Of a stretch of DNA of 62,591 nt, positions 1 through 62,591 are shown in pieces (the first letter of the stretch is position 1; every line of letters starts with the position of its first letter). Under the pieces are notes generated by a model that saw nothing but the letters and a program-made list of their open reading frames with translations, searched no databases and was not told the origin of the DNA. Origin of the DNA: an uncultured Anaerolineaceae bacterium. Lineage in GTDB: Bacteria; Chloroflexota; Anaerolineae; Anaerolineales; Anaerolineaceae. Location: contig CAKMKJ010000027.1 of the NCBI GenBank assembly GCA_927443345.1, positions 1 to 62,591 of the forward strand, in the 5' to 3' direction. Position numbers and translations under genes: made by a program.

Positions 1-381
1 CTTGAAGGTTTTGGCCGTGTCGCCATCAACGAGCAGGCTAAAAACGTACTACTCGCCAGTGCACAAAAAGAAATGAGCTTGAATGCGATCAAATGGGATC
101 ATTATAGCGGCATTCGCCCTGAGATCAGTATTGCACTGCAGGCTAGCGGAGCGCCAGAAGTTGAAAGCGCAGTAATTGCTGAAGGTCAAAAGGTCAGGGT
201 ACACAGTTCTTCATATGCAGGAAAAACAGGTGTGTTGACAGCTATCAATGCAGGCAAAACCACTCTGCCCAATGGATTGAGAACCGCAACAGCATCAGTG
301 CTGTTCCAGAATAATGAAAAAACGGTCGTACCGTTTTCGAATTTTGATATTATTGAAGTGGAAGATCGATTCCCCGCATAA
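1..381 (+). CDS. C-terminal part of an unidentified protein (5' end outside window)
   Basis: The reading frame is open from base 1 and ends at 381, so the true start lies upstream. The visible 126 residues contain a KOW-like stretch (GQKVRVHSSSYAGKTGVL, about residues 59-76 of the fragment) followed by a hydrophilic segment that ends in VEDRFPA. KOW-like folds bind RNA or protein, but one such stretch does not fix a function. The stop is 21 bases from the next gene, whose ribosome site (aggagg) sits in that gap, so the two are probably co-transcribed. I do not recognise the family. Confidence 0.6.
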   Translation, partial: LEGFGRVAINEQAKNVLLASAQKEMSLNAIKWDHYSGIRPEISIALQASGAPEVESAVIAEGQKVRVHSSSYAGKTGVLTAINAGKTTLPNGLRTATASVLFQNNEKTVVPFSNFDIIEVEDRFPA

Positions 382-402
382 TTTGTTTCAGGAGGATATA
401 CC

Positions 403-1002
403 ATGGCACTAAATAATTTTGATGAGGATCAATTTGACCAGGAAAGTTTTGGTGGCGGAGATTATGAACCGGAGCCTCCCAAACGAAGAGGGAATCGCAC
501 CTTCCTGATTGCCATCGCTATCGTCGGCATCATCTTTGTGATTGCCTTAATCTTGTTGTTGCTTGTGGCACCAAAATTGTTGGCCGACCAGCGCCTTGCC
601 CAGCAGGAACAGGCTGCCCAGATCAATGCGGCCAATACGGCCACAGCCATGTACGCCACATCAATGGCGCAGTTGGCACAAGCCACCAAAACACCAACCA
701 AGACTGTCGTCGCAGCGGCTGGAGGAGCAGCACCTACCAAAACACCAGTGGTCGTGATTCAACAGAATACGCCCATGGGTGCCGGCGGCTCGGGTCTTTC
801 AGCCTCGGAGCTGGCCACGGTTTCAGCTCTGCAAACTGAGATGGCCGGACGCGGCGTATCAGGCACTCCTGGCGTTTCAGCTACGGCGCTGCCCTCCGCT
901 GGTTTTGCGGATGACGTGGGCTTGCCAATGATGGCTGGTTTGGCGATCATCCTTGTGGCTGTCATCGTTCTCAGCCGCAGACTCAGAACGAACACCAGAT
1001 AA
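403..1002 (+). CDS. Thr/Pro-rich membrane protein with LPSAGF sorting-signal-like tail
   Basis: This 199-residue protein has an acidic N-terminus, a strong membrane segment at about residues 33-56, an Ala/Gln-rich helix, a low-complexity linker with repeated TKTP motifs, and a C-terminus laid out like a cell-wall sorting signal: LPSAGF at about 165-170, a hydrophobic stretch, then RRLRTNTR. Classical sortase substrates carry LPxTG plus a hydrophobic helix and basic tail; here Ala replaces Thr. The start is supported by aggagg eight bases upstream. It follows the partial gene closely and is itself followed by a strong hairpin. A sortase-domain protein is encoded at 52.5-55.9 kb. Surface anchoring is inference; it could also simply be a two-pass membrane protein. 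Confidence 0.7.
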   Translation: MALNNFDEDQFDQESFGGGDYEPEPPKRRGNRTFLIAIAIVGIIFVIALILLLLVAPKLLADQRLAQQEQAAQINAANTATAMYATSMAQLAQATKTPTKTVVAAAGGAAPTKTPVVVIQQNTPMGAGGSGLSASELATVSALQTEMAGRGVSGTPGVSATALPSAGFADDVGLPMMAGLAIILVAVIVLSRRLRTNTR

Positions 1003-1023
1003 TCAAACTATCCTTATAGTAGA

Positions 1024-1062
1024 GCAACTCTCCGAATTCTATAAAAGAATCCGGAGAGTTGC
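1024..1062 (+). terminator. Hairpin after the LPSAGF protein
   Basis: Two 17-base arms (1024-1040 and 1046-1062) pair with one mismatch around a five-base loop and are followed by gtttaaaa. It lies 22 bases after the stop of the upstream gene. The U-run is weak, so termination is likely but not certain. Confidence 0.6.
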
Positions 1063-1102
1063 GTTTAAAAGAAGCTTTACAGTTTCCAGCGTTAAAAGAG
1101 AA

Positions 1103-1130
1103 TCCCCCGCGGTTTACGAATCGCGGGGGA
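1103..1130 (-). terminator. Terminator of the phosphohexomutase gene
   Basis: The nine-base arms TCCCCCGCG/CGCGGGGGA surround a ten-base loop. Read on the minus strand the stem is followed by TTCTCTTTT, and it sits 30 bases after the stop of the minus-strand mutase gene. It fits an intrinsic terminator in that direction. Confidence 0.65.
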
Positions 1131-1159
1131 CTATGATAACGCAAGATTATCCTCGTTGA

Positions 1160-2620
1160 TTACGATACGCTTGCAGCAACCGTTTCGCCGTACTTGAGCA
1201 GTTCCTTGACCATTGCCTCTGAACGGCCTTCTGCGTACACGCGCAGCACGGGTTCGGTACCTGAGGGTCTGATCAACAACCATGAATCATCTGCAAAAAT
1301 GTATTTCACGCCGTCCATTTTTGAAATTTCGATGATCCGTTCGCCGCCAATTTCGGCAGGATGATCATTCTCAAGCTTTTCGACCATGATTTTCTTTTCC
1401 ACGGGATGTTTGAGTCGCAGGTCCGTACGTTCATAATAAACAGGGCCTACTTCTTTCTGAAGGTCTTCAACCATTTCGTAGAGTGACGTTTTGGCCATGG
1501 CGACCATTTCAATCAACAGCAATCCCATCAAAATGCCGTCGCCTTCGGGGATGTGTCCGCTGAAGGAGATGCCGCCGGATTCTTCACCGCCGATTAATAC
1601 ATTTTCATTCATCATGTAATCAGAAATATGGTTAAAGCCAACCGGGGTTTCACGCAGGGTCAGGTTGTATTTTTTTGCCAATCGGTCGATCATGCGCGTA
1701 GTCGAGACTGTGCGCACCACGCTACCGGTCATGCCGCGTTTTTCCACCAGATGGCGCAGCGCTAATGCCATGATCTTGTGCGGATCAACGAAGTTGCCGT
1801 GTTCATCCATGGCACCAATGCGGTCTGCATCACCGTCAGTGGCTAAACCGAAACAACCCATGCCGGCTCCGATGGCGCCGGCTAACGGACGCAAGTAGAT
1901 GCCAATGGGTTCGGGATGTACACCGCCAAAGCCGGGGTTCATCTCGCCGCGGATTTCAGCGATTTCGCAGCCAGACCCTTGCAGGATGCCTTTGATCACA
2001 CCACGGCCAGAACCGAACATTGAATCGACCACAAAATTCTGGGGGTTTTCGGCGATTGCATCAAAATTAATCAGTGTGCGCAGGTGTTCATAATAAGCCG
2101 GAATGGGATTGAACTTGTAAATCAGATTTTGGGCGCGTGCTTGGTCAAAATCCATCAGGTTGGGGCCGCGGCCTTGCTGTTCGTTGTCGTTTAAATACAC
2201 CTCTACACGGCGGCATTGTTCTGGCAGAGCTGAACCGCCATAAGCGGATTTAAGCTTAACGCCGTTGTAGCGCGGGGCATTGTGTGAGGCGGTGATCATC
2301 ACACCGCCGATGGCATTGAGATTGCGCACGGCGTGTGAAATCACCGGGGTGGGGGCGTCGGATTGGGTCAGGTATACAGTAAAACCGTTGGCTGCCAACA
2401 CGCGGGCAACCTCGGCGGCGTAGCGGTCTGATAAAAAGCGGGTGTCAAAGCCCACCACCATCTTGCGCGGATCGGGAGCATGCTCCAAAACCTTGCCGTT
2501 CGTCCAGGTGTCTGAAGCCACCGCATCGGCGATGGCTTGCGAAAGCTGCCTTAAGTTATGAAAAGTAAAGGTGTCAGAGATAACTGCTCGCCAGCCATCA
2601 GTTCCAAAATGGATCGTCAT
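1160..2620 (-). CDS. Phosphoglucomutase/phosphomannomutase family protein
   Basis: This cytoplasmic alpha-D-phosphohexomutase interconverts hexose 6- and 1-phosphates for glycan precursor or glycogen metabolism. At 486 residues it has the family's usual length. Visible landmarks are the phosphoserine loop TASHN (Ser112), the metal-binding loop DGDADRIG (about residue 262), the sugar-binding GGEESGG region, and the C-terminal phosphate-binding loop RPSGTEP. The start ATG is backed by gagaaaatc just upstream. It is transcribed alone and ends at a strong hairpin. Motifs cannot separate glucose from mannose or glucosamine specificity, so no gene symbol is given. Confidence 0.93.
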   Translation of the reverse strand: MTIHFGTDGWRAVISDTFTFHNLRQLSQAIADAVASDTWTNGKVLEHAPDPRKMVVGFDTRFLSDRYAAEVARVLAANGFTVYLTQSDAPTPVISHAVRNLNAIGGVMITASHNAPRYNGVKLKSAYGGSALPEQCRRVEVYLNDNEQQGRGPNLMDFDQARAQNLIYKFNPIPAYYEHLRTLINFDAIAENPQNFVVDSMFGSGRGVIKGILQGSGCEIAEIRGEMNPGFGGVHPEPIGIYLRPLAGAIGAGMGCFGLATDGDADRIGAMDEHGNFVDPHKIMALALRHLVEKRGMTGSVVRTVSTTRMIDRLAKKYNLTLRETPVGFNHISDYMMNENVLIGGEESGGISFSGHIPEGDGILMGLLLIEMVAMAKTSLYEMVEDLQKEVGPVYYERTDLRLKHPVEKKIMVEKLENDHPAEIGGERIIEISKMDGVKYIFADDSWLLIRPSGTEPVLRVYAEGRSEAMVKELLKYGETVAASVS

Positions 2621-2682
2621 TGATTTTCTCCAAAATTTAAAATAATGAAACCTGATTAAAAATCCAGGTTTCGATGATTACA

Positions 2683-3870
2683 TTATTGTTCAAATAATAA
2701 ATAGATGATACTGATCCAGCCTTCGCGGCCATCTTCAACGCGAACTTGTGCCCATTTGTTGTCTTCGGAAAATGAAAGCACCTGGACAGGTCTTTCGTAG
2801 CCAATTGCAAGAGCAATTTTTGGGCAGCGAACATCATCAACACAAGGACCTTCTCTCAAGTAAACCCCTAATGGTTCATTGATCGTTGCCCATACTGCAA
2901 CAGGTTTCGGAGTGTTGGTGATTGTGGGGGTGCGGGTTGGTACCAGTGTATTGGTAGCCGTGGCATTTGCAGGGATGGGCACAGTGGCAGTAGGTGGTTT
3001 TGGTGTTTCTGTGTATTGCGCCACACCGGGATTCTTCAAAGTGGGGGTTGCAGAAACTGCAGATGGGCTGCTGCCGTTGGATAATTCCGTTTTTATGGCA
3101 CTGGACATGATCAGCGTGTAGGCTGTCGCACCCAACAGAATCGCGGTCAGCAGATATCCAAAAAAGGTGAAGGGTCTCAATTTTAAAAACGCCAGCACGA
3201 TCGCGCCTATTAAGATCACCAGCAGAATATTGATACCGGCTGTGCGCAGGGCGGGTAAAAAGAATTGAGGCATTTTGCTGGCGAGACCGAATCCGGCCAC
3301 CCCGATGGGGATGTAAACTTCATAGGCCAGGGCAACGCTGGCCACCAGTGAACGCTGCTTGGGCACACGCACGGTCAGATAAATGGCAAGCACAGTACCA
3401 ACTGCCAACAGGATTAGGTCGGGAATCGAAACACTGGTGTGAAAGAGTGCCTGGTTGGGATAAAAATCGGGGATCAATTTTGAGATCCATCCGCTGAGCA
3501 AACAGCCGATAAAGACGAAGGCCGAGCCAATGGCCAGACCGCCCAGAGATTGACCGAAGAATTTGAAAGACCCTACCGCAGTGGATAATCCCAGACCGAC
3601 CAGAGGAGCCATGAATGGTGCCAGCAGGGCAGCCAGAATGTAAATAGCAGGATGATCCAATAGAATGGCAGCGCCTAAAACGACTGCACACAAGAGTGAA
3701 AAAAGGTAATAGTCGATTGCAGGAACCAAACGGCTGGCAATTTCGTTAACATAAATAGCGCGTTCCGTGCGGCCTGACGGAACGATCACACGCCGCGTTC
3801 TGCGGCGGCGCGATTCGTTAATGTGACTGGAGGGTTCCAGCGGAACTTGCTCTTCAGGAATTTGATCCAT
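2683..3870 (-). CDS. DUF389 membrane protein with C-terminal SH3-like domain
   Basis: Of 395 residues, about 50-255 form a hydrophobic block of several membrane helices with the Pro/Gly-rich ALLAPFMAPLVGLGL motif typical of the DUF389 family. A Thr/Pro-rich linker with repeated TxTxTP motifs follows (about 275-325). The last 70 residues look like a bacterial SH3 domain (GVYLREGPC, then WAQVRVEDGREGWIS). DUF389 proteins have no settled function. The SH3 part after a linker should lie outside the membrane, where it could bind cell wall or another surface polymer (inference). Two Cys in the SH3 domain (CVDDVRC) could form a disulfide. Confidence 0.8.
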   Translation of the reverse strand: MDQIPEEQVPLEPSSHINESRRRRTRRVIVPSGRTERAIYVNEIASRLVPAIDYYLFSLLCAVVLGAAILLDHPAIYILAALLAPFMAPLVGLGLSTAVGSFKFFGQSLGGLAIGSAFVFIGCLLSGWISKLIPDFYPNQALFHTSVSIPDLILLAVGTVLAIYLTVRVPKQRSLVASVALAYEVYIPIGVAGFGLASKMPQFFLPALRTAGINILLVILIGAIVLAFLKLRPFTFFGYLLTAILLGATAYTLIMSSAIKTELSNGSSPSAVSATPTLKNPGVAQYTETPKPPTATVPIPANATATNTLVPTRTPTITNTPKPVAVWATINEPLGVYLREGPCVDDVRCPKIALAIGYERPVQVLSFSEDNKWAQVRVEDGREGWISIIYLLFEQ

Positions 3871-4038
3871 TAGGTTTATGTGTTAAACTTTTAGATGATG
3901 AACCCGCCATTTGGTAGAACTGGCAGGAAGTTCAACTTGATCAATCCACAAATTTGTAAGTGCGACAAAGGTATTATTCTCTAACATCTACCTATTATAA
4001 TACATCCAACAAATACAGTAAGCCGGGCTGCCAATCTT

Positions 4039-5031
4039 ATGAAAAAACCACACATCCTCACCATTTCATCACTTCTAGTGATCCTAATATTGCTATTAGG
4101 CGTTTCTGGTTGTGCTGATCGTCCTACGCCGACCCCCGAAGTGCCTGCCAGTTCACCCACCCCTGAATTTACGCCTACAGCTACACAAGCGCCTTCACGC
4201 ATCGTCTTGTTTGACCCTGCCGCACAAGCCAATTCAGCAGCGGTCACAGTTATTAATGACTTTGCCGTGGCAAACAGCCTGGTTTTTGAAACCTGGACGG
4301 ACCTTGCAGGCGATTTGACCGGTCTCAAAATCATGGTGGTTTTTAGTGGTCTGGATAATCTGGCTGAAGTGGCGGCGGGTAACCCTCAGACCCAATTCAT
4401 CACCACAACGCAGAACGCTGCCCCGTCAGCCAATATCAGCACACTGGCGGCAAACCCGGTGCATCTTGCTTTCATGGCTGGCTACCTGGCTGCCATGACT
4501 TCGAAAGAATGGCGTGCAGGTGCCCTGATTTCTGACCCCCAGAATGTTGGTCTGGCAGATGCTTTCACCCGCGGCGGAGAATATCTTTGCGGACGCTGCA
4601 CCCCCAAGCTAGGCCCCATTTTGTTCTATCCGGTGACCTATACCTTGGAAGGTGCGAATGATGCTTTTGCCTGGCGGACGCTGGCTCAGACCATGTGGTC
4701 AGAAACCTATGCCAATTCAGTTTATATTGACACTGCCGCGGATTTCACGGAAGTGCTGGATGTGTTTACCGACAAGGTTTTATTCAGCAGCAACCTGGCT
4801 TCGGCCAATCTTGCCAGTTATGATGCCATCCTCGGCGGGGATGTGACCTCCACCTTACAGACCGCCCTGCCAGAATTGTTGGCTGGTGGCGGCGGCAAGA
4901 CTTACAACGCCCGCGTCGGTCTGCAGGTCATCAACAACCCTGATGTTGTGTCTGAAGCCAAACAAGCCCGCTTCAATGAAGCTGCTCAGGCTTTGGCTGA
5001 CAACATGATTATTCCGCTGAGAGTTCCATAG
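4039..5031 (+). CDS. BMP/PnrA-like substrate-binding lipoprotein
   Basis: The 330-residue product starts with a lipoprotein signal (lipobox LGVSGC, Cys at about residue 27) and a short Thr/Pro-rich linker. The rest resembles the basic membrane protein (BMP/PnrA) family of periplasmic-type binding proteins, which serve nucleoside or other ABC importers: VVFSGLDNLAEVAAGNP, then HLAFMAGYLAAMTS and the strand-helix alternation of a two-lobed receptor. No permease or ATPase gene is adjacent, so it either works with a distant transporter or acts as a sensor. Two hairpins follow the stop. Confidence 0.75.
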   Translation: MKKPHILTISSLLVILILLLGVSGCADRPTPTPEVPASSPTPEFTPTATQAPSRIVLFDPAAQANSAAVTVINDFAVANSLVFETWTDLAGDLTGLKIMVVFSGLDNLAEVAAGNPQTQFITTTQNAAPSANISTLAANPVHLAFMAGYLAAMTSKEWRAGALISDPQNVGLADAFTRGGEYLCGRCTPKLGPILFYPVTYTLEGANDAFAWRTLAQTMWSETYANSVYIDTAADFTEVLDVFTDKVLFSSNLASANLASYDAILGGDVTSTLQTALPELLAGGGGKTYNARVGLQVINNPDVVSEAKQARFNEAAQALADNMIIPLRVP

Positions 5032-5044
5032 CTTTTTTCAGAAA

Positions 5045-5068
5045 CGGGAGTTTGGTTTAGCACTCCCG
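5045..5068 (+). terminator. Hairpin after the BMP lipoprotein gene
   Basis: CGGGAGT and ACTCCCG arms enclose a ten-base loop, 14 bases after the stop. There is no clear U-run, so this may be only part of the termination region. Confidence 0.4.
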
Positions 5069-5112
5069 ATTCTTGCCCTAATTGATGAAAATTAATAACG
5101 AAAATAGTGCAA

Positions 5113-5150
5113 AGTCTCGAATTCAAGAGCAAAAGAATTCGGGACTATTT
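5113..5150. terminator. Probable bidirectional terminator between convergent genes
   Basis: The arms AGTCTCGAATTC (5113-5124) and GAATTCGGGACT (5135-5146) pair with one wobble. On the plus strand attttatt follows. The minus-strand sugar transferase stops at 5150, so this element can serve both converging genes. Confidence 0.6.
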
Positions 5151-5779
5151 TATTCGTTGTCGCCCATGAACTCTGGGGCGGTGGCGCTTCCCGGCGCATT
5201 GATGGATTCACGCTTGAAGACTTTTTTCACGGTCATCAAAAGAATCTTGATATCCAGCCAAAAAGATCGGTTGTCTACGTACCAGACATCCAGCTTGAAC
5301 TTTTCTTCCCATGAGATTGCGTTGCGTCCGTTTACCTGCGCCCAGCCTGTGATGCCGGGCAGCACCTCATGGCGGCGCGCCTGCTCAGGCGAGTAACGCT
5401 CGAGATATGCCACCAACAACGGACGCGGTCCGACCAGGCTCATTTGACCCAGCAGTACGTTAATCAGTTCGGGCAGCTCATCCAGGCTGCTGGCGCGCAG
5501 GAACTTGCCGAATTTCGTCAAACGCTTTTCATCGGGCAGGGGGTTGCCCTGTGCGTCAACCAGATTGCGCATGCTGCGGAACTTGAAGAGTTTGAAGAGT
5601 TTGCCGCGATACCCGGGCCGCACCTGCGCGAAAATCACCGGTCCGCCGAGGTTGATCCACACCAGCACCATCAGGATCAAGATCACAGTCGAGAGTACGA
5701 TTAACCCCACAAGGCTGACCAAAAAGTCAAACAGTCGTTTGGATATTGGTATTGTTTTTGTGGTTTGATTAATTGGCAT
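5150..5779 (-). CDS. Sugar-1-phosphate transferase to lipid carrier (bacterial sugar transferase family)
   Basis: This family moves a sugar-1-phosphate from a nucleotide sugar to undecaprenyl phosphate, the first membrane step of polysaccharide assembly. The 209-residue size is that of the small monotopic type (PglC/WcaJ catalytic core). Visible marks are one N-terminal hydrophobic segment (about 15-40), KLFKFRSM, the conserved SLDELPELINVLLGQMSLVGPRP region (quoted here by its core DELPEL) and GITGWAQVNGRN. No other polysaccharide genes are adjacent. The start ATG at 5779 is the first in frame. The donor sugar cannot be told. Confidence 0.9.
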   Translation of the reverse strand: MPINQTTKTIPISKRLFDFLVSLVGLIVLSTVILILMVLVWINLGGPVIFAQVRPGYRGKLFKLFKFRSMRNLVDAQGNPLPDEKRLTKFGKFLRASSLDELPELINVLLGQMSLVGPRPLLVAYLERYSPEQARRHEVLPGITGWAQVNGRNAISWEEKFKLDVWYVDNRSFWLDIKILLMTVKKVFKRESINAPGSATAPEFMGDNE

Positions 5780-5838
5780 ACATTCATTTTACCAAATCGT
5801 GATAATTCCGTCTTGCGAGTCACGTCATTAGATTGAGA

Positions 5839-5844
5839 TATAAT
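5839..5844 (+). promoter_or_regulatory. Candidate -10 element for trpS
   Basis: A perfect TATAAT lies 46 bases before the trpS start. No convincing -35 hexamer is seen at 16-18 bases. Confidence 0.4.
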
Positions 5845-5890
5845 TTAGCGAAGAACAAGTTAAAAACTCAATGATTTGTGAAAGGCACTT

Positions 5891-6880
5891 ATGACAAAAA
5901 AAGGTAGAGTTTTCTCAGGCGCCCGTCCCACCGGACGGCAGCACATCGGCAACTATCTCGGCGCAATTAAGAATTATGTAGACATGCAGGAAGATTACGA
6001 CTGTGTTTACTGCATCGTGGATCTGCATGCCCTGACCACCCTTGAAACCACCAGGGACCTGCGCCAGAATACGCTTGAGATGGCCTGGGATTGGCTCGCC
6101 GCAGGTATGGACCCCGCGAAATCGATCATTTTTGTCCAATCAATGGTGAAGCAAGTCACTGAATTGCATACCATTCTTTCAATGGTTACTCCGCTGGGTA
6201 AGTTAACTGATTTGCCCACCTTCAAAGAAAAAGTACGCGACCATCCCCACAATGTGAATTATGGTTTGGTGGGTTATCCGGTGCTGCAGGCAGCAGATAT
6301 TACCCTGTATAAATCCAATTTTGTGCCTGTTGGGATTGACCAGGTGCCCCATATTGAGTTTACGCGTGAATGTGTCCGTTCATTCAATTACCAATACAAC
6401 TCCAATGTCTTAGTTGAACCGCAAGCAAAGATCACACAGTTTCCCAAGATCTTGGGCACCGACGGCGTCAACAAGATGAGCAAGAGTCTCAACAATGATA
6501 TTGAGCTTGCCGCCACCGCGGATGAGACCTCTGCCATTATCATGAAGATGGTCACCGATCCGCAGCGCCTGCGCCGCACCGACCCCGGCAACCCTGATGT
6601 CTGCAATGTGTTCACGCTGCACAAGGTTTTCAGCCAGCCAGACGAAGTTGAAAACATCAACGTGGAATGTCGCACTGCCGGCATCGGCTGTGTGGACTGC
6701 AAGAAATTGCTGACCAAAAACATGAACGACTATTTTGCTCCCCTGCGTGCCAAACGCGAGGAATTTGCTAAAGACGAATCTGGCACCTGGGATATGCTGC
6801 GCGACGGCGCCAAACGCGCTGAAGTGATCGCCGAAGCCACCATGGCTGAAGTCCGCGCCGCGGTGGGTTTGCCGAAATAG
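5891..6880 (+). CDS. trpS: Tryptophan--tRNA ligase with a Cys cluster
   Basis: The enzyme charges tRNA(Trp) in the cytoplasm. Its 329 residues carry both class I signatures: HIGN (18-21) and KMSKS (195-199). An added feature is four Cys at 238, 260, 267 and 270, giving C-x21-C-x6-C-x2-C. From memory, the Thermotoga maritima enzyme holds a [4Fe-4S] cluster on a nearly identical C-x22-C-x6-C-x2-C motif, so this enzyme likely binds one too (inference from family knowledge). It is followed by two palindromes and then dtd, which also protects tRNA charging quality. Confidence 0.97.
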   Translation: MTKKGRVFSGARPTGRQHIGNYLGAIKNYVDMQEDYDCVYCIVDLHALTTLETTRDLRQNTLEMAWDWLAAGMDPAKSIIFVQSMVKQVTELHTILSMVTPLGKLTDLPTFKEKVRDHPHNVNYGLVGYPVLQAADITLYKSNFVPVGIDQVPHIEFTRECVRSFNYQYNSNVLVEPQAKITQFPKILGTDGVNKMSKSLNNDIELAATADETSAIIMKMVTDPQRLRRTDPGNPDVCNVFTLHKVFSQPDEVENINVECRTAGIGCVDCKKLLTKNMNDYFAPLRAKREEFAKDESGTWDMLRDGAKRAEVIAEATMAEVRAAVGLPK

Positions 6881-6890
6881 TGTCGATCAA

Positions 6891-6971
6891 GACCCCAGGG
6901 GACTTTAAGTCCCCTGGGGTCTATTTCAACAACAACCCCCAGACACCGGGGAACTGAAAGTTCCCCGGTGT
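6891..6971. repeat. Two back-to-back palindromes between trpS and dtd
   Basis: The first, 6891-6921, is a perfect inverted repeat of 15 bases per arm around a single base. The second, 6943-6971, has perfect 13-base arms around gaa. Both are GC-rich at the base and have aagt/gaactt-like centres. Neither has a clean U-run. They can terminate trpS, or they may be members of an intergenic palindrome family. Confidence 0.75.
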
Positions 6972-6990
6972 TCCCAAACACGAGTGGCTT

Positions 6991-7428
6991 ATGCGCGCAA
7001 TCATTCAAAGAGTCAATTTTGGTCAGGTAACCATCGGCGGCAAGACCGTCGCGGATATTCAATCCGGGATGGTGATTCTGCTGGGCATCGGTCACGGGGA
7101 TGATCAAGCCAAAGCCGCGCAGATGGTTAAGAAAATTGCCCAATTACGCATTTTTGAAGACGAAAACGAAAAGATGAACCTCTCGCTGCTGGATGTCAAA
7201 GGCTCTGCCATTGTGGTTTCGCAGTTCACTTTATATGCCGATACACGCAAAGGCAACCGGCCTTCATTCACTGATGCTGCGCCGCCAGACCTGGCCAGCC
7301 CGCTGGTTGATTATTTTGTGGATGAGTTGCGCAAATTGGGGGTTCCTGTGCAGACCGGTGAATTTGGCGCACACATGGTTGTGCATCTGCAAAACGACGG
7401 ACCTGTTACCATCTCACTTGAAATGTAA
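6991..7428 (+). CDS. dtd: D-aminoacyl-tRNA deacylase
   Basis: The protein removes D-amino acids wrongly attached to tRNAs. At 145 residues it has the normal length and shows both family motifs: SQFTLYAD around residue 78 and the Gly-cisPro-bearing GPVTIS near the C-terminus. The start MRAIIQRV is standard for the family. It lies downstream of trpS and converges on the PyrD-like gene with a 3-base gap. No obvious ribosome site precedes it apart from a weak gagtgg. Confidence 0.95.
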   Translation: MRAIIQRVNFGQVTIGGKTVADIQSGMVILLGIGHGDDQAKAAQMVKKIAQLRIFEDENEKMNLSLLDVKGSAIVVSQFTLYADTRKGNRPSFTDAAPPDLASPLVDYFVDELRKLGVPVQTGEFGAHMVVHLQNDGPVTISLEM

Positions 7429-7431
7429 TCC

Positions 7432-8181
7432 CTAAAACTTCCACGTCCATGCGTCCACCTGGACGGCGGCAGCGCCGACCTCAAGGGATGCTTCACCATG
7501 TGCTTTGGAAAATATCCCACAGCCGGCGATCAGCGGAAGGTTAAGGCCGCGCAGCCTGTGCAAGGCTGCCATCATCTGCGGATGAAGTGAAGGCCCATAC
7601 AAGCGGCCTTGTCTGCACTTGCCTTCTTGCATCATCATTCCGCGTGGTGCAGAGATCACCACACCATCAGCACCCAAACTGGCAATCTTTTCGATAAAGG
7701 CGGGCTCAGCACGGTCAACGGGAACACACACAAAGAAGGGCAGTTCACCCAAAGCTGATGCCACCAACTCAAACTGACTTTTGGCGCTGGCGTCGGGGGG
7801 CAGGCTTAGTTCCACAGCCGCGATGGATTGAGTCTCTTCTAGCAGCCTGATCATGGTTTGTACTTCATAAGGGGTGGTCACCAACAAATGGACCCACAAC
7901 GGTACTGGCAGGTTGCTCCACTTTTTGGCGTAAGTTTTGAGCACATTCTTCATCCCCGGGTTGGGAGAGCCGGAGTGCAGCATGAAGCCGCCGGGATACG
8001 ACAGAACACTGCGGGTCAGCGATGGGGATCGCGGCAGCAGGCTGATCGGGTTGGTTACAAACGCTCCCATCGGGATGGATAAATCATTGGTGTGCTGAGG
8101 CAGGTAACCGCCAAAGCCGGCAGCGTTCATCCATGGGGAGTTAAGTCCCAGTTCGTAATAATGGTTATCCAAGGCTGCCAT
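7432..8181 (-). CDS. Dihydroorotate dehydrogenase-like flavoprotein, divergent
   Basis: The product (249 residues from the chosen start) has the barrel pattern of class 1B PyrD. Seen are LNSPWMNAAGFGGY near the N-terminus, GADGVVISAPRG, GRLYGPSLHP (like GGLSGPALKP in PyrD) and PLIAGCGI with a following phosphate-binding stretch. The NISCPN motif that surrounds substrate in PyrD is replaced by ELSLPPD, and it is about 55 residues shorter than usual. The start at 8181 (MAALDNHYY) is chosen because homologous sequence begins there; it overlaps the upstream PyrK-like gene by 17 bases, suggesting translational coupling. It may use a substrate other than dihydroorotate, or be decaying. Confidence 0.7.
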   Translation of the reverse strand: MAALDNHYYELGLNSPWMNAAGFGGYLPQHTNDLSIPMGAFVTNPISLLPRSPSLTRSVLSYPGGFMLHSGSPNPGMKNVLKTYAKKWSNLPVPLWVHLLVTTPYEVQTMIRLLEETQSIAAVELSLPPDASAKSQFELVASALGELPFFVCVPVDRAEPAFIEKIASLGADGVVISAPRGMMMQEGKCRQGRLYGPSLHPQMMAALHRLRGLNLPLIAGCGIFSKAHGEASLEVGAAAVQVDAWTWKF

Positions 8182-8869
8182 CCTCGCTGACCAGGTCATC
8201 CAGCGCGAACACAGGGCCGTCTTTGCAGGCCAGACGCCATCCGCGGTTGGTAACCACTGCACAGACGCCGCATGCAGAGGATTCATCACAGATCATCGGG
8301 AGTTCGAGCATGATCTCTGCACTGAAGGGTGTTTTTCTGCCAGCAGTGAGTTGTAGGCCATTGCGAAAGGTTTTGACCTGACCTGGTGGCAGCACCGCAG
8401 CCAGATAATCTGCCCAATCCTTGGCCTGGATGAGTTCGTCGAGCGGCAGCACTTCAATTTCGGGCGCAAGGTCTGAAGGATGCTGATTGGTAAACAGGCT
8501 GACTTCTGCCCGGTTCGCCAGTGCGGCATCAGCCATCGCCAGCAGTCGATTCACATGGCATTGATCCAGTGTGGTGAGCGCCACCCGACGGGTCAAGGGG
8601 GGCAGGTGAAAACCGTTGCCGCGCGGTCCGCGCAGGTGAAGGTTGGTTCCCGGCGCCCAACTTTTGGGGATGTCGCCGCACAGCAGCAATTCGGTTGAAC
8701 TCACCCTGCATGGGTAGAGCAGGGTGGGCAGCAGGTCTTCTGAATCCGCAGCGTAAGCCTGAAAAAATTGTCCGGCGATGGGCTGCAAAAAAGGTAGTGT
8801 TTGCAATAGAACGCAAACCTCTCCATTAATCTCTTCAAGCCCGTTGATTTTGACCGAATGTGTTTTCAT
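8165..8869 (-). CDS. PyrK-like FAD/[2Fe-2S] electron-transfer subunit, divergent
   Basis: In class 1B dihydroorotate dehydrogenase, PyrK carries FAD and a [2Fe-2S] cluster and passes electrons to NAD. This 234-residue protein keeps RGPRGNGFHLP (like GPLGNGF) and a C-terminal Cys group C-x5-C-x2-C-x11-C followed by KDGPVF, the end of a PyrK cluster domain. The usual RPxS flavin motif appears as YPCRVSS, and the glycine-rich GGGIGVAPL of the nucleotide domain is absent. It is co-transcribed with, and overlaps, the PyrD-like gene. NAD reduction is doubtful given the lost motif. Confidence 0.7.
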   Translation of the reverse strand: MKTHSVKINGLEEINGEVCVLLQTLPFLQPIAGQFFQAYAADSEDLLPTLLYPCRVSSTELLLCGDIPKSWAPGTNLHLRGPRGNGFHLPPLTRRVALTTLDQCHVNRLLAMADAALANRAEVSLFTNQHPSDLAPEIEVLPLDELIQAKDWADYLAAVLPPGQVKTFRNGLQLTAGRKTPFSAEIMLELPMICDESSACGVCAVVTNRGWRLACKDGPVFALDDLVSEDGSLG

Positions 8870-8950
8870 AGCTACTAATTATACCGATTTCCTAAACACT
8901 AATCACCAATCACTGCACTTTTCTCTAATCAATTACTTATAAATCCCTTA

Positions 8951-8956
8951 TATAAT
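8951..8956 (+). promoter_or_regulatory. Candidate -10 element for the SPFH gene
   Basis: TATAAT lies 40 bases before the SPFH start; a good ribosome site (aaggaga) follows in the leader. The -35 region is unclear. Confidence 0.4.
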
Positions 8957-8995
8957 CAATAAGATTGAATTAGTAAAAATAATAAGGAGAAGATA

Positions 8996-10033
8996 ATGGA
9001 TATCGCAACAATACTAAAAGGATTTGCAGGATTTGTATGGCTTGGCTGGCTCGCCATCCTTGTTTTTGTAATGTATAATGCTGCAAAAAAGACTCCCATA
9101 AAATCAGGGCGTTCAATAATTATCATTGTACTGGTCTTTGCACTCGTCATGACCACAGTCAGCTCAGGATTGGTCTTTACCAACCCTCAAGAACGAGGTG
9201 TTGTTATTTCGGCAGTGCAGCCTCAGGGGTACCGATCAGAAGCATTACAGCCTGGTCTGAGCTGGATCATCCCCTTTGCAGAGAACGTGGTCTTTTACCC
9301 GATTTCACAGCAGACATATACCATGTCAATTGCAGCCTCTGAAGGTGCCATTCAAGGGGACGACTCGATTGCTGCCCGTACACTGGATGGGCAGGAAATC
9401 TACGTGGATGCCTCTGTCATTTTCTCGATTGACCCCACCAAAGTTTTGTTTGTGCACATCAATTGGCAAAACACATACGTGGATCTGATCCGAGCACAAG
9501 TGCGTGGTATCATCCGGGACGCAGTTTCACAGTATAGTGTTGATCAAGTAGTCAGCTCCAAGCGTTTTGCAATGGTTCAGGACGTTGAAGATAATCTGCG
9601 TGGCAAAATGGAAGAAAACGGCTTGATCCTGTATGATTTTGTTATGCGTAACATCGCTTTTTCACCTGAATACGCCGCTTCAGTGGAACAAAAACAAATA
9701 GCCGAACAGCAAGCGCAACAGGCTGAGTTAGTGGTTGAACAGAAAAAGCAGGAAGCTGAACAAGCCCGCCAGATTGCCAAGGGTGTCGCGGATGCAGCCG
9801 TGACTCGTGCTACAGGTGAAGCCCAGGCTCGCTTGATCCAGGCTGAAGCAGAAGCCAAATCGCTGCAATTGATTGCGGAAGTTTTGAAGAACAATCCCAA
9901 TCTGTTGAACTATCAATACATCACCAACCTGAGTGATGACATCAATGTCATGTTGGTGCCCAGTGATTCCCCCTTCATTTTGCCCTTCCCGCAAACTGAT
10001 GGCAGCGGCGCATCCCCAACGGTTGTTCCGTAA
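8996..10033 (+). CDS. SPFH/Band 7 (prohibitin-like) membrane protein
   Basis: SPFH proteins form large membrane-bound ring scaffolds linked to protease control and membrane order. This 345-residue protein begins with two hydrophobic segments (about 6-27 and 36-59), followed by the band-7 domain: RGVVISAVQPQGYRSEALQPG-type opening, then a long Ala/Glu/Gln coiled coil at about 215-290 and a short Pro/Gly tail. Order and length match bacterial prohibitin homologues. The ribosome site aaggaga sits seven bases upstream. It stands alone, with its own -10 and terminator. Confidence 0.9.
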   Translation: MDIATILKGFAGFVWLGWLAILVFVMYNAAKKTPIKSGRSIIIIVLVFALVMTTVSSGLVFTNPQERGVVISAVQPQGYRSEALQPGLSWIIPFAENVVFYPISQQTYTMSIAASEGAIQGDDSIAARTLDGQEIYVDASVIFSIDPTKVLFVHINWQNTYVDLIRAQVRGIIRDAVSQYSVDQVVSSKRFAMVQDVEDNLRGKMEENGLILYDFVMRNIAFSPEYAASVEQKQIAEQQAQQAELVVEQKKQEAEQARQIAKGVADAAVTRATGEAQARLIQAEAEAKSLQLIAEVLKNNPNLLNYQYITNLSDDINVMLVPSDSPFILPFPQTDGSGASPTVVP

Positions 10034-10063
10034 TAATAGTCTCTTGGAATATCATTTCTAATG

Positions 10064-10100
10064 ACGTAGAGGAGGTTTATAAACCTCCCCTACGTTTTTT
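10064..10100 (+). terminator. Intrinsic terminator of the SPFH gene
   Basis: A 15-base stem (10064-10078 with 10081-10095, one mismatch) is followed directly by a run of Ts. It lies about 30 bases after the stop. Confidence 0.9.
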
Positions 10101-10116
10101 TATGTGATTTTTCTGA

Positions 10117-10146
10117 TTGGCTTTATCCATTCGCCAGTGTTAAAAT
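10117..10146 (+). promoter_or_regulatory. Promoter placing uvrC transcription start at its ATG
   Basis: TTGGCT (10117-10122) and TAAAAT (10141-10146) are 18 bases apart. The expected start point is about seven bases after the -10, that is at or next to the uvrC ATG at 10153. No ribosome site lies before the ATG, so the message is probably leaderless. Confidence 0.5.
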
Positions 10147-10152
10147 TGACCC

Positions 10153-12018
10153 ATGCCAGAACTTTCTGATCACATTCTGGGCATTCTTGCCACTTTACCG
10201 CAAAAACCGGGCTGCTACATTATGCGCGACGCTGGCGGTGTGGTGATTTATGTGGGCAAGGCCATCAACCTGAAGAACCGGGTGCGCTCTTACTTCCAGG
10301 AGCGCGCCGATATGGACCGCAAGACGCGCAAATTGGTGACGCATATCACCGACCTGGAATGGATTGTGGTGGGCTCAGAACTCGAGGCTCTAATCCTCGA
10401 GATGAACCTGATCAAGAAACATCGTCCGCATTTCAACGTACGGCTCAAAGACGATAAACGCTACCCCTATATTAAAGTTCATCTGAATGATCCATTTCCG
10501 AAAGTGACTCTGACGCGCATCATGGTCAAGGATGGTTCGCGCTATTTTGGCCCGTATACCAGTGTGTGGGCAGTGCACCAAACCCTCGATTTGCTGCGGA
10601 AAATTTTCCCCTATCTTACCTGCGACCGCGAGATCACCGGTCTGGACGCGCGTCCTTGCCTCTATTTTGACATCAAACTGTGTTCCGGGCCATGCATCGG
10701 CGCTATCAACCAGGCTGGTTATAAGCAGCTTATTACCGATTTATGCTCATTTTTGGATGGTCACACCGATCCGATTGTCAGCCGTTTGCAGCGTGAAATG
10801 AAAGCAGCTTCGAAAAGCTTGAACTTTGAACGTGCGGCTGTGATTCGCGATCAATTGAACGCCATCGAGCGGGTGGTTGAAAAACAGAAAGTGATTACCG
10901 GCGACCAGAGTGACTCGGATGTATTGGCTCTGGCCCGTGCAGATGGTGAAGCCTGTGTGCAGATATTTTTTATCCGCAACGGTAAACTGATGGGGCGTGA
11001 ATACTTCATTTTGGAAGGCACTGAAGAAATTTCCGATAATGAAGTCGTTGGCGAATTTATCAAACAGTTTTACAGCGAGGCTGCTACCATTCCCGACCGC
11101 GTGCTGCTGCCCAACGAGGTGGAAGAAGCCCAGATTATCCAGCAGTGGTTGAATACCAAACGCGGCGGCGAAAAAATGCAGATGTTTGTACCTAAATCTG
11201 GATCCACTTCTGATGACCTGGTGAAAATGGCCACCGAAAACGCTGTTGAAACATTGCAGGCGCTGCGCAGCCAATGGGAAGCCGACAAGAACAAACAAAC
11301 CCAGGCGCTCGCAGAACTTCAAAGTGCCTTGCAGCTTGTAGAACCGCCCAATCGCATCGAATGTTACGATATTTCAAATACTCAGGGCACTTCATCTGTG
11401 GGCAGTATGGTGGTCTTTGAGCAGGGCACGCCCAGCAAGGGCATGTACCGCCATTTCAACATCAAGACCGTAATCGGCCCCGATGATTTTGCCAGCATGG
11501 AAGAGGTATTGACCCGACGCTTCAAACGCTGGCAAGCCGCCCAGGAAAAGCAATTGGTAGGCGCCAAATTAGATCCCTCTTTTGCGGTGCTGCCTGACTT
11601 GCTGATGGTGGATGGCGGCAAGGGTCAGCTCGGCAGGGCGGTCAAGGTGCTTGAATCTTTTGGGTTGTCTGAGCGGGTTCCGCTGGTGGGTCTGGCCAAA
11701 CAGCAGGAAGAACTATTCAGACCGCATATTGAAAGGTCAATTATTCTGCCCCGCCATTCGCAAGGCTTGTATCTGATTCAGCGTGTACGAGATGAAGCCC
11801 ATCGCTTCGCCATCACTGCCCACCGCAAAGCGCGCGGCAAGGTCGGTATAGCTTCCCGGTTGGATGCCATCCCCGGGGTGGGGCCGAAACGCCGCAGAGC
11901 ACTGCTTGAAAAATTCGGCGATATCAATAGCATCCGCCAGGCGCCCGTTGAAGAATTAACAAAAATCCCCGGTATCACCGAGGATATTGCGCTTGCACTT
12001 CAATCAGGGTTGGATTAA
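10153..12018 (+). CDS. uvrC: UvrABC excinuclease subunit C
   Basis: UvrC makes both incisions around a damaged base in nucleotide excision repair. The 621 residues show the full domain order: GIY-YIG nuclease at the N-terminus (GCYIMRDAGGVVIYVGKA), a Cys group at about 157-181 (C..C-x7-C-x3-C) matching the proposed Fe-S site of UvrC, a UVR helical pair near 200-235, the RNase H-like C-terminal nuclease (ECYDISNTQG and MVDGGKGQL), and two helix-hairpin-helix motifs (IPGVGPKRR, IPGITED). It overlaps the convergent rhodanese gene by four bases. Length and motifs are intact. Confidence 0.97.
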   Translation: MPELSDHILGILATLPQKPGCYIMRDAGGVVIYVGKAINLKNRVRSYFQERADMDRKTRKLVTHITDLEWIVVGSELEALILEMNLIKKHRPHFNVRLKDDKRYPYIKVHLNDPFPKVTLTRIMVKDGSRYFGPYTSVWAVHQTLDLLRKIFPYLTCDREITGLDARPCLYFDIKLCSGPCIGAINQAGYKQLITDLCSFLDGHTDPIVSRLQREMKAASKSLNFERAAVIRDQLNAIERVVEKQKVITGDQSDSDVLALARADGEACVQIFFIRNGKLMGREYFILEGTEEISDNEVVGEFIKQFYSEAATIPDRVLLPNEVEEAQIIQQWLNTKRGGEKMQMFVPKSGSTSDDLVKMATENAVETLQALRSQWEADKNKQTQALAELQSALQLVEPPNRIECYDISNTQGTSSVGSMVVFEQGTPSKGMYRHFNIKTVIGPDDFASMEEVLTRRFKRWQAAQEKQLVGAKLDPSFAVLPDLLMVDGGKGQLGRAVKVLESFGLSERVPLVGLAKQQEELFRPHIERSIILPRHSQGLYLIQRVRDEAHRFAITAHRKARGKVGIASRLDAIPGVGPKRRRALLEKFGDINSIRQAPVEELTKIPGITEDIALALQSGLD

Positions 12019-12449
12019 GGGCCGCTTACGACAGGCAGACCTGCAGAAATCCAGGCGTTAATGCCGCCATTGATGCTGGTGGTTCTGTTTAAGCCAGAGG
12101 CTCTCAGTAAGTTGCGGGCTTCAGCGCTGCGGTTGCCGCTGCGGCAGATGATCAGCACATCTTGATCAGTGGGGATTTCATCGACGCGGGCTGAGAGTTC
12201 TCCTAAAGGGATTAAAACCGCTCCATCCACATGGGCTTCGTTCCATTCAATTGGCTCGCGTACATCCAACAGATAAGCGCCATTGGCAAATTGTTCATTG
12301 GCCTGTTGAACGGTAATTGTGGCTGGCAGACTATCTGTTTGGGGTTGAAAAATAAACACTGCCGCGACGATGACCGCAACGGCTGCCAAAGCTATGATAA
12401 GCCACTTATTATTGTTATTAGGTTTGTTTTTCTTGATGCTCATGCTCAC
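12015..12449 (-). CDS. Membrane-anchored single-domain rhodanese
   Basis: A short basic N-terminus and one membrane helix (about 15-35) are followed by a rhodanese domain. LLDVREPIEWNEAHVDGAVL and the active-site loop CRSGNRS (Cys at about residue 106) are intact, so it should carry a persulfide on the outer face of the membrane. Such single-domain proteins handle sulfur transfer or cyanide detoxification; the true donor is unknown. The 144-residue size is normal. Its 3' end overlaps uvrC by four bases. Confidence 0.88.
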   Translation of the reverse strand: MSMSIKKNKPNNNNKWLIIALAAVAVIVAAVFIFQPQTDSLPATITVQQANEQFANGAYLLDVREPIEWNEAHVDGAVLIPLGELSARVDEIPTDQDVLIICRSGNRSAEARNLLRASGLNRTTSINGGINAWISAGLPVVSGP

Positions 12450-12498
12450 CTCTTTTTTATTTCAGATGTTTGACTGATAAAAAAGATACATCTGATTA

Positions 12499-13515
12499 TT
12501 AAACAGCCAATTCGCGCAGCACTTTGGCCGCAGATTCGGCAGTGATATCTCGCTGAGGCATGGCCAATAGTTCATAACCCACCATGAATTTGCGGATGGT
12601 GGCTGATCTGAGTAAGGGTGGATAAAAATGTGAATGTAGTATCCATTCAGGGTGAGCTTTGCCGTCATAAGGCGCTTGATGAAAACCCATCGAATAAGGG
12701 AACGAAACACCGAAAAGTTTATCGTAGCGTTTGGTTACTTCAAGCATGATCTCTGCCAGGTTTTTCCGCATTTCGTTCGTGCAATCTGCTAAACGAGAAA
12801 TTTGCTGAGTGGATACAACCATCACCTCAAATGGCCAAACAGCCCAAAAGGGAACCACAGCAATGAAATGTTCATTTGAAGCCACCAATCTTTCAGCAGT
12901 TAGCTTCTCAATTTTGGTGTACTCTATGAGCAATGGTGTTTTATTGTCTTGAAAGTATTCCCGTTGAGAGGCTAGTTCCTTTGCCGGCTCATTTGGGATT
13001 GAAGAAGTTGCCCAAATCTGGCTGTGAGGGTGCGGATTCGAGCAGCCCATCATGGCGCCTTTGTTCTCAAAGACCTGCACGTAGCTGATATCGTCGCGTG
13101 CGCCAAGAGTCTCGCTTTCGATAGTCCAGGTGTTTAGAATGGTTTCAACCTCTTCAACCGACATGTCGGGCAGGGTCAGGTCGTGGCGCGGAGAAAAACA
13201 CACCACCTTGCAGTAGCCAGTTTCGGGCTCTTGACGAAAGAGTTGATGTTGCCGTACCGATTGGGATACTGAAGATTCGGGTAGCAGGGCGGGGAAGTCA
13301 TTATTGAACACAAAAGTATTTTCGTAGTTGGGGTTTTTATCACCCGAGGCGCGTGTGTTGCCAGGGCACAGACTGCACTCCGGGTCGTAATGGGGCAGGT
13401 CGATTTTCTTCTTTTCTTCAACTTGTCCAAGCCAGGGGCGTTTGGTACGTTGGGGTGAGACCAACACCCATTCGTTGGTCAGCGGGTTGAACCTGCGGTG
13501 GGGTGAATCAGACAT
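12499..13515 (-). CDS. galT: Galactose-1-phosphate uridylyltransferase
   Basis: GalT swaps UMP between UDP-glucose and galactose-1-phosphate in the Leloir pathway. The active-site HPHSQIW is present, with the nucleophile at His164, and a zinc-binding pair CSLC at 47-50. The start at 13515 (MSDSPHRR) is chosen over an upstream ATG because aaggag lies seven bases before it; this gives 338 residues, normal for the family. GalK is encoded 32 kb away on the same strand; no galE was seen in this window. Confidence 0.95.
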   Translation of the reverse strand: MSDSPHRRFNPLTNEWVLVSPQRTKRPWLGQVEEKKKIDLPHYDPECSLCPGNTRASGDKNPNYENTFVFNNDFPALLPESSVSQSVRQHQLFRQEPETGYCKVVCFSPRHDLTLPDMSVEEVETILNTWTIESETLGARDDISYVQVFENKGAMMGCSNPHPHSQIWATSSIPNEPAKELASQREYFQDNKTPLLIEYTKIEKLTAERLVASNEHFIAVVPFWAVWPFEVMVVSTQQISRLADCTNEMRKNLAEIMLEVTKRYDKLFGVSFPYSMGFHQAPYDGKAHPEWILHSHFYPPLLRSATIRKFMVGYELLAMPQRDITAESAAKVLRELAV

Positions 13516-13782
13516 GACTTGCTCCTTGATAATTGAATATTTTTCATTATACACAGTAAATCTTGATAATTTATGCTAAGGTAAACTCAAAAATATTTTT
13601 TACAGAAATCGCAAAATTTTCGATTGGCAGATGTGACGGTAAATAATTGGATAATCGAATTACAATCAATGGTATATTTTCGTAAAAAACAATTTTCTTG
13701 ATGATGCCTAATTAGTAAGCAATGTCAAAAATTATTCAAAAGTGACAAATTTTGAGAGTCGGTACAAGAAGGAGAAGAAAAA

Positions 13783-15162
13783 ATGTACAAGAAGTTCATT
13801 TTACTAATGATTACAGTAGCATTATTGTTGAGTTCATGTGAACAAACTTCTCCCACGACAATTCCCGTGCTTGAGACTGCTGCCGTTGAAGTAGCTGCTA
13901 CCGAAGCCATCGTTGTTGCGCCTAATGATGATAATTCAGTAATCCTTAAGATTTATTTGTTAGATTACACTCCTGACACGATTGCCTGGCTTGAAGAAAC
14001 GGTCAACCCAGCTTTTGAAAAACAATTCTCTGACGTCGGTGTTGAAATTATTCAAGGGAGCTGGTTTGATTGGCAAAAAGCCATTACAGGCTTCTTTTCT
14101 GAAAATGCTGGACCGGATATTATCAATCTTGGGTCAGAAATGAACATGCTTTATGGTGAAAATTTGGCTGATATGGAACCTTATTTAGGTGAAAATGTTT
14201 GGCCTGAGATTAAAAATTTTGGCCCTGCTCTTGAAAGTGCCAAGTATGAAGGCAAAATTAGAGGTTTGCCAATTTTTACTTCTCCCCGGTTCATTTTCTG
14301 TCGCAAAGATCTAATGGAAGCAGCCGGGTGGGCCACAGGAAGCCCTGCAAATTTTGCCGAGTGGGTTGATTTTGCCAGGAAAGTTTCCAAAATAGACTCC
14401 ACCACCAAATCACTTGTGCAACAGGCACTGGTGCCGATGGATGCCGGTTCGATGGCTGACTGGCAATGGTGGTTGCTCGTCTTCGAATCCCTTGGTGGAA
14501 AGCTTTATAAAGAGGATGGTACGCCTAACTTCGATTCACCTGAAGCCTTGGCCGCTACCCAGTTTTTGCTTGACATGCGGCAGGCTACTTACGGCCCTGT
14601 TTACAATGCGGTGGCACCTCTCCCCGCAGGTCAGGGTTCAGTTATTGATGTCAACGATGAGACTGGCAAAGACAACGGCGCTGTCTGTTTGATGCATTCC
14701 AATTGGGCTGCTCCTGCTTCAAGCCGTGCTATCTGGGAAACAATCAGCATTGAAGCTTTTGCTGGGGATCCTGCTAACTTCCCCAACAGCAAACCTGTTG
14801 TGTTAGCTTTCAACGACTGGCTGGCTGTTCCTGAATATAGCCAAAACAAAGAATTGGCTGCTGAATGGCTAAAAATGGCTTTTTCTAAGGAATCAAACAA
14901 TAAATGGAATGAAACCACGGGGTTTATTCCTGCGCGAGTGGATTCGCAATATGGTTTTATGACTCAATCAGTTCATCTCCAACGTGAAGGAGATTTGGCT
15001 AATCAGTATGGCATAGGTTTTTCTGGTATTTTTGAACCTGCCAAGCTATCAGCAATCATTCAAAATGTTCTGGAAAAACTTATCCGTGAAGAGTTATCTC
15101 CAGAAGAAGCCGTGTTGAAAATTCAAACTGAATATAGTGATTTGTTAGAAAAAACTCCCTGA
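13783..15162 (+). CDS. Sugar ABC transporter substrate-binding lipoprotein (orphan)
   Basis: The 459-residue protein starts with a lipoprotein signal (LLSSC, Cys at about residue 19) and then has the two-lobed architecture of extracellular solute-binding family 1 (UgpB/MalE type): YTPDTIAWLEETVNP, GPDIINLG, AADFAEWVDFARK-like FAEWVDFA, and a C-terminal lobe with WLKMAFSKESN. Such proteins capture sugars for ABC importers. A strong ribosome site (aaggagaag) precedes the start. No permease genes lie nearby and the gene is flanked by AT-rich DNA, so its transporter must be elsewhere or the gene was gained alone. Confidence 0.87.
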   Translation: MYKKFILLMITVALLLSSCEQTSPTTIPVLETAAVEVAATEAIVVAPNDDNSVILKIYLLDYTPDTIAWLEETVNPAFEKQFSDVGVEIIQGSWFDWQKAITGFFSENAGPDIINLGSEMNMLYGENLADMEPYLGENVWPEIKNFGPALESAKYEGKIRGLPIFTSPRFIFCRKDLMEAAGWATGSPANFAEWVDFARKVSKIDSTTKSLVQQALVPMDAGSMADWQWWLLVFESLGGKLYKEDGTPNFDSPEALAATQFLLDMRQATYGPVYNAVAPLPAGQGSVIDVNDETGKDNGAVCLMHSNWAAPASSRAIWETISIEAFAGDPANFPNSKPVVLAFNDWLAVPEYSQNKELAAEWLKMAFSKESNNKWNETTGFIPARVDSQYGFMTQSVHLQREGDLANQYGIGFSGIFEPAKLSAIIQNVLEKLIREELSPEEAVLKIQTEYSDLLEKTP

Positions 15163-15206
15163 GAAATAGTTTCAGGAAGTCTTTGTCAATCAAAAGGAGG
15201 AGGCAG

Positions 15207-15812
15207 TTATTCTAATGGCAAATTGGATGAAGATTCAATTCTGTTTCGTCCGTTTTGTTTGGCCTTGAGGACTAATTTTTCGACCAGATCAATGCATTGA
15301 TCTGCGGACTCACCTTGAAATTGATTGATTCCACCGCTCACAGTGATTTTAAATTCATCATTAAATGTGTTCAATTCAACAGATTCTCGAATTTGTTCGG
15401 CCACGATTATTGCATTCTCTGCTTTACACGCTGGCAGAATGATCATAAATTCTTCTCCATCATATCGACCAACGATATCCGTTGCCCTGACACTTGAGGT
15501 GATAATTTTCGCAATCTCTGTTAATACTTTATCTCCCATGGGGTGTCCGTACTGATCATTTACTTTCTTAAATTCATCTATATTAAAAATCACCACGCTT
15601 AATGGTTCTTTTGTTCGGGTAGCTCTTTTTGTTTCATAACTCAGACGTTCATACAATTCACTTCGATTATTGAGTTTGGTTAAAAAATCAGTACGGCTCA
15701 TCTGTTCAATTTGTTTGTTTTTTTCAGTTTGAACATTTTCTAACTCGATGGTGAGTTCTTTTACTTTATCGACCAATTGCTCTTTTGAAAGGGCTTGATA
15801 AGAATCCATCAC
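15207..15812 (-). CDS. GGDEF-domain protein with altered active site
   Basis: A coiled coil (about residues 1-40) leads into a single GGDEF domain in 201 residues. Diguanylate cyclases make c-di-GMP from two GTP. Here the signature reads DGEEF in place of GG(D/E)EF, and the first metal-binding Asp of the usual DIDxFK reads NIDEFK. The NDQYGHPMGD and GRNR segments are kept. The fold should be intact but activity is doubtful; it might bind GTP or act as a partner protein. No membrane or sensor domain is present. Confidence 0.85.
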   Translation of the reverse strand: MMDSYQALSKEQLVDKVKELTIELENVQTEKNKQIEQMSRTDFLTKLNNRSELYERLSYETKRATRTKEPLSVVIFNIDEFKKVNDQYGHPMGDKVLTEIAKIITSSVRATDIVGRYDGEEFMIILPACKAENAIIVAEQIRESVELNTFNDEFKITVSGGINQFQGESADQCIDLVEKLVLKAKQNGRNRIESSSNLPLE

Positions 15813-16053
15813 CTTGCTCCTGTAAGTAAATATTTATCCAATGTATTCATTATAGTGGTCAAAAGGGATGAATACAAACCCCAAAGATTAGAAAGTAATA
15901 AACAGAACTGCAAACTTAAAATCAGCACACAAGGTTATAATTTCAGTTTATGCAAGCGGTTGCAGAAAAAGGTGTAAAGGCTAAGATATTCAAATGTTTG
16001 TGAAATCAGCTATTGATTTTTATCCTTAGAATAATTGATGGTTATCAGAGTTA

Positions 16054-17367
16054 ATGAGAATTTCATTTTATGTACGCAAAATTTCACACTGGGCTTCTGA
16101 TCTGCCTGTTGGCGGTGTCTGGGGGCGATCTGTTCATGAGTTCATTCAAAAGAATCTGCGCTGGCTGTGGTTTGATGGGTTGTATGCTTCTGCCAGTGAC
16201 AATATCATCATCAATTTTATCAGCCTGTATATTCTTTCACTCGGTGCAAGCGAATTTCAGATTGGCCTAATGAGTTCAATTTCAAGCTTTTTGGCTGCCC
16301 TGATGTTGTTTTTTGGGGCTGTTCTTGCCGAGCGCATTGGTCACCACAAAGAGATCGTCGTTTTGTCAGGTGGGCTGATTGGCCGTTTGTGTATCTTGAT
16401 GTTGGTTTTTGTGCCGATTTTATTTCACGGCGCAAGCGTGGTGTGGATCGCCATTGCCTTTTCGGTGCTCCGCGATGGTTTTAATAATTTAGCTTATCCG
16501 GCATGGATGTCGGTGATTAACGAGACTATTCCGATTGAAGGCAGGGGGCGATATTTTGGATCGCGCAACTTCGTGATGGGCATTGCCGGCATGATCACCA
16601 CGCTTGCAGCAGGCAAGATCATTACCATGTTTGTTCATCAAACGGGCTACCAAATTGTTATGGCTGCGGCATTTGTTTTAGGGCTGGCTTCTTCTTATAG
16701 TTTTTTCAAGCTCAAAACTGAACCTACGATTAAACGCATTGGTCGTAAAGCCAGTTTATCCATAAAAGCCATCCCCGGACTTCTAAGGGGTCATCCCCAG
16801 TTTGTGGCGTTGATGCTGACTGCAGGTTTGTGGAACTTTGCGATCAATATTTCAGGGCCATTTTTTAGTGTCTATATGGTTCAAGATCTGCATTTCTCAG
16901 CCTCGATTGTTGGTTTGACCAATGTTGCCACCGTCTTGAGTGGATTATTAGTGCTCAATGGGGTAGGAGGCTTGTCAGATCGCCTGGGCCCTAGAAAACT
17001 GCAAATTTACAGCATGATTCTTATCCCGTTGCTGCCAGTCATGTGGATATTCGCCCGTGAGCCCTGGCATATTATTCTAATCAATATCTTTGGTGGCACG
17101 ATTTGGGCGGCGTTTAACCTGACCTCTTTCAACTTGATGCTCAATTCAATCCCCAAAGACAAGGTACCGAGTTATTCTGCGCTTTACCAGATTATGGTGA
17201 CCCTTTCACTGGCTTTAGGCGCGATGTTAGGCAGCGCTCTGATCACCCGCTTTGGTTTTTATGTTTTGTTGATCGCATCTGCGGTCGTCAGGGTGATCGC
17301 AACAATACTCTTTGCCAGGTTGGTGCAAGAACCCGTCAAAGAGGTTATTGAAGTTGTTTCAACCTAA
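16054..17367 (+). CDS. Major facilitator superfamily transporter
   Basis: The 437 residues form about twelve membrane helices after a hydrophilic N-terminus of some 40 residues. The loop between helices 2 and 3 carries AERIGHHKEIVV, and the second half repeats GGLSDRLGPRKLQ, an MFS A-like motif. The substrate cannot be inferred. The gene stands alone, ahead of ettA by about 215 bases. Confidence 0.88.
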   Translation: MRISFYVRKISHWASDLPVGGVWGRSVHEFIQKNLRWLWFDGLYASASDNIIINFISLYILSLGASEFQIGLMSSISSFLAALMLFFGAVLAERIGHHKEIVVLSGGLIGRLCILMLVFVPILFHGASVVWIAIAFSVLRDGFNNLAYPAWMSVINETIPIEGRGRYFGSRNFVMGIAGMITTLAAGKIITMFVHQTGYQIVMAAAFVLGLASSYSFFKLKTEPTIKRIGRKASLSIKAIPGLLRGHPQFVALMLTAGLWNFAINISGPFFSVYMVQDLHFSASIVGLTNVATVLSGLLVLNGVGGLSDRLGPRKLQIYSMILIPLLPVMWIFAREPWHIILINIFGGTIWAAFNLTSFNLMLNSIPKDKVPSYSALYQIMVTLSLALGAMLGSALITRFGFYVLLIASAVVRVIATILFARLVQEPVKEVIEVVST

Positions 17368-17584
17368 CAAATTCCACTCTCAACGAGTGGAGCTTGGGTT
17401 AGAGAAATTTTCGGTTTACACATCCCTGGTTATCGTGGTGGGCGTATTTATCCCTCACTAGTTAACCCTCCGCAGGCTTTTGTTATTTTCATACACGTAA
17501 GATGCCTGATTTATTGATTATAATGATTCTAATCATGGATCATGATATCTTTTATATGTAAGTTGAAGGCGGTTTAGGTGCTAA

Positions 17585-19261
17585 ATGAGCGATAAACAAG
17601 TAATTTTTTCACTGGTAAAGGTTGGCCGGGTTTACCAACCCAATAACAAGCAGGTATTACGCGATATCTCTTTGGGTTTCTATTACGGCGCCAAGATCGG
17701 TGTGCTCGGTTTGAACGGATCTGGTAAAAGTAGCTTGCTCAAGATCATTGCCGGCAAGGATGATGGGTTTACCGGAGAGATGGTATTTTCACCCGGTTAT
17801 TCTGTGGGCATGCTTGAACAGGAACCCGATCTGGATGACACCAAGACCGTGCAGCAAGTGGTTGAAGAAGCCGTGCAGCCGCTGGTGGATGTAATGAAGC
17901 GCTACGACGAGGTAAACAACCTCTTTGCTGAACCGGATGCCGATTTCGACGCTCTATTAGCCGAACAGGCAAAATTGCAGGAGCAGATCGAAAAGCACGA
18001 CGGCTGGACGCTGCAAAACCGTCTTGACCTCGCCATGGATGCCTTGCGCTGTCCACCGGGCGACGCACCAGTAAAAAATCTCTCAGGTGGTGAACGGCGT
18101 CGTGTGGCGCTGACCCGCCTGCTGCTGACCGAACCTGATATTCTGCTGCTGGACGAACCCACCAACCACCTGGATGCTGAATCCGTTGCCTGGTTGGAAA
18201 AGCATTTGCAGCAATACAAAGGCACTGTCATTGCCATAACCCATGACCGCTACTTTTTGGATAATGTAGCCGGTTGGATTCTTGAACTTGACAAGGGCTT
18301 CGGCATCCCCTGGGAGGGAAATTACTCCTCCTGGTTGGAGCAAAAAGAAGAACGCCTGCGCCGCGAAGAAAAATCGGAAGGCAAGCGTATCAAAACTCTT
18401 GAACGCGAGTTGGAATGGATCCGCATGTCACCCAAAGCGCGTCAGTCCAAAGGCAAGGCGCGTTACACGGCTTATGACAATTTACTTTCTCAAGAAGCCG
18501 AGTCTCGCCGAGAAAATCTCGAAATCTACATCCCACCCGGTCCACGATTGGGCGGCAAAGTGATTGATTTCAAAGATGTTACTAAAGCCTATGGCGATCA
18601 CCTGCTTCTGGATCATATGAACATCAGCATTCCGGCAGGCAGCATTGTGGGGGTCATCGGCCCCAATGGCGCTGGCAAGACCACCATGCTGCGTTTGATC
18701 ACCAATCAAGAGACACCTGACAGCGGCAATGTTGAAATAGGACAGACCGTCAAACTGACTTACGTCGATCAAAGCCGTGCCACGCTTGATGCAGAGAAAT
18801 CTGTTTGGGAAGAGATCACCGGCGGCGAAGAGAATATTATGCTGGGCGGCGTCAAAAAGAATTCTCGTGCTTATGTCAGCGCTTTTAACTTCAATGGCAC
18901 TGACCAACAAAAGAAAGTGGGCACACTCTCGGGCGGCGAACGCAACCGCGTGCACCTGGCCAAGATTTTGAAGGAACAGGGCAATGTCATCCTGCTGGAT
19001 GAGCCGACCAACGACCTGGATGTCAACACCTTGCGAGCGCTTGAAGAGGCCATTGAGAATTATGCAGGCTGCGCCGTGGTGGTCTCGCATGATCGCTGGT
19101 TCCTTGATCGCATCGCCACGCACATCCTTGCCTTTGAAGATGACAGCACTGCATGGTTTCAACCCGGCAATTGGACGGATTATGAGGTGGATCGCAAGAA
19201 GCGTCTCGGCATCGCCGCAGATACTCCCCACCGCGTGCGGTATCGCAAACTGACCGTTTAA
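17585..19261 (+). CDS. ettA: Energy-dependent translational throttle protein EttA (ABC-F)
   Basis: EttA binds the ribosomal E site and gates the first peptide bonds according to ATP/ADP level. This soluble 558-residue protein has two ABC ATPase domains: Walker A GLNGSGKSS and GPNGAGKTT, signatures LSGGERRRVAL and LSGGERNRVHL, and Walker B LLLDEPTNHLD and LLDEPTNDLD. Between them lies the arm/linker region. The C-terminal part (VSHDRWFLDRIATHIL, then RVRYRKL) matches EttA rather than other ABC-F types. It has its own terminator. There are no transmembrane helices, so it is not a transporter. Confidence 0.95.
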   Translation: MSDKQVIFSLVKVGRVYQPNNKQVLRDISLGFYYGAKIGVLGLNGSGKSSLLKIIAGKDDGFTGEMVFSPGYSVGMLEQEPDLDDTKTVQQVVEEAVQPLVDVMKRYDEVNNLFAEPDADFDALLAEQAKLQEQIEKHDGWTLQNRLDLAMDALRCPPGDAPVKNLSGGERRRVALTRLLLTEPDILLLDEPTNHLDAESVAWLEKHLQQYKGTVIAITHDRYFLDNVAGWILELDKGFGIPWEGNYSSWLEQKEERLRREEKSEGKRIKTLERELEWIRMSPKARQSKGKARYTAYDNLLSQEAESRRENLEIYIPPGPRLGGKVIDFKDVTKAYGDHLLLDHMNISIPAGSIVGVIGPNGAGKTTMLRLITNQETPDSGNVEIGQTVKLTYVDQSRATLDAEKSVWEEITGGEENIMLGGVKKNSRAYVSAFNFNGTDQQKKVGTLSGGERNRVHLAKILKEQGNVILLDEPTNDLDVNTLRALEEAIENYAGCAVVVSHDRWFLDRIATHILAFEDDSTAWFQPGNWTDYEVDRKKRLGIAADTPHRVRYRKLTV

Positions 19262-19280
19262 TGATCTAAAAATGGTTTTC

Positions 19281-19316
19281 TATACACCCTTCAACTTGAG
19301 GGTGTATTTTTTCTTT
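19281..19316 (+). terminator. Intrinsic terminator of ettA
   Basis: ATACACCCT (19282-19290) pairs with AGGGTGTAT (19299-19307) and is followed by TTTTTTCTTT. It starts 20 bases after the ettA stop. Confidence 0.9.
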
Positions 19317-19530
19317 CAGAATCCCGGGATCTGGGGGTTGACCTTGAAGTTATTTATTGATTGTCTACTTAAAATAATTAAACTTCACTCTTCACCATAA
19401 CAATTGTTGTTGCGTTTAAATTTCTATTTTTTCTTCACTTCCTTTGTTAAGATAAGATAGAATTATAGAATTGCGGTTGCTTGAAATCTGACTGGTAAAT
19501 AATGAGTAAGGACTTGTTTCTGGAGAGTGT

Positions 19531-21015
19531 ATGACAGAGAATAAATCTAATCATCGACAAATACTATCCACAATTGCGCATCGTGCCATGATAGAGAGGG
19601 GATTAATTCCAGATTTTTCATCAGAAGTGGTGGCTGAATTGAATCAGCTTCAATCTTCTTCAATGCAGAAATTATCCAAATCTTCAGAGACCCATCGCGA
19701 CATGCGCAGTATGTTGTGGTGCTCTGTGGATGATGACGATTCATTAGATCTAGACCAACTTACCGTGGCAGAAGAGTTGCCTGACAAGACGGTAAAAATT
19801 TACGTTGCCATCGCGGATGTGGATGCCCTGGTGAAAAAGGGTACCTCCATAGATAAGCGCGCACAGCACAACACTGCCACGGTTTACACGGTAGGCAAGA
19901 TTTTCTCGATGCTGCCAGAGGCTATCTCCACCGGGTTAACCTCCCTTAATTTTAACGAAGACCGCTCTGCAGTAATTGTCGAAATGACCATTAATGAAGA
20001 CGGCTCACTTAAGGACGCTTCAATTTATATGGGCATGGTGAAAAACAAAGCAAAACTGGCTTACAACAGTGTGGCTGCCTGGTTGGAAGGCCAGGCTGAG
20101 TTTCCTCCAAATGGGGCAGCGGTCGAGGGTTTGGCTGAAAGTCTGAAACTGCAAGATGCGGTGGCTCAGAAAATGAAAGGGTTTAGACAACGCCAGGGGG
20201 CCTTAAGTCTTGAAACTATTGAAAGTAAACCCGTGTTTAGCGGGGACAAAATCCTTTCGATGGAATTTGCAGCTAAAAATCGGGCGCGAGAAATTGTTGA
20301 AAATTTTATGATCGTGACCAACGGTGTAACAGCCCGCTTTTTAACAGCGAACAATTATCCCTCCATTCGGCGGGTGGTTAATAATCCAGACCGCTGGGAG
20401 CGTATTGTCGAGATTGCCGCCAGATATGAGTATCAATTACCTGAAACCCCTGATGCGAAAGCGCTTGAAGCATTTTTGGTCAAACAACGCGTTGCTGATC
20501 CTTTGCGTTTTCCTGATCTCTCACTCTCTGTGATCAAGCTGCTCGGTGCAGGGGCTTATAGCGCCACCCCGGCCGAGGGCAGACCTCCCGGGCATTTTAG
20601 TCTGGCCGTCAAAGACTACGGTCACTCCACCGCGCCAAATCGTCGTTTCACTGACCTTGTGACTCAGCGTTTAGTAAAATCAGCGCTGACCAAAACCCCA
20701 CAGCCATATTCGCTTGAAGAATTGGATTCCATAGCCGAACAGTGTACCTTTGCCGAGGATGCCGCTAATAAAGTGGAGCGGCAGGTTGAAAAATCCGCGG
20801 ATGCATTGCTGCTTGAAAATCGGATTGGCGAACAGTTTGACGCCATTATCACTGGTGCCGCATCGAAGGGCACCTGGGTGCGCCTGCTCTCTCTGCCTGT
20901 CGAAGGTAAACTGATGAAAGCCTTGAACCATCCCGATGTTGGTGATCGCGTCAAGGTGCAGTTGGTCAGCGTGAATGTAGAAAAAGGTTTCATTGATTTT
21001 AACGAAATCAACTAA
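19531..21015 (+). CDS. RNB-domain exoribonuclease (RNase II-like, no cold-shock domain)
   Basis: RNase II-type enzymes degrade RNA 3' to 5'. This 494-residue protein begins with a helical segment instead of cold-shock domains, then the RNB catalytic domain from about residue 65 (DDDDSLDLDQLTVAEE) through the central HNTATVYTVGKIFSMLPE and the conserved SLAVKDYGHSTAPNRRFTDLV-type arginine region (core APNRRFTDL). A short S1-like tail ends it. Three of the four RNB metal Asp are seen; the fourth is Gln, which I recall as normal for a Deinococcus/Chloroflexi-type branch. The ribosome site ggagag precedes the start. Confidence 0.88.
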   Translation: MTENKSNHRQILSTIAHRAMIERGLIPDFSSEVVAELNQLQSSSMQKLSKSSETHRDMRSMLWCSVDDDDSLDLDQLTVAEELPDKTVKIYVAIADVDALVKKGTSIDKRAQHNTATVYTVGKIFSMLPEAISTGLTSLNFNEDRSAVIVEMTINEDGSLKDASIYMGMVKNKAKLAYNSVAAWLEGQAEFPPNGAAVEGLAESLKLQDAVAQKMKGFRQRQGALSLETIESKPVFSGDKILSMEFAAKNRAREIVENFMIVTNGVTARFLTANNYPSIRRVVNNPDRWERIVEIAARYEYQLPETPDAKALEAFLVKQRVADPLRFPDLSLSVIKLLGAGAYSATPAEGRPPGHFSLAVKDYGHSTAPNRRFTDLVTQRLVKSALTKTPQPYSLEELDSIAEQCTFAEDAANKVERQVEKSADALLLENRIGEQFDAIITGAASKGTWVRLLSLPVEGKLMKALNHPDVGDRVKVQLVSVNVEKGFIDFNEIN

Positions 21016-21050
21016 GTAGTTAACAGAAGTTAGAAAATATACGTGACTAA

Positions 21051-21656
21051 TTATGGCTGTTTTGTCAGCATTTTCTGTAGTTTATTTACCATATCACCTT
21101 GCATAAGAGTATATTGCAATGCTATTTTCTTTTCCTCGGATAAATTAGGTTTTTGTTGAAACATGTAAATCAAAATACCTATCATCCCCGATAGAATGTA
21201 TTCAAGCATAAAATCTATCTCTTCGAGATCAATCTCTTCTTTATTTTTCAACGCAAGAATAATTGAGGATTTAAGGCTATTCTTAAGTTTTCTCTGAAAA
21301 GCTGGATCGCCATTATCCCCCAATAAGTGATTGTAAAACTTATATTTCTCATGATACAGCGTCATAAATGAATTGATAATCGTTGGCGAATTAGAATTTA
21401 CCTCAACGAGTGGGGGCAATTCATCTAGTGTGGGTAAAGAAAGATTTTCAATAACTTCCAGTATTTCGTAGACATCCTGGAAATATTCATAAAAGGTTCC
21501 TCGATTGTATCCAGCTTTATTGGTAATTTCTTTCACGGTTATTTTGTCGATTCGCTTAGTGGTATATATAGACCAAAAGGCTTCAATGAGGTTTTTTCTG
21601 GTTTGTTCGGTAATTTCTTCTTGTTTTTGCATTGGGGTCTCCCAAGAATCCGACAT
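21051..21656 (-). CDS. TetR-family transcriptional repressor
   Basis: The N-terminal 60 or so residues hold a TetR helix-turn-helix (TVKEITNKAGYNRGTFYEYF), and the remaining helical domain would bind a ligand. At 201 residues it has the usual size. It is divergent from a glycosyltransferase/efflux pair and separated by 90 bases that hold a promoter and a perfect palindrome at the predicted start point, so it likely represses that pair and may be autoregulated. The region is AT-rich compared with flanking genes, in keeping with recent acquisition. Confidence 0.92.
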   Translation of the reverse strand: MSDSWETPMQKQEEITEQTRKNLIEAFWSIYTTKRIDKITVKEITNKAGYNRGTFYEYFQDVYEILEVIENLSLPTLDELPPLVEVNSNSPTIINSFMTLYHEKYKFYNHLLGDNGDPAFQRKLKNSLKSSIILALKNKEEIDLEEIDFMLEYILSGMIGILIYMFQQKPNLSEEKKIALQYTLMQGDMVNKLQKMLTKQP

Positions 21657-21674
21657 TTTGCTAGATATTGTTGG

Positions 21675-21717
21675 TTGATAAGTTAATAACCATTTGGTAT
21701 ATTATACAACATGTTGT
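21675..21717 (+). promoter_or_regulatory. Promoter and TetR operator of the glycosyltransferase/efflux cassette
   Basis: TTGATA (21675-21680) and TATATT (21698-21703) are separated by 17 bases. Two bases later comes the perfect palindrome ACAACATGTTGT (21706-21717), which covers the expected transcription start. A repressor bound there would block initiation. That the divergent TetR protein binds it is inference from position and symmetry. Confidence 0.6.
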
Positions 21718-21746
21718 CGGATAAATTATAGAAATGGAGTTTTTAG

Positions 21747-23003
21747 ATGATCACTATTTTATGTGGTGGCAGTCGTGGAGATGTACAACCCTATTTAGCA
21801 CTTGCAAGTGAACTCAAAAGACTGGGTAAAGAAGTTCGTATTGCGGTAACAAGAAATCATGAAGAATTTGTAAAAAGTTATGGGATTGATTTTTTCTCGA
21901 TAGATGCGGATTTTGACTCTCTTAATGTAGACAAGAACATGATCCGAGAGGCACAGCAGGCTGATAATCCGCTAAAAATGTTCTTCAGTTTTCAAAAAAT
22001 GAAAAAATATGGTGTGCATATGGTGGAGCATTATTATGCAGCCTGTTGAGGAAGTGAAGCGATTGTATACCATCCAGGTATGGCAATCGGTTATTATGCA
22101 GCAAAAAAAATGGGCATTCCATCCATTCTGGCGACTCCGTTTCCATTGAATAAATCGAAGGAGCAGACCTCTGTCATTCTTTATGGCAAAGTTCCTTCCA
22201 ATCCTGGGTTAAACCTCTTAAGCTATTCAATATTACAAAATATGCTTTGGATGGCATCAGATGCATCCTTAAAACCGTTTTGGAAGGATAAGTTTGGTCG
22301 TTTACCTGCTGATTATGGTTGTCCATTCGAAAGACACACTGACCGACGACATCCAGCAATTGTATCTTGCAGTAATTATATTTTTCCCAGACCAACCGAT
22401 TGGAATGAAAACGTTCACCAAAATGGTTACTGGTTCTTGGAAGAACAAAATGATTACATCCCACCCATGGAATTGGTGGATTTCCTCAATAACGGAGAAA
22501 AGCCTATCTATATCGGTTTTGGAAGCATGGTAATGGGCGAAAATACAGAAAAATTATCAAAGATTATCCTTGAAGGTCTTGCCATGACAGGTAAACGAGG
22601 CATCATTAGTGGATTTGGAAACCTTCAGAGTACACCTGATACCATTTTTAAGATCGAAAACATTCCGCATACATGGCTTTTTTCAAAAGTATCAGCAGTC
22701 TGTCATCATGGTGGCGCGGGAACATCCGCGGCAGGGTTTCGAGCCGGAATTCCGAGCATGATATTCCCATTTGCTTTGGATCAATTTGCTTGGGCTCAAA
22801 GGGCATACGATCTGGGTGTTGGACCAAAACCGTTGCCTGTAAAGAAACTCACCTCTGAAAAATTTGCTGAATCGATTCGTTATGCCCTGCAAGAAAATAT
22901 CATTTCAAATGCAAAGGAATTAGCAAAGAATATTGCCACTGAAAATGGCGCAAGAGATTGCGCGAAGATAATTTTGGCCAGTATGGAGGCTAAAAATGAT
23001 TGA
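21747..23003 (+). pseudogene. UDP-glycosyltransferase interrupted by one in-frame TGA
   Basis: The frame from 21747 to 23003 encodes a full UGT of about 418 codons with a single TGA at 22047-22049 (codon 101). The two parts join without shift: YYAAC, stop, GSEAIVYHPG. The N-terminal GGSRGDVQPYLALA and C-terminal donor-site HHGGAGTSAAGFRAGIPS-type motif (HHGGAGTS) are intact. Relatives glucosylate sterols, glycolipids or antibiotics. The downstream pump gene overlaps by eight bases. The stop could be a recent CGA-to-TGA mutation, an assembly error, or a codon read through. A normal downstream start at 22080 would give a truncated, probably inactive protein. Confidence 0.85.
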
Positions 23004-24225
23004 AAGTTCGACTAGTTGGAGAAAACCTTTTTTCACCTTGTATCTTGGTCAGGCATTTTCACTTTTAAGTTCCAGTGCTGTGCAATTTGCCATCATTTGG
23101 TGGATAACTATAGAAACTGGTTCAGCTATTGCGCTCACAATCGCCAGTCTTGTTGGATTATTACCCCAGGTTTTAATTGGTCCTTTTGCAGGGGTGTGGA
23201 TTGATCGTTATAACCGTAAAACTATTATGATTATTGCTGATATAGGGGTTGCGGTTGCAAGCTTGGCTTTGGGAATATCCTTTTTCTTAGGTAAACCCTC
23301 ACTAATATTTGTTTTTATCATTTTGTTTATCAGAGCTCTCGGAGAAACTTTTCATAAACCTGCTCTGCAAGCTGCCATTCCCCAGCTTGTTCCTGAAAGT
23401 GAGTTAACCAAGGCTGGAGGATTAGGGCAGATGATTTCCTCTGTTTGTGCAATGGCCGGGCCGATGTTGGGTGCATTATTAATGAGTATCACAAGCCTGC
23501 AATACATCATGCTCGTAGATATTGTGGGGGCACTTCTTGCAGTTTTGTTACTCTCTGTTGTGAGAGTTGGAAAACACTCCGCCGTTCAGAATGAACATCC
23601 AAGGTTCTTAGAAGATATGAAGCAGGGAATTCATGCGATAAGAGAAAACAAACTGCTCATGAAAATGACGCTACCAATTTTTATGACAAGTATCGTTTTT
23701 ATGCCTCTTGGTTCGCTTTTACCCTTAATGGTGAAGAATTATTTCAACGGGACCGCCTGGCATAACGGAATTATCCAAACACTTTTCTCTATTGGCATGC
23801 TTCTCTCCGCGCTGTTGATAGGTCTTACTGGTGGAATAAAAAAACCATTCTTAATGATTTCTTTATCTGCATTATTACTAGGAGGTTGTTCGCTAATTGG
23901 AGGAATATTACCCGCGACAGCTTTTTGGGCATTTTGCATTGTGGTTTTTGTAATGGGGACAACTGGTATGTTGGGGAACATTCCATATGTGGCGTATATT
24001 CAGCAAAGTATTCCACCAGAAAACATGGGCAAGGTCATATCTTTGGTCACCAGTGTAATGAGTTTAGGCATCCCTTTAGGAATGATCATTGCCGGTCCTG
24101 TCGCTGAGGCGGTTGGGGTAAATAATTGGATGGTCTATGCAGGAATACTCATGTTACTTGTTGGAATTTTGAGTTTAGTTTTGACAGGTACGATGAAGAA
24201 AATCAATAATCTGGTGGTTACTTGA
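22996..24225 (+). CDS. MFS efflux pump (MefA/EntS-like)
   Basis: This 409-residue protein has about twelve membrane helices and the features of the MFS_3 drug-efflux group: LYLGQAFSLLSSS at the start, FAGVWIDRYNRKTIMI (motif A) after helix 2, and NIPYVAYIQQSIPPENMGKV between late helices. Relatives export macrolides or siderophores. It overlaps the glycosyltransferase by eight bases, so the two were built to be translated together and may modify and export the same compound. Control by the divergent TetR gene is likely. A terminator follows. Confidence 0.88.
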   Translation: MIESSTSWRKPFFTLYLGQAFSLLSSSAVQFAIIWWITIETGSAIALTIASLVGLLPQVLIGPFAGVWIDRYNRKTIMIIADIGVAVASLALGISFFLGKPSLIFVFIILFIRALGETFHKPALQAAIPQLVPESELTKAGGLGQMISSVCAMAGPMLGALLMSITSLQYIMLVDIVGALLAVLLLSVVRVGKHSAVQNEHPRFLEDMKQGIHAIRENKLLMKMTLPIFMTSIVFMPLGSLLPLMVKNYFNGTAWHNGIIQTLFSIGMLLSALLIGLTGGIKKPFLMISLSALLLGGCSLIGGILPATAFWAFCIVVFVMGTTGMLGNIPYVAYIQQSIPPENMGKVISLVTSVMSLGIPLGMIIAGPVAEAVGVNNWMVYAGILMLLVGILSLVLTGTMKKINNLVVT

Positions 24226-24314
24226 TTTGAAAAATATACTGAGAGTAATTCCCTTTAAATCAAAAATATATTAAATACGGAATTTAAAAAACACTGATTC
24301 GACTAAATTTAATT

Positions 24315-24346
24315 AAAGCTCACCTTCTGAAAAGGTGGGCTTTTAT
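24315..24346 (+). terminator. Intrinsic terminator after the efflux cassette
   Basis: AAAGCTCACCTT (24315-24326) pairs with AAGGTGGGCTTT across a short loop and is followed by tttatctt. One internal mismatch is present. Confidence 0.8.
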
Positions 24347-24407
24347 CTTGGAAAACCACTAAGGGTTAACGAGTACAGTTAAATTGGAATCCAGACATCT
24401 CTAGCTA

Positions 24408-25598
24408 TTATTGCGTCTTAAACTTCCAATTCGCCAATGAGAAAAAGACAATTGCATATCCCAGCAGGGCAGCGGCCGGCAGCCACGCGGATTCGAGTCC
24501 GAGCCCTCTTGAGAGGATGTTTTTGAATCCATCCATTGCCCAGGCTAGGGGGGTAAAATGCCCGATAGCCTGAAAGGTTTTACCCGTAAATTCAAGTGGT
24601 ACCCATGCACCACCCAGCCCTGCAAACAGGAACATGAAAATCATCGAGACTCCAATGGCTTGTTCTTCTGATTTTGCAGCCACGCCAATAAGTAGTCCCA
24701 ACGCCGCTATGCCCAAACTTGCGGATAAAGTGATTAGAAGGGTGGCCAAAGGTTGGCTGAAATAGGTTAACTTCAAGACCAGGCTACCAAAGATAATCAA
24801 CAAAATGAATTGAGCAAAAATCATCAAGACTAGTGAAAGGTAATGCCCTAGCAGGATTTGAACTCTACTCGCGGAAGTGGTCATCAGCCGCTGAAGACAG
24901 TGGTTTTTACGTTCCGAAACGACTACTTGCGCACAGCTCATTAGTCCCGCAATGGCGAACTGCAAGATCATCCCCGGCGAACTGTGGGTGAAATTGTTAT
25001 CAACCTCTGACACCGGTTGTAAGTCGGCATTTTTAAGACTGGCATCCTCCTGACTCAATGCGACAGGCGGATTTTTCCATTCTTGCAAGGCGTTCATTAA
25101 AACATGGTCAAAAGCCGGTCCACCTTCGGGCGCCAACACTTTGGCGGTTTGTACCGCGCTAAACAGGCGCGAAGCCTGGACGTTGATCTCGGTTTGCGCG
25201 CTTAATCCGTCATTCGATACGCCATCTACCCATAAGCTCAACTGCAAGGGAGTAGCGCTCTTCAAAGATTCGCCGTAACCCGCCGGGATGATGAGCGCGG
25301 CGGTCAGGTTTTTTTGGGTGACCTGATTGATGAGTGCTTCCTCCTCGCCGGATTTTAGCTTGATTACCTTAGAAGCGGATACACTTTTTTCAAGTTCCTG
25401 AGAGAGAGGCGATTGATTATCGTGATTTATGATTCCAACCGGCAGCCTCAAGTCTTGTTCCTTGGCGGAGTTTCCGCTAAAGGCAATACCAAATAAAAAG
25501 GTAAAGGCGATTGGCATGATCAAAAGAAACAGGAAGGATTTCCAATCACGGACAATTTGAGTCAGGTCTTTCAGTGCGATATTTAAAATGGATAACAT
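24408..25598 (-). CDS. ABC-2 type exporter permease (second subunit)
   Basis: The 396 residues have one N-terminal membrane helix (FLFLLIMPIAFTFLFGIAF), a large extracytoplasmic domain of about 170 residues, and five more helices in the C-terminal half, the plan of ABC2_membrane_3 (YhhJ/YbhR) permeases. It is the last gene of a three-gene operon: ATPase, permease, permease. Start at 25598 is backed by ctggagta. Substrates of such exporters include drugs, lipids or peptides; here it is unknown. Confidence 0.88.
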   Translation of the reverse strand: MLSILNIALKDLTQIVRDWKSFLFLLIMPIAFTFLFGIAFSGNSAKEQDLRLPVGIINHDNQSPLSQELEKSVSASKVIKLKSGEEEALINQVTQKNLTAALIIPAGYGESLKSATPLQLSLWVDGVSNDGLSAQTEINVQASRLFSAVQTAKVLAPEGGPAFDHVLMNALQEWKNPPVALSQEDASLKNADLQPVSEVDNNFTHSSPGMILQFAIAGLMSCAQVVVSERKNHCLQRLMTTSASRVQILLGHYLSLVLMIFAQFILLIIFGSLVLKLTYFSQPLATLLITLSASLGIAALGLLIGVAAKSEEQAIGVSMIFMFLFAGLGGAWVPLEFTGKTFQAIGHFTPLAWAMDGFKNILSRGLGLESAWLPAAALLGYAIVFFSLANWKFKTQ

Positions 25599-25634
25599 AC
25601 GATACTCCAGTTGTTGATTTGATTCTACAGAATT

Positions 25635-26876
25635 TCAGGCAAACCGACTTTGTAGGCGCCAGACACCAATCACAAAGAACACGATACTCATGGCTACCAT
25701 GATTAGCAAGGAGGGCAAAATTGTTCCAACTGCCGCACCATCCATGGAGGCGAGGATTGCGCGCGTTGCCCAACCTTGTGGGGTGAAGAGCGGTACTATA
25801 CCTAACGGCGCACTCTGCGGATTGCCAGTGAAAATATTAACCATGCCCAGCATGCCGGTAACGGTGAGAGCTCCGCCGAAAATGATGCCGCTTTGTTTGG
25901 TGCTTTTCAAGAAAGAAACCAGCATGATGCCAAAGGTGCCGGCGACACAGGCGATCGCCAGGGCTGTCAGCGCGGCGGATGCCAGCATCCCCCATTGGAT
26001 ACCGAAGATGATCCGCGCTGCGATCATCAATACCGTAACCTGAACGATAACTGTCAGACCCACAGAGTAGAATTTGCCTCGCATAATTTCTGTATGTGCG
26101 GTGGGGGTGGTGAACATTCTTTGCAGGGTACCTTCTTCATCTTCTCTCAAAATGCTATTGGCCGTGTTGGCTCCGGTGAAAAAGGCGTAGAAAATCATCA
26201 TGCCAGCCATGATTGGCCCCACTAAAGACACCATCGGGTTCTTTTTGGGTAGCGCAGCTGGAGAGCGTAGATCAATCAAAGGAGTGCTATCAGAAGAAAA
26301 TTCCGTGGCAGCCATGTATTCAGTCACAATCCGGCTGATCTCGTCATAAGACAGGTTGCCGTTTTCAGCCATTTTCAGTGATTCGGCCACAGTGATCTTG
26401 ATCCCGGCGTATGCATCCAACATCTGGTTGAGCACTGAGCGCACCACCTGGGGACCCAATATCAGAGTGGGGTCCTGGATGAACTCAACTTCAACTTTGG
26501 CTTGAGTGTCAGAAAACGAGTCAGAGAAATTGGCTGGGATGATGATGGCCACCCCGGCTTGTTGGTTGACAACCATTTCGCGGGCTGAGGCGGAGTCCTT
26601 TACAAGTGTCACTTCCATCAATTTTGAAAGTCCTTCACTTTGCAAGGCATCCACCAGAGTCTGGCCAAGTTGACCGGTTTGGGCATTGCCCGCATCCAGG
26701 TTGGCAAGTGCTACCTTGGTGGTGGCGATCACCGGTGCATCAGTGTTCTTGATGTTTCCAAACATGACGAAGAACATGCCGGTCACCAATAAGGGGATGC
26801 CGAACATGAATAGCAGGGCAAAGGTGCTGCGAAAAGAGCGGCGCAAATCATTGAGGGCAATAGTTAAAGATTTCAT
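25635..26876 (-). CDS. ABC-2 type exporter permease (first subunit)
   Basis: From the chosen start (MKSLTIALNDLRRSF) this is 413 residues with an N-terminal helix (FALLFMFGIPLLVTGMFFV), a large external domain and a C-terminal block of helices; REDEEGTLQRMFTTPT is the conserved cytoplasmic coupling segment. An in-frame ATG exists 180 bases upstream but lies inside the ATPase gene; the chosen ATG follows the ATPase stop by ten bases and has ggagc in front. It probably pairs with the second permease to form the membrane channel. Confidence 0.88.
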   Translation of the reverse strand: MKSLTIALNDLRRSFRSTFALLFMFGIPLLVTGMFFVMFGNIKNTDAPVIATTKVALANLDAGNAQTGQLGQTLVDALQSEGLSKLMEVTLVKDSASAREMVVNQQAGVAIIIPANFSDSFSDTQAKVEVEFIQDPTLILGPQVVRSVLNQMLDAYAGIKITVAESLKMAENGNLSYDEISRIVTEYMAATEFSSDSTPLIDLRSPAALPKKNPMVSLVGPIMAGMMIFYAFFTGANTANSILREDEEGTLQRMFTTPTAHTEIMRGKFYSVGLTVIVQVTVLMIAARIIFGIQWGMLASAALTALAIACVAGTFGIMLVSFLKSTKQSGIIFGGALTVTGMLGMVNIFTGNPQSAPLGIVPLFTPQGWATRAILASMDGAAVGTILPSLLIMVAMSIVFFVIGVWRLQSRFA

Positions 26877-26886
26877 GTCTGCTCCA

Positions 26887-27852
26887 TTAAGCATCCCGCA
26901 AGGCGCGGCCAGTGAGGTGCAAAAAGACAGTTTCGAGATTGGGTTCCTGAATCTCCACTGAAGTGATGCGCACATCTTTCGCGGCTGCAGTTTCAAACAA
27001 GCGCGGCAACACTTTATTTGAGTCATCCACCAGCAGGTTAATCTTTGATTCCTCAATGGCTATGGTTGACACGCCTTTGCAAGCCTTCCAGGGCTCAATC
27101 ATGGTTTCGGGTTCGGTGTTGATCGAAAGCGAGATGCGCGTTTTTTGTCCAACCAGGCGGATCAGGTTTTCATGGCTGTCATTGGCGATGATCTTGCCGT
27201 GATCCATGATGGCGATGCGGTCTGAGAGTTCCTGGGCTTCTTCCATGTAATGGGTGGTATAAAGCACGGTCATGCCTTGGTTCTTCAAGGCGATCACACC
27301 GTCCAAAATGCTGCGCCGGCTTTGCGGATCGATGCCCACAGTGGGTTCATCCATGTAGATTACTTTGGGTTGATGCAGCAGCGCTACACCGATGTTTACA
27401 CGGCGTTTCATGCCGCCCGAATATTTGCTGATGCGGTCGTTGGCGCGGTCGGTCAATCCGATCAAGTCAAGCACTTCGGCGACCCGGGTTTTCAGCAACG
27501 TGCCTTTCAAGCCGTACATCTTGGCCCAGAATATCAGGTTTTCGAGGGCGCTCAAGTCCTGATACAGCGCGATATCCTGAGGCACCACGCCAATCATGGC
27601 TTTGGCTGCCAACGGTTCAGTGATCAATGAACGTCCCATAATGCGGATGTCGTTAGCGCCAGTGGCACCGTTATCTGGTTTCAACAAAGCTGAAAGCATA
27701 GAAATGGTGGTGGTCTTGCCTGCACCGTTGGGTCCTAAAAGGCTGAAGATTTCGCCCGGGGCCACTTCAAAGCTGACGCCGTCAACCGCTTTTAAGCTGC
27801 TGCCATTGCGAAATGTTTTGTGAAGATTTTGAACAAAAATTGCAGATTCCAT
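26887..27852 (-). CDS. ABC-2 exporter ATP-binding protein
   Basis: A complete ABC ATPase: Walker A GPNGAGKTTT, Q-loop VPQDIALYQ, signature KYSGGMKRR (YSGGM rather than LSGGQ, common in drug/lipid exporters), Walker B VIYMDEPTVGID and the switch His in YTTHYMEEAQ. The 321-residue length includes a C-terminal extension of about 80 residues seen in DrrA-type ATPases. It leads the three-gene operon and is divergent from a two-component system 155 bases away, which probably controls it. Confidence 0.94.
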   Translation of the reverse strand: MESAIFVQNLHKTFRNGSSLKAVDGVSFEVAPGEIFSLLGPNGAGKTTTISMLSALLKPDNGATGANDIRIMGRSLITEPLAAKAMIGVVPQDIALYQDLSALENLIFWAKMYGLKGTLLKTRVAEVLDLIGLTDRANDRISKYSGGMKRRVNIGVALLHQPKVIYMDEPTVGIDPQSRRSILDGVIALKNQGMTVLYTTHYMEEAQELSDRIAIMDHGKIIANDSHENLIRLVGQKTRISLSINTEPETMIEPWKACKGVSTIAIEESKINLLVDDSNKVLPRLFETAAAKDVRITSVEIQEPNLETVFLHLTGRALRDA

Positions 27853-27938
27853 ATGAATTCTCCTGTTTGTGATCTGTCAGTTCCAGTTTATGCCGGTTAC
27901 ATCATTCTCACCATTGGCCGATAGGCTGACATAGCCCT

Positions 27939-27952
27939 GTACTTTAGTACAC
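27939..27952. promoter_or_regulatory. Palindrome between exporter operon and two-component genes
   Basis: TGTACT and AGTACA are separated by two bases, in the middle of a 155-base divergent intergenic region. This 6-2-6 symmetry fits a dimeric NarL-type regulator. Assignment to the adjacent response regulator is inference. Confidence 0.35.
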
Positions 27953-28006
27953 TGTCCTTTGTGGCAGTGGCATAACTGATGAAGGTGGAATACAATTTAT
28001 CTACTT

Positions 28007-29203
28007 ATGAAAAATACACCCACCTCAATTATTAATACAGAAAAAGAAACCCGCAGTTTCTTCTGGTTTATGACCCTGATCTTGACGGGATTGACAATCT
28101 TTACCATTGTCAGCCAGGATAATTTACACAGCCTCAAGACAATCATCCCCATCGTATTATTGATGACGGTGCATATTATCCTGCATTGGATGCTCAGATA
28201 TTTTCTTGATAAACGGGGATGGACCATCGGCTATATGCTTGTTCAGGGCGCCATAACGGCAGTACTAATCTTGATTACTAAAAATAGTGGGGTTGCAATG
28301 GGGTTGACCCTGGCACTGTTAGGAGAAGCCATTGGGGTATATGGCCTTACCAAAAGGGGATTGTTTGCCGGAGTATTCTATTTTTGTATTTCACTTGGGT
28401 TTTTTGTCTGGATTGTCGGTGTAAATGAATTGGTGTGGTGGGTGATCGCTACCGTACCAATGATCGTATTTGTGGTGCTCTACGTGGAATTGTATTCGCG
28501 GCAAGCAAAAGCCAATGAAAAAGCCCAGGAATTGCTTTCTGAACTTGAAACCACCAATCAACAGCTTACTGAGTATGCTGCCCAGGTGGAAGATCTGACC
28601 ATCGCCTCAGAACGTCAGCGCATGGCGCGTGAGCTGCACGACACACTCTCACAAGGTCTCGCGGGGCTCATTCTGCAGCTCGAAGCCGTGGATGCCAACC
28701 TGGCCGGTGGTAAAACCGATCGCAGCCGCCAGATCGTGCAGCAGGCCATGGAAAGCGCTCGTCAAACCCTTTATGAAGCTCGCCTGGCGATTGATGATTT
28801 ACGCCAGGGTCAATTGACCGGCTGCGGCGACGATCTTGAGAAAAAAGTTGCTCATTTTATCAAAAACTCCGGTATCTCGTGTGAATATAATTGTGAATTA
28901 TCTGAAGAACTCAGCTCATCAGTTGCTGATGCCGTGGTGGGGGTTGTGACCGAAAGCCTGATGAACATCACCAAGCATGCAGCAGCCAAAAAGGTCAAAG
29001 TCAATCTTGAGATGGTAGATGGCTCCTTGAACCTCGAAATTCAAGATGATGGCCGTGGATTTGATCCATCTGCCGTGCCAGTTGGCGGTCATTATGGATT
29101 GATCGGAATGCGCGAAAGGGTAAGCCTGGTGAATGGCTCCTTTGAAGTGATCAGTCAGCCAGGTGCAGGAACCTTCATCAAAGTCAGGATTCCCTGCTCA
29201 TGA
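28007..29203 (+). CDS. NarL-family sensor histidine kinase with membrane sensor
   Basis: About five or six membrane helices fill residues 20-170 with almost no external loop, so it may sense an intramembrane or envelope signal, as in exporter-linked sensors. A coiled coil leads to the HisKA_3 dimerisation helix (ERQRMARELHDTLSQG, phospho-His near residue 211) and the ATPase domain (GLIGMRERV, DDGRGFDP). TACAAT at 27991-27996 ends ten bases before the ATG, leaving almost no leader. It overlaps the response regulator by four bases and is divergent from the ABC exporter. Confidence 0.93.
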   Translation: MKNTPTSIINTEKETRSFFWFMTLILTGLTIFTIVSQDNLHSLKTIIPIVLLMTVHIILHWMLRYFLDKRGWTIGYMLVQGAITAVLILITKNSGVAMGLTLALLGEAIGVYGLTKRGLFAGVFYFCISLGFFVWIVGVNELVWWVIATVPMIVFVVLYVELYSRQAKANEKAQELLSELETTNQQLTEYAAQVEDLTIASERQRMARELHDTLSQGLAGLILQLEAVDANLAGGKTDRSRQIVQQAMESARQTLYEARLAIDDLRQGQLTGCGDDLEKKVAHFIKNSGISCEYNCELSEELSSSVADAVVGVVTESLMNITKHAAAKKVKVNLEMVDGSLNLEIQDDGRGFDPSAVPVGGHYGLIGMRERVSLVNGSFEVISQPGAGTFIKVRIPCS

Positions 29204-29841
29204 CTATCAAAATTGTGATTGCCGACGACCATCTCATCATCAGGCAGGGATTGAAATTGATCCTTGAAACCGAGTCTGATTTCGACCTGGTGGGTGAGGC
29301 CGGGGATGGGGCCGAAGCGCTTCAAATCTGCGCACAAACCCATCCGCAGGTTGTTTTGATGGATTTACGTATGCCCGGCATGGACGGCTTGACAGCCATC
29401 GAGAAATTGCATGTAGATCAACCCGAAACTGCGGTGGTTATTTTAACCACGTTTAATGAAGATGATTTATTAATTCGCGGTCTGCAGGCTGGCGCTAAAG
29501 GTTATCTTCTTAAAGACACCACCCGCGAGACCTTATTTAATGCCATCCGGGCTGCGGCCAGAGGAGAAACCCTGCTGTCGCCCGAGACAATGTTAAGGCT
29601 CCTGACCCAGGTGGAAAGACCCTCGCGGTTAGTAAATGACGATATCAACTTGACAGAACGCGAACAGCAGGTGCTTAAAGCCGTCGCATTAGGCGAACGC
29701 AGCAAAGAAGTTGCTTTCAAACTGGGCATCAGCGAGCGCACGGTAAAAGCTCACCTTGCCAGCATTTACAATAAACTGGGTGTTGATTCACGCGCAGCAG
29801 CTATCGCCATTGCTGCGCAACGCGGTTGGCTCAAAGAATGA
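29200..29841 (+). CDS. NarL/LuxR-type response regulator
   Basis: The receiver domain has the acidic pair DD at 9-10, phospho-acceptor Asp55 (VVLMDLRMPG), Thr near 83 and Lys near 105. A LuxR helix-turn-helix fills about 148-205 (LTEREQQVLKAVALGERSKE, then KAHLASIYNKLGV). It overlaps the histidine kinase by four bases. It most likely responds to that kinase and controls the divergent ABC-2 exporter. At 213 residues it is complete. Confidence 0.95.
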   Translation: MTIKIVIADDHLIIRQGLKLILETESDFDLVGEAGDGAEALQICAQTHPQVVLMDLRMPGMDGLTAIEKLHVDQPETAVVILTTFNEDDLLIRGLQAGAKGYLLKDTTRETLFNAIRAAARGETLLSPETMLRLLTQVERPSRLVNDDINLTEREQQVLKAVALGERSKEVAFKLGISERTVKAHLASIYNKLGVDSRAAAIAIAAQRGWLKE

Positions 29842-29851
29842 GATTTGATGG

Positions 29852-31246
29852 TTATTGAATCGAAACAACCCTGTAAACTCTTCCCGCAGCATCATCAGAA
29901 ATATACATTGCGCCGTCCGCACCAAAGATCACGTCAGCAGGGCGTCCGTATGCTGAACCGCTGCCGCAGTTGCTGCCTGGCGCGCGCCAACCATTTACAA
30001 AAACTTCGTTCCGCACAGGCTCTCCATTTTCAATCACAATTCTCTCAACCTTGCAATCACGGATGGCGTCAGGGTTTTCAACATTCCATGAGCCGTGATA
30101 AGCAACATAAAGATCGCTTTGATAATCGGATGGAAAGTTTCCAGCTTGCCCCAGGCTCATACCCAGTGGCGCGTAATGGGCTAAATCTGTGTACAAAGAT
30201 GGCACGGCTTGTTCGCAACTCAACCCATCTGGAAGAGGTAAATTGGATTTTTCATCCAGCACCTGGGGGATGGCATCCAGATTGCTTCCCAAGACCGGGC
30301 TATAACAGTAAGGCCAACCATAAAACTGACCGGAGCGAATCTGAAACACAATCACTTCAGGAGGCAGACTGTCGGGCAATCCGTTGCTGTCAATCAAGTT
30401 ATCCCGTCCGTTAAGGTTGGCCCATAACTCGCCGGTTGGTGTCCACAAGAAATCCACACTGTTGCGCAGACCCCATGCCCAAACGACCTGTTTGCGACTA
30501 TCAGCATCATTGGCAAAGGGGTTGTCTGCCGGAATGCTGCCGTCAGGGTTAAACCGTAGAATAGCTGCCCGTCTTGGGTCTGTCTCAATACACACATTAC
30601 ATGATGAGCCTGCACTAACGTAAAGTTTGCCATCCGGCCCAAAGTGAAGGGTGCGGGTGTAGTGGCCTCCGCCGCCGGGGATGTTGTCGGTCACCAATTC
30701 ACGTTGGTCAAACAAGCCGGTCTCAGATGAGTAGCGAAAACGTTCAACGCGGTCATTCTCGGCCACGTAAAGCCATTCGCCCTGCCACTCCAGTCCGTGC
30801 GGTTGGTTCAATCCGCTAATCACCACTTCATTGGAATCCGCCAAGCCATCCTGGTTGAGGTCTTGAAGGCGCATGATCGCACCGCCACTGGTGAGTGAAA
30901 TATACAGGGCATTATCTGGGCCAAAAGCCATAAAGCGGGGCTTCCCTTGCAGATTTTGAGCGTAAATGCGAATGGCGAATCCTTCAGGCACGCTCAGGCG
31001 CGATGACGCTTCATCCTCCGCCGGCAATGCCAGTGGCTCGCTGGCCTCTGCTGCCGTAATGGTCGATGTGGGTAAATCTATACCAGGCAAGTCGGGTGGA
31101 GCGGTAGGCTCCATCGTGGAGTTTTCTACTAAAAAGGGCGTCGCTGAAGCTGATGTTTGATCAGTGAGTACCACCGAAGCGCAGCCAGCCAAAATGTATA
31201 GGTTTAGCACTCCCAATAAAATCAATTTAATATATTTACTTTTCAT
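29852..31246 (-). CDS. Glucose/sorbosone dehydrogenase-like lipoprotein
   Basis: The 464-residue product starts with a lipoprotein signal (LAGC, Cys at about residue 22) and a Thr/Pro-rich linker. The rest is a six-bladed propeller of the GSDH type: PRFMAFGPDNALYISLTSGG, PHGLEWQGEWLYVAEND, HYTRTLHFGPDGKLYVSAGSSCN-like blades and DVIFGADGAMYISDDAAGRVYR near the end. Such proteins oxidise sugars outside the membrane using PQQ. Substrate and cofactor are not proven by sequence. It stands alone and ends ten bases from the response regulator on the other strand. Confidence 0.88.
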   Translation of the reverse strand: MKSKYIKLILLGVLNLYILAGCASVVLTDQTSASATPFLVENSTMEPTAPPDLPGIDLPTSTITAAEASEPLALPAEDEASSRLSVPEGFAIRIYAQNLQGKPRFMAFGPDNALYISLTSGGAIMRLQDLNQDGLADSNEVVISGLNQPHGLEWQGEWLYVAENDRVERFRYSSETGLFDQRELVTDNIPGGGGHYTRTLHFGPDGKLYVSAGSSCNVCIETDPRRAAILRFNPDGSIPADNPFANDADSRKQVVWAWGLRNSVDFLWTPTGELWANLNGRDNLIDSNGLPDSLPPEVIVFQIRSGQFYGWPYCYSPVLGSNLDAIPQVLDEKSNLPLPDGLSCEQAVPSLYTDLAHYAPLGMSLGQAGNFPSDYQSDLYVAYHGSWNVENPDAIRDCKVERIVIENGEPVRNEVFVNGWRAPGSNCGSGSAYGRPADVIFGADGAMYISDDAAGRVYRVVSIQ

Positions 31247-31373
31247 ATAGATATTATCCTATTAACTGAAGAGGATTTCAAGTTGTGATACTGAAATATA
31301 AAAGTCAAGAATTTTTCATGTGATTACGAGGTTGGAGTAAAATTAATAAATTCAGGTGTCAGGAGAAATAATT

Positions 31374-32345
31374 ATGGCTTTTTATGATCTTCCGCTAAAA
31401 GAACTTCAAACTTACAAACCGGAACGTATTGAACCTGCAGATTTCGACCATTTTTGGGATTCAACCCTGTCTGAGACCCGCAAACACTCATTGGATGCGA
31501 AATTTGTGCCTGTGGATGCAGGTTTGAAACTGGTTGAGACTTTTGATGTCACCTTTTCAGGTTACGGCGGACAACCCGTCAAGGGTTGGTTAATCTTGCC
31601 CAAAGATCGTGCCGCGCAGATCCCTTGCGTGGTGGAGTTTATTGGTTACGGCGGCGGCCGCGGATTTGTGTTTGACTGGCTCATCTGGGCCTGCGCCGGT
31701 TATGCCCACTTTGTCATGGATACCCGCGGTCAGGGCTCCAATTGGAAACCCGGCGACACACCCGATCTTTTTGAGGGGGCCAACCCGTTCTTCCCCGGGT
31801 TCATGACTCAGGGAGTGCTTGACCCTAAAAATTATTATTATCGCCGCGTTTTCACCGATGCAGTTCGGGCTGTTGAAGCCGCGCGCAGCCACCCCGTCGT
31901 TGACACCTCAAAGGTTGCTGCCTGCGGAGGCAGCCAGGGCGGTGGAATAACGCTGGCGGTCAGCGGACTGGTTCCTGATCTTTCGGTCAGCATGCCTGAT
32001 GTGCCTTTCTTGTGTCACTATCGCCGCGCTACTGAGATCACTGATGGCTTACCTTATGGTGAGATAAGCCAGTATTTACACTGCCATCGCGATCAGGTTG
32101 AACAGGTTTTTAATACCCTAAGTTACTTTGACGGGGTAAACTTCTCGGCCCGTGCAAAGGCCAGGGCTCTCTTTTCCGTCGGCTTGATGGATACCATCTG
32201 CCCGCCATCCACTGTGTATGCGGCATTCAATCATTACCTAGGTGAAAAAAACATCAACTTTTATGCCTATAATAATCATGAAGGCGGCGACAGCTTTCAG
32301 CGTTCAGCCCAATTGAACCTGTTGAAAGCAGTGTGGGGGGTTTAG
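31374..32345 (+). CDS. Acetyl xylan esterase/cephalosporin-C deacetylase family hydrolase
   Basis: These carbohydrate esterases (CE7) remove acetyl groups from short xylo-oligosaccharides and related compounds. The 323 residues carry the expected N-terminal [12 protein letters not shown], the oxyanion RGQGS at about 118-122, nucleophile Ser187 in GGSQGG, the acid in [11 protein letters not shown] and the His in NNHEGG. There is no signal peptide, so it acts inside the cell. The start at 31374 is chosen because aggagaa lies seven bases upstream; an in-frame ATG 18 bases earlier has no such site. Confidence 0.93.
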
Positions 32346-32370
32346 TCTGCATAATTATCTATGCGCGCCA

Positions 32371-32404
32371 AACGATCTCCTCATCAGCTTTACAGGAGAT
32401 CGTT
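32371..32404 (+). terminator. Hairpin after the esterase gene
   Basis: AACGATCTCCT (32371-32381) and AGGAGATCGTT (32394-32404) form a perfect 11-base stem around a 12-base loop. No U-run follows, so termination is only likely. Confidence 0.45.
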
Positions 32405-32518
32405 GATTAACTGCCTTAAGTTATGTTTTTTCGATCAACATTGTTTGACAATTGGTTCTCCTGTGACTAAAATGGTAATAGGTTAAAATAATCAATCATC
32501 TCGATCTGCTGGAGACAA

Positions 32519-33661
32519 ATGAAGAAATGGGCTGACAAGTATGTCATCGGTTTAACCGGCAGCATTGGTACGGGCAAAAGTGTTGTCCGCCGTATGCTGG
32601 AGCATCTTGGTGCTTACGGCATTGATGCGGATGCCATCACGCATCGCGCCATTTCACGAGATGCCCCCTGTTTTGATGAAATTGTTAGCACCTTTGGTTC
32701 TCACATCCTCACACCTGAAGGGCAGATCAACCGGCAGAAACTCGGACGTGTTGTGTTCAATGATCCTGAAGCACTCGCCAGGTTGGAAGCCATCATCCAT
32801 CCGCTGGTGGAACAAGCTGTTGATCTTATTATCAGACGAGCCAGTCACAAAGTGATTGTAATTGAAGCCATTAAGCTGCTTGAAAGCAATCTCGCCAGTG
32901 AATGTGATGCCGTTTGGGTGGTTTACTCTCCACCTGAGACTCAGCTATCACGACTGACTCACAATCGCAATATGACTGAAACCGAAGCCCGACAGCGAAT
33001 GTCTGCACAGGTGCCCCAGGAAACAAGATTTGCCGAAGCCACCGTGGTGATCAAGAACAACACAACCTTTGACGACACCTGGAAGCAAGTGACCGCTGCC
33101 TGGCAGAGGCATGTTCCAGCAGAGAACAACCGTCCAATTCCGGTATCACAACCAGTAAAACTGTCGTTGGGCGAAGTGAATATTGAACGCGCCGGCCCCA
33201 AACATGTTGACGAAATAGTCGAAGTGTTAAATCGCTTGAAAGGGCCAATGACTGGTGAAGCAGTCACCAGCAGTGCGATTACCCTGGGTGAAATGGCTTA
33301 TTTGATATTACGGATTGAGCAGAATCCCATGGGTATTCTAGGCTGGCAGGTTGAAAATCTGGTTGCCAGAACAACCGAGATCGCATTAGATTCAGCCTTG
33401 CCGCCGGCTCAATTTATGCCGCTGATGATTAACGCAATGGAAAAAGCTTCCATCGATCTGCAATGTGAAGCCTCTCTGATTTTTGTCCCAGAACAATTAG
33501 CTCACCATGATGTTTTGTGGACGGGTTTGGGATATGAAAAACGAGTCCCATCCTCTCTTGAAGTCCTCGCCTGGCAAGAAGCCGCAGAAGAATCTATGCC
33601 GGCAGGAACATCTCTTTTCTTCAAGCTGCTCAGAGAAGACAGGGTCTTAAGACCCATCTAA
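32519..33661 (+). CDS. coaE: Dephospho-CoA kinase fused to a GNAT-like domain
   Basis: CoaE performs the last step of coenzyme A synthesis. Residues 1-200 hold a normal enzyme: P-loop TGSIGTGKS, DADAITHR, FGSHILTPEGQINRQKL and the lid region with HNRNMTETEARQRM. The protein continues for a further 180 residues after a short Pro-rich linker. That part begins VNIERAGPKHVDEIVEVLNR and ends GLGYEKRVPSS, a layout like GNAT acetyltransferases but with weak acetyl-CoA motif. A CoaE of 380 residues is nearly twice the usual length. It opens a tight run with cdaA, cdaR, der and lepB. Confidence 0.9.
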   Translation: MKKWADKYVIGLTGSIGTGKSVVRRMLEHLGAYGIDADAITHRAISRDAPCFDEIVSTFGSHILTPEGQINRQKLGRVVFNDPEALARLEAIIHPLVEQAVDLIIRRASHKVIVIEAIKLLESNLASECDAVWVVYSPPETQLSRLTHNRNMTETEARQRMSAQVPQETRFAEATVVIKNNTTFDDTWKQVTAAWQRHVPAENNRPIPVSQPVKLSLGEVNIERAGPKHVDEIVEVLNRLKGPMTGEAVTSSAITLGEMAYLILRIEQNPMGILGWQVENLVARTTEIALDSALPPAQFMPLMINAMEKASIDLQCEASLIFVPEQLAHHDVLWTGLGYEKRVPSSLEVLAWQEAAEESMPAGTSLFFKLLREDRVLRPI

Positions 33662-33687
33662 CCCTTGATATTTTAAGGATTTAATAA

Positions 33688-34569
33688 TTGTCTGATTTAT
33701 TAACTGAAATTGCTTATCTCTTTCAAAGGTTGAACTGGCTCAGCGTTCTTGACCTGTTTCTGGTCTCTGCTGTGATGTATGTTGCTTTGTTGTTATTAAG
33801 AGATACGCAGGTCATGGTCCTCTTGCGAGGCGTGATCTTCATGGTTATTGTGCTGGCATTGATGACTTCGTTGATCAATTTGCCGGCCTTTTCATGGTTG
33901 TTTCAGACAATCGTTCCTGCTTTACTTTTCGCTATCCCGGTTATCTTTGCACCCGAGATCAGGCGTGGGTTGGAAAAACTCGGACGCGCTGGAACTCCAA
34001 AATTGATGCAAACACAATCCAGCAGCCAGAACAAACAAATCGAAAGCACCATTCGCGCCATCGTTACCGCTTCAGCCAGACTTTCAGCTCGTGAGCACGG
34101 CGCTTTGATCGTGATTCAACGCTATGACAGCCTTGAAGATTATGCCAAAACTGGTGTCCGCTTGAATGCTGCAGTTACCCCTGAGTTGCTGCTGCAAGTC
34201 TTTTATCCCAATACACCGCTGCACGACGGCGCAGTGATCATCGCGGATAATCGTATTGTGGCGGGGTCGTGTGTCATGCCCCTCTCAGCCAGTGGTATTT
34301 TAACCAAATCTCCTGAACGTCAGATGGGGTTGCGTCACCGTGCTGCTCTTGGTACTTCAGAAGCCACCGATGCCATTACAGTCGTCGTATCAGAAGAAAC
34401 TGGTTCAATCTCGATTGCCCACAGTGGACGCATGATCCGCCGCCTTGACAGTGAGCGGCTTGAGAATATCTTGCTTGCCTTCTACCGTCCCGCAGACGGT
34501 GCCGGTTCGCGAATTCGAATTAGCGAATGGCTGCGCAGCCTCTTCATCGGCGAGCAAAGGAATAAATAA
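33688..34569 (+). CDS. cdaA: Diadenylate cyclase CdaA (TTG start)
   Basis: CdaA makes c-di-AMP from two ATP at the membrane; the messenger controls potassium and osmolyte balance and wall turnover. The protein has three membrane helices (about 18-88), a linker, then the DAC domain with DGA at 180-182 and RHR at 216-218, both intact. The TTG at 33688 is chosen as start because aaggat lies seven bases before it and no ATG fits. Length is 293 residues. It overlaps cdaR by one base (TAATG). Confidence 0.95.
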   Translation: MSDLLTEIAYLFQRLNWLSVLDLFLVSAVMYVALLLLRDTQVMVLLRGVIFMVIVLALMTSLINLPAFSWLFQTIVPALLFAIPVIFAPEIRRGLEKLGRAGTPKLMQTQSSSQNKQIESTIRAIVTASARLSAREHGALIVIQRYDSLEDYAKTGVRLNAAVTPELLLQVFYPNTPLHDGAVIIADNRIVAGSCVMPLSASGILTKSPERQMGLRHRAALGTSEATDAITVVVSEETGSISIAHSGRMIRRLDSERLENILLAFYRPADGAGSRIRISEWLRSLFIGEQRNK

Positions 34570-35792
34570 TGCTAAAAGCACTGCGATCATTTGCCAAAAC
34601 CTTGCCCTTACTGATCACAGCCATTATTCTGGCTATAGCAGTATGGGTAATGGCCGTAACCTCATCAGATCCATCCGTTGAAAGGGTTTATCCGACGGCG
34701 GTGCCCGTAGAAATCGTTGGGCAGCGTTCTGATTTGGTGATCACCAGCGAAGTACCTGAAAACATTTCGCTTATCTTGCGTGCACCAACATCTATTTGGA
34801 CAAGTTTGACTTCTCAAAAAGTACTCGTGAGAGCTATTATGGATCTATCGGGTCTGGGTGAGGGGGAGCATACTGTCCCCGTCCAGATTCAGATTGGAAT
34901 TCGTCCGGTTGAAATTCGCAGTTATGCACCTCGATCTGCAAGTGTTCAGTTGCAAACGCTTGAAACGCGAACTTTCGACATCCGCGTCATTAACCAGGGA
35001 TCTGTAGCAGTAGGGTTCCAATCCAACCCGGTTGAAATGTCTGAAACAAGCGTATTGGTCAGCGGCGCAAAGTCATTCGTGGGGATGGTTAGCGAAGTAA
35101 GAGCGGTGGTGAAACTTACTGATGCCAAAACGGATATCAATCAAACCATTACTCTACAAGCTGTGGATGCCAACGGATCGGTGGTCAAAGATGTCAGTCT
35201 TTCACCCGATAAGATCACGATCACTCAAAAAGTGGTTGAGCGTGGCGGATATCGCAATGTGGTTGTTAAAGTGGTCACGAATGGGCAGCCTGCACCAGGG
35301 TTCAGACTATCGAGCATTCCAGTCTACCCGCCAACGGTGACGGTTTTTTCTTCTGATCCAGCGTTGATTGATGCTCTACCCGGGTTTATTGAAACCAACC
35401 CGATTGATTTGAGCAAAAAAACCGACAGCTTTGAAGAAGAAATAGGGTTGAATTTGCCAGATGGCATTCAAGTGATTGACGACCCGTCTGTTTTGGTCAG
35501 GGTAGAGATCACGCCAATTATTTCCTCGCTGTCTATCGCGGATGTATTGGTAGAAGCCAGCGGGTTGATTACTTCACTCGAAGCGATAATTTTGCCCGAC
35601 AAGGTAGATATCATTGTTTCCGGTCCGTTGAATATTTTGGAAACCCTTGATGTAACCACCCTCAGAGTATTACTTGATCTTTCAGAGTATGAAGCAGGTA
35701 CCTATACTCTTGAGCCGGATTATTCACTCAATATACCCGATGTCAAAATCGAAAGTATCTCGCCAACCACCTTCAAAGTTACTATTAATTAA
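34569..35792 (+). CDS. cdaR: CdaA regulatory protein CdaR (YbbR domains)
   Basis: CdaR has one N-terminal membrane helix (about 11-30) and several YbbR repeats outside the membrane, and in firmicutes it modulates CdaA. The 407-residue protein fits: LPLLITAIILAIAVWVMAVT, then repeats with the pattern VPVEIVGQ, VPVQIQIG and VLVSGAKSFV. About four repeats can be made out. Its start codon shares a base with the cdaA stop, so the two are coupled in translation. Confidence 0.9.
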   Translation: MLKALRSFAKTLPLLITAIILAIAVWVMAVTSSDPSVERVYPTAVPVEIVGQRSDLVITSEVPENISLILRAPTSIWTSLTSQKVLVRAIMDLSGLGEGEHTVPVQIQIGIRPVEIRSYAPRSASVQLQTLETRTFDIRVINQGSVAVGFQSNPVEMSETSVLVSGAKSFVGMVSEVRAVVKLTDAKTDINQTITLQAVDANGSVVKDVSLSPDKITITQKVVERGGYRNVVVKVVTNGQPAPGFRLSSIPVYPPTVTVFSSDPALIDALPGFIETNPIDLSKKTDSFEEEIGLNLPDGIQVIDDPSVLVRVEITPIISSLSIADVLVEASGLITSLEAIILPDKVDIIVSGPLNILETLDVTTLRVLLDLSEYEAGTYTLEPDYSLNIPDVKIESISPTTFKVTIN

Positions 35793-35873
35793 AGATAATT
35801 TTCATTCTCAGATACCGTGCCCATTTTTTCTCATTATCAGGGTAAAATTGGTATTATTAAGGATTGAGGAAAG

Positions 35874-37241
35874 ATGGCAAAACCAGTTGTAGCGTTGGTC
35901 GGTAGACCAAATGTAGGGAAGAGTACATTATTTAACCGTTTATGTGGTGAACGCCTGGCCATTGTGGATGACACACCAGGTACTACTCGTGATCGCATAT
36001 TTGCTGTGGGTGAATGGAGCGGCGTCCAGTTTGATATCGTGGATACTGGCGGAATTGACCCCACCTCGGCAAGCAGTAAATCTCCGCTTTCAATCGGTTC
36101 TGCCGATTTTATTTCCGAGATCAAATCACAAGCCATGCTGGCCATCACCGAAGCGGATGTTGTCATGTTTCTGGTTGATGCCATCAGCGGTGTAACACCT
36201 GCTGATTTTGAAGTCGCCCAAATTTTGCGCCAATCACAAAAAGTCATTGATGGTGTCGCTTTTCCGCCAGTGTTATTGGTGGTTAACAAAGCAGACAGCT
36301 TTCGTCAGCGCGACCTGGTAAACGAGTTTTACGAGTTAGGTCTGGGAGAACCCTGGCCGATTTCTTCAGTTCACGGCACCGGCACCGGTGACCTGCTGGA
36401 TGAGCTTTTAAGTAACTTTCCTGAACCTGACCCCGAAGATGATGACGACTCTGTCAAAATTGCGATCGTGGGCAAGCCGAATGTGGGTAAATCCAGTTTG
36501 TTGAATAAGCTCGCAGGAGAAGAACGTTCCATCGTCAGCCCAATTGCGGGCACCACGCGTGATGCAATTGATACAAAACTGATGGTCGAAGATATTCCCG
36601 TCACTCTTATCGATACTGCAGGCATACGCCGGCGTGGCAAGGTCGAACCAGGTGTTGAGAAGTTCAGCGTTGTGCGGTCGATGAAAGCTATTGAACGCTG
36701 CGACGTTGCTCTTCTGTTGATAGATGCTGTCGAAGGTATATCCGCTCAAGATACACACATTGCAGGCTACATCAAAGATGAACTCAAAAGCGCGGTGGTG
36801 GTGGTTAATAAATGGGATGCCATTGAAAAAGACAACTACACCATGCAAAATTATTCTGAGCGCATCCGCCAGGAACTTAACTTCATGGATTATGTTCCGA
36901 TACTCTTCATATCTGCCAAATCAGGTCAGCGCGTTGATCAGGTGATGCCAATGGCTTTGCAAGTTCAAGAAGAACGCCTTGCACATATTAATACCGGCTC
37001 ACTTAATCGTATTCTGCAAAAAGCCCAGAGTCTGCATGCGCCAACTTCAAAAACAGGCACATCAATTAAACTGTTTTATGGCACCCAAGTACGCACGAAT
37101 CCGCCTACCTTTATGATCTACTGTAACAATCCGAAATTGGCGCATTTTACATATTTGCGCTTTATCGAAAATCAAATCAGGTTGGAGTATCCATTCACCG
37201 GCACCCCCATTCGATTGGTGATGAAACCTCGACATGAATAA
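35874..37241 (+). CDS. der: Ribosome biogenesis GTPase Der (EngA)
   Basis: Der is an essential GTPase for 50S assembly with two tandem G domains and a KH-like end. Both are complete: GRPNVGKST, DTPGTTRD and NKAD in the first; GKPNVGKSS, PIAGTTRDAID, DTAGIRRRG and NKWD in the second. The KH-like domain covers about 355-455 and ends in GTPIRLVMKPRHE. At 455 residues the length is normal. gagg precedes the ATG; it sits 80 bases after cdaR and 18 before lepB. Confidence 0.97.
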   Translation: MAKPVVALVGRPNVGKSTLFNRLCGERLAIVDDTPGTTRDRIFAVGEWSGVQFDIVDTGGIDPTSASSKSPLSIGSADFISEIKSQAMLAITEADVVMFLVDAISGVTPADFEVAQILRQSQKVIDGVAFPPVLLVVNKADSFRQRDLVNEFYELGLGEPWPISSVHGTGTGDLLDELLSNFPEPDPEDDDDSVKIAIVGKPNVGKSSLLNKLAGEERSIVSPIAGTTRDAIDTKLMVEDIPVTLIDTAGIRRRGKVEPGVEKFSVVRSMKAIERCDVALLLIDAVEGISAQDTHIAGYIKDELKSAVVVVNKWDAIEKDNYTMQNYSERIRQELNFMDYVPILFISAKSGQRVDQVMPMALQVQEERLAHINTGSLNRILQKAQSLHAPTSKTGTSIKLFYGTQVRTNPPTFMIYCNNPKLAHFTYLRFIENQIRLEYPFTGTPIRLVMKPRHE

Positions 37242-37259
37242 CAAATTTCAGGCAGGAAC

Positions 37260-37853
37260 ATGGACGATTCAGATTATCAACCTGTAGAGCAAGTTGAACT
37301 CCAAACCGCAAAAAAAGTACCTTTCTGGCAGACACTTCCCGGAGAAGTGTTGCAAACTTTGATTTTGGCGGTTATTTTGTACTTTGCCATTGATTCAGTG
37401 TTTGAGCGGGTTATGGTGCAGAATATTAGCATGCAGCCGACACTTTATGAAGGCAACTTGATTGTGGTTAACAAATTGGCTTATAAATTGGGTGAGCTGC
37501 ACACAGGTGACATTGTAATTTTTCATAATCCCAATTTTCTTGAGGAAGATTACATCAAGCGCTTGATCGGAACCCCAGGAGATGTTATCAGCGTGAGTGG
37601 TGGAGTGGTCAGCGTGAACGGTACTGAATTGAATGAACCTTACATTTCTGATCAGCCAAATTATGAAGACACGTGGACGGTTCCTGCAGATTCTATTTTT
37701 GTACTAGGTGATAATCGCAACAGTTCTTCTGATTCACACAGTTGGGGATTTGTTCCCATTGAAGACCTGGTGGGTAAAGCGCTGATTGTGTATTGGCCGC
37801 CGCAAGCTGTTAAAGTGCTTTCGCATCCTGATTTCGGGCCGGCCGTTAACTAG
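37260..37853 (+). CDS. lepB: Signal peptidase I
   Basis: The enzyme cuts signal peptides on the outer face of the membrane. A single N-terminal helix (about 32-48) is followed by the catalytic boxes: Ser in NISMQPTL (about residue 58), Lys in YIKRLIGTPGD (about 99) and GDNRNSSSDSHSWG. At 197 residues it resembles the small Gram-positive forms. The ribosome site caggaa lies just before ATG, and the gene follows der by 18 bases. Confidence 0.96.
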   Translation: MDDSDYQPVEQVELQTAKKVPFWQTLPGEVLQTLILAVILYFAIDSVFERVMVQNISMQPTLYEGNLIVVNKLAYKLGELHTGDIVIFHNPNFLEEDYIKRLIGTPGDVISVSGGVVSVNGTELNEPYISDQPNYEDTWTVPADSIFVLGDNRNSSSDSHSWGFVPIEDLVGKALIVYWPPQAVKVLSHPDFGPAVN

Positions 37854-37940
37854 TTTGCGACTTTGATGGATTTCCAAACACACAAAACTGTGATATTCTT
37901 GTGGAAACAGCAGTAAAAATTGAAGAGACTTCTTTTATAA

Positions 37941-38243
37941 ATGACAGACCTTAGCCAAATACTTCCAGATCCGGTTTTTCCATGTGCAGAGTGCCAGGCA
38001 GGCCATATGCACCGAGATTATGTCGCCTATTTCACATATTTAGGTGATGAATTAATTTCTGTTCCTGACTTTCCAGCCTGGGTATGCGATATCTGCGGAC
38101 GCTGTGAATACGATGAGAATGCCTTGACCCGATTGACGCTATTATTAAGCCCTAACGCTGGCAAGACTATCACACCTTCACGCATGCTGCCAAATAGAAC
38201 CAGGCCGAAATCTAAAACCCAGCGCCCTACATCACCCGAATAA
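37941..38243 (+). CDS. YgiT-type zinc-finger protein
   Basis: The 100-residue protein carries two Cys pairs, C-x2-C at about residues 14-17 and C-x2-C near 50-53 (CDICGRC), the zinc site of YgiT/MqsA N-terminal domains. The middle is a beta-rich stretch like that family. MqsA-type antitoxins usually add a C-terminal helix-turn-helix, but here only a basic disordered tail follows and no toxin gene is adjacent. So it may be a stand-alone zinc protein. No ribosome site is evident before the ATG. Confidence 0.75.
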   Translation: MTDLSQILPDPVFPCAECQAGHMHRDYVAYFTYLGDELISVPDFPAWVCDICGRCEYDENALTRLTLLLSPNAGKTITPSRMLPNRTRPKSKTQRPTSPE

Positions 38244-38246
38244 TCA

Positions 38247-38276
38247 AAACCTCCCGCCAAATTTGGGAGGTTTTTT
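38247..38276. terminator. Bidirectional terminator between YgiT-like and kinase genes
   Basis: AAAACCTCCC (38247-38256) pairs with GGGAGGTTTT (38266-38275), followed by Ts on the plus strand. On the minus strand it also ends with TTTT, a few bases after the kinase stop. Confidence 0.85.
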
Positions 38277-38281
38277 GTGTC

Positions 38282-40390
38282 TTATGGCTGAGGCTTCGGC
38301 GGCTGCCAGGCCGGGTCTTTATCCGTGCTGGGCAGCATGGATAAATTCGTCTGATTCCCGCCATTTGCGTCCATGATGTAGATTTCTGCGTCACCGTCTC
38401 GATCAGAGGTGAACACGATCCACTTGCTATCAGGTGACCAGCATGGAGAGTAATCGAAACCTGTATCGGTCAGTTTTGTCGAGGTACGTCCGCGATCAGA
38501 GAAAACTGCCGTGAATATATTAGACTTGCCGGCAAACGAATGGGTATAAGCAAGCATACTGCCGTCAAAACTGATCGCAGGCTCCAAGACATTGCCTAAC
38601 CGTCCTTCATTTGAGGTGCGATCAAATTTTTGAAAATCCTGTGGCGTTCGGGTTTCTTTCTTAACAATATTAAACAATGAAATCATTTGCAGAACATGAA
38701 TTTCACCTGTTGAATATGTATAAAAGAGCCAATCACTATTGGGTGACCAGGCAGCATAGGTGTCTGAGAAACCCAATATGCTTAATAGCTCCTGGTTGGA
38801 ACCATCTGGGGCCATCACGACCAACTGGGGTGTTTTGTCTTCACGATAATAACTGGTAAAAGCAATAAACTTGTTATTGCTTGACCAGGCAGCATGGCGA
38901 TCATTACCAGGCCTTCTGCTAATATCAACGGGTTCCGTGTCAGGTTGTGTGATATCGATCATCCAAATATCATCTGCAAAAGCAGTGCCATTGGCAGACA
39001 TTTGTGTACTCCAACCTGAATAGATGATCTTTGTGCCATCCGGTGACCAGGCTGGGCTCGATTTATTATCCGGGCTAAAGGTGATCTGCTTCATATTACC
39101 AGGGATTGGATTATTGTTGGCGTCGAACCCGATTTCCATGGTCCAGACTTGTTGGTATCCGTCTGCTTGGCGGTCGCTGATGAAAGCCACTTTGCCTTTA
39201 TTATTAAGCTTATCAAAAGCAGCAGCATCCAGTGTGGGGATTATGGTTTCAGTGGGAGGTATTGCTTCAATTGTTGCAGTGGCTGCAACTACTACTTCAC
39301 TTGTGTTGGTCGGAATGATATCGTTCTGGGCCTGCTGCGTGGCGGTGGGCAAAGCGGCAACATTGGGTTGGCCTATTAGTCCAGCGGCTTTGAGTGCCAC
39401 GTATCCGCCTGTGACAATACCGGCAAAGACCAAGACGCCAACAATTATCAATAAGGCGGAGGATTTCTTTCTCACTTGTGGCGTACTGCCTGAACCGGGT
39501 TGGTTAAATGGGGTTTGAACAGGAGGTGGCACCGATGCCCGGTCAATCATTACGGTTTTTTGTGAGGCTTCACTTTCGGGCAGGGCATCGGGGTTTGTCA
39601 GGGCAGTGACGAAACTTGCCACACTGCTAAAACGCCCTTCAAGTTTGATCGAAAGCGCCTTGTCAATTGCGGCAGAAAAATGAGCCGGGATGCTGGTATT
39701 GATTTGGCTTAGTGAGATATATTCTTCTTCACCCATTAATCTGCGCGCGCTGTCAGCAGGCGGTTTGCCGGCAAAAAGATAATACAGGGTGGCGGCCAGG
39801 CTGAACTGATCTGAGTATGGCCCTGTGCGCATGCCGCTGACCTGTTCCGGGGGAGCGAATCCGGGTGAAAATGCCCATGCGCCTGTTTGTGTTTCTTGTG
39901 AGGCATCCCCGGTTTTAGCAATGCCAAAATCCACCAGCACCACATCACCAGAGGGGGTCACCTTAATGTTGGCGGGTTTGATGTCACGATGATAAATGGG
40001 AATTTCCTGCGTGTGCAGATAAGTTAGCGCGCTGCCAAGTTGAGAGGCCCATTTATTGATTTGTTCAAAAGTAAATTGTTTTTTGCTTTCAACCATTTCT
40101 TTCAGGTTTTCACCCGGGATGAAATCCATCACCAGATACTGGCTGTCGTTTTCGGTGAAATAGTCGATCACCCGCGGCAGGTTGGCGTGCTTGAGTGATG
40201 CCAGCAGCCGGGCTTCGCGGATGAACTGCGCCGATGTGTGTTGAGAGAGGTTATGGTTGGCTTTGACGGCTACCTTTGTATCCAGGCTCTCATCCATGGC
40301 CATGTAGACTTCTCCCATGCCCCCTTTGCCGAGCTGTTCCACGACTTTGTATCTGGATTTTAAAAGCATGCCCGATTCCATCGCTGTCAT
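38282..40390 (-). CDS. Transmembrane Ser/Thr kinase with C-terminal TolB-like propeller
   Basis: A Hanks-type kinase fills residues 10-275: GKGGMGEVY, Lys43, HRDIKPAN (134-141), DFG (154-156) and APPEQ. A Pro/Gln-rich linker, one membrane helix (about 315-337) and a Thr-rich spacer lead to an outer C-terminal half made of WD40-like PD40 repeats with the recurring SPDNKSSPAWSPDGTKI and CWSPDSKWIVFTSDRDG signatures. The propeller probably senses an extracellular ligand. The kinase usually phosphorylates other proteins; targets are unknown. At 702 residues the layout is complete. A ribosome site (gagggtgac) precedes the chosen start. Confidence 0.92.
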   Translation of the reverse strand: MTAMESGMLLKSRYKVVEQLGKGGMGEVYMAMDESLDTKVAVKANHNLSQHTSAQFIREARLLASLKHANLPRVIDYFTENDSQYLVMDFIPGENLKEMVESKKQFTFEQINKWASQLGSALTYLHTQEIPIYHRDIKPANIKVTPSGDVVLVDFGIAKTGDASQETQTGAWAFSPGFAPPEQVSGMRTGPYSDQFSLAATLYYLFAGKPPADSARRLMGEEEYISLSQINTSIPAHFSAAIDKALSIKLEGRFSSVASFVTALTNPDALPESEASQKTVMIDRASVPPPVQTPFNQPGSGSTPQVRKKSSALLIIVGVLVFAGIVTGGYVALKAAGLIGQPNVAALPTATQQAQNDIIPTNTSEVVVAATATIEAIPPTETIIPTLDAAAFDKLNNKGKVAFISDRQADGYQQVWTMEIGFDANNNPIPGNMKQITFSPDNKSSPAWSPDGTKIIYSGWSTQMSANGTAFADDIWMIDITQPDTEPVDISRRPGNDRHAAWSSNNKFIAFTSYYREDKTPQLVVMAPDGSNQELLSILGFSDTYAAWSPNSDWLFYTYSTGEIHVLQMISLFNIVKKETRTPQDFQKFDRTSNEGRLGNVLEPAISFDGSMLAYTHSFAGKSNIFTAVFSDRGRTSTKLTDTGFDYSPCWSPDSKWIVFTSDRDGDAEIYIMDANGGNQTNLSMLPSTDKDPAWQPPKPQP

Positions 40391-40580
40391 AACGTCACCC
40401 TCTAAAAATTGTGATTGTGATTCTGTGAAATATCATTGAATTAATCTTATAACAATATGCTGAATAATTCAAGAAAAGTTATCTTATAGAATATCCTAAT
40501 CTCTTTCCTATTTCTTCGCCATCCTAGTTTCGGCAGCGTCATCGGGTACAATAGGATTATTCCAGCCACAGAGGGTATCC

Positions 40581-41498
40581 ATGAAAGATCAAAACAAACC
40601 GATTCTCACTTTTATTCAATTTGTAAAAAGCCAGTTTGGCCCGGTTCACTTTACCTGGAAAACCCTGAGGGATTATGCACTGCTTTTAACTGGAGCCCTC
40701 ATCCAGGCTTTCTCCATGCGCATGTTTCTGGTACCCGGCCTTTTGGTCAGCGGCGGAATTAGTGGTGCAGCTCAAATTATTAACCATTACGTCTCTTTCC
40801 CCTTGGGCGTGATGATCTTTCTTGGAAATGTACCCCTCTTTGTTTTGGGCTGGCGTTTTTTGGGCGGACCGCGATTCGCAATCCGCACCGCTTTTGCGGT
40901 AACCAGTTTTTCAATTCTGACGGATGTATTGGGTTTTGTCTTACCTGTCAGCGGCATCACCAATGACAGTGTGCTCAACGCACTTTTTGGTGGTGTAACG
41001 CTCGGCATCGGCCTGGGATTGGTCTATCTCGGCCAGGGCACCAGCGGCGGTTCTGATATATTAGCCCGCATTCTCAATCACCGTTTTGGCATTTCAATAT
41101 CTCAGGCTTATTTAATTACTGATACGGTTGTTGTTTTGGCAGGTGGGTTTGCTTTTTCATGGCCAAACGCGCTTTATGCCCTGGTCGTCATTTATGTCAG
41201 CGGCATCGCGGCAGAAATGGTCTCTGAAGGTACGAGCATTTTCCGTACAGTTATGATTATTACTGATCAGTCTGAACAGGTGCGCAAGGTCATTCTTGAT
41301 GCATTGGAGCGCGGCGTAACCATCCTGTCTGGAACAGGCGGATTCACCGGCAAGGACCGGCCGGTTTTGTATACAGTGGTTACGCGTGCAGAAGTCAACC
41401 AGTTGAAGCAACTGGTTAAGGAAATTGACCCCAACGCTTTCGTAGTGGTTGGTATTGCCCACGAAGCCCTGGGGGAAGGTTTCAAACCCCTAAATTAA
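40581..41498 (+). CDS. YitT/DUF2179 family membrane protein
   Basis: Five or so membrane helices (residues 30-215) are followed by a cytoplasmic DUF2179 domain of about 80 residues with GGFTGKDRPVLYTVVTRAE. YitT relatives occur widely but their function is unsettled. GLVYLGQGTSGGSDILA is the family's conserved segment. The 305-residue length is normal. gaggg lies eight bases before the ATG. Its end overlaps the minus-strand YhhN gene by four bases. Confidence 0.9.
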   Translation: MKDQNKPILTFIQFVKSQFGPVHFTWKTLRDYALLLTGALIQAFSMRMFLVPGLLVSGGISGAAQIINHYVSFPLGVMIFLGNVPLFVLGWRFLGGPRFAIRTAFAVTSFSILTDVLGFVLPVSGITNDSVLNALFGGVTLGIGLGLVYLGQGTSGGSDILARILNHRFGISISQAYLITDTVVVLAGGFAFSWPNALYALVVIYVSGIAAEMVSEGTSIFRTVMIITDQSEQVRKVILDALERGVTILSGTGGFTGKDRPVLYTVVTRAEVNQLKQLVKEIDPNAFVVVGIAHEALGEGFKPLN

Positions 41499-42193
41499 TA
41501 ATTTAGAAAATGCAGCATGGCACCGGTTACCAGCCCGATCTGTCCGAGGTGGTAGGTGAGGTGCACATAGCTTTGACCGTATTTGACCTTTACCACAAAG
41601 CGGTCATAACCCAGCAGCGTGTCTGAAATATAAAAGAGGATGGCGCCGGTAGCGCACAAAGCTGCTGATAAAACACCCCAATCCGTGCGGAAGTTCGTTA
41701 TCAGTGCAGAAAATACCATTAAGGCGAGCGTCAGTCCATACGCGACGACGGCAGCTAAGAAACGTTTGCCGCGAGGCACTTTCAAAAGGCCTGGTTTCAG
41801 TGTGCGCAAGACTCTGGCAACAGAGATCCCCACGAGAATTGCCATCAGGATGGTACCGATGGTCAGGGGAGGGGGTTGTAAATTGAAACCGATCAAAAAG
41901 CTTAGATGCGCCAATAAAAAGGATGCCAACCCTACCATAAAGTAACGGGGATTTAGCATTAAGGCAATGTCGCCTAGCAGCGAAAAAACCAATGCAACTC
42001 CAAACCAGATCATACCCCCCTGCCATTGTGTCACCTGATAGGTCCAGATGATCAAAAAGAGAAGGGTTGCCGGTTTGGCAATGTAAAGTCTTATTTTCCA
42101 ACCCTTCCAGGTGGACGCCCAATCCAAAAATGCGAAGGCTATGGCGGCGAAGAAGCTCCAGGTTAGCAAATCATTTTTCCTTTCTGCCGGCAA
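41495..42193 (-). CDS. YhhN/TMEM86-like membrane protein
   Basis: The 232 residues form about eight membrane helices with the YhhN signature KPATLLFLIIW and LGDIALML in the first half. The human relative TMEM86B is a lysoplasmalogenase; bacterial function is mostly untested. The start at 42193 overlaps the end of era by 23 bases, suggesting that era and this gene are co-transcribed. Pro-rich loops QPPP at about 130 are normal for this family. Confidence 0.82.
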   Translation of the reverse strand: MPAERKNDLLTWSFFAAIAFAFLDWASTWKGWKIRLYIAKPATLLFLIIWTYQVTQWQGGMIWFGVALVFSLLGDIALMLNPRYFMVGLASFLLAHLSFLIGFNLQPPPLTIGTILMAILVGISVARVLRTLKPGLLKVPRGKRFLAAVVAYGLTLALMVFSALITNFRTDWGVLSAALCATGAILFYISDTLLGYDRFVVKVKYGQSYVHLTYHLGQIGLVTGAMLHFLNY

Positions 42194-43088
42194 AGCCCAG
42201 CAGTTTTAGGGCATCTGCACTGTTGCGCCAATTTTTGTTCACTTTGACGTGTAAATCCAGGTAGACCTTGCGTCCGCTCATGGATTCAATTTCCTGACGG
42301 GCGCGCATGCCGATCTTTTTGATCATTTCAGCTTTCTGGCCGATAATGATGCCTTTTTGTGAGTCGCGTTCTACGAAAATAGTCCCCACTATATATGCGC
42401 CTTCTTCTCCGCGCTCCTCGAACTCATCCACCTGTACGGCGATACAATGAGGCACTTCGTCACGAACGAATTCAAGTACTGCCTCGCGGATCAGTTCACC
42501 GGCGATATCGCGTTCATAATAATCAGTGATCGTGTCTGCATCATAGAAATGTTCACCCAGGGGCAGGGCTGCCAATACCTTGCCTTTGAGTTCTTCAAGG
42601 CCTTCTTTTGTCAGCGACGAAATCGCCACCATGTCGTTGGCCGGGAAGAGATCCAAACATGCTCTTTTGCGCTCAAGCAGCGTGTCTTCTGATATCAGGT
42701 CGCATTTTGAAAGGGTCATCAACACAGGTGGGCGTTTTCTGATGGTATTAAGGCGTTCAGCAATCAGTTTATCCTCGGGGGTTATCGGGGCACTGACATC
42801 CACCAGCCACAATACCAGGTCTGCATCATGCAGGCTTTCGGCGGCTTCCTGATTCATGAAGTCACCCAACTTGTGTTGGGGCACATGCAGTCCGGGGGTA
42901 TCCACAAAGATGATTTGTGAAGTTTCAGTGGTCAAGATGCCCAATTGACGGCGTCTTGTGGTTTGGGGTTTCGCCGAGACTGCAGCGATTTTTTGATCCA
43001 GAAGTGTGTTGATCAGAGTGGATTTACCCACGTTGGGGCGGCCTACAACGGCCACGTATCCCGCGTGAAACTTGTTTTCTTCAGTCAT
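42171..43088 (-). CDS. era: GTPase Era
   Basis: Era couples 16S rRNA maturation to cell growth. The chosen start (MTEENKFHAGYV) gives 305 residues, normal length. G1 GRPNVGKST, G3 DTPGLH and G4 LSKCD are visible (G4 reads SKCD instead of NKxD, a common Era variant), followed by the KH RNA-binding domain with GIIIGQKAEMIKKIG. An earlier in-frame start exists inside the upstream EamA gene, but the EamA stop lies two bases from the chosen ATG and aaagga precedes it. It continues into the YhhN gene. Confidence 0.95.
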   Translation of the reverse strand: MTEENKFHAGYVAVVGRPNVGKSTLINTLLDQKIAAVSAKPQTTRRRQLGILTTETSQIIFVDTPGLHVPQHKLGDFMNQEAAESLHDADLVLWLVDVSAPITPEDKLIAERLNTIRKRPPVLMTLSKCDLISEDTLLERKRACLDLFPANDMVAISSLTKEGLEELKGKVLAALPLGEHFYDADTITDYYERDIAGELIREAVLEFVRDEVPHCIAVQVDEFEERGEEGAYIVGTIFVERDSQKGIIIGQKAEMIKKIGMRARQEIESMSGRKVYLDLHVKVNKNWRNSADALKLLGFAGRKEK

Positions 43089-43090
43089 AA

Positions 43091-43999
43091 TTATCCTTTT
43101 TCTTGAGAGGCTGCCGCTGTGAGCGAGCCTGCGAGTGTTTTCTTGCGATTTACAATAATGATACCAAGAATAATCAATATTCCGCCAGCAAGCAGACGCC
43201 AACCTATTTTTTCATCCAGCACAATGGCTCCCAGGGTGATGCCGATTAGCGGCAGCAAGTATGTGGTCATGCTCACTCTTGAAGGGCCAATATCATTAAG
43301 CAATTTGTACCAGAGGATGCTGGCGATAAATGATCCAAGCAGCCCCAGCCAGGCAAACGCAATATAAGAGAGTGGAAGTTTTGGCAGCACAAACGGGGAT
43401 TCAAAAACAAGCATGGCAGGGATGAGGAAGATTAATCCAAAAGACATCTGGCCAAATGCCTGGCTTTCTGGGCTGACACCCTTGTTCTTCAATCTGGCAA
43501 ATACAGAACTGCCGCCATAAGAGAGGACGGCTGCCGTCATTGCCAGGATGCCCAAAAGTTGGCCATCGAGTCTGCCGTTGAGGCGGTCAGACATCAACAT
43601 CAGCACACCGCCAAAACCGACAATCAGCCCAATAATCCTTTGAGGAGTTAACCGTTCTTCTTTGATGAAAATAGCCGCAAAAATAGCCGTCGCCAGCGGT
43701 TGTGTTGAATTCATCACGGATGCCATGCCTGAAGAGATGTGTGTCTCGCTCCAGGTGATCAGGATGAAAGGCAGGGCGACGTTGAAAAATCCCAGAAACA
43801 GATACAGCCACCAAAATTTCATAGGATGTTGTTTGCGGGTGATTAAAAAGAAAATCACAAGTCCGAGGGTGGCAAAAGACACCCTGAAAAAGACCAGTGT
43901 AATGGGGTCTACTTCTTGTAAACCGATTTTGATCCAGAAAAAAGAGGTGCCCCAGACCAGAGAAAGGCCAAAAAACTTAAACCAGTTTTTGAGCGACAA
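43091..43999 (-). CDS. EamA/DMT-family transporter
   Basis: Ten membrane helices in 302 residues make two EamA repeats (about 8-140 and 155-290). RhaT/YdcZ-type signatures such as GTSFFWIKIGL, SSGMASVMNSTQPL and GSFIASILWYKLL are seen. Substrates of this group are metabolites or amino acids and cannot be assigned. It overlaps ogt by 23 bases at the start, and era follows two bases after its stop, so ogt, this gene, era and YhhN form one operon. Confidence 0.9.
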   Translation of the reverse strand: MSLKNWFKFFGLSLVWGTSFFWIKIGLQEVDPITLVFFRVSFATLGLVIFFLITRKQHPMKFWWLYLFLGFFNVALPFILITWSETHISSGMASVMNSTQPLATAIFAAIFIKEERLTPQRIIGLIVGFGGVLMLMSDRLNGRLDGQLLGILAMTAAVLSYGGSSVFARLKNKGVSPESQAFGQMSFGLIFLIPAMLVFESPFVLPKLPLSYIAFAWLGLLGSFIASILWYKLLNDIGPSRVSMTTYLLPLIGITLGAIVLDEKIGWRLLAGGILIILGIIIVNRKKTLAGSLTAAASQEKG

Positions 44000-44498
44000 T
44001 TTTATGTCCTTCCAGTTCTAACAACCACTGCTTGGTGAGAATGCCATCCGTGGCAGAGAAGCCTGTCAGGTTGCCATTGGCTGCCACCACCCGGTGGCAA
44101 GGGATGATGATGGGCATCGGGTTTCTGCCCAGTGCTCCGCCAACGGCCCGGCTGGCGCTGGGCTTTCCGAGCTTTGCCGCGATTTGTCCGTAGGTGAGGC
44201 TCTCTCCAAACGGGATGAACTGGGTGACCTCAAGCACCTGCTTTTGAAAGGGTTTAATCAGGGTCCAGTCAATGGGCAGGTTGAAAGACAAGCGCTTTCC
44301 AGCGAGATATTCGAGGATCTGTGCCATCGCCGCGTTTGCGTTTTGAAGCGCTTGCGAAGGGGAGGCATCTTTCAAATCAGCCTTGGGCTTATAGGACTTA
44401 CCCGGAAGGTCAACTTGAAGGACTCCCTGAATACTGGCCGTGACACGGATGGCACCGATATCGGTTATGAGGTGATCTAGTGTTGCTAAATGATTCAT
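43977..44498 (-). CDS. ogt: Methylated-DNA--protein-cysteine methyltransferase
   Basis: This suicide enzyme removes O6-alkyl groups from guanine. The active-site loop PCHRVV (Cys near residue 140) follows GRNPMPIIIP, and the YGQIAAKLGKPSASRAVGGALG helix-turn-helix is present. At 173 residues it lacks the Ada N-terminal domain, so it is Ogt/AGT type. Its 3' end overlaps EamA by 23 bases. A tandem 11-base repeat lies 50 bases upstream and may be a control site. Confidence 0.93.
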   Translation of the reverse strand: MNHLATLDHLITDIGAIRVTASIQGVLQVDLPGKSYKPKADLKDASPSQALQNANAAMAQILEYLAGKRLSFNLPIDWTLIKPFQKQVLEVTQFIPFGESLTYGQIAAKLGKPSASRAVGGALGRNPMPIIIPCHRVVAANGNLTGFSATDGILTKQWLLELEGHKIVAQKLV

Positions 44499-44546
44499 GA
44501 AATGAGGTTCCGCTGATTAAAATAGAATAGAAATAATCACAAAGAT

Positions 44547-44568
44547 ATCGTAGGGTAATCGTAGGGTA
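44547..44568. repeat. Tandem 11-base repeat upstream of ogt
   Basis: ATCGTAGGGTA occurs twice head-to-tail with no spacer, 49 bases before the minus-strand ogt start. It may be an operator or only a short duplication. Confidence 0.4.
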
Positions 44569-44645
44569 AGAGTCAAGTACATCCTGAGCATAACTGATAA
44601 TATATCTACAGGGCGACTTCTTTTCTTCTTCTCCTCCTTAGTAAA

Positions 44646-44674
44646 GAGAGCCGGGGTCGGCGTCCCCGGCTCTC
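44646..44674. repeat. Perfect 11-base-pair hairpin in the ogt/apt gap
   Basis: GAGAGCCGGGG pairs with CCCCGGCTCTC around seven bases. Neither side has a T-run. The 328-base gap between the divergent genes also holds a second stem (44713-44751). Confidence 0.5.
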
Positions 44675-44712
44675 AACGATTGTATCATACAGAAGGCTCA
44701 GGCCTTATGCAA

Positions 44713-44751
44713 ACAAAGATCTCCACCAACCGATGTGTGGGGATCTTTTGT
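44713..44751. other. Second hairpin upstream of apt
   Basis: ACAAAGATCTCCAC and GTGGGGATCTTTTGT pair over 14 positions with one bulge. A TATAAA follows at once, so the stem lies upstream of a probable apt promoter rather than in its leader. No purine riboswitch core was found here. Confidence 0.4.
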
Positions 44752-44826
44752 TATAAAATGGACGCCCATTTGAAGGTTTAGTGATAAACTTGTTTGGCAA
44801 AACAGGTTATTTCAAAGGAGTAAAGA

Positions 44827-45378
44827 ATGGAAAACAGAGCCACTTATGGTGTTGATATTGCTGGTGTTCACCGCGAATTGACTTTATTCGAGATTAAACC
44901 CGGTCTACGCATTGCCATTCTCAACATTCTTGGAGATACCGAATTGGTTCAGGCTTGCGCCAAAGAACTCGCCAAGAAACTTGAAAATACACCTTGTGAT
45001 GTTTTTGTCACTGCCGAGACTAAAAGCATTCCCCTGGCTTACGCCTTATCTGTTGAAATGAAAAAACCTTATGTAATTTTTCGCAAGAGTTACAAACCCT
45101 ACATGGGCCACGCTCTGCACACTGAAACCTTGTCCATTACCACCGGCGAACCCCAGACGCTTTATCTTGATGAAAAAGATATCGAGCTGATCAAGGGCAA
45201 AAACGTGGTGATTTTGGATGATGTGATCAGCACCGGATCAACCCTTCAGGGCATGCGCCTCTTAACCACCAAGGCCGGCGCCAGCATCACATCTGAAGCA
45301 GCCATCTTCACCGAAGGCGAACGTGCCAAATGGGGAGACATCGTCTCTCTCGGCCACCTGCCGGTGTTCACAGACTAA
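44827..45378 (+). CDS. apt: Purine phosphoribosyltransferase (adenine type)
   Basis: The enzyme joins a purine base to PRPP for salvage. The PRPP loop VVILDDVISTGST (about residues 127-139) is intact. The KPYVIFRKSYKPYM stretch and the hood resemble adenine phosphoribosyltransferases, though xanthine- and other-purine enzymes share the fold, so base choice is inference. 183 residues is normal. aaggag lies seven bases before the ATG. Confidence 0.85.
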   Translation: MENRATYGVDIAGVHRELTLFEIKPGLRIAILNILGDTELVQACAKELAKKLENTPCDVFVTAETKSIPLAYALSVEMKKPYVIFRKSYKPYMGHALHTETLSITTGEPQTLYLDEKDIELIKGKNVVILDDVISTGSTLQGMRLLTTKAGASITSEAAIFTEGERAKWGDIVSLGHLPVFTD

Positions 45379-45420
45379 AAATAATTCAGGGGTTCTGGTT
45401 AAAATATTTGTTTGTAAACT

Positions 45421-45453
45421 AACCTTGACAAGGTTTCAAACCTTGTCAAGGTT
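45421..45453. repeat. Perfect 33-base palindrome between apt and galK
   Basis: Two 16-base arms (AACCTTGACAAGGTTT and its complement) are separated by one base. Each arm itself contains a shorter dyad (AACCTTG/CAAGGTT). It sits between converging genes without a T-run, so it may form a cruciform, or be a dispersed intergenic element. Confidence 0.7.
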
Positions 45454-45511
45454 GCATATTAAAAACTGGATTGAACCATTAACAAGATCACTTTTAGATT
45501 CCCGGCGTAGA

Positions 45512-46636
45512 TTACACCACGTACGCGCCGCGGCTGGCATGCGTCACAAAAACCGCAGCATTCAGGTTGGTCTTGCGCAAATAGCCTTCAGACAGATACT
45601 GCACAAACTCTTCGGCTTTGGATTGTTCAACGAGATTGACTGTACAGCCGCCAAAACCGGCTCCGGTCAACCTGGCGCCGATGCAGCCTGAAAAACCTGA
45701 TGCGATTTCAACCAAAGCGTCCAGTTCAGGGCACGAGACTTCATACAAATCTCGCAAAGAGGCGTGAGTATCAAACATTATCTTGCCAAAGGTGTTTGAA
45801 TCTCCTATTTCAAGGCAATGGATGGCTTGTTCTACCCGCTCAATTTCACCCACCACATGTCTGGCGTGACGATAAACGCCGTCTGAGAGTTTGCTTTTCA
45901 TGTCTTCAAGTTCATCCACCGAGACGTCTCGCAAAGAGCGCACATTTGCATTGCGTTTTTGGGCAACAGCCACAGCCGCCTGGCAGTCAATAACTCTGTC
46001 GTTATAGGCGGAGGTTTGCAGCGAGCGTCTTACTGTTGAATCTGCAATCACAATGGATGTGTTTTTTGGCAGCGGCACGGATTTAAAATCCAGACTTCGG
46101 GTATCCAGCAGTACCGCATGACCTTCTACCCCGTTGGCGCAGGCAAATTGGTCCATCAATCCGCAGTTCACCCCGGCGTACTCCACTTCTGCTTTCTGGC
46201 AGTATTGAGAAAGTGTTAACCGGTCCATTGACCACCCACTCATGGCTTGCCAGAGTACCGCAAAGGCAACTTCCACGGCGGCCGAACTGCTCAACCCTGC
46301 GCCCATGGGGATGTTTGAGGTGAATTCCACTTCTGCCCCCTTGGTGGCAAAGCCGCCAGTTTGCAGACTCCAGGCCACTCCAGCGGGGTATTTTGCCCAG
46401 GAGGGAAGAGGGCTGCCGGCGGAATCCAGTTTGCCATCCAGTTTGGTTAAGTCAATTTCGACGGATTCTGCAAGGTCAAGTGCTTTGATCTTTATTAATG
46501 AATCATCGCGCGTTTCAGCGGAGAGTTTTATCGAACGGTCAATCGCTGCGGGCAATACTTTGCCGTCATTCTTGTCTACATGTTCGCCTAACAAGTTGAC
46601 TCTGCCCGGTGAAACGATATGAAATTTTTGACTCAT
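45512..46636 (-). CDS. galK: Galactokinase
   Basis: GalK phosphorylates galactose at C1, feeding GalT. The N-terminal galactokinase signature PGRVNLLGEHVD, the ATP loop PMGAGLSSSAA and the C-terminal LTGAGFGGC are intact. Length is 374 residues, as expected. The start overlaps the stop of the GIY-YIG gene by four bases, so these two are co-transcribed. galT lies 32 kb away on the same strand; their split is unusual but not rare. Confidence 0.95.
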   Translation of the reverse strand: MSQKFHIVSPGRVNLLGEHVDKNDGKVLPAAIDRSIKLSAETRDDSLIKIKALDLAESVEIDLTKLDGKLDSAGSPLPSWAKYPAGVAWSLQTGGFATKGAEVEFTSNIPMGAGLSSSAAVEVAFAVLWQAMSGWSMDRLTLSQYCQKAEVEYAGVNCGLMDQFACANGVEGHAVLLDTRSLDFKSVPLPKNTSIVIADSTVRRSLQTSAYNDRVIDCQAAVAVAQKRNANVRSLRDVSVDELEDMKSKLSDGVYRHARHVVGEIERVEQAIHCLEIGDSNTFGKIMFDTHASLRDLYEVSCPELDALVEIASGFSGCIGARLTGAGFGGCTVNLVEQSKAEEFVQYLSEGYLRKTNLNAAVFVTHASRGAYVV

Positions 46637-46899
46637 TGTGAAACCTCCGCCAGGGATGATTTGAGGATCATTTTTCTTTTTTGTTCGTGGCTCAAGCGCT
46701 TGATGGCTAATTCGCGTTTCATGGCAGTCGAACGATCAGCCTGTTCTTCAATGTAAACCAATCTAACCGGTCTGTGCAGGCGGGTATATGTAGAGCCGAC
46801 TCCAGCGTTATGCTGTTTCTCCCGCCTCGTCGGATCAACCGTCCAGCCTGTATAAAAACTGCCGTCAAGGCATTCAACCATATAGCAATAGAAAGCCAT
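46633..46899 (-). CDS. Small GIY-YIG nuclease-fold protein (UPF0213/YhbQ)
   Basis: At 88 residues it is a bare GIY-YIG domain: YMVECLDGSFYTGWT at the start, then RRxxQHNAG and the conserved Glu near 76. These single-domain relatives of UvrC's nuclease have been linked to DNA nicking and repair, but most are untested. It lies two bases after the dehydrogenase-like gene's stop and overlaps galK, so it is probably a passenger in that operon. Confidence 0.9.
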   Translation of the reverse strand: MAFYCYMVECLDGSFYTGWTVDPTRREKQHNAGVGSTYTRLHRPVRLVYIEEQADRSTAMKRELAIKRLSHEQKRKMILKSSLAEVSQ

Positions 46900-46901
46900 A
46901 T

Positions 46902-47882
46902 TTATTTAATCTTTAATTTTGACGGGTCACCAAACATTCTTTTTAGCAAGCCGCCAGGTTTTTCAATTTTTTCCCGATCAGATTTATCCCAGTTGCCGTT
47001 GGCGCGCAAATCTGACCATTCAGCATGGCCTTCTTTGAGATCAAGCAAAACTGCATCCAGGCGTTTGGTGTCGTTGGATTCCACCTGTTCACGTAGTGTG
47101 GCCAGGGCGGAGGTTAAACCATCCAATGCGCGGATCACATTCTCGCGATTGTTGACCAGTTCTGCAGAAGGGTTGACTAATTCACTAAACAATTGGATGG
47201 ACTCGGTGGTCTGGGCATAGGAACGTGAAGCAAGTTTCTTGGCGTCTGACCAACCGGGCTGGTCGAGCGTTGCCAGCAGCACCGCTGCGGATGCGAGTTT
47301 GGGCATCAAATCGATTCGGGCAAACAAACCGTCGGCTTCAAAGACGTCAGTCAGGCAGGCGTGTGCGCCTGTGATGGCGGAGATTTCTGAAGCCATTTTC
47401 ATGGCATCGGCATGCGTCTCATGGGTTGTGGCAATCACCATTTCGCAGTTGGCAAAAAGATCATCATGCGGAGTCTTCGCGTCGTACCCATTTTCTCGCA
47501 GATAAAGACCATTAATGGAGGGGATCATACTAATAAAGTGTACACCCTTGGGCAGGTATTGGGTCGCCCATTGTGAGGCAGCTAAAGCGGCGCGGTTGGT
47601 GTCGATGACGATGGCGCCTGATTTAAGGTCTTCTGCCATATCCTTGAGGGTGAGCTCAACCTGATCGGCCGGCACACAGAGCAGAATGATATCCACATCG
47701 CGTACAGCTTCATTCAAGCGGAAATTAATCTTGTCAAATGCACCGAGTGTTTCGACCTTGTTGGTGCGTTTTTGGGCGGGGTCGTGTCCGATGCGCACAA
47801 GCTTGTCTTTTACACTGCCAAGCGCCAACCCAAATGAAACGCCTGTCTGGTCCAGGCCGAGGATGGTTAACTGAAGGGTCAA
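46902..47882 (-). CDS. Prephenate-dehydrogenase-like NAD-binding protein (TTG start)
   Basis: The first half resembles the NAD domain of arogenate/prephenate dehydrogenases, but the dinucleotide loop reads GLDQTG instead of GxGxxG and the catalytic HPM segment reads IPSING, so it is unlikely to make tyrosine precursor. The last 100 residues are helical and basic. The TTG at 47882 is chosen because aggagg is six bases upstream and it lies two bases after the M50 stop; this gives 326 residues. The nearest ATG gives no better site. It is co-transcribed with the M50 protease. Confidence 0.75.
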   Translation of the reverse strand: MTLQLTILGLDQTGVSFGLALGSVKDKLVRIGHDPAQKRTNKVETLGAFDKINFRLNEAVRDVDIILLCVPADQVELTLKDMAEDLKSGAIVIDTNRAALAASQWATQYLPKGVHFISMIPSINGLYLRENGYDAKTPHDDLFANCEMVIATTHETHADAMKMASEISAITGAHACLTDVFEADGLFARIDLMPKLASAAVLLATLDQPGWSDAKKLASRSYAQTTESIQLFSELVNPSAELVNNRENVIRALDGLTSALATLREQVESNDTKRLDAVLLDLKEGHAEWSDLRANGNWDKSDREKIEKPGGLLKRMFGDPSKLKIK

Positions 47883-47884
47883 GC

Positions 47885-48526
47885 CTAACCTCCTAAGAGA
47901 ACAATCTGAAAGAAACGCAGCACAGGGGTCATGATCGAACCGAAAATATCGATGCCAAAGCGGGGTAGCACAAAAACTACAGCCAGCAAAAGAATTGGTC
48001 CGAAGGGTTTGATTTTGGCGTATTGACTTGCCCAATTTTCAGGTAAGAGAAACTCAAGGATTTTTTCGCCATCCAGTGGAGGAAGAGGCATCAGGTTGAA
48101 TACCATCAGCAAGAGGTTGATCACAAAAAAAGTGATCAAGAAATCCATTATGGAAGGCAAGAATGAAACCGTCGGAAAAGCCGGAATCAAGTTAAATCGA
48201 ATGGGAATTGCAGCCAGACAGGCTAATAAGAGATTTGAAGCTGGGCCGGCGATAGAAACCCACATAAATGCCGATTTGGAATGTTCACTTAGTTTTACCG
48301 GGTTGACCGGCACAGGTTTTGCCCAACCGAATCCGGCAATAATCAACAGCAAGCTGCCCATCACGTCCAGATGTTTGAGTGGATTGAGCGTTAGGCGTCC
48401 CATTTTGCGGGGAGTGTCATCACCAAACCGGTCCGCCACGAAGGCGTGTGCAAATTCATGCACGGTCAGCGCGATGATCAGGGTCAGTACGCGCGAAATA
48501 ATCAATGGGGTCGAAAGGCTAAGCAT
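47885..48526 (-). CDS. M50 family site-2 protease-like membrane metalloprotease
   Basis: The 213-residue protein has four or five membrane helices and the zinc motif HEFAH at residues 23-27, plus the second metal site PLPPLDGEKI (about 148-157). It lacks PDZ domains, as in the small YwhC/SpoIVFB-like forms, whose members cut transmembrane anchors. The target is unknown. Start MLSLSTPLII is the first in frame. The dehydrogenase-like gene follows after two bases. Confidence 0.92.
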   Translation of the reverse strand: MLSLSTPLIISRVLTLIIALTVHEFAHAFVADRFGDDTPRKMGRLTLNPLKHLDVMGSLLLIIAGFGWAKPVPVNPVKLSEHSKSAFMWVSIAGPASNLLLACLAAIPIRFNLIPAFPTVSFLPSIMDFLITFFVINLLLMVFNLMPLPPLDGEKILEFLLPENWASQYAKIKPFGPILLLAVVFVLPRFGIDIFGSIMTPVLRFFQIVLLGG

Positions 48527-48609
48527 TATTGATCCTCAAAAAAAGCGGGGTCTGAAGTCCAGACATCTTTCCGATTATATCATCAGGGGCTTATTGATAA
48601 TTGTCCAAA

Positions 48610-48642
48610 ACCGGGAATCTGCTTGTCAACACCGGGAATCTG
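48610..48642. repeat. Direct 12-base repeat upstream of DUF951 gene
   Basis: ACCGGGAATCTG occurs at 48610-48621 and 48631-48642, with a diverged inverted copy (ATTCCCGATGT) shortly after. It lies in a 248-base gap between divergent genes that otherwise holds only a -10 element. Confidence 0.5.
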
Positions 48643-48762
48643 GTTTTGTATTCCCGATGTCCAGGGTTAAATGTTGAAGTAACGACTTAACCAAAAAACA
48701 TGGATATTCAATGCTGTAATCTGCTTTTTATTCGTTGTTTCTGCGGGTAAGGGTTGCAAGAT

Positions 48763-48768
48763 TATAAT
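48763..48768 (+). promoter_or_regulatory. -10 element next to the DUF951 ATG
   Basis: TATAAT ends six bases before the ATG, putting transcription start at the codon itself. No ribosome site exists in between, so translation is probably leaderless. A -35 match is weak. Confidence 0.5.
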
Positions 48769-48774
48769 TGCTTT

Positions 48775-48987
48775 ATGTTTAGAGAAATAGCCATCAGTGA
48801 CGTTGTAAAAATGCGCAAAGCACATCCGTGTGGTGGATTCGAGTGGAAAATAGTCCGCCTGGGTGCGGATATTGGCCTGGTTTGCCTCACCTGCCAGCAC
48901 CGCATCATGCTCTCGCGTAGAGATTTAGAGCATCGGGCGAAGTCGATTACCCCAGAGGTGGTAGCGAAATCTGAATTCGAAAAATGA
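48775..48987 (+). CDS. DUF951 family protein
   Basis: This 70-residue protein matches DUF951: [21 protein letters not shown], quoted by its core HPCGG and VRLGADI, and CLTCQH. The Cys pairs (HPC, C-x2-C) suggest a small zinc-binding fold. The family is widespread in Firmicutes and Chloroflexi but has no known function. An ATG 21 bases earlier is in frame but outside the homology; the chosen start keeps MFREIAISD. It stands alone. Confidence 0.85.
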
Positions 48988-49040
48988 GTTAACTTGTGCA
49001 GCAAGTCATCCTGAAATTATTAATAAGTGAAAAGGTCTTT

Positions 49041-49675
49041 CTAATACCATTTAAAGTGACTTTTTTTGAGCATTACCGACTGAAAGTGACTTGGATAATC
49101 CGACTCAAAAACCACCCGATTAAACGAGACAATCTCAAACACCTTGCTTGTTTCTTCTTTCAAATGCTCGTCGGTAAAAAATGAGAAGAAGCGCTTTGGC
49201 GTATAAGCGTCATTTTCCCAAAACCCTGCAAAGTCATACCCCCCATACATGCCGAGATAAAAAATGCCGTCAGATCGTAAAAGGGAATTAATTCGCAGCA
49301 GCACTTCTGAAAATTCATGCTTGGTCAGATGCAGAAAACTGTTCATGGAATAGACAGCATCAAAAGAATGATCTGCAAATCAATCTTGGTCATATCCATA
49401 ACAAGAGCATTCAACCCTTTTTGGCTGCAGAGGTCGATCATTGCTGGCGACAAATCGATACAAGTCAACTCAAACCCCTGGTCCTGAAAAAACTTGCTGT
49501 CACGTCCTGTCCCCGCGCCAATTTCAAGTAGCTTATGCTTGTGCTCTTTCTGCAATGCCGACAAAAGACGCGCGCGTTCCTCAAGTTTCCAATCCTGCAT
49601 TACGCTGGATTCTCGATCTTGAGCGTATTTATCGTATGTTTCGCGTAGATTATTCTTCAAGTTGATATTTTGCAC
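49041..49675 (-). pseudogene. SAM-dependent methyltransferase split by a one-base deletion
   Basis: Two adjacent reading frames, one ending at 49343 and the next from 49346, together make one class I methyltransferase: motif I LEIGAGTGRDS and the acidic CIDLSPAM in the first part, and NSFLHL plus the C-terminal half in the second. At 49377-49379 one base of an A-run (T-run on the minus strand) is missing; restoring it gives IDFADHSFDAVYSMNSF in a single frame. So it is either a recent pseudogene or a sequencing error. It lies next to the HAD gene in AT-rich DNA. The methyl acceptor is unknown. Confidence 0.85.
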
Positions 49676-49684
49676 AATGAAATC

Positions 49685-50323
49685 CTATTGACACAACACC
49701 GATAAAGAGTCAACAACGGGCACTCCATAATCCACCAACCTTTTTTGACTTTGATGTCCATTTGGTATGAGACAACAGTCTGCACCAATGGATGCTGCCA
49801 CATCAGCATCATGAGTCGTGTCGCCAATCAAGAGTATGGTTGAAGGATCAAATTTATTCCTTGTTACGAAATCTTTTCCAATATCAATTTTGCTTGAGGC
49901 GTAGTGATTGGTCAATCCGTTAATTTCTAAAAAAGTTGCATCCAAACCGTACTCTCTTATGGCTTTTTCCAGATAATTCTGTTTGCTTGCAGATAGGATG
50001 GATTGGCTTATACCAAGTTGAGCAATGTGCAGCAGTGTTTTTTGTGCATCAGACATAAGAGAACAGTGGTTTCGTTTCTTCTCATAATCGGTGATGAATT
50101 CGGTGCCGATGGATTCAAAAGATTCTTGTTCAAAATCGAAACCTAATTTTTCATAATAATCAATTATGGGGAAGGAAAATATCTCTCGATAATACTCAAG
50201 GGTAAGCGTCGATAATTTCCGTTTTACAAGAACGGTATTGATGACCTCAAGGCAAAGGTTGACGTCATCGAGCAGCGTTCCATTCCAGTCCCAAATGATG
50301 TGTTTATATTTCAGCAAATCCAT
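49685..50323 (-). CDS. HAD-family phosphatase (phosphoglycolate phosphatase-like)
   Basis: The 212 residues fold as a HAD hydrolase with a helical cap: motif I WDWNGTLLDD (Asp followed by Asn where most have DxD), Ser in motif II, Lys near 144 and motif III LLIGDTTHDAD. The Asn variant is common in one branch and need not abolish activity. The protein is close to the methyltransferase (ten bases) and probably shares a promoter. Its substrate is not set by sequence. Confidence 0.85.
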   Translation of the reverse strand: MDLLKYKHIIWDWNGTLLDDVNLCLEVINTVLVKRKLSTLTLEYYREIFSFPIIDYYEKLGFDFEQESFESIGTEFITDYEKKRNHCSLMSDAQKTLLHIAQLGISQSILSASKQNYLEKAIREYGLDATFLEINGLTNHYASSKIDIGKDFVTRNKFDPSTILLIGDTTHDADVAASIGADCCLIPNGHQSQKRLVDYGVPVVDSLSVLCQ

Positions 50324-50336
50324 TTTAATCCTTCTA

Positions 50337-50570
50337 TTAATTTACTAATGAATAGCTCTTGAGAGTGGATACATCAAAGTCATATTTTTCCAGATGATCC
50401 ACCATGAGTTGATAAGCTTGTTCATCTGTGATGGAGTCACTCTAACCAATGTGTCTTTCAATGGTTCCTGATTCCCATTTTTTGCCTTCAAAGGTTAATC
50501 TGTAGTAGTTGTCGCAATAAATTAAATTGAGGTATCCAAACTGGTAAAAAGGAGGTTTGTTGTTACCCCT
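50337..50570 (-). pseudogene. Remnant of a small gene with an in-frame stop
   Basis: An open minus-strand frame encodes protein-like sequence (PPFYQFGYLNLIYCDNYYR, then TFEGKKWESGTIERH) interrupted by TAG at 50442-50444, and continues QAYQLMVDHLEKYDFDVS to a stop at 50337. The balance of residues and lack of a start suggest a decayed or 5'-truncated gene. I do not recognise the family. The other 140 bases of the 50324-50701 gap show nothing else. Confidence 0.5.
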
Positions 50571-50701
50571 CTATGAACATCCTTAATACCATTGATTGAG
50601 TTTTTCTCGACCGGACTCTTATAATGCAGTACTATTCTTCAATCTGATAATTGTTAATGCGGCGAGGTATTCTTGATCCACTAGTAAAACCGTAATATGG
50701 T

Positions 50702-51508
50702 TTAAACAAACAGTAATAAGCTAATTGCCATAACAATCATGCCCGCGATTAACCCGCCAATGGCCAAATGATGTTCACCATATTCCTCTGCTGTGGGCAG
50801 TAGTTCATCTAATGAGATATACACCATAATACCTGCGACGGAAGCAAAAATTATGCCAAAAGTCGTTTCATTAAAAAAGGACCTCAACAGAAAATAGCCA
50901 ATAAGCGCACCTACCGGTTCAGCCAATCCAGAGAGAAAAGAAAGCAAAAATGCTTTTTTTCTGCTTTTTGTCGCATAATAAATTGGAGCTGAAACAGCTA
51001 ATCCCTCAGGAATATTATGTATCGCAATTGCAATTGCAATGCTTATGCCCAGTGTGGGGTTAGCCAACCCACTCATAAAGGTTGCCAAACCCTCTGGAAA
51101 ATTGTGAATCCCAACTGCTAATGCTGAAAATAGACCCATGCGTAATAATCTTTTTTTGTCTTTTTCCGATGCGTCTTCAATTTTTTTGGATACATTTAAT
51201 TCATGGGGATTTTCATATGAAGGAATTAATTTGTCGATTATCGCTATGATGAAAATGCCAACAAAAAACGCAATTACCGTGACTGTGTAACCAGGTTTAT
51301 CGCCAAGGGCAATACTTAAAGAATCTCTTGCCTTAACAAAAATCTCAATCATTGATACATAAATCATCACGCCGGCAGAGAAGCCGAGTGAAATGGTTAA
51401 CAATTTTGGATTGAACTTCTTTGACAGGAAACCAATCAGACTGCCAACACCGGTTGCTAAGCCCGCAAATAACGTTAACATAAAAGCGAATAGTATATTG
51501 TTTTCCAT
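50702..51508 (-). CDS. ZIP-family metal transporter (ZupT-like)
   Basis: ZIP carriers import zinc, manganese or iron. The 268-residue protein has about eight membrane helices; helices 4 and 5 hold the metal sites HNFPEGLATF and HNIPEGLAVS, with a charged cytoplasmic loop at about 100-125. This matches ZupT/GufA forms. The metal is not settled by sequence. It lies alone in AT-rich DNA, with no regulator nearby. Confidence 0.92.
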   Translation of the reverse strand: MENNILFAFMLTLFAGLATGVGSLIGFLSKKFNPKLLTISLGFSAGVMIYVSMIEIFVKARDSLSIALGDKPGYTVTVIAFFVGIFIIAIIDKLIPSYENPHELNVSKKIEDASEKDKKRLLRMGLFSALAVGIHNFPEGLATFMSGLANPTLGISIAIAIAIHNIPEGLAVSAPIYYATKSRKKAFLLSFLSGLAEPVGALIGYFLLRSFFNETTFGIIFASVAGIMVYISLDELLPTAEEYGEHHLAIGGLIAGMIVMAISLLLFV

Positions 51509-51820
51509 GTGTATTTTGCCTTTAGAATCTACTGAGTTTGGTTAATAAGAATTTTTCGAAACTACCTATATAACCAGATGAATAAGTAAGAATTTTTTTT
51601 ACAAAAATTGCATAGTAAGCAACTTGCTGAATTGTACAAATTAATACATAAAACTACAAGTGATTCCCCGTGTCAGGGTTTTTTATCAACTGATCCCAAC
51701 GATGAAAAAGAAAACATGGTTGTCCAAATTCAGTGTCCCAAAATTATGAGTTCTGAGTGAAAAATTGAGAAATTGAGTAAGTCAGGTATTTAATGACCTC
51801 TGTAATCCCTTGACGATGGG

Positions 51821-51858
51821 ACTCAATATCACAGAATATTTATTCTGCGATATTGAGT
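51821..51858. repeat. 18-base inverted repeat with two-base loop
   Basis: Arms 51821-51838 and 51841-51858 pair with one mismatch. The stem is AT-rich (ACTCAATATC at its base). No T-run follows; it is separated from the nearest gene by about 310 bases. Confidence 0.75.
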
Positions 51859-51912
51859 GTTGCCCTTTACCAACTGAAAATATTCCAGCCCCACGCGAAC
51901 TGTCACACTTGA

Positions 51913-51978
51913 ACTGGTTGCAACATCGTTCCGATGTCCTTTGGGAGTGCCAGTGTTGCGAGCCCGTGCTTTTCGGGC
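51913..51978. other. Cluster of stems, possible structured RNA or repeat
   Basis: ACTGG (51913-51917) can pair with CCAGT (51950-51954), enclosing ACATCG/CGATGT (51923-51937, loop ttc). Next comes GCCCG/CGGGC (51962-51978). The stems are short but nested in order. Strand and function are unknown. Confidence 0.35.
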
Positions 51979-52125
51979 GCGGCACAAAGTCCTAGGTTCA
52001 TCGGGAATCCCTACCAGGGTTTGCCCAGAAAATCTTATAGAAATCAAGTCTAAATAAAATATTTATTGGCGTTACACAATTACAACTGCAAACATTGTCA
52101 TATTTTTGATTGAGTCGTTTTAGTC

Positions 52126-52290
52126 GTCGCGATCTTTGCGCCCCCGAGCGGTTTTTGCGAGAGGGGTCGTAGAAAAAAACGAATCACGGGTGCCTCGCGA
52201 GTCCGCGAACACGATCCGCACACCGTTTGTTGGGGCGCAGCGCGTCGCGATTTTTGCACACCCGAGCCGTTCTTTGGCGAGTGGTGCAAC
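52126..52290. repeat. Degenerate direct repeat, about 40 bases, two copies
   Basis: Copies near 52126-52165 and 52246-52290 share the order cgcgat(c/t)tttgc, cccgagc, gtt(c)ttt, gcgag with several substitutions. Copies are about 120 bases apart. Their composition resembles the segments at 52313 and 52454. Confidence 0.5.
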
Positions 52291-52312
52291 TAGCCCTTAC
52301 TACAGCCAGTTA

Positions 52313-52330
52313 GGTTTTCTCCGCGACCTC
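52313..52330 (+). repeat. Dispersed repeat copy A
   Basis: These 18 bases (ggttttctccgcgacctc) recur exactly as the reverse complement at 62341-62358, ten kilobases away. Confidence 0.8.
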
Positions 52331-52453
52331 GTGTTCTGTGCGCCTCAGATTTCCCCAGATTTAATGGGGCGAGCGAAGAGAGAGGGATGACCCACCCTTA
52401 AAAACGGTCCTCTTGGCGGACTTTGCGTGCCTTGGCGTTCTTTGCGAGAAAAT

Positions 52454-52480
52454 GGTTTTCTCCGCGCCTCTGCGTGAGAA
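52454..52480 (+). repeat. Dispersed repeat copy B
   Basis: The last 20 of these bases (tccgcgcctctgcgtgagaa, 52461-52480) recur exactly as reverse complement at 62323-62342. The first seven (ggttttc) match copy A. Confidence 0.8.
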
Positions 52481-52487
52481 GAGGTTT

Positions 52488-55400
52488 TTACTTCACCTCC
52501 ATCAAGACTGCCCGCACCAGCACCCTGCGCTCATACTCACCGCTGTCTTCATCATACCCTTGACAGGTGACAAGCGTCAGCCAGGCCTTCTCTTGATGCT
52601 TCATCATCGCTTTGACGTTCTCGGGTTTGACGCTGAACACCTCGCGTACTTCGTAGACATACGCCTGCCCCCAGGCGTGGAGGATCACCTGATCGCCGTA
52701 TTTCAGTTTATCCAAACCGTAGAATGGACCCGGTTGATTGAGTGCGTCCCACACATGCGCGGTAAGCACTGAGTTACCCTTATATCCAAGCTGAGCGCTG
52801 CCCTCAAGCCACCCGATCTGGCTGCCCAGCCAGGTGACATCCCAATTGTCATTTTCTTTCGGTACACCGATAATCGCGGTTTCAAGTGCCAAAGCTGGCA
52901 CATCAAGCCACTCCTCCCCAAGATCAGTGTAGGCAAACTGTTGTGGTTCTAGTTGTGTTATTACTCCTTGCCGAAAACCCGTAACTGGGATGAGCGGCAT
53001 ACTACTTGTAAAGTTATTATTCGTGGCGGATGGTGTATTAATTCCATTGCCTGGGTCAAATCCATTGTCAGATGTATTTCCGCCTGAATCAGGGTCACCC
53101 GTGCCACCATTGGTAGAGATCGAGAATGTAATTACGGAATCGGCCCCATCGTTTAAAGGGGTGCCGGCTAAATCCCTGATGGTGTGCGCGCCGCAGATAA
53201 TCAGACGGTAGGTTCCTTTTGGCAGGTTTACACCGTAGTTTATTGAGAGATCTGCTGTAAAAGAAGCTGATTCATACTGGATGCTATTAATAGTAACGCG
53301 TTTGTCATCTGCTTTGGTTGTTTCACAAGTTGACGTATCAAAGGTTTGATTGGCCCCCCATTCAAGCAAACGGTAATTTAGCGGGTTATTCGCGGCGTCA
53401 TCGGTGCCATCGTGCAGCACATCCTTGCTAAATTGAACGAATAAGTGATTGAGACTTTCGTTAAGGGTTTGATTGTCATGAGGCGTGAGGGTTTCGTCAT
53501 TTACAACCGTTGGTGCGGCGAAACCATCTGGTGACATCCTCGTTGAAAAAGTGAAAGAGTAATCCTTGCTCATGAAATCAGGTGGATCAGCTTCATCCAG
53601 ATCGTTTATTTTTTCCGCCTTTATGTTGCCCGTGCATGTGTCAGCGTACTTGAAATCCAGATTTGTACTTATTGTGAACTTAATTGGTCGTCCCTCGGTC
53701 TGGAATGAATAAACACCACCCTTAATACAAGAAACATCGACCCAACCTGTTTGAAGATTAACCGGTTCAGAAAAAGTAATATTGAATCTATTATCGACAG
53801 CAACATCGGTTGCATTATTTGGTGGAAAAATCTCAACGACGGTTGGAGGTTGATCGGTTGGCGGCGCGGTAGAAAAAGATATAAAAAAATTTTCATCCAT
53901 CTCGTCAGGTGGGTCTTTGCTATCTTGGTCGTGAATCTGCGAAGCAAAAAGGGTCAACAAACAGCTTTCATTATTTGCAAAATTCACATCCGGTTTAACC
54001 ACCTTGGTCTGGGAGGTTCCACTGGCAACAAATGTATGTTCTCCACTGAGAGAACACTTCAACTCAGCCCACGAATTATCAACCACTATATCTTCACTGA
54101 ACTCAACACGGATTTCACTATCTACTGCTACATTGGTCGCACCATCGGTTGGCAGAATCTTGGTAACGTTTGGCGCGGCATCACGGTTTTCGACTGTTTT
54201 AAAATTGATGATTTGGTCCAGAAGCATGGCATCTGGAGGGTCCGTTAGGTCAAGATCGGTAACATATAGTGCTGTAATGGTCATTGAACAATTATCATCA
54301 GAAACGAATTTATGGTCTGGTTTAACGAGAAATGTGGATGGACCTCCAGATAAAACAAAAGTATATTCTTCTCCGCTTGAGCAGGTTATTGTTAATGCTC
54401 TCGAATCAATAGCAACTGGTTCGTTAAATGTGAGTTCAATGGTCTGATCCAAAGGTACAGAATCGGTGTCATTTGAGGGGATTGAAGATTGTAAAAAAGG
54501 GGCTGTGTCTGGATTTGTGAGGGTTGAAAAGGCCACCGAAAAATCTGAGGGCATGTTGTCTGGAGGATCATCCAAATCAAGGTCAGACACTTTTTGGGCG
54601 ATAATGGTCAATGTGCAGTTTTCATCATAATGGTATTGATTTTGAGGAGTTAAAGTAAAAGTTTCTGACCCACCTGAAACATCCGCCATATGGAGCCCAC
54701 TTGAAGTGCAACTAATCAAAAACCAACCAGGGGTAACGGCTACCGGCTCTGAAAATTGGACACTTAAAAGGCTGTCCAACGAAACTGCAATTGCGTTGTT
54801 AGCTGGGGACAAATTTGAGATGATTGGTGCGTCATCTGGTAAGGGGAGGGCAGAAAAACTGAAGGAATATTCTTTATCCAATAGATCAGGTGGGTCTGCA
54901 GCGTCTTGATCAGACACCTTTTCTGAAAAAATGGTGATGCTGCAAATATCACCGTTAATAAAATCCAGATTAGGGTCCACTGAAAAAATTATCGGCCCAC
55001 CGCTTACCGAAAAGTTATGCTGCTTGCTAACCGAACAGGATAATGAAAGCCACCCCTCTGACAGATTAACTGGCTCTGAAAATGTAAGTGACAGGTTGGC
55101 GTCAAGTTGCACATTAACAGATGTATCTGCGGGTGTGTTGGTCACAAGGGTCGGAGCGTTATCAACGCCATTTGGGATGAGTGAAAAATCATCCACTGCC
55201 AGACCATCATTTTTTCCGAGGGCATCATTGTGGTCTCTCCACCTGATCCAGAATGTCTCACCAGGCGCGATGGTCAAACCGGTAATTGTGAATAGTTTAT
55301 CTACCCTATGTCGCGGGAGGTTGCCGTCTTTATTTCCAATTTGATCTTGAAAGGGAGTCTCGAATGTAAGTTCATCGTAGATTTTCCAAACACCGTTACC

Positions 55401-55874
55401 TATGGTGGTAGCATTTGTGCTTAGTTCAAAAATGATCTTGTCGATGCGGCCTGTCCTCGCAAGTCGCCATTCTTCGCCGGTATATTTTATGGTCAGCGAT
55501 TTCATTACTCCCCCGGTATGGTTGGTGAATGATGCACCAAAGGTGGGCACCAGATTGCTGTCTTGAATACCTCCAAGCGCCCGATCTGTTGAGCCGGTTG
55601 ATCCAAAACTGTAGGTATCACCACTGCCGGAATTTCCGGTGCTTGCAAGATACCTGTTATTCGCATTAGAGCCTGACTCAGATAATACCCAACCAACCGG
55701 AAGTGAGTCTGAATCTGTGGTATTTGAAAGAGAATCAAAATTCTGTAAGTATGGCGTTCCCAGAGCAGACAATATAATGGTACTATCTGCTTTAGCCGTC
55801 GAATGATCCAAAACACCCGCTGTCATGCAAATTGCCAAAAATAACAGGATTACTCTCCATAGACCTGATCTCAT
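52488..55874 (-). CDS. Secreted Ig-repeat protein fused to a sortase domain
   Basis: Read from the start at 55874 (backed by ggaggg), this 1128-residue protein has a signal peptide (about 1-30), an N-terminal beta-sandwich-like region (about 35-235, with GDTYSFGSTGSTDRALGG), five Ig-like repeats of about 105-110 residues (237-779), a sixth diverged one (784-920), a Gly/Asn-rich linker, an IPVTGF motif (962-967) and a sortase domain. The sortase triad is present: His1040 (LTAHVW), Cys1104 (TLVTCQG) and Arg1117 (YERRVLVRA). Sortases join proteins to the cell wall or to each other at (L/I)PxTG. The Ig part could display the enzyme or be its substrate. No sortase-substrate gene is adjacent. Confidence 0.88.
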   Translation of the reverse strand: MRSGLWRVILLFLAICMTAGVLDHSTAKADSTIILSALGTPYLQNFDSLSNTTDSDSLPVGWVLSESGSNANNRYLASTGNSGSGDTYSFGSTGSTDRALGGIQDSNLVPTFGASFTNHTGGVMKSLTIKYTGEEWRLARTGRIDKIIFELSTNATTIGNGVWKIYDELTFETPFQDQIGNKDGNLPRHRVDKLFTITGLTIAPGETFWIRWRDHNDALGKNDGLAVDDFSLIPNGVDNAPTLVTNTPADTSVNVQLDANLSLTFSEPVNLSEGWLSLSCSVSKQHNFSVSGGPIIFSVDPNLDFINGDICSITIFSEKVSDQDAADPPDLLDKEYSFSFSALPLPDDAPIISNLSPANNAIAVSLDSLLSVQFSEPVAVTPGWFLISCTSSGLHMADVSGGSETFTLTPQNQYHYDENCTLTIIAQKVSDLDLDDPPDNMPSDFSVAFSTLTNPDTAPFLQSSIPSNDTDSVPLDQTIELTFNEPVAIDSRALTITCSSGEEYTFVLSGGPSTFLVKPDHKFVSDDNCSMTITALYVTDLDLTDPPDAMLLDQIINFKTVENRDAAPNVTKILPTDGATNVAVDSEIRVEFSEDIVVDNSWAELKCSLSGEHTFVASGTSQTKVVKPDVNFANNESCLLTLFASQIHDQDSKDPPDEMDENFFISFSTAPPTDQPPTVVEIFPPNNATDVAVDNRFNITFSEPVNLQTGWVDVSCIKGGVYSFQTEGRPIKFTISTNLDFKYADTCTGNIKAEKINDLDEADPPDFMSKDYSFTFSTRMSPDGFAAPTVVNDETLTPHDNQTLNESLNHLFVQFSKDVLHDGTDDAANNPLNYRLLEWGANQTFDTSTCETTKADDKRVTINSIQYESASFTADLSINYGVNLPKGTYRLIICGAHTIRDLAGTPLNDGADSVITFSISTNGGTGDPDSGGNTSDNGFDPGNGINTPSATNNNFTSSMPLIPVTGFRQGVITQLEPQQFAYTDLGEEWLDVPALALETAIIGVPKENDNWDVTWLGSQIGWLEGSAQLGYKGNSVLTAHVWDALNQPGPFYGLDKLKYGDQVILHAWGQAYVYEVREVFSVKPENVKAMMKHQEKAWLTLVTCQGYDEDSGEYERRVLVRAVLMEVK
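53538..55166 (-). repeat. Five Cys-paired Ig-like repeats inside the sortase fusion
   Basis: Five protein repeats of about 105-110 residues each show the same order: (S/N)EPV or SEDI, W-x-(D/E/S)-(V/L/I)-x-C near residue 45, C near residue 75, D-(Q/L)-D-x3-DPPD near 90, and a final SFSFS-like strand. The two Cys per repeat suggest an intradomain disulfide; the acidic stretch suggests a Ca site. These are inferences from pattern. Confidence 0.8.
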
Positions 55875-56328
55875 TTTCCCTCCATAGAATCCGATATGAG
55901 CAAAAATATAAATCGATCCAACAATCAATAAGAATAATTGAATGATGATTTGATGACGCTAACGATAATTTTCTATTTAACAGTAAGGGGGATAATAATT
56001 ATTGAAGCGCGGCTGTGTGAGTTTGGATGAATTTTTCGCGTAAAAAGAGTATAGCAAAAGGTGATTTAGATTTCTAGGAATATTCGTTCGATTTTTAAAA
56101 GTATATTCAGGGATATTTAGTGATTATTCATATTATGGTGCGTTGTCGGAATTATTCGCGCTATTACTTCCTATTAGAACTTATAGGAGATGATATACAC
56201 AATGATAATAGGGGTTCCGGTACGGATTATTCTTACCCGAACCTTATCAAAATCATTTTGCCTAACTTTTTCAGTATTTCGTCCTTTTTGTGGCTTTCAA
56301 CTAATAAACAGCGTTATACTCGGTATAT
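55875..56328. other. AT-rich gap before the ECF operon
   Basis: This 454-base gap has no gene I can support; one 73-codon open frame at 56120-56341 has no recognisable product and overlaps the ecfA start. A TATACT near 56316, six to eight bases before the ecfA ATG, is the only likely signal. No riboswitch is recognised. Confidence 0.5.
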
Positions 56329-58068
56329 ATGCCGCCCTTAATCCAATTTGACCGCGTCACCTATCGCCACCCCGGCAGCACAGAGACCACTCCGCCGGCG
56401 CTCAACGACATCACCCTCACCATCAACCGCGGTGAGTGGGTCGCCCTGCTCGGTGCCAACGGCTCGGGCAAGACCACCCTGGCGCGCCATTGCAACGCCC
56501 TGGTTCTGCCCACAACCGGCAAGGTTCTCATAGACGGCAAAGATACTTCCACTGAAAAACTTCTGCCGCAGATCCGCTCGCAGGTTGGCATGGTCTTTCA
56601 GAACCCTGAAGACCAGATGGTCGCCACCCTCATTCAAGAAGACACCGCCTTCGGGCCTGAGAACCTGGGCATCCCCTCCGCGGAAATTCGTGCGCGCGTC
56701 ACCTCATCGCTCGACACCGTCGAAATGAGCCAGTATGCACACCGTCCGCCACACTTGCTCTCAGCCGGACAAATGCAGCGCGTCGCCCTCGCCGGTGTTT
56801 TGGCCATGCAGCCCGAATGCATCATCTTCGACGAATCCACTGCCATGCTAGACCCCCGCGGGCGCATGGAAGTGATGGATCAGATGCGCCAACTTCACGA
56901 CAAGGGCTTCACTGTGATCTTCATCACCCATTTTATGGAAGAAGCTGCGCGCGCCGACCGCGCCGTTGTGCTCAATAATGGTATGTTATCTTTTGACGGC
57001 AGCCCTGCTGACCTCTTTGCCGACATTCCTCTGCTCACCAGGTGCGGGCTTGAACAGCCTCTTACTTTGCAGATCATGATTGCCATCCGCACGCTCAACC
57101 CCGCCCTCGCCCACCTTTCGGATAATTTTGAACAGGCCGTCCGCGACATTCCACTCTATTCGGGCGAATTCTATGTGGCCGAACCTGCGAGACGCAGCAA
57201 CGGCGCTGAAGCACTTATCTCGATTGAGCACCTCGATCACACCTACCTACCCAACACTCCTCTGGCTCAACGCGCGCTTGAAGACGTCTCGCTGACGGTT
57301 ACCGCCGGTAAGGCACACGGATTTGTAGGCGCAACTGGTTCGGGCAAATCCACCCTGCTTCAGCACCTCAACGGACTTTACCGCCCACAAAGCGGAACCA
57401 TCCGCGTGGGGCCTTATAACTTCTCAGATGACGCGTTGGATGTAAAAGCCCTGCGCAGGTTTGCCGGCCTTGTCTTTCAAAACCCCGAGATTTACTTCTT
57501 TGAGCAATACGTCGGTGACGAAATTGCCTACGGCCCCAAGCTGCTTTACGGGCGCGATGGTCTAAAAGAACGCGTCAAGAACGCCATGGCCCTCGTTGGC
57601 CTGGATTTTGAGACCTTCAAAGACCGTATCACCTTCACCCTCAGCGGCGGAGAAAAGCGTAAGGTGGCCCTGGCCGCCACCCTCGCCATCCAACCTCGCC
57701 TGCTTATTCTCGATGAGCCCACCGCCGGTCTCGACCCGGTCTCGCGTCATAATTTGCACGCCACCCTTAAGAAGTTTAAGGCTAACGGCATTGACCTGAT
57801 TCTCAGTTCGCACAGCATGGGTGACATTACCCAACTCACCCAGAATATGACCATCATGTCTGGTGGACGCTCGCTGCGAACCGGCAACACTGCTGCTCTC
57901 TTCAATGATGCAGATTTGATCAACCAGGCATCACTGGGGCAACCCGCAGTGGTGCGTCTGGCTTCGGCTTTCCGCGCCAAGGGATGGCCGGTGCCAGTCA
58001 GCACTATGTCTAACGGACAACTGCTCGCGGCACTGCGTAAATGCTCGGGAGCCAGCGCGCATGAATGA
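56329..58068 (+). CDS. ecfA: ECF transporter fused double ATPase
   Basis: Two ABC ATPase domains in one 579-residue chain do the work of EcfA1 and EcfA2 in a vitamin or metal importer. First half: Walker A GANGSGKTT, Q-loop VFQNPEDQ, signature LSAGQMQR, Walker B CIIFDESTAMLDP. Second half: GATGSGKST, VFQNPEIYFFEQ, LSGGEKRK, LLILDEPTAGLDP. It overlaps ecfT by eight bases. TATACT near the ATG and no ribosome site suggest leaderless expression. The substrate depends on the S component. Confidence 0.94.
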   Translation: MPPLIQFDRVTYRHPGSTETTPPALNDITLTINRGEWVALLGANGSGKTTLARHCNALVLPTTGKVLIDGKDTSTEKLLPQIRSQVGMVFQNPEDQMVATLIQEDTAFGPENLGIPSAEIRARVTSSLDTVEMSQYAHRPPHLLSAGQMQRVALAGVLAMQPECIIFDESTAMLDPRGRMEVMDQMRQLHDKGFTVIFITHFMEEAARADRAVVLNNGMLSFDGSPADLFADIPLLTRCGLEQPLTLQIMIAIRTLNPALAHLSDNFEQAVRDIPLYSGEFYVAEPARRSNGAEALISIEHLDHTYLPNTPLAQRALEDVSLTVTAGKAHGFVGATGSGKSTLLQHLNGLYRPQSGTIRVGPYNFSDDALDVKALRRFAGLVFQNPEIYFFEQYVGDEIAYGPKLLYGRDGLKERVKNAMALVGLDFETFKDRITFTLSGGEKRKVALAATLAIQPRLLILDEPTAGLDPVSRHNLHATLKKFKANGIDLILSSHSMGDITQLTQNMTIMSGGRSLRTGNTAALFNDADLINQASLGQPAVVRLASAFRAKGWPVPVSTMSNGQLLAALRKCSGASAHE

Positions 58069-58882
58069 GTTTGACTTCCTTTCACGCATCACCCTCGGCC
58101 AATATTTCCCCACGGATTCCGTGATCCACCGCCGCGATCCGCGCGTCAAGATCGCCGGTTTTACGCTTATGATTTTGTTCATCACCTTCTCGACCTCAAA
58201 AATCGGGCTGGCTATCGCTATTCTGACATTGCTCGCGGGTATCATGCTTTCAAAGGTTAAAGTTACTTTTGCCCTCAAAGGATTGCTGCCCCCGTTGCCC
58301 TGGCTGGTGATTATTGCAATCATTCAGGTCTTTTTTATCACCGGCCCCTCTGGAACACCTGCCCTGCTGACTCTCGGCAAGCTCAACATCACCATGGTCG
58401 GGGTCTGGGCGGGCATCATGCTGCTCATCCGCTTCACGGCGTTGATCTTGTGCATCAGCCTGGCTTCTTTCACCATCTCCACCACCGAGATGATCCAGGG
58501 GCTGGGTCTGCTCTTGAAACCGCTCAACAAACTGGGCTTACAAACCAGCGATCTGGTGATGGTGGTGCAGGTCATGCTGCGCTTTATCCCCTTTATGGCG
58601 CAAACGGCAGAACGCATCGCTAAAGCACAGGCCTCACGCGGCGGCAACTGGAGCAATAAAACGCGCAATGTTGTCACGCGCATCAAACAGGTGGTACCGC
58701 TGCTGATTCCCCTCTTTGTGATTAGTCTTCGCCGCGCGGAAAACATGGCTCTCGCCATGGACGCCCGCGCCTACGGCTACATGCCACAGCGCACCAGCTA
58801 TTATGAATTTAGGCTGCGCTGGTCTGACGTCCTCTTCTTCTTTATATGTGCAACGATCTCACTCGCCATTTTTAGCGTGTGA
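58061..58882 (+). CDS. ecfT: ECF transporter transmembrane subunit EcfT
   Basis: EcfT couples the ATPases to a substrate-binding S component. The 273 residues hold about five or six membrane helices and the two cytoplasmic coupling motifs: AQASRGG near 190 and MDARAYGY near 236. It overlaps ecfA by eight bases. The S component gene lies convergent 28 bases downstream. Family and order leave little doubt. Confidence 0.94.
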   Translation: MNEFDFLSRITLGQYFPTDSVIHRRDPRVKIAGFTLMILFITFSTSKIGLAIAILTLLAGIMLSKVKVTFALKGLLPPLPWLVIIAIIQVFFITGPSGTPALLTLGKLNITMVGVWAGIMLLIRFTALILCISLASFTISTTEMIQGLGLLLKPLNKLGLQTSDLVMVVQVMLRFIPFMAQTAERIAKAQASRGGNWSNKTRNVVTRIKQVVPLLIPLFVISLRRAENMALAMDARAYGYMPQRTSYYEFRLRWSDVLFFFICATISLAIFSV

Positions 58883-58910
58883 GGTCGTTGTAATTCGTGA
58901 ACTATGAAGT

Positions 58911-59498
58911 TTAGAGGTCTGCACCTTGCTTTTTGCCGATCTTAATCTGGCGAACCGCAGCCACCACAATCAATGTGATTACCGCTGAAATGCCAGCCTC
59001 GGGCAGGCCGTTGGCAATCGCCACACCCCAAAGCGTCTTCCAGACATTTTCACCCAAGACCGAGATCACCTGATCCGAGGTTCCAAAGACCAGGCCGAGC
59101 ATGCCAAGCACCAGCACGGTATTGGTCAGACTTCCGACGATGCCGCTGACGATCATGCCAACCACGGGCAGTTTCTTCAGTCCCGTCCAGGCCAGCCAGG
59201 CCATCGGTCCGATCAGGATGCGCGGCAGAACCGATAATAGCGGATTGACGAACAACGGGTCAAGGGGGCCAGTTGGGCCAACCGCAGCTTGATACATGCT
59301 GAACAAGCCAAAGATCAAGCCAATGATTGCACCAACGATGGGGCCTTGAAGAATAGCGCCAATGATGGTGGGCACCTGCATGATTGAGAATGAAGCCAGC
59401 CCCCAGGGGATGAACCCCCAGTGGGTGAAGCCCAGGATGACGGTGATGGCGCCCAAGACGCCGGTAACGACAATTTTGCGAGTGCGATTTTGTGCCAT
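58911..59498 (-). CDS. ECF transporter S component
   Basis: The 195-residue protein has six membrane helices, with the S-component signature near the start (WGFIPWGLASFSIMQVPTIIGA-type segment, core SIMQVPTIIGA) and charged ends. S components select the vitamin, for example pantothenate, riboflavin, thiamin or a pyridoxal derivative; this one is not assignable by eye. Its gene converges on ecfT, 28 bases apart, an uncommon order for one transport system, so it may be read from a separate promoter. No riboswitch is evident. Confidence 0.88.
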   Translation of the reverse strand: MAQNRTRKIVVTGVLGAITVILGFTHWGFIPWGLASFSIMQVPTIIGAILQGPIVGAIIGLIFGLFSMYQAAVGPTGPLDPLFVNPLLSVLPRILIGPMAWLAWTGLKKLPVVGMIVSGIVGSLTNTVLVLGMLGLVFGTSDQVISVLGENVWKTLWGVAIANGLPEAGISAVITLIVVAAVRQIKIGKKQGADL

Positions 59499-59541
59499 GA
59501 TAAATCTCCCTGCTCGTCAGAGTGATCGTTAAGAAAGCTGA

Positions 59542-60207
59542 CTAACGAGTTCCCAGATATTTTAGCACACCAATGCCAGAAATTTTCTGGCTAATTTTTG
59601 GATTGCCATAATATTCCACCGCACCGGCGCCAGAGATTGAGACATCCAACGATTCGCTGACCAAAACGGTGGCGCTGCCCACCCCTGAGAGCTTCACCGT
59701 GGCGCGATCAGACTCCAACCGCGAAGCCTTATAACTGCCAGCTCCGCTTAAGCTGATATTCTGCTCGAGACATTTACCGGCCAGATCGATGCTGCCAACA
59801 CCAGACATATCCACTTTTAGTGTATTGACGGTAAGCGTACCATAGGTCATGGTGGCAGGGCCTGAAAGTGAAAGTGTCAATGAATCCGATATGATCGAGG
59901 CAGAGTCAAGGTTGCCAACACCCGAAATGGCGAGAGACTTGATATCTTTTAACGTCAAATGAAAAGTGGCAACACCCTTGTCGATAAAATTGATACCGGT
60001 CCAATCCTTCCAATCAGCGTCATATGTAATTACCAGGATGCCTTCTTTGACCTCGGTGTGAACGCGAGAATAAATTTCAGGGTCGGCCTGGATGGTCAAA
60101 CCCTCGTTCTGGCCCTGGGTGACGATGATCTTGCCAACTGCTTTAAATTGCAACCCGTTGCAACCCGAAACGGGGCGACTTTCTGTGTTGGTGTTTGAGT
60201 TATCCAT
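59542..60207 (-). CDS. DUF2807 (GIN) domain protein
   Basis: The 221 residues form a beta-solenoid with repeated SGxG steps: LAISGVGNLDSA, VDMSGVGSIDLAG, ISLSGAGSYKAS, VKLSGVGSATV and VSISGAGAVEYYG. This is DUF2807, of unknown function. An early Cys (residue 15) is not a lipobox and no signal peptide is seen, so it may be cytoplasmic or use an unrecognised export route. It ends 44 bases before the ECF S component on the same strand. Confidence 0.88.
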   Translation of the reverse strand: MDNSNTNTESRPVSGCNGLQFKAVGKIIVTQGQNEGLTIQADPEIYSRVHTEVKEGILVITYDADWKDWTGINFIDKGVATFHLTLKDIKSLAISGVGNLDSASIISDSLTLSLSGPATMTYGTLTVNTLKVDMSGVGSIDLAGKCLEQNISLSGAGSYKASRLESDRATVKLSGVGSATVLVSESLDVSISGAGAVEYYGNPKISQKISGIGVLKYLGTR

Positions 60208-60351
60208 TGCATGCTCCTCTAATAATTGTATTATTTACAGTATACGCTCCAATCCATTAAAGGGTTCAAAAAATTGCTTGAGCATCGTATCGACACAAGC
60301 GATATGATTTATAATCACATTATCAATAAATTTAACCTCCAAGGAGATCAA

Positions 60352-62160
60352 ATGGCATCCAAAAATCCACCTCATTGGGATCTCACCAATGTCTACCCTT
60401 CTCTCTCTTCACCGCAATACGCCGCGGATTTCAACAAATTACAGAACCTGCTCGCTGAACAGGAAAAGTTCCTGGCCGAGAAAGTCAGCCTGGTAGATGC
60501 TTCTTCTGAAGATGCGCTGATCGCAGAAACCGCATCGGTATTGATTGAGCGCTTCAATCAGATTTTATTGGTTGCTGGCACCCTGCGCTCTTATCTTGAA
60601 TCTTTTATTTCGACGGACTCTTATAATAAAGAAGCCCAGAAAAAGCTATCTGAATATGAACTGGTCGGCGTCAAAACGGATCAGGTTTTCATGCAAGCCC
60701 ACGCCTGGCTGGGTAAAGTGGCTGACAAGCTGCCTGCTGCAATAAAAGCAAATGAAACGGTCAGCGCACATGCATTCTTTGTGAAAGAAGCAGCCGAACA
60801 AAGCAAGTACCTGATGTCTACGGCAGAAGAAACCCTGGCCTCTGAACTCAATTTGAGCGGCGCCAACGGCTGGGAGAAACTGCAAGGCACAGTTACCTCA
60901 CAACTTAGCGTGGATTTTGACCTGGATGGCAAGGTGCAGAAGCTTCCCATGCCCGCCCTGATCAATATGCGCTCTCACCCTGAAGAAGACGTGCGCCGCC
61001 GCGGATATGAAGCCGAGAACCTGGCCTGGCCTACGGTTAAAGAATCTCTGGCCGCTGCCATCAACGGCATCAAGGGAGAAGTCAACACCCTCAACCGCCA
61101 CCGCGGACGCAAAGATGCCCTCCACAGCTCGATTGATACAGCCCGCCTTGATCGCGAAACGCTTGAGACCATGCTTGAGGCCATGCATGATTCCTTCCCC
61201 ATGTTCAGACGATATTTCAAGGCCAAGGCTGCCCGATTTGGCGCAAAAAAATTGCAATGGTGGAACCTCTTTGCGCCCAGTGGTGAATCAAAAACCAACT
61301 TCACATACGATGAAACTAAAAACTTCATTCTGACTCATTTTGAAGGTTTTTCACCCGACCTCAGCAACTTTGCCAAACATGCTTTTGATCACAACTGGAT
61401 TGATGCCGAACAGCGTGACGGCAAACGCGGTGGTGCTTTCTGCATGGATGTGCCGGGTGTTGGAGAGTGCCGCATCTTGTGCAACTTTGACGGCTCACTC
61501 GACCAGGTATCCACGCTGGCGCATGAACTTGGCCACGGTTTTCACAATGATTGCATGGTGAAGGCCGGCAAAACCGAACTTCAGAAGAACACCCCCATGA
61601 CGCTGGCTGAAACTGCCTCGATCATGTGCGAGACCATCGTGACCAGTGCAGCGCTTAAACTGGTTAAGAATCCGCAAGAAGAGCTGGCCATTCTTGAAAC
61701 ACAGTTGATCGGCGACTCACAGGTGATCGTGGATATCTACTCACGCTACCTGTTTGAGAAGGAAGTATTCGAGCGCCGTGAGAAATCCGAGCTAAGCGCG
61801 GACGAGTTGTGCGAGATCATGGAAAACGCTCAAAAAGCCACCTACGGCGACGGCCTGGATGACAAGTACCTGCAACAATGGATGTGGACCTGGAAGCCGC
61901 ATTATTATTCGGCTGAACTCTCCTTCTATAACTATCCGTATGCCTTTGGCTTGCTCTTTGCCACCGGTCTGTATGCAATTTATCAGCAGCGCGGAGAGGC
62001 CTTCGTATCGGACTACAAGAACTTGCTGGCCAGCACCGGCGAGGGCACGGCTGCAGAACTGGCGATGCGCTTCGGCATTGACCTGCGCCAGAAAAGCTTC
62101 TGGCAGGGCAGCCTCAAGGTGATTGAGGATCGGGTTAACCGCTACTGCGAGATAAAGTAG
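60352..62160 (+). CDS. pepF: M3B family oligoendopeptidase F
   Basis: PepF cuts short peptides in the cytoplasm. The zinc motif HELGHGFHND (His-Glu-x2-His near residue 390) is intact and the following Glu-bearing helix (TLAETASIMCET) fits the M3 third ligand. The start at 60352 (MASKNPPHW) is chosen because aaggag lies six bases before it; an earlier in-frame ATG is in the leader and unrelated. This gives 602 residues, normal for PepF. It stands alone. Confidence 0.96.
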   Translation: MASKNPPHWDLTNVYPSLSSPQYAADFNKLQNLLAEQEKFLAEKVSLVDASSEDALIAETASVLIERFNQILLVAGTLRSYLESFISTDSYNKEAQKKLSEYELVGVKTDQVFMQAHAWLGKVADKLPAAIKANETVSAHAFFVKEAAEQSKYLMSTAEETLASELNLSGANGWEKLQGTVTSQLSVDFDLDGKVQKLPMPALINMRSHPEEDVRRRGYEAENLAWPTVKESLAAAINGIKGEVNTLNRHRGRKDALHSSIDTARLDRETLETMLEAMHDSFPMFRRYFKAKAARFGAKKLQWWNLFAPSGESKTNFTYDETKNFILTHFEGFSPDLSNFAKHAFDHNWIDAEQRDGKRGGAFCMDVPGVGECRILCNFDGSLDQVSTLAHELGHGFHNDCMVKAGKTELQKNTPMTLAETASIMCETIVTSAALKLVKNPQEELAILETQLIGDSQVIVDIYSRYLFEKEVFERREKSELSADELCEIMENAQKATYGDGLDDKYLQQWMWTWKPHYYSAELSFYNYPYAFGLLFATGLYAIYQQRGEAFVSDYKNLLASTGEGTAAELAMRFGIDLRQKSFWQGSLKVIEDRVNRYCEIK

Positions 62161-62297
62161 TTCGGAAAAAATTTAACCACGAAATACGCAAAATCTTTAA
62201 AACTACGCGAACAAGACATTTATGGGGGCGGATCATCCCGCAAGGGGACGCAACCACCGCGTGATTCGCCCTGGTTTGTTAATTAGGGGCATGAGGC

Positions 62298-62591
62298 GTG
62301 ATAGTCATTGATGGAAAAACCATTCTCACGCAGAGGCGCGGAGGTCGCGGAGAAAACCTTACTGGCCATTGTAAGGGCGCAGCACCACTCGCCAAGATTG
62401 CCCAAAAGCTTGAACTCCCCAACGGCGCCTCCGTGCTGCACATTGAACGCATCCGCCTGGGCGACAATATCCCCATCGGATTACAAATTTCATACCTGGC
62501 ACTGCCTCCTGAACAAGCGATCAGTGAAACAGACCTGCAAACCAGCGGTTCGCTCTACCGCATCTTGCAAGAGAAGTTCAACATCATCCCC
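62298..62591 (+). pseudogene. GntR/HutC-type UTRA domain fragment, no HTH, 3' end outside window
   Basis: From about 62388 the frame reads LAKIAQKLELPNGASVLHIERIRL, shown by its cores LPNGASVLHIERIRL and SYLALPPE, which match the ligand-binding UTRA domain of GntR/HutC regulators. The 130 or so bases before it hold no helix-turn-helix, only repeat sequence that is in frame by chance (62323-62358). So the DNA-binding half is absent here: a remnant, a rearrangement, or a stand-alone UTRA. The GTG at 62298 is only the nearest possible start. The gene runs past the window end. Confidence 0.6.
62323..62358 (-). repeat. Dispersed repeat, inverted copy joined to UTRA fragment
   Basis: Bases 62341-62358 and 62323-62342 are exact reverse complements of 52313-52330 and 52461-52480. 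The two blocks overlap by two bases here but lie 130 bases apart and in the reverse order in the 52-kb region. Upstream bases (ccacgaaatacgcaaaat, about 62177) look like the same class. Confidence 0.75.

Follow-up and report, generated by a model that had tools for sequence, protein, structure and literature searches.

An LPxTGF motif fused to a sortase domain recurs in secreted proteins of the Anaerolineae and may form a self-sorting cassette

Sortase pathways are taught as consisting of two parts, a membrane enzyme and a substrate bearing a helix and a tail. The system described here resembles the LPXTG cell-wall sorting signal (Pfam: PF00746) and its housekeeping sortase in placing an LPxTG-like motif close to the C-terminus of an exported protein and in being portable over very different cargo; however, the PF00746 signal contains a hydrophobic helix and a positively charged tail, whereas our protein has neither and passes directly from the motif to a sortase domain. 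Class C (pilin-polymerizing) sortases also have an N-terminal segment over the active site, but they are separate membrane-anchored enzymes whose lid contains an Asp-Pro-aromatic motif rather than LPxTG. In the crystal of the class E sortase SrtE1 of Streptomyces coelicolor, residues of the enzyme's own N-terminal linker occupy the active site (PMC5148588). That tripeptide is AQA, which is no sorting motif, and SrtE1 is a separate membrane enzyme acting on LAXTG substrates. A self-cleavable sortase fusion is said to have been engineered by Mao in 2004. Engineered srtA-LPETG-protein fusions (BISOP) cleave themselves, according to PMC2901362, and like our protein they combine a sortase and its motif in one chain; however, they are man-made for purification, and the sortase lies N-terminal to the motif. 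We found no description of natural sortase-plus-LPxTG fusions in the literature searched, in which subscription journals are thinly covered, so that one may exist elsewhere.

Such a fusion is encoded on the minus strand of a 62,591-nucleotide stretch of DNA from an uncultured Anaerolineaceae bacterium (contig CAKMKJ010000027.1; hereafter the window). The gene (52488..55874) is an uninterrupted 1128-residue frame from an ATG at 55874 to a stop at 52488, with GGAGGG seen by eye just 5' of the ATG, and its product is predicted to be a secreted display protein ending in a putative self-sorting cassette. It begins with a typical Sec signal peptide (residues 1-29, 55788..55874), judged by eye to be cleaved after AKA, and an N-terminal region (about residues 30-240, 55155..55787, bounds by eye), a putative sandwich in the initial annotation, to which profile searches of Pfam and NCBIfam gave no name. 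These are followed by five Ig-like repeats (about residues 241-797, 53484..55154, outer bounds by eye), matched by Big_5 (Pfam: PF13205) in five stretches with an E-value of 6.6e-59 and the best stretch at 566-669. A further stretch unnamed by Pfam (about residues 800-925, 53100..53477) leads into a Gly/Asn/Thr/Ser-rich and probably flexible linker (about residues 926-961, 52992..53099); the first ten residues of our AlphaFold2 model, which lie in this linker, have a mean pLDDT of 51. Next come the motif IPVTGF (residues 962-967, 52974..52991), with Thr965-Gly966 as the predicted scissile bond, a connector to the first barrel strand (residues 968-982, 52929..52973), which is modeled without regular structure at pLDDT block means of 94 and 92, and the sortase catalytic domain (residues 983-1128, 52491..52928). 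The catalytic His1040 (52755..52757), Cys1104 (52563..52565) and Arg1117 (52524..52526), whose codons were confirmed by eye, correspond to columns H92, C156 and R169 of a family alignment, which are invariant in 81 of 81 rows. Thus, the signal peptide, five Ig-like repeats, IPVTGF and intact His/Cys/Arg sortase domain named in the initial annotation are borne out by the translation and the Pfam matches.

Comparison of the catalytic domain with sortase families, a check which that annotation had called for, recovered PF04203 at 990-1124 (E-value 5.3e-23; score 81.6 bits, cut-off 26.6) and TIGR01076 (48.1 against 39.35). These profile scores and the active-site residues place the domain in the sortase superfamily, with transpeptidase activity predicted. 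The best class-level NCBIfam match is to class C (NF033745), although its 48.8 bits are far under the cut-off of 160; class F (47.4 of 166), class E (32 of 160) and class D (24.8 of 165) are likewise below theirs. By profile, the nearest solved chains are mostly class C, the very first (4d70) being class D. The modeled domain (mean pLDDT 93.8) matches solved chains with Z-scores of 15.5-18.1 among the 50 chains listed; the first of several tied matches is SrtE1 (5cuw; Z 18.1, rmsd 1.8, 135 residues). The Asp-Pro-aromatic lid motif of class C is absent, and IPVTGF occupies the segment before the barrel. Nor does the model have the C-terminal membrane helix that is a feature of class C: the chain stops at the last barrel strand. 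Across the family, a KD value of 1.8 over 19 residues is reached after the motif in only 1 of 169 copies.

The window protein is part of a large, mostly Anaerolineae family, recovered as 232 domain matches, of which 194 are non-identical in their last 110 residues. Among 173 related domains scoring at least 150 bits (made non-identical over the last 105 residues, with no demand that the motif region align), 167 have [LIVM]P.[TS]G[FY] at the motif site, against 2 occurrences of this pattern in 209,107 residues of the frames ahead of the domains, which rules out a chance motif. The initial annotation had expected an IPVTGF-type motif before other Chloroflexi sortase domains and had proposed aligning homologues for (I/L)PxTGF; this was right, and the motif proves near-invariant. 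The six exceptions comprise APATGF, TPATGF, ILDTGF, two copies without the catalytic Arg and one fragment. In 169 non-identical fused frames, Gly and Phe/Tyr are retained in all, Thr/Ser in 168 and Pro in 167; this count required the model alignment to start at position 8 or earlier and, unlike that of the 173 domains, leans towards motif carriers. In the 81-row alignment, Pro, Gly and Phe of the motif are found in every row and are among only 17 invariant columns, along with the catalytic His, Cys and Arg. The motif-to-Trp distance is 48-53 residues in 155 of the 156 measurable cases among the 167. The catalytic Arg is replaced in only two members of the family, by Trp (L115) and by Tyr (L131), and both have lost the motif; L131 is a short remnant lacking cargo, and its joint loss may be plain decay. 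The same layout is found in numerous genomes, and also in Longilinea arvoryzae KOME-1, which rules out an assembly or gene-fusion artefact.

The cargo upstream of the motif is highly variable. Pfam searches on 45 of 91 eligible cargo parts identified 70 families in these 45 proteins, the first 25 listed including Ig-like, SpaA, Cna_B, subtilase, endonuclease/phosphatase and ice-binding domains; no single fixed partner or pilus operon was seen. A helix-like stretch within 260 residues upstream is found in only 2 of 165 fused domains having at least 200 upstream residues (8 of the 173 have fewer), as against 35 of 40 more distant sortase domains scoring below 150 bits (42 less L216 and L217). 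A crude signal-peptide rule is satisfied by 91 of 113 complete frames; among 15 listed of the 22 misses, some have a signal-like start without a fitting ATG and others have no signal-like start. In a tree built without the motif from 51 of 172 fused domains (a random 45 and named ones) and all 40 others, with L132, L216 and L217 omitted, the fused domains and L128 fall on one side of a branch with support of 98/99. Once identical ends are removed, nine loci still carry two or more related domains; L069 had three frames before that step. The nine include L127 of genome G045, with copies lacking the motif, and L115 and L235, in each of which one of two copies deviates from the motif. Because the loci are short, the number of tandem genes may be an underestimate.

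When aligned with solved structures, the models suggest that the motif lies beside the active site and outside the barrel interior, rather than being buried in the fold. The motif block has a pLDDT of 90 in the window model, and the block with the last four motif residues has 96 in a model of the Longilinea cassette, pLDDT being a local measure. Alignment to 5cuw begins, for either model, at residue 168 of that structure, which brings the motif Pro to residue 170, within the peptide (168-170) seen in the active site of SrtE1 itself (PMC5148588). The motif Pro also meets the lid Pro of two class C structures, 4g1j and 4g1h; according to PMC3493515, this lid residue overlaps the Pro of LPAT when that peptide is bound. 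These alignments are reported as end ranges, and the register presumes no gap at the start. Furthermore, 3rbj and 3re9, the lids of which are displaced or open (PMC3493515), likewise have alignments beginning at residue 1 of the Longilinea model, so the start of a range by itself is no proof of lid position. For 7d6t and 4d7w, both class C, the alignment with the window model begins only at residues 29-32, and for 3rbk, 3g66 and 2w1k the registers implied by the two models differ by one to three residues. AlphaFold2, acquainted with class C lids, could also place any N-terminal segment there.

Computed features, namely an invariant motif at a fixed spacing, the missing membrane anchor, the diverse cargo, the joint loss of motif and Arg and the predicted active-site placement, lead us to propose, with a probability of roughly 60%, that the C-terminal ~170 residues constitute a portable self-sorting cassette, from which we infer cleavage. 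This layout recurs in well over 100 proteins that otherwise differ, which suggests that each cuts and attaches itself with no need of another enzyme for anchoring. The initial annotation, too, had suggested that such a chain might cleave or attach itself or link copies into a polymer; this is partly supported, in that homologues keep the motif and the models put it next to the active site. Once exported by Sec, the cassette would fold, and its LPxTGF motif would settle in the groove at the active site of the sortase domain next to it; Cys1104 would then attack Thr965, in cis or between copies, and cut Thr965-Gly966, with the display part (residues 30-965) remaining on the enzyme as a thioester. 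Transfer, as opposed to hydrolysis, would pass the cargo to a surface amine, which may be provided by lipid II, by peptidoglycan or by a lysine on an adjacent surface protein. The ~160-residue enzyme would be shed with each transfer, and every enzyme would therefore act once. The cassette would stand in both for the helix and tail that complete a normal sorting signal and for a separate membrane-bound sortase. Several observations count against this reading: no conserved acceptor was identified; L235 contains a copy with ILDTGF, yet intact His, Cys and Arg; L129 of G031, a long branch in the tree, bears the motif yet does not group with the main clade; and G045 encodes eight sortase frames of 330-2418 residues, with the sortase at the C-terminal end, that lack the motif and form a separate tree group.

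The main rival, which we regard as unlikely, is that the motif inhibits the enzyme as a pseudo-substrate lid of the class C kind, plugging the active site until a real partner displaces it; the enzyme would then act on other proteins, with the display region merely holding it at the surface. The models do place the motif roughly at the class C lid position, profile comparison ranks class C enzymes among the closest, and PMC3493515 describes their lids as pseudo-substrates and reports higher activity once the N-terminal part is removed. However, the same paper gives the lid as Asp-Pro-aromatic without Thr-Gly, whereas here the Thr/Ser and Gly required for cutting are kept in 168/169 and 169/169 frames, and a lid leaves the varied cargo and missing membrane anchor unexplained. 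PF00746 matches above the cut-off in just 4 of 61 genomes further point to few ordinary LPxTG-plus-helix partners; this evidence is weak because 33 of the 61 have matches below it (E-values up to 0.1), including real LPxTGF-plus-helix ends. This weak count and the alignments of 3rbj and 3re9 take slightly from the weight of the self-sorting reading and add slightly to that of the lid.

The same motif, placement and loss data would also fit a maturation or release device, in which the protein cuts its own motif and water rather than an amine completes the reaction, freeing the display part; with no membrane anchor, nothing further would be needed. We consider this improbable, given that the protein would already be free once its signal peptide is removed, that losing 160 residues would gain it little, and that sortases are normally slow hydrolases. 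Least probable is that the motif is the substrate of another, membrane-bound sortase in the cell while the fused domain has a different role. Seven further PF04203 matches in the genome do include stand-alone sortases that might cut the motif, and in the four whose complete frames were inspected a helix-like stretch precedes the domain. Against this, the motif keeps a near-fixed distance from the fused domain, lacks the helix and charged tail that normally accompany such a motif, and is missing in both copies that lost their own catalytic Arg.

Extending the self-sorting reading to the bacterial order is more tentative, and we would put it at somewhat less than even odds. Its members might display many surface proteins via built-in sortases that turn over once and are then discarded: every protein would bring an enzyme along, be severed at its own LPxT-GF and become linked to the wall or to neighbors. 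With some encoded in tandem, they could build covalent surface polymers with no sortase dedicated to the task. The cassette may have a single origin, in a sortase that exchanged its membrane anchor for a sorting motif and cargo. Here substrate, motif and enzyme are one chain, recurring across poorly known environmental bacteria. If cleavage does occur, this would be a natural self-sorting domain, comparable in its logic to an intein or autotransporter, and would explain how Anaerolineae coat their own surface; it would also supply a tag already able to ligate itself, and would show in nature how a sortase engages its true substrate.

In the genome of the window, a DNA pattern for LPxTGF has 17 matches, two of which precede a sortase domain, against 11 for a control pattern; a third fused copy has LPASGF and falls outside the pattern. 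The order also has a protein of ~200 residues with LPxTGF and a helix end, the copy of which in the window reads LPSAGF.

The window gene (minus strand, 55874-52488) encodes a protein of 1128 residues, which begins with a Sec signal followed by an unnamed region, five Big_5 repeats, a second unnamed stretch and a Gly/Asn/Ser/Thr-rich linker that runs directly into an IPVTGF motif (residues 962-967). The sortase barrel (PF04203; 81.6 bits) starts fifteen residues past the motif, contains all three of His1040, Cys1104 and Arg1117, and ends the protein with its last strand. The initial annotation, a secreted Ig-repeat protein with IPVTGF ahead of a C-terminal sortase domain bearing His/Cys/Arg, is thus borne out by the frame, the Pfam matches and the residues. 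Fold and active site make the domain a sortase, and its scores lie below the NCBIfam cut-offs for classes C, D, E and F. The motif resembles that of an LPXTG sorting signal, but the cassette, i.e. motif plus sortase domain, lacks the helix and tail of such signals. Both parts are already known; in the partly accessible literature that was searched, we found no account of a conserved, portable cassette that joins them naturally in a single chain. The intergenic stretch directly past the stop codon (52380-52490) resembles what we take to be a repeat of the 'tttgcg...cctctgcgtgaga' type.

A search with a 170-aa cassette piece recovered some match at E <=1e-3 in 58 of 61 genomes (the window's own and its relatives), and at least 33 of the 61, counted among the matches listed, have one at E <=1e-20 starting from the motif, including G010, where the contig end truncates the domain. 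Across the phylum, 74 of 400 genomes have a match at E <=1e-20, with copy numbers possibly too low as at most 8 candidates were scored per genome. Matches of >=170 bits occur in 29 genomes, 28 from the window's order and one (G329) sharing only its class; they begin at the motif, at the end of frames of 396-3846 aa, except in G329 and G169 (broken or motif-less). Most of the weaker matches come from stand-alone frames whose alignment starts near model position 30; two in genome G031 begin at the motif. The named species genomes yielded 465 candidate stretches, of which 421 encode a relative, and the 79 loci kept, among them Longilinea arvoryzae KOME-1, are nearly all Anaerolineae, Anaerolineales or Chloroflexi by title; two titled KSB1 and Herpetosiphon may come from wrongly binned genomes.

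Examination of 169 non-identical fused frames revealed Gly and Phe/Tyr in all 169, Thr/Ser in 168, Pro in 167 and Leu/Ile/Met/Val in 166, with a variable X position (Ala, Val, Asp, Glu, Ser, Arg and others). If alignment of the motif region is not required, 167 of 173 domains of >=150 bits carry the motif, the exceptions being L238 (APATGF), L101 (TPATGF), L235 (ILDTGF), L115 and L131 (none) and the fragment L132. The same pattern occurs twice in the 209,107 residues upstream of the site. Of 156 copies in which the spacing could be measured, 155 have 48-53 residues between the motif and the first conserved Trp, and the 17 invariant columns of an 81-row alignment include the motif Pro, Gly and Phe and the catalytic His, Cys and Arg. 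Two copies have a doubled motif (LPSTGF twice, 22 residues apart, in L032; LPTTGF and LPATGF, 11 apart, in L070), which could provide two cutting sites. Among the 42 domains of <150 bits, three follow the motif in its Phe or Tyr form: L217, a fused copy truncated by its contig, plus L128 and L129 of G031. Two others are preceded by a chance-like P.TGS.

By a crude Kyte-Doolittle rule, a helix-like stretch lies within 260 residues upstream of 35 of 40 domains of <150 bits, versus 2 of 165 fused domains of >=150 bits, and C-terminal of the motif the hydrophobicity threshold is reached in 1 of 169 copies. Therefore, the motif apparently substitutes for the membrane anchor in the fused domains. 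The five of the 40 without a nearby stretch are the motif carriers L128 and L129 and three domains of genome G045, each with at least one such stretch farther upstream. G045 encodes seven sortase frames (330-2230 aa) on one 20-kb stretch (L127, C134:8001-28000); the eighth frame, of 2418 aa, lies on a different contig (L136). None of the eight contains the LPxTGF motif, and in five a helix-like stretch lies no more than 260 residues ahead of the domain. In L129 (G031:C1:2602001-2612000) a divergent sortase, preceded by IPQTGF and LPSTGM, ends a 735-aa frame; it falls on a long branch outside the main clade and perhaps represents a second origin of the arrangement. A Pfam scan of 45 of 91 eligible cargo parts (E <=0.001) matched 70 families, the first 25 of which include DUF11, DUF7507, many Ig-like families, SpaA, Cna_B, subtilase, endonuclease/phosphatase, ice-binding and SdrD_B. 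Such variety is characteristic of a portable sorting signal, not of an enzyme with a single partner.

The simplest reading, with a probability of roughly 0.6, is that the cassette would combine enzyme and substrate in one chain. The fused domain would cut at Thr965-Gly966, hold the cargo as a thioester and pass it to an amine, whereupon the enzyme would be released; srtA-LPETG-protein fusions do self-cleave by design (PMC2901362). Lipid II is a possible acceptor because the genome encodes a murG relative (240.4 bits, slightly below the curated cut-off of 250.25), but this is suggestive only, since the same search also matched archaea among 14 controls, with only 9 of the 14 over the cut-off. 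The other possible acceptor is a lysine on a neighbouring surface protein, as suggested by some tandem genes and the closeness to class C. Less likely are hydrolytic release of the cargo by the fused domain and processing of the motif by another sortase. Both motif and catalytic Arg are lost in L115 (Arg to Trp) and L131 (Arg to Tyr), and a motif serving only another enzyme would have less reason to vanish alongside the fused domain's own Arg. The two losses look independent because the loci occupy separate branches within the fused clade in a tree of the domain without the motif, though the joint loss may in part be simple decay, as L131 is a 203-aa remnant without cargo.

AlphaFold2 (AF2) models have mean pLDDT of 93.8 for the window cassette (90 in the motif-bearing block 11-20) and 95.0 for the Longilinea cassette (96 in block 11-20, where the motif's last four residues fall; 67 in block 1-10, with residues 1-3 <50). 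The motif has no regular structure yet high pLDDT, which is a local measure. VIA-align against solved sortases gave Z of 15.5-18.1, the aligned ranges giving end points only: for most class A and E enzymes alignment starts only at about the first strand, while class C enzymes that possess an N-terminal segment mostly align from the motif or earlier, as does 5cuw. In 5cuw, the enzyme's own linker residues 168-170 occupy the active site, 171-192 are not seen, and residue 170 is linked with the P3 place of the sorting signal (PMC5148588); residue 168 is the first aligned in both models, placing the motif Pro at 170. On a gap-free assumption, this Pro coincides, in both models, with Pro91 of 4g1j and Pro85 of 4g1h as well, enzymes whose lid DPX (Asp90-Tyr92 and Asp84-Phe86, respectively) is reported to overlap SrtA-bound LPAT, Pro on Pro (PMC3493515). 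For 3rbk, 3g66 and 2w1k, the two models imply registers that differ by one to three residues; 3rbj and 3re9, whose lids are displaced or open, likewise align from residue 1 of the Longilinea model, and 7d6t and 4d7w only from residues 29-32 of the window model. A serious, if unlikely, rival is that the motif forms an inhibitory pseudo-substrate lid of the class C type. A lid accounts for the placement of the motif, but leaves the invariant Thr/Ser-Gly, the absent anchor and the varied cargo unexplained.

The window's own genome has ten PF04203 places. In three of them the domain lies at the C-terminus of a long frame and follows [LI]P.[TS]GF (the window gene and frames of 2478 and 866 aa); four are stand-alone frames which, inspected complete, have a helix-like stretch and no such motif ahead of the domain. 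The remaining three are weak matches in a cluster of small secreted proteins: locus L017 (4226-6599) encodes three in tandem, each of 198 aa, with PF04203 scores of 28.9, 23.5 and 21.1 bits (cut-off 26.6) and the Cys kept (LQTC), which look like small free secreted sortase relatives. At 403-1002 (plus strand) the window further encodes a protein of 199 aa in which an N-terminal helix and a Thr/Pro-rich linker lead to an ordinary sorting-signal-like end, LPSAGFADD followed by a helix and RRLR. Copies in relatives (L149, L150, L154) read LP[ST]TGFADE; because Ala replaces Thr, the window's LPSAGF may perhaps no longer be a sortase site.
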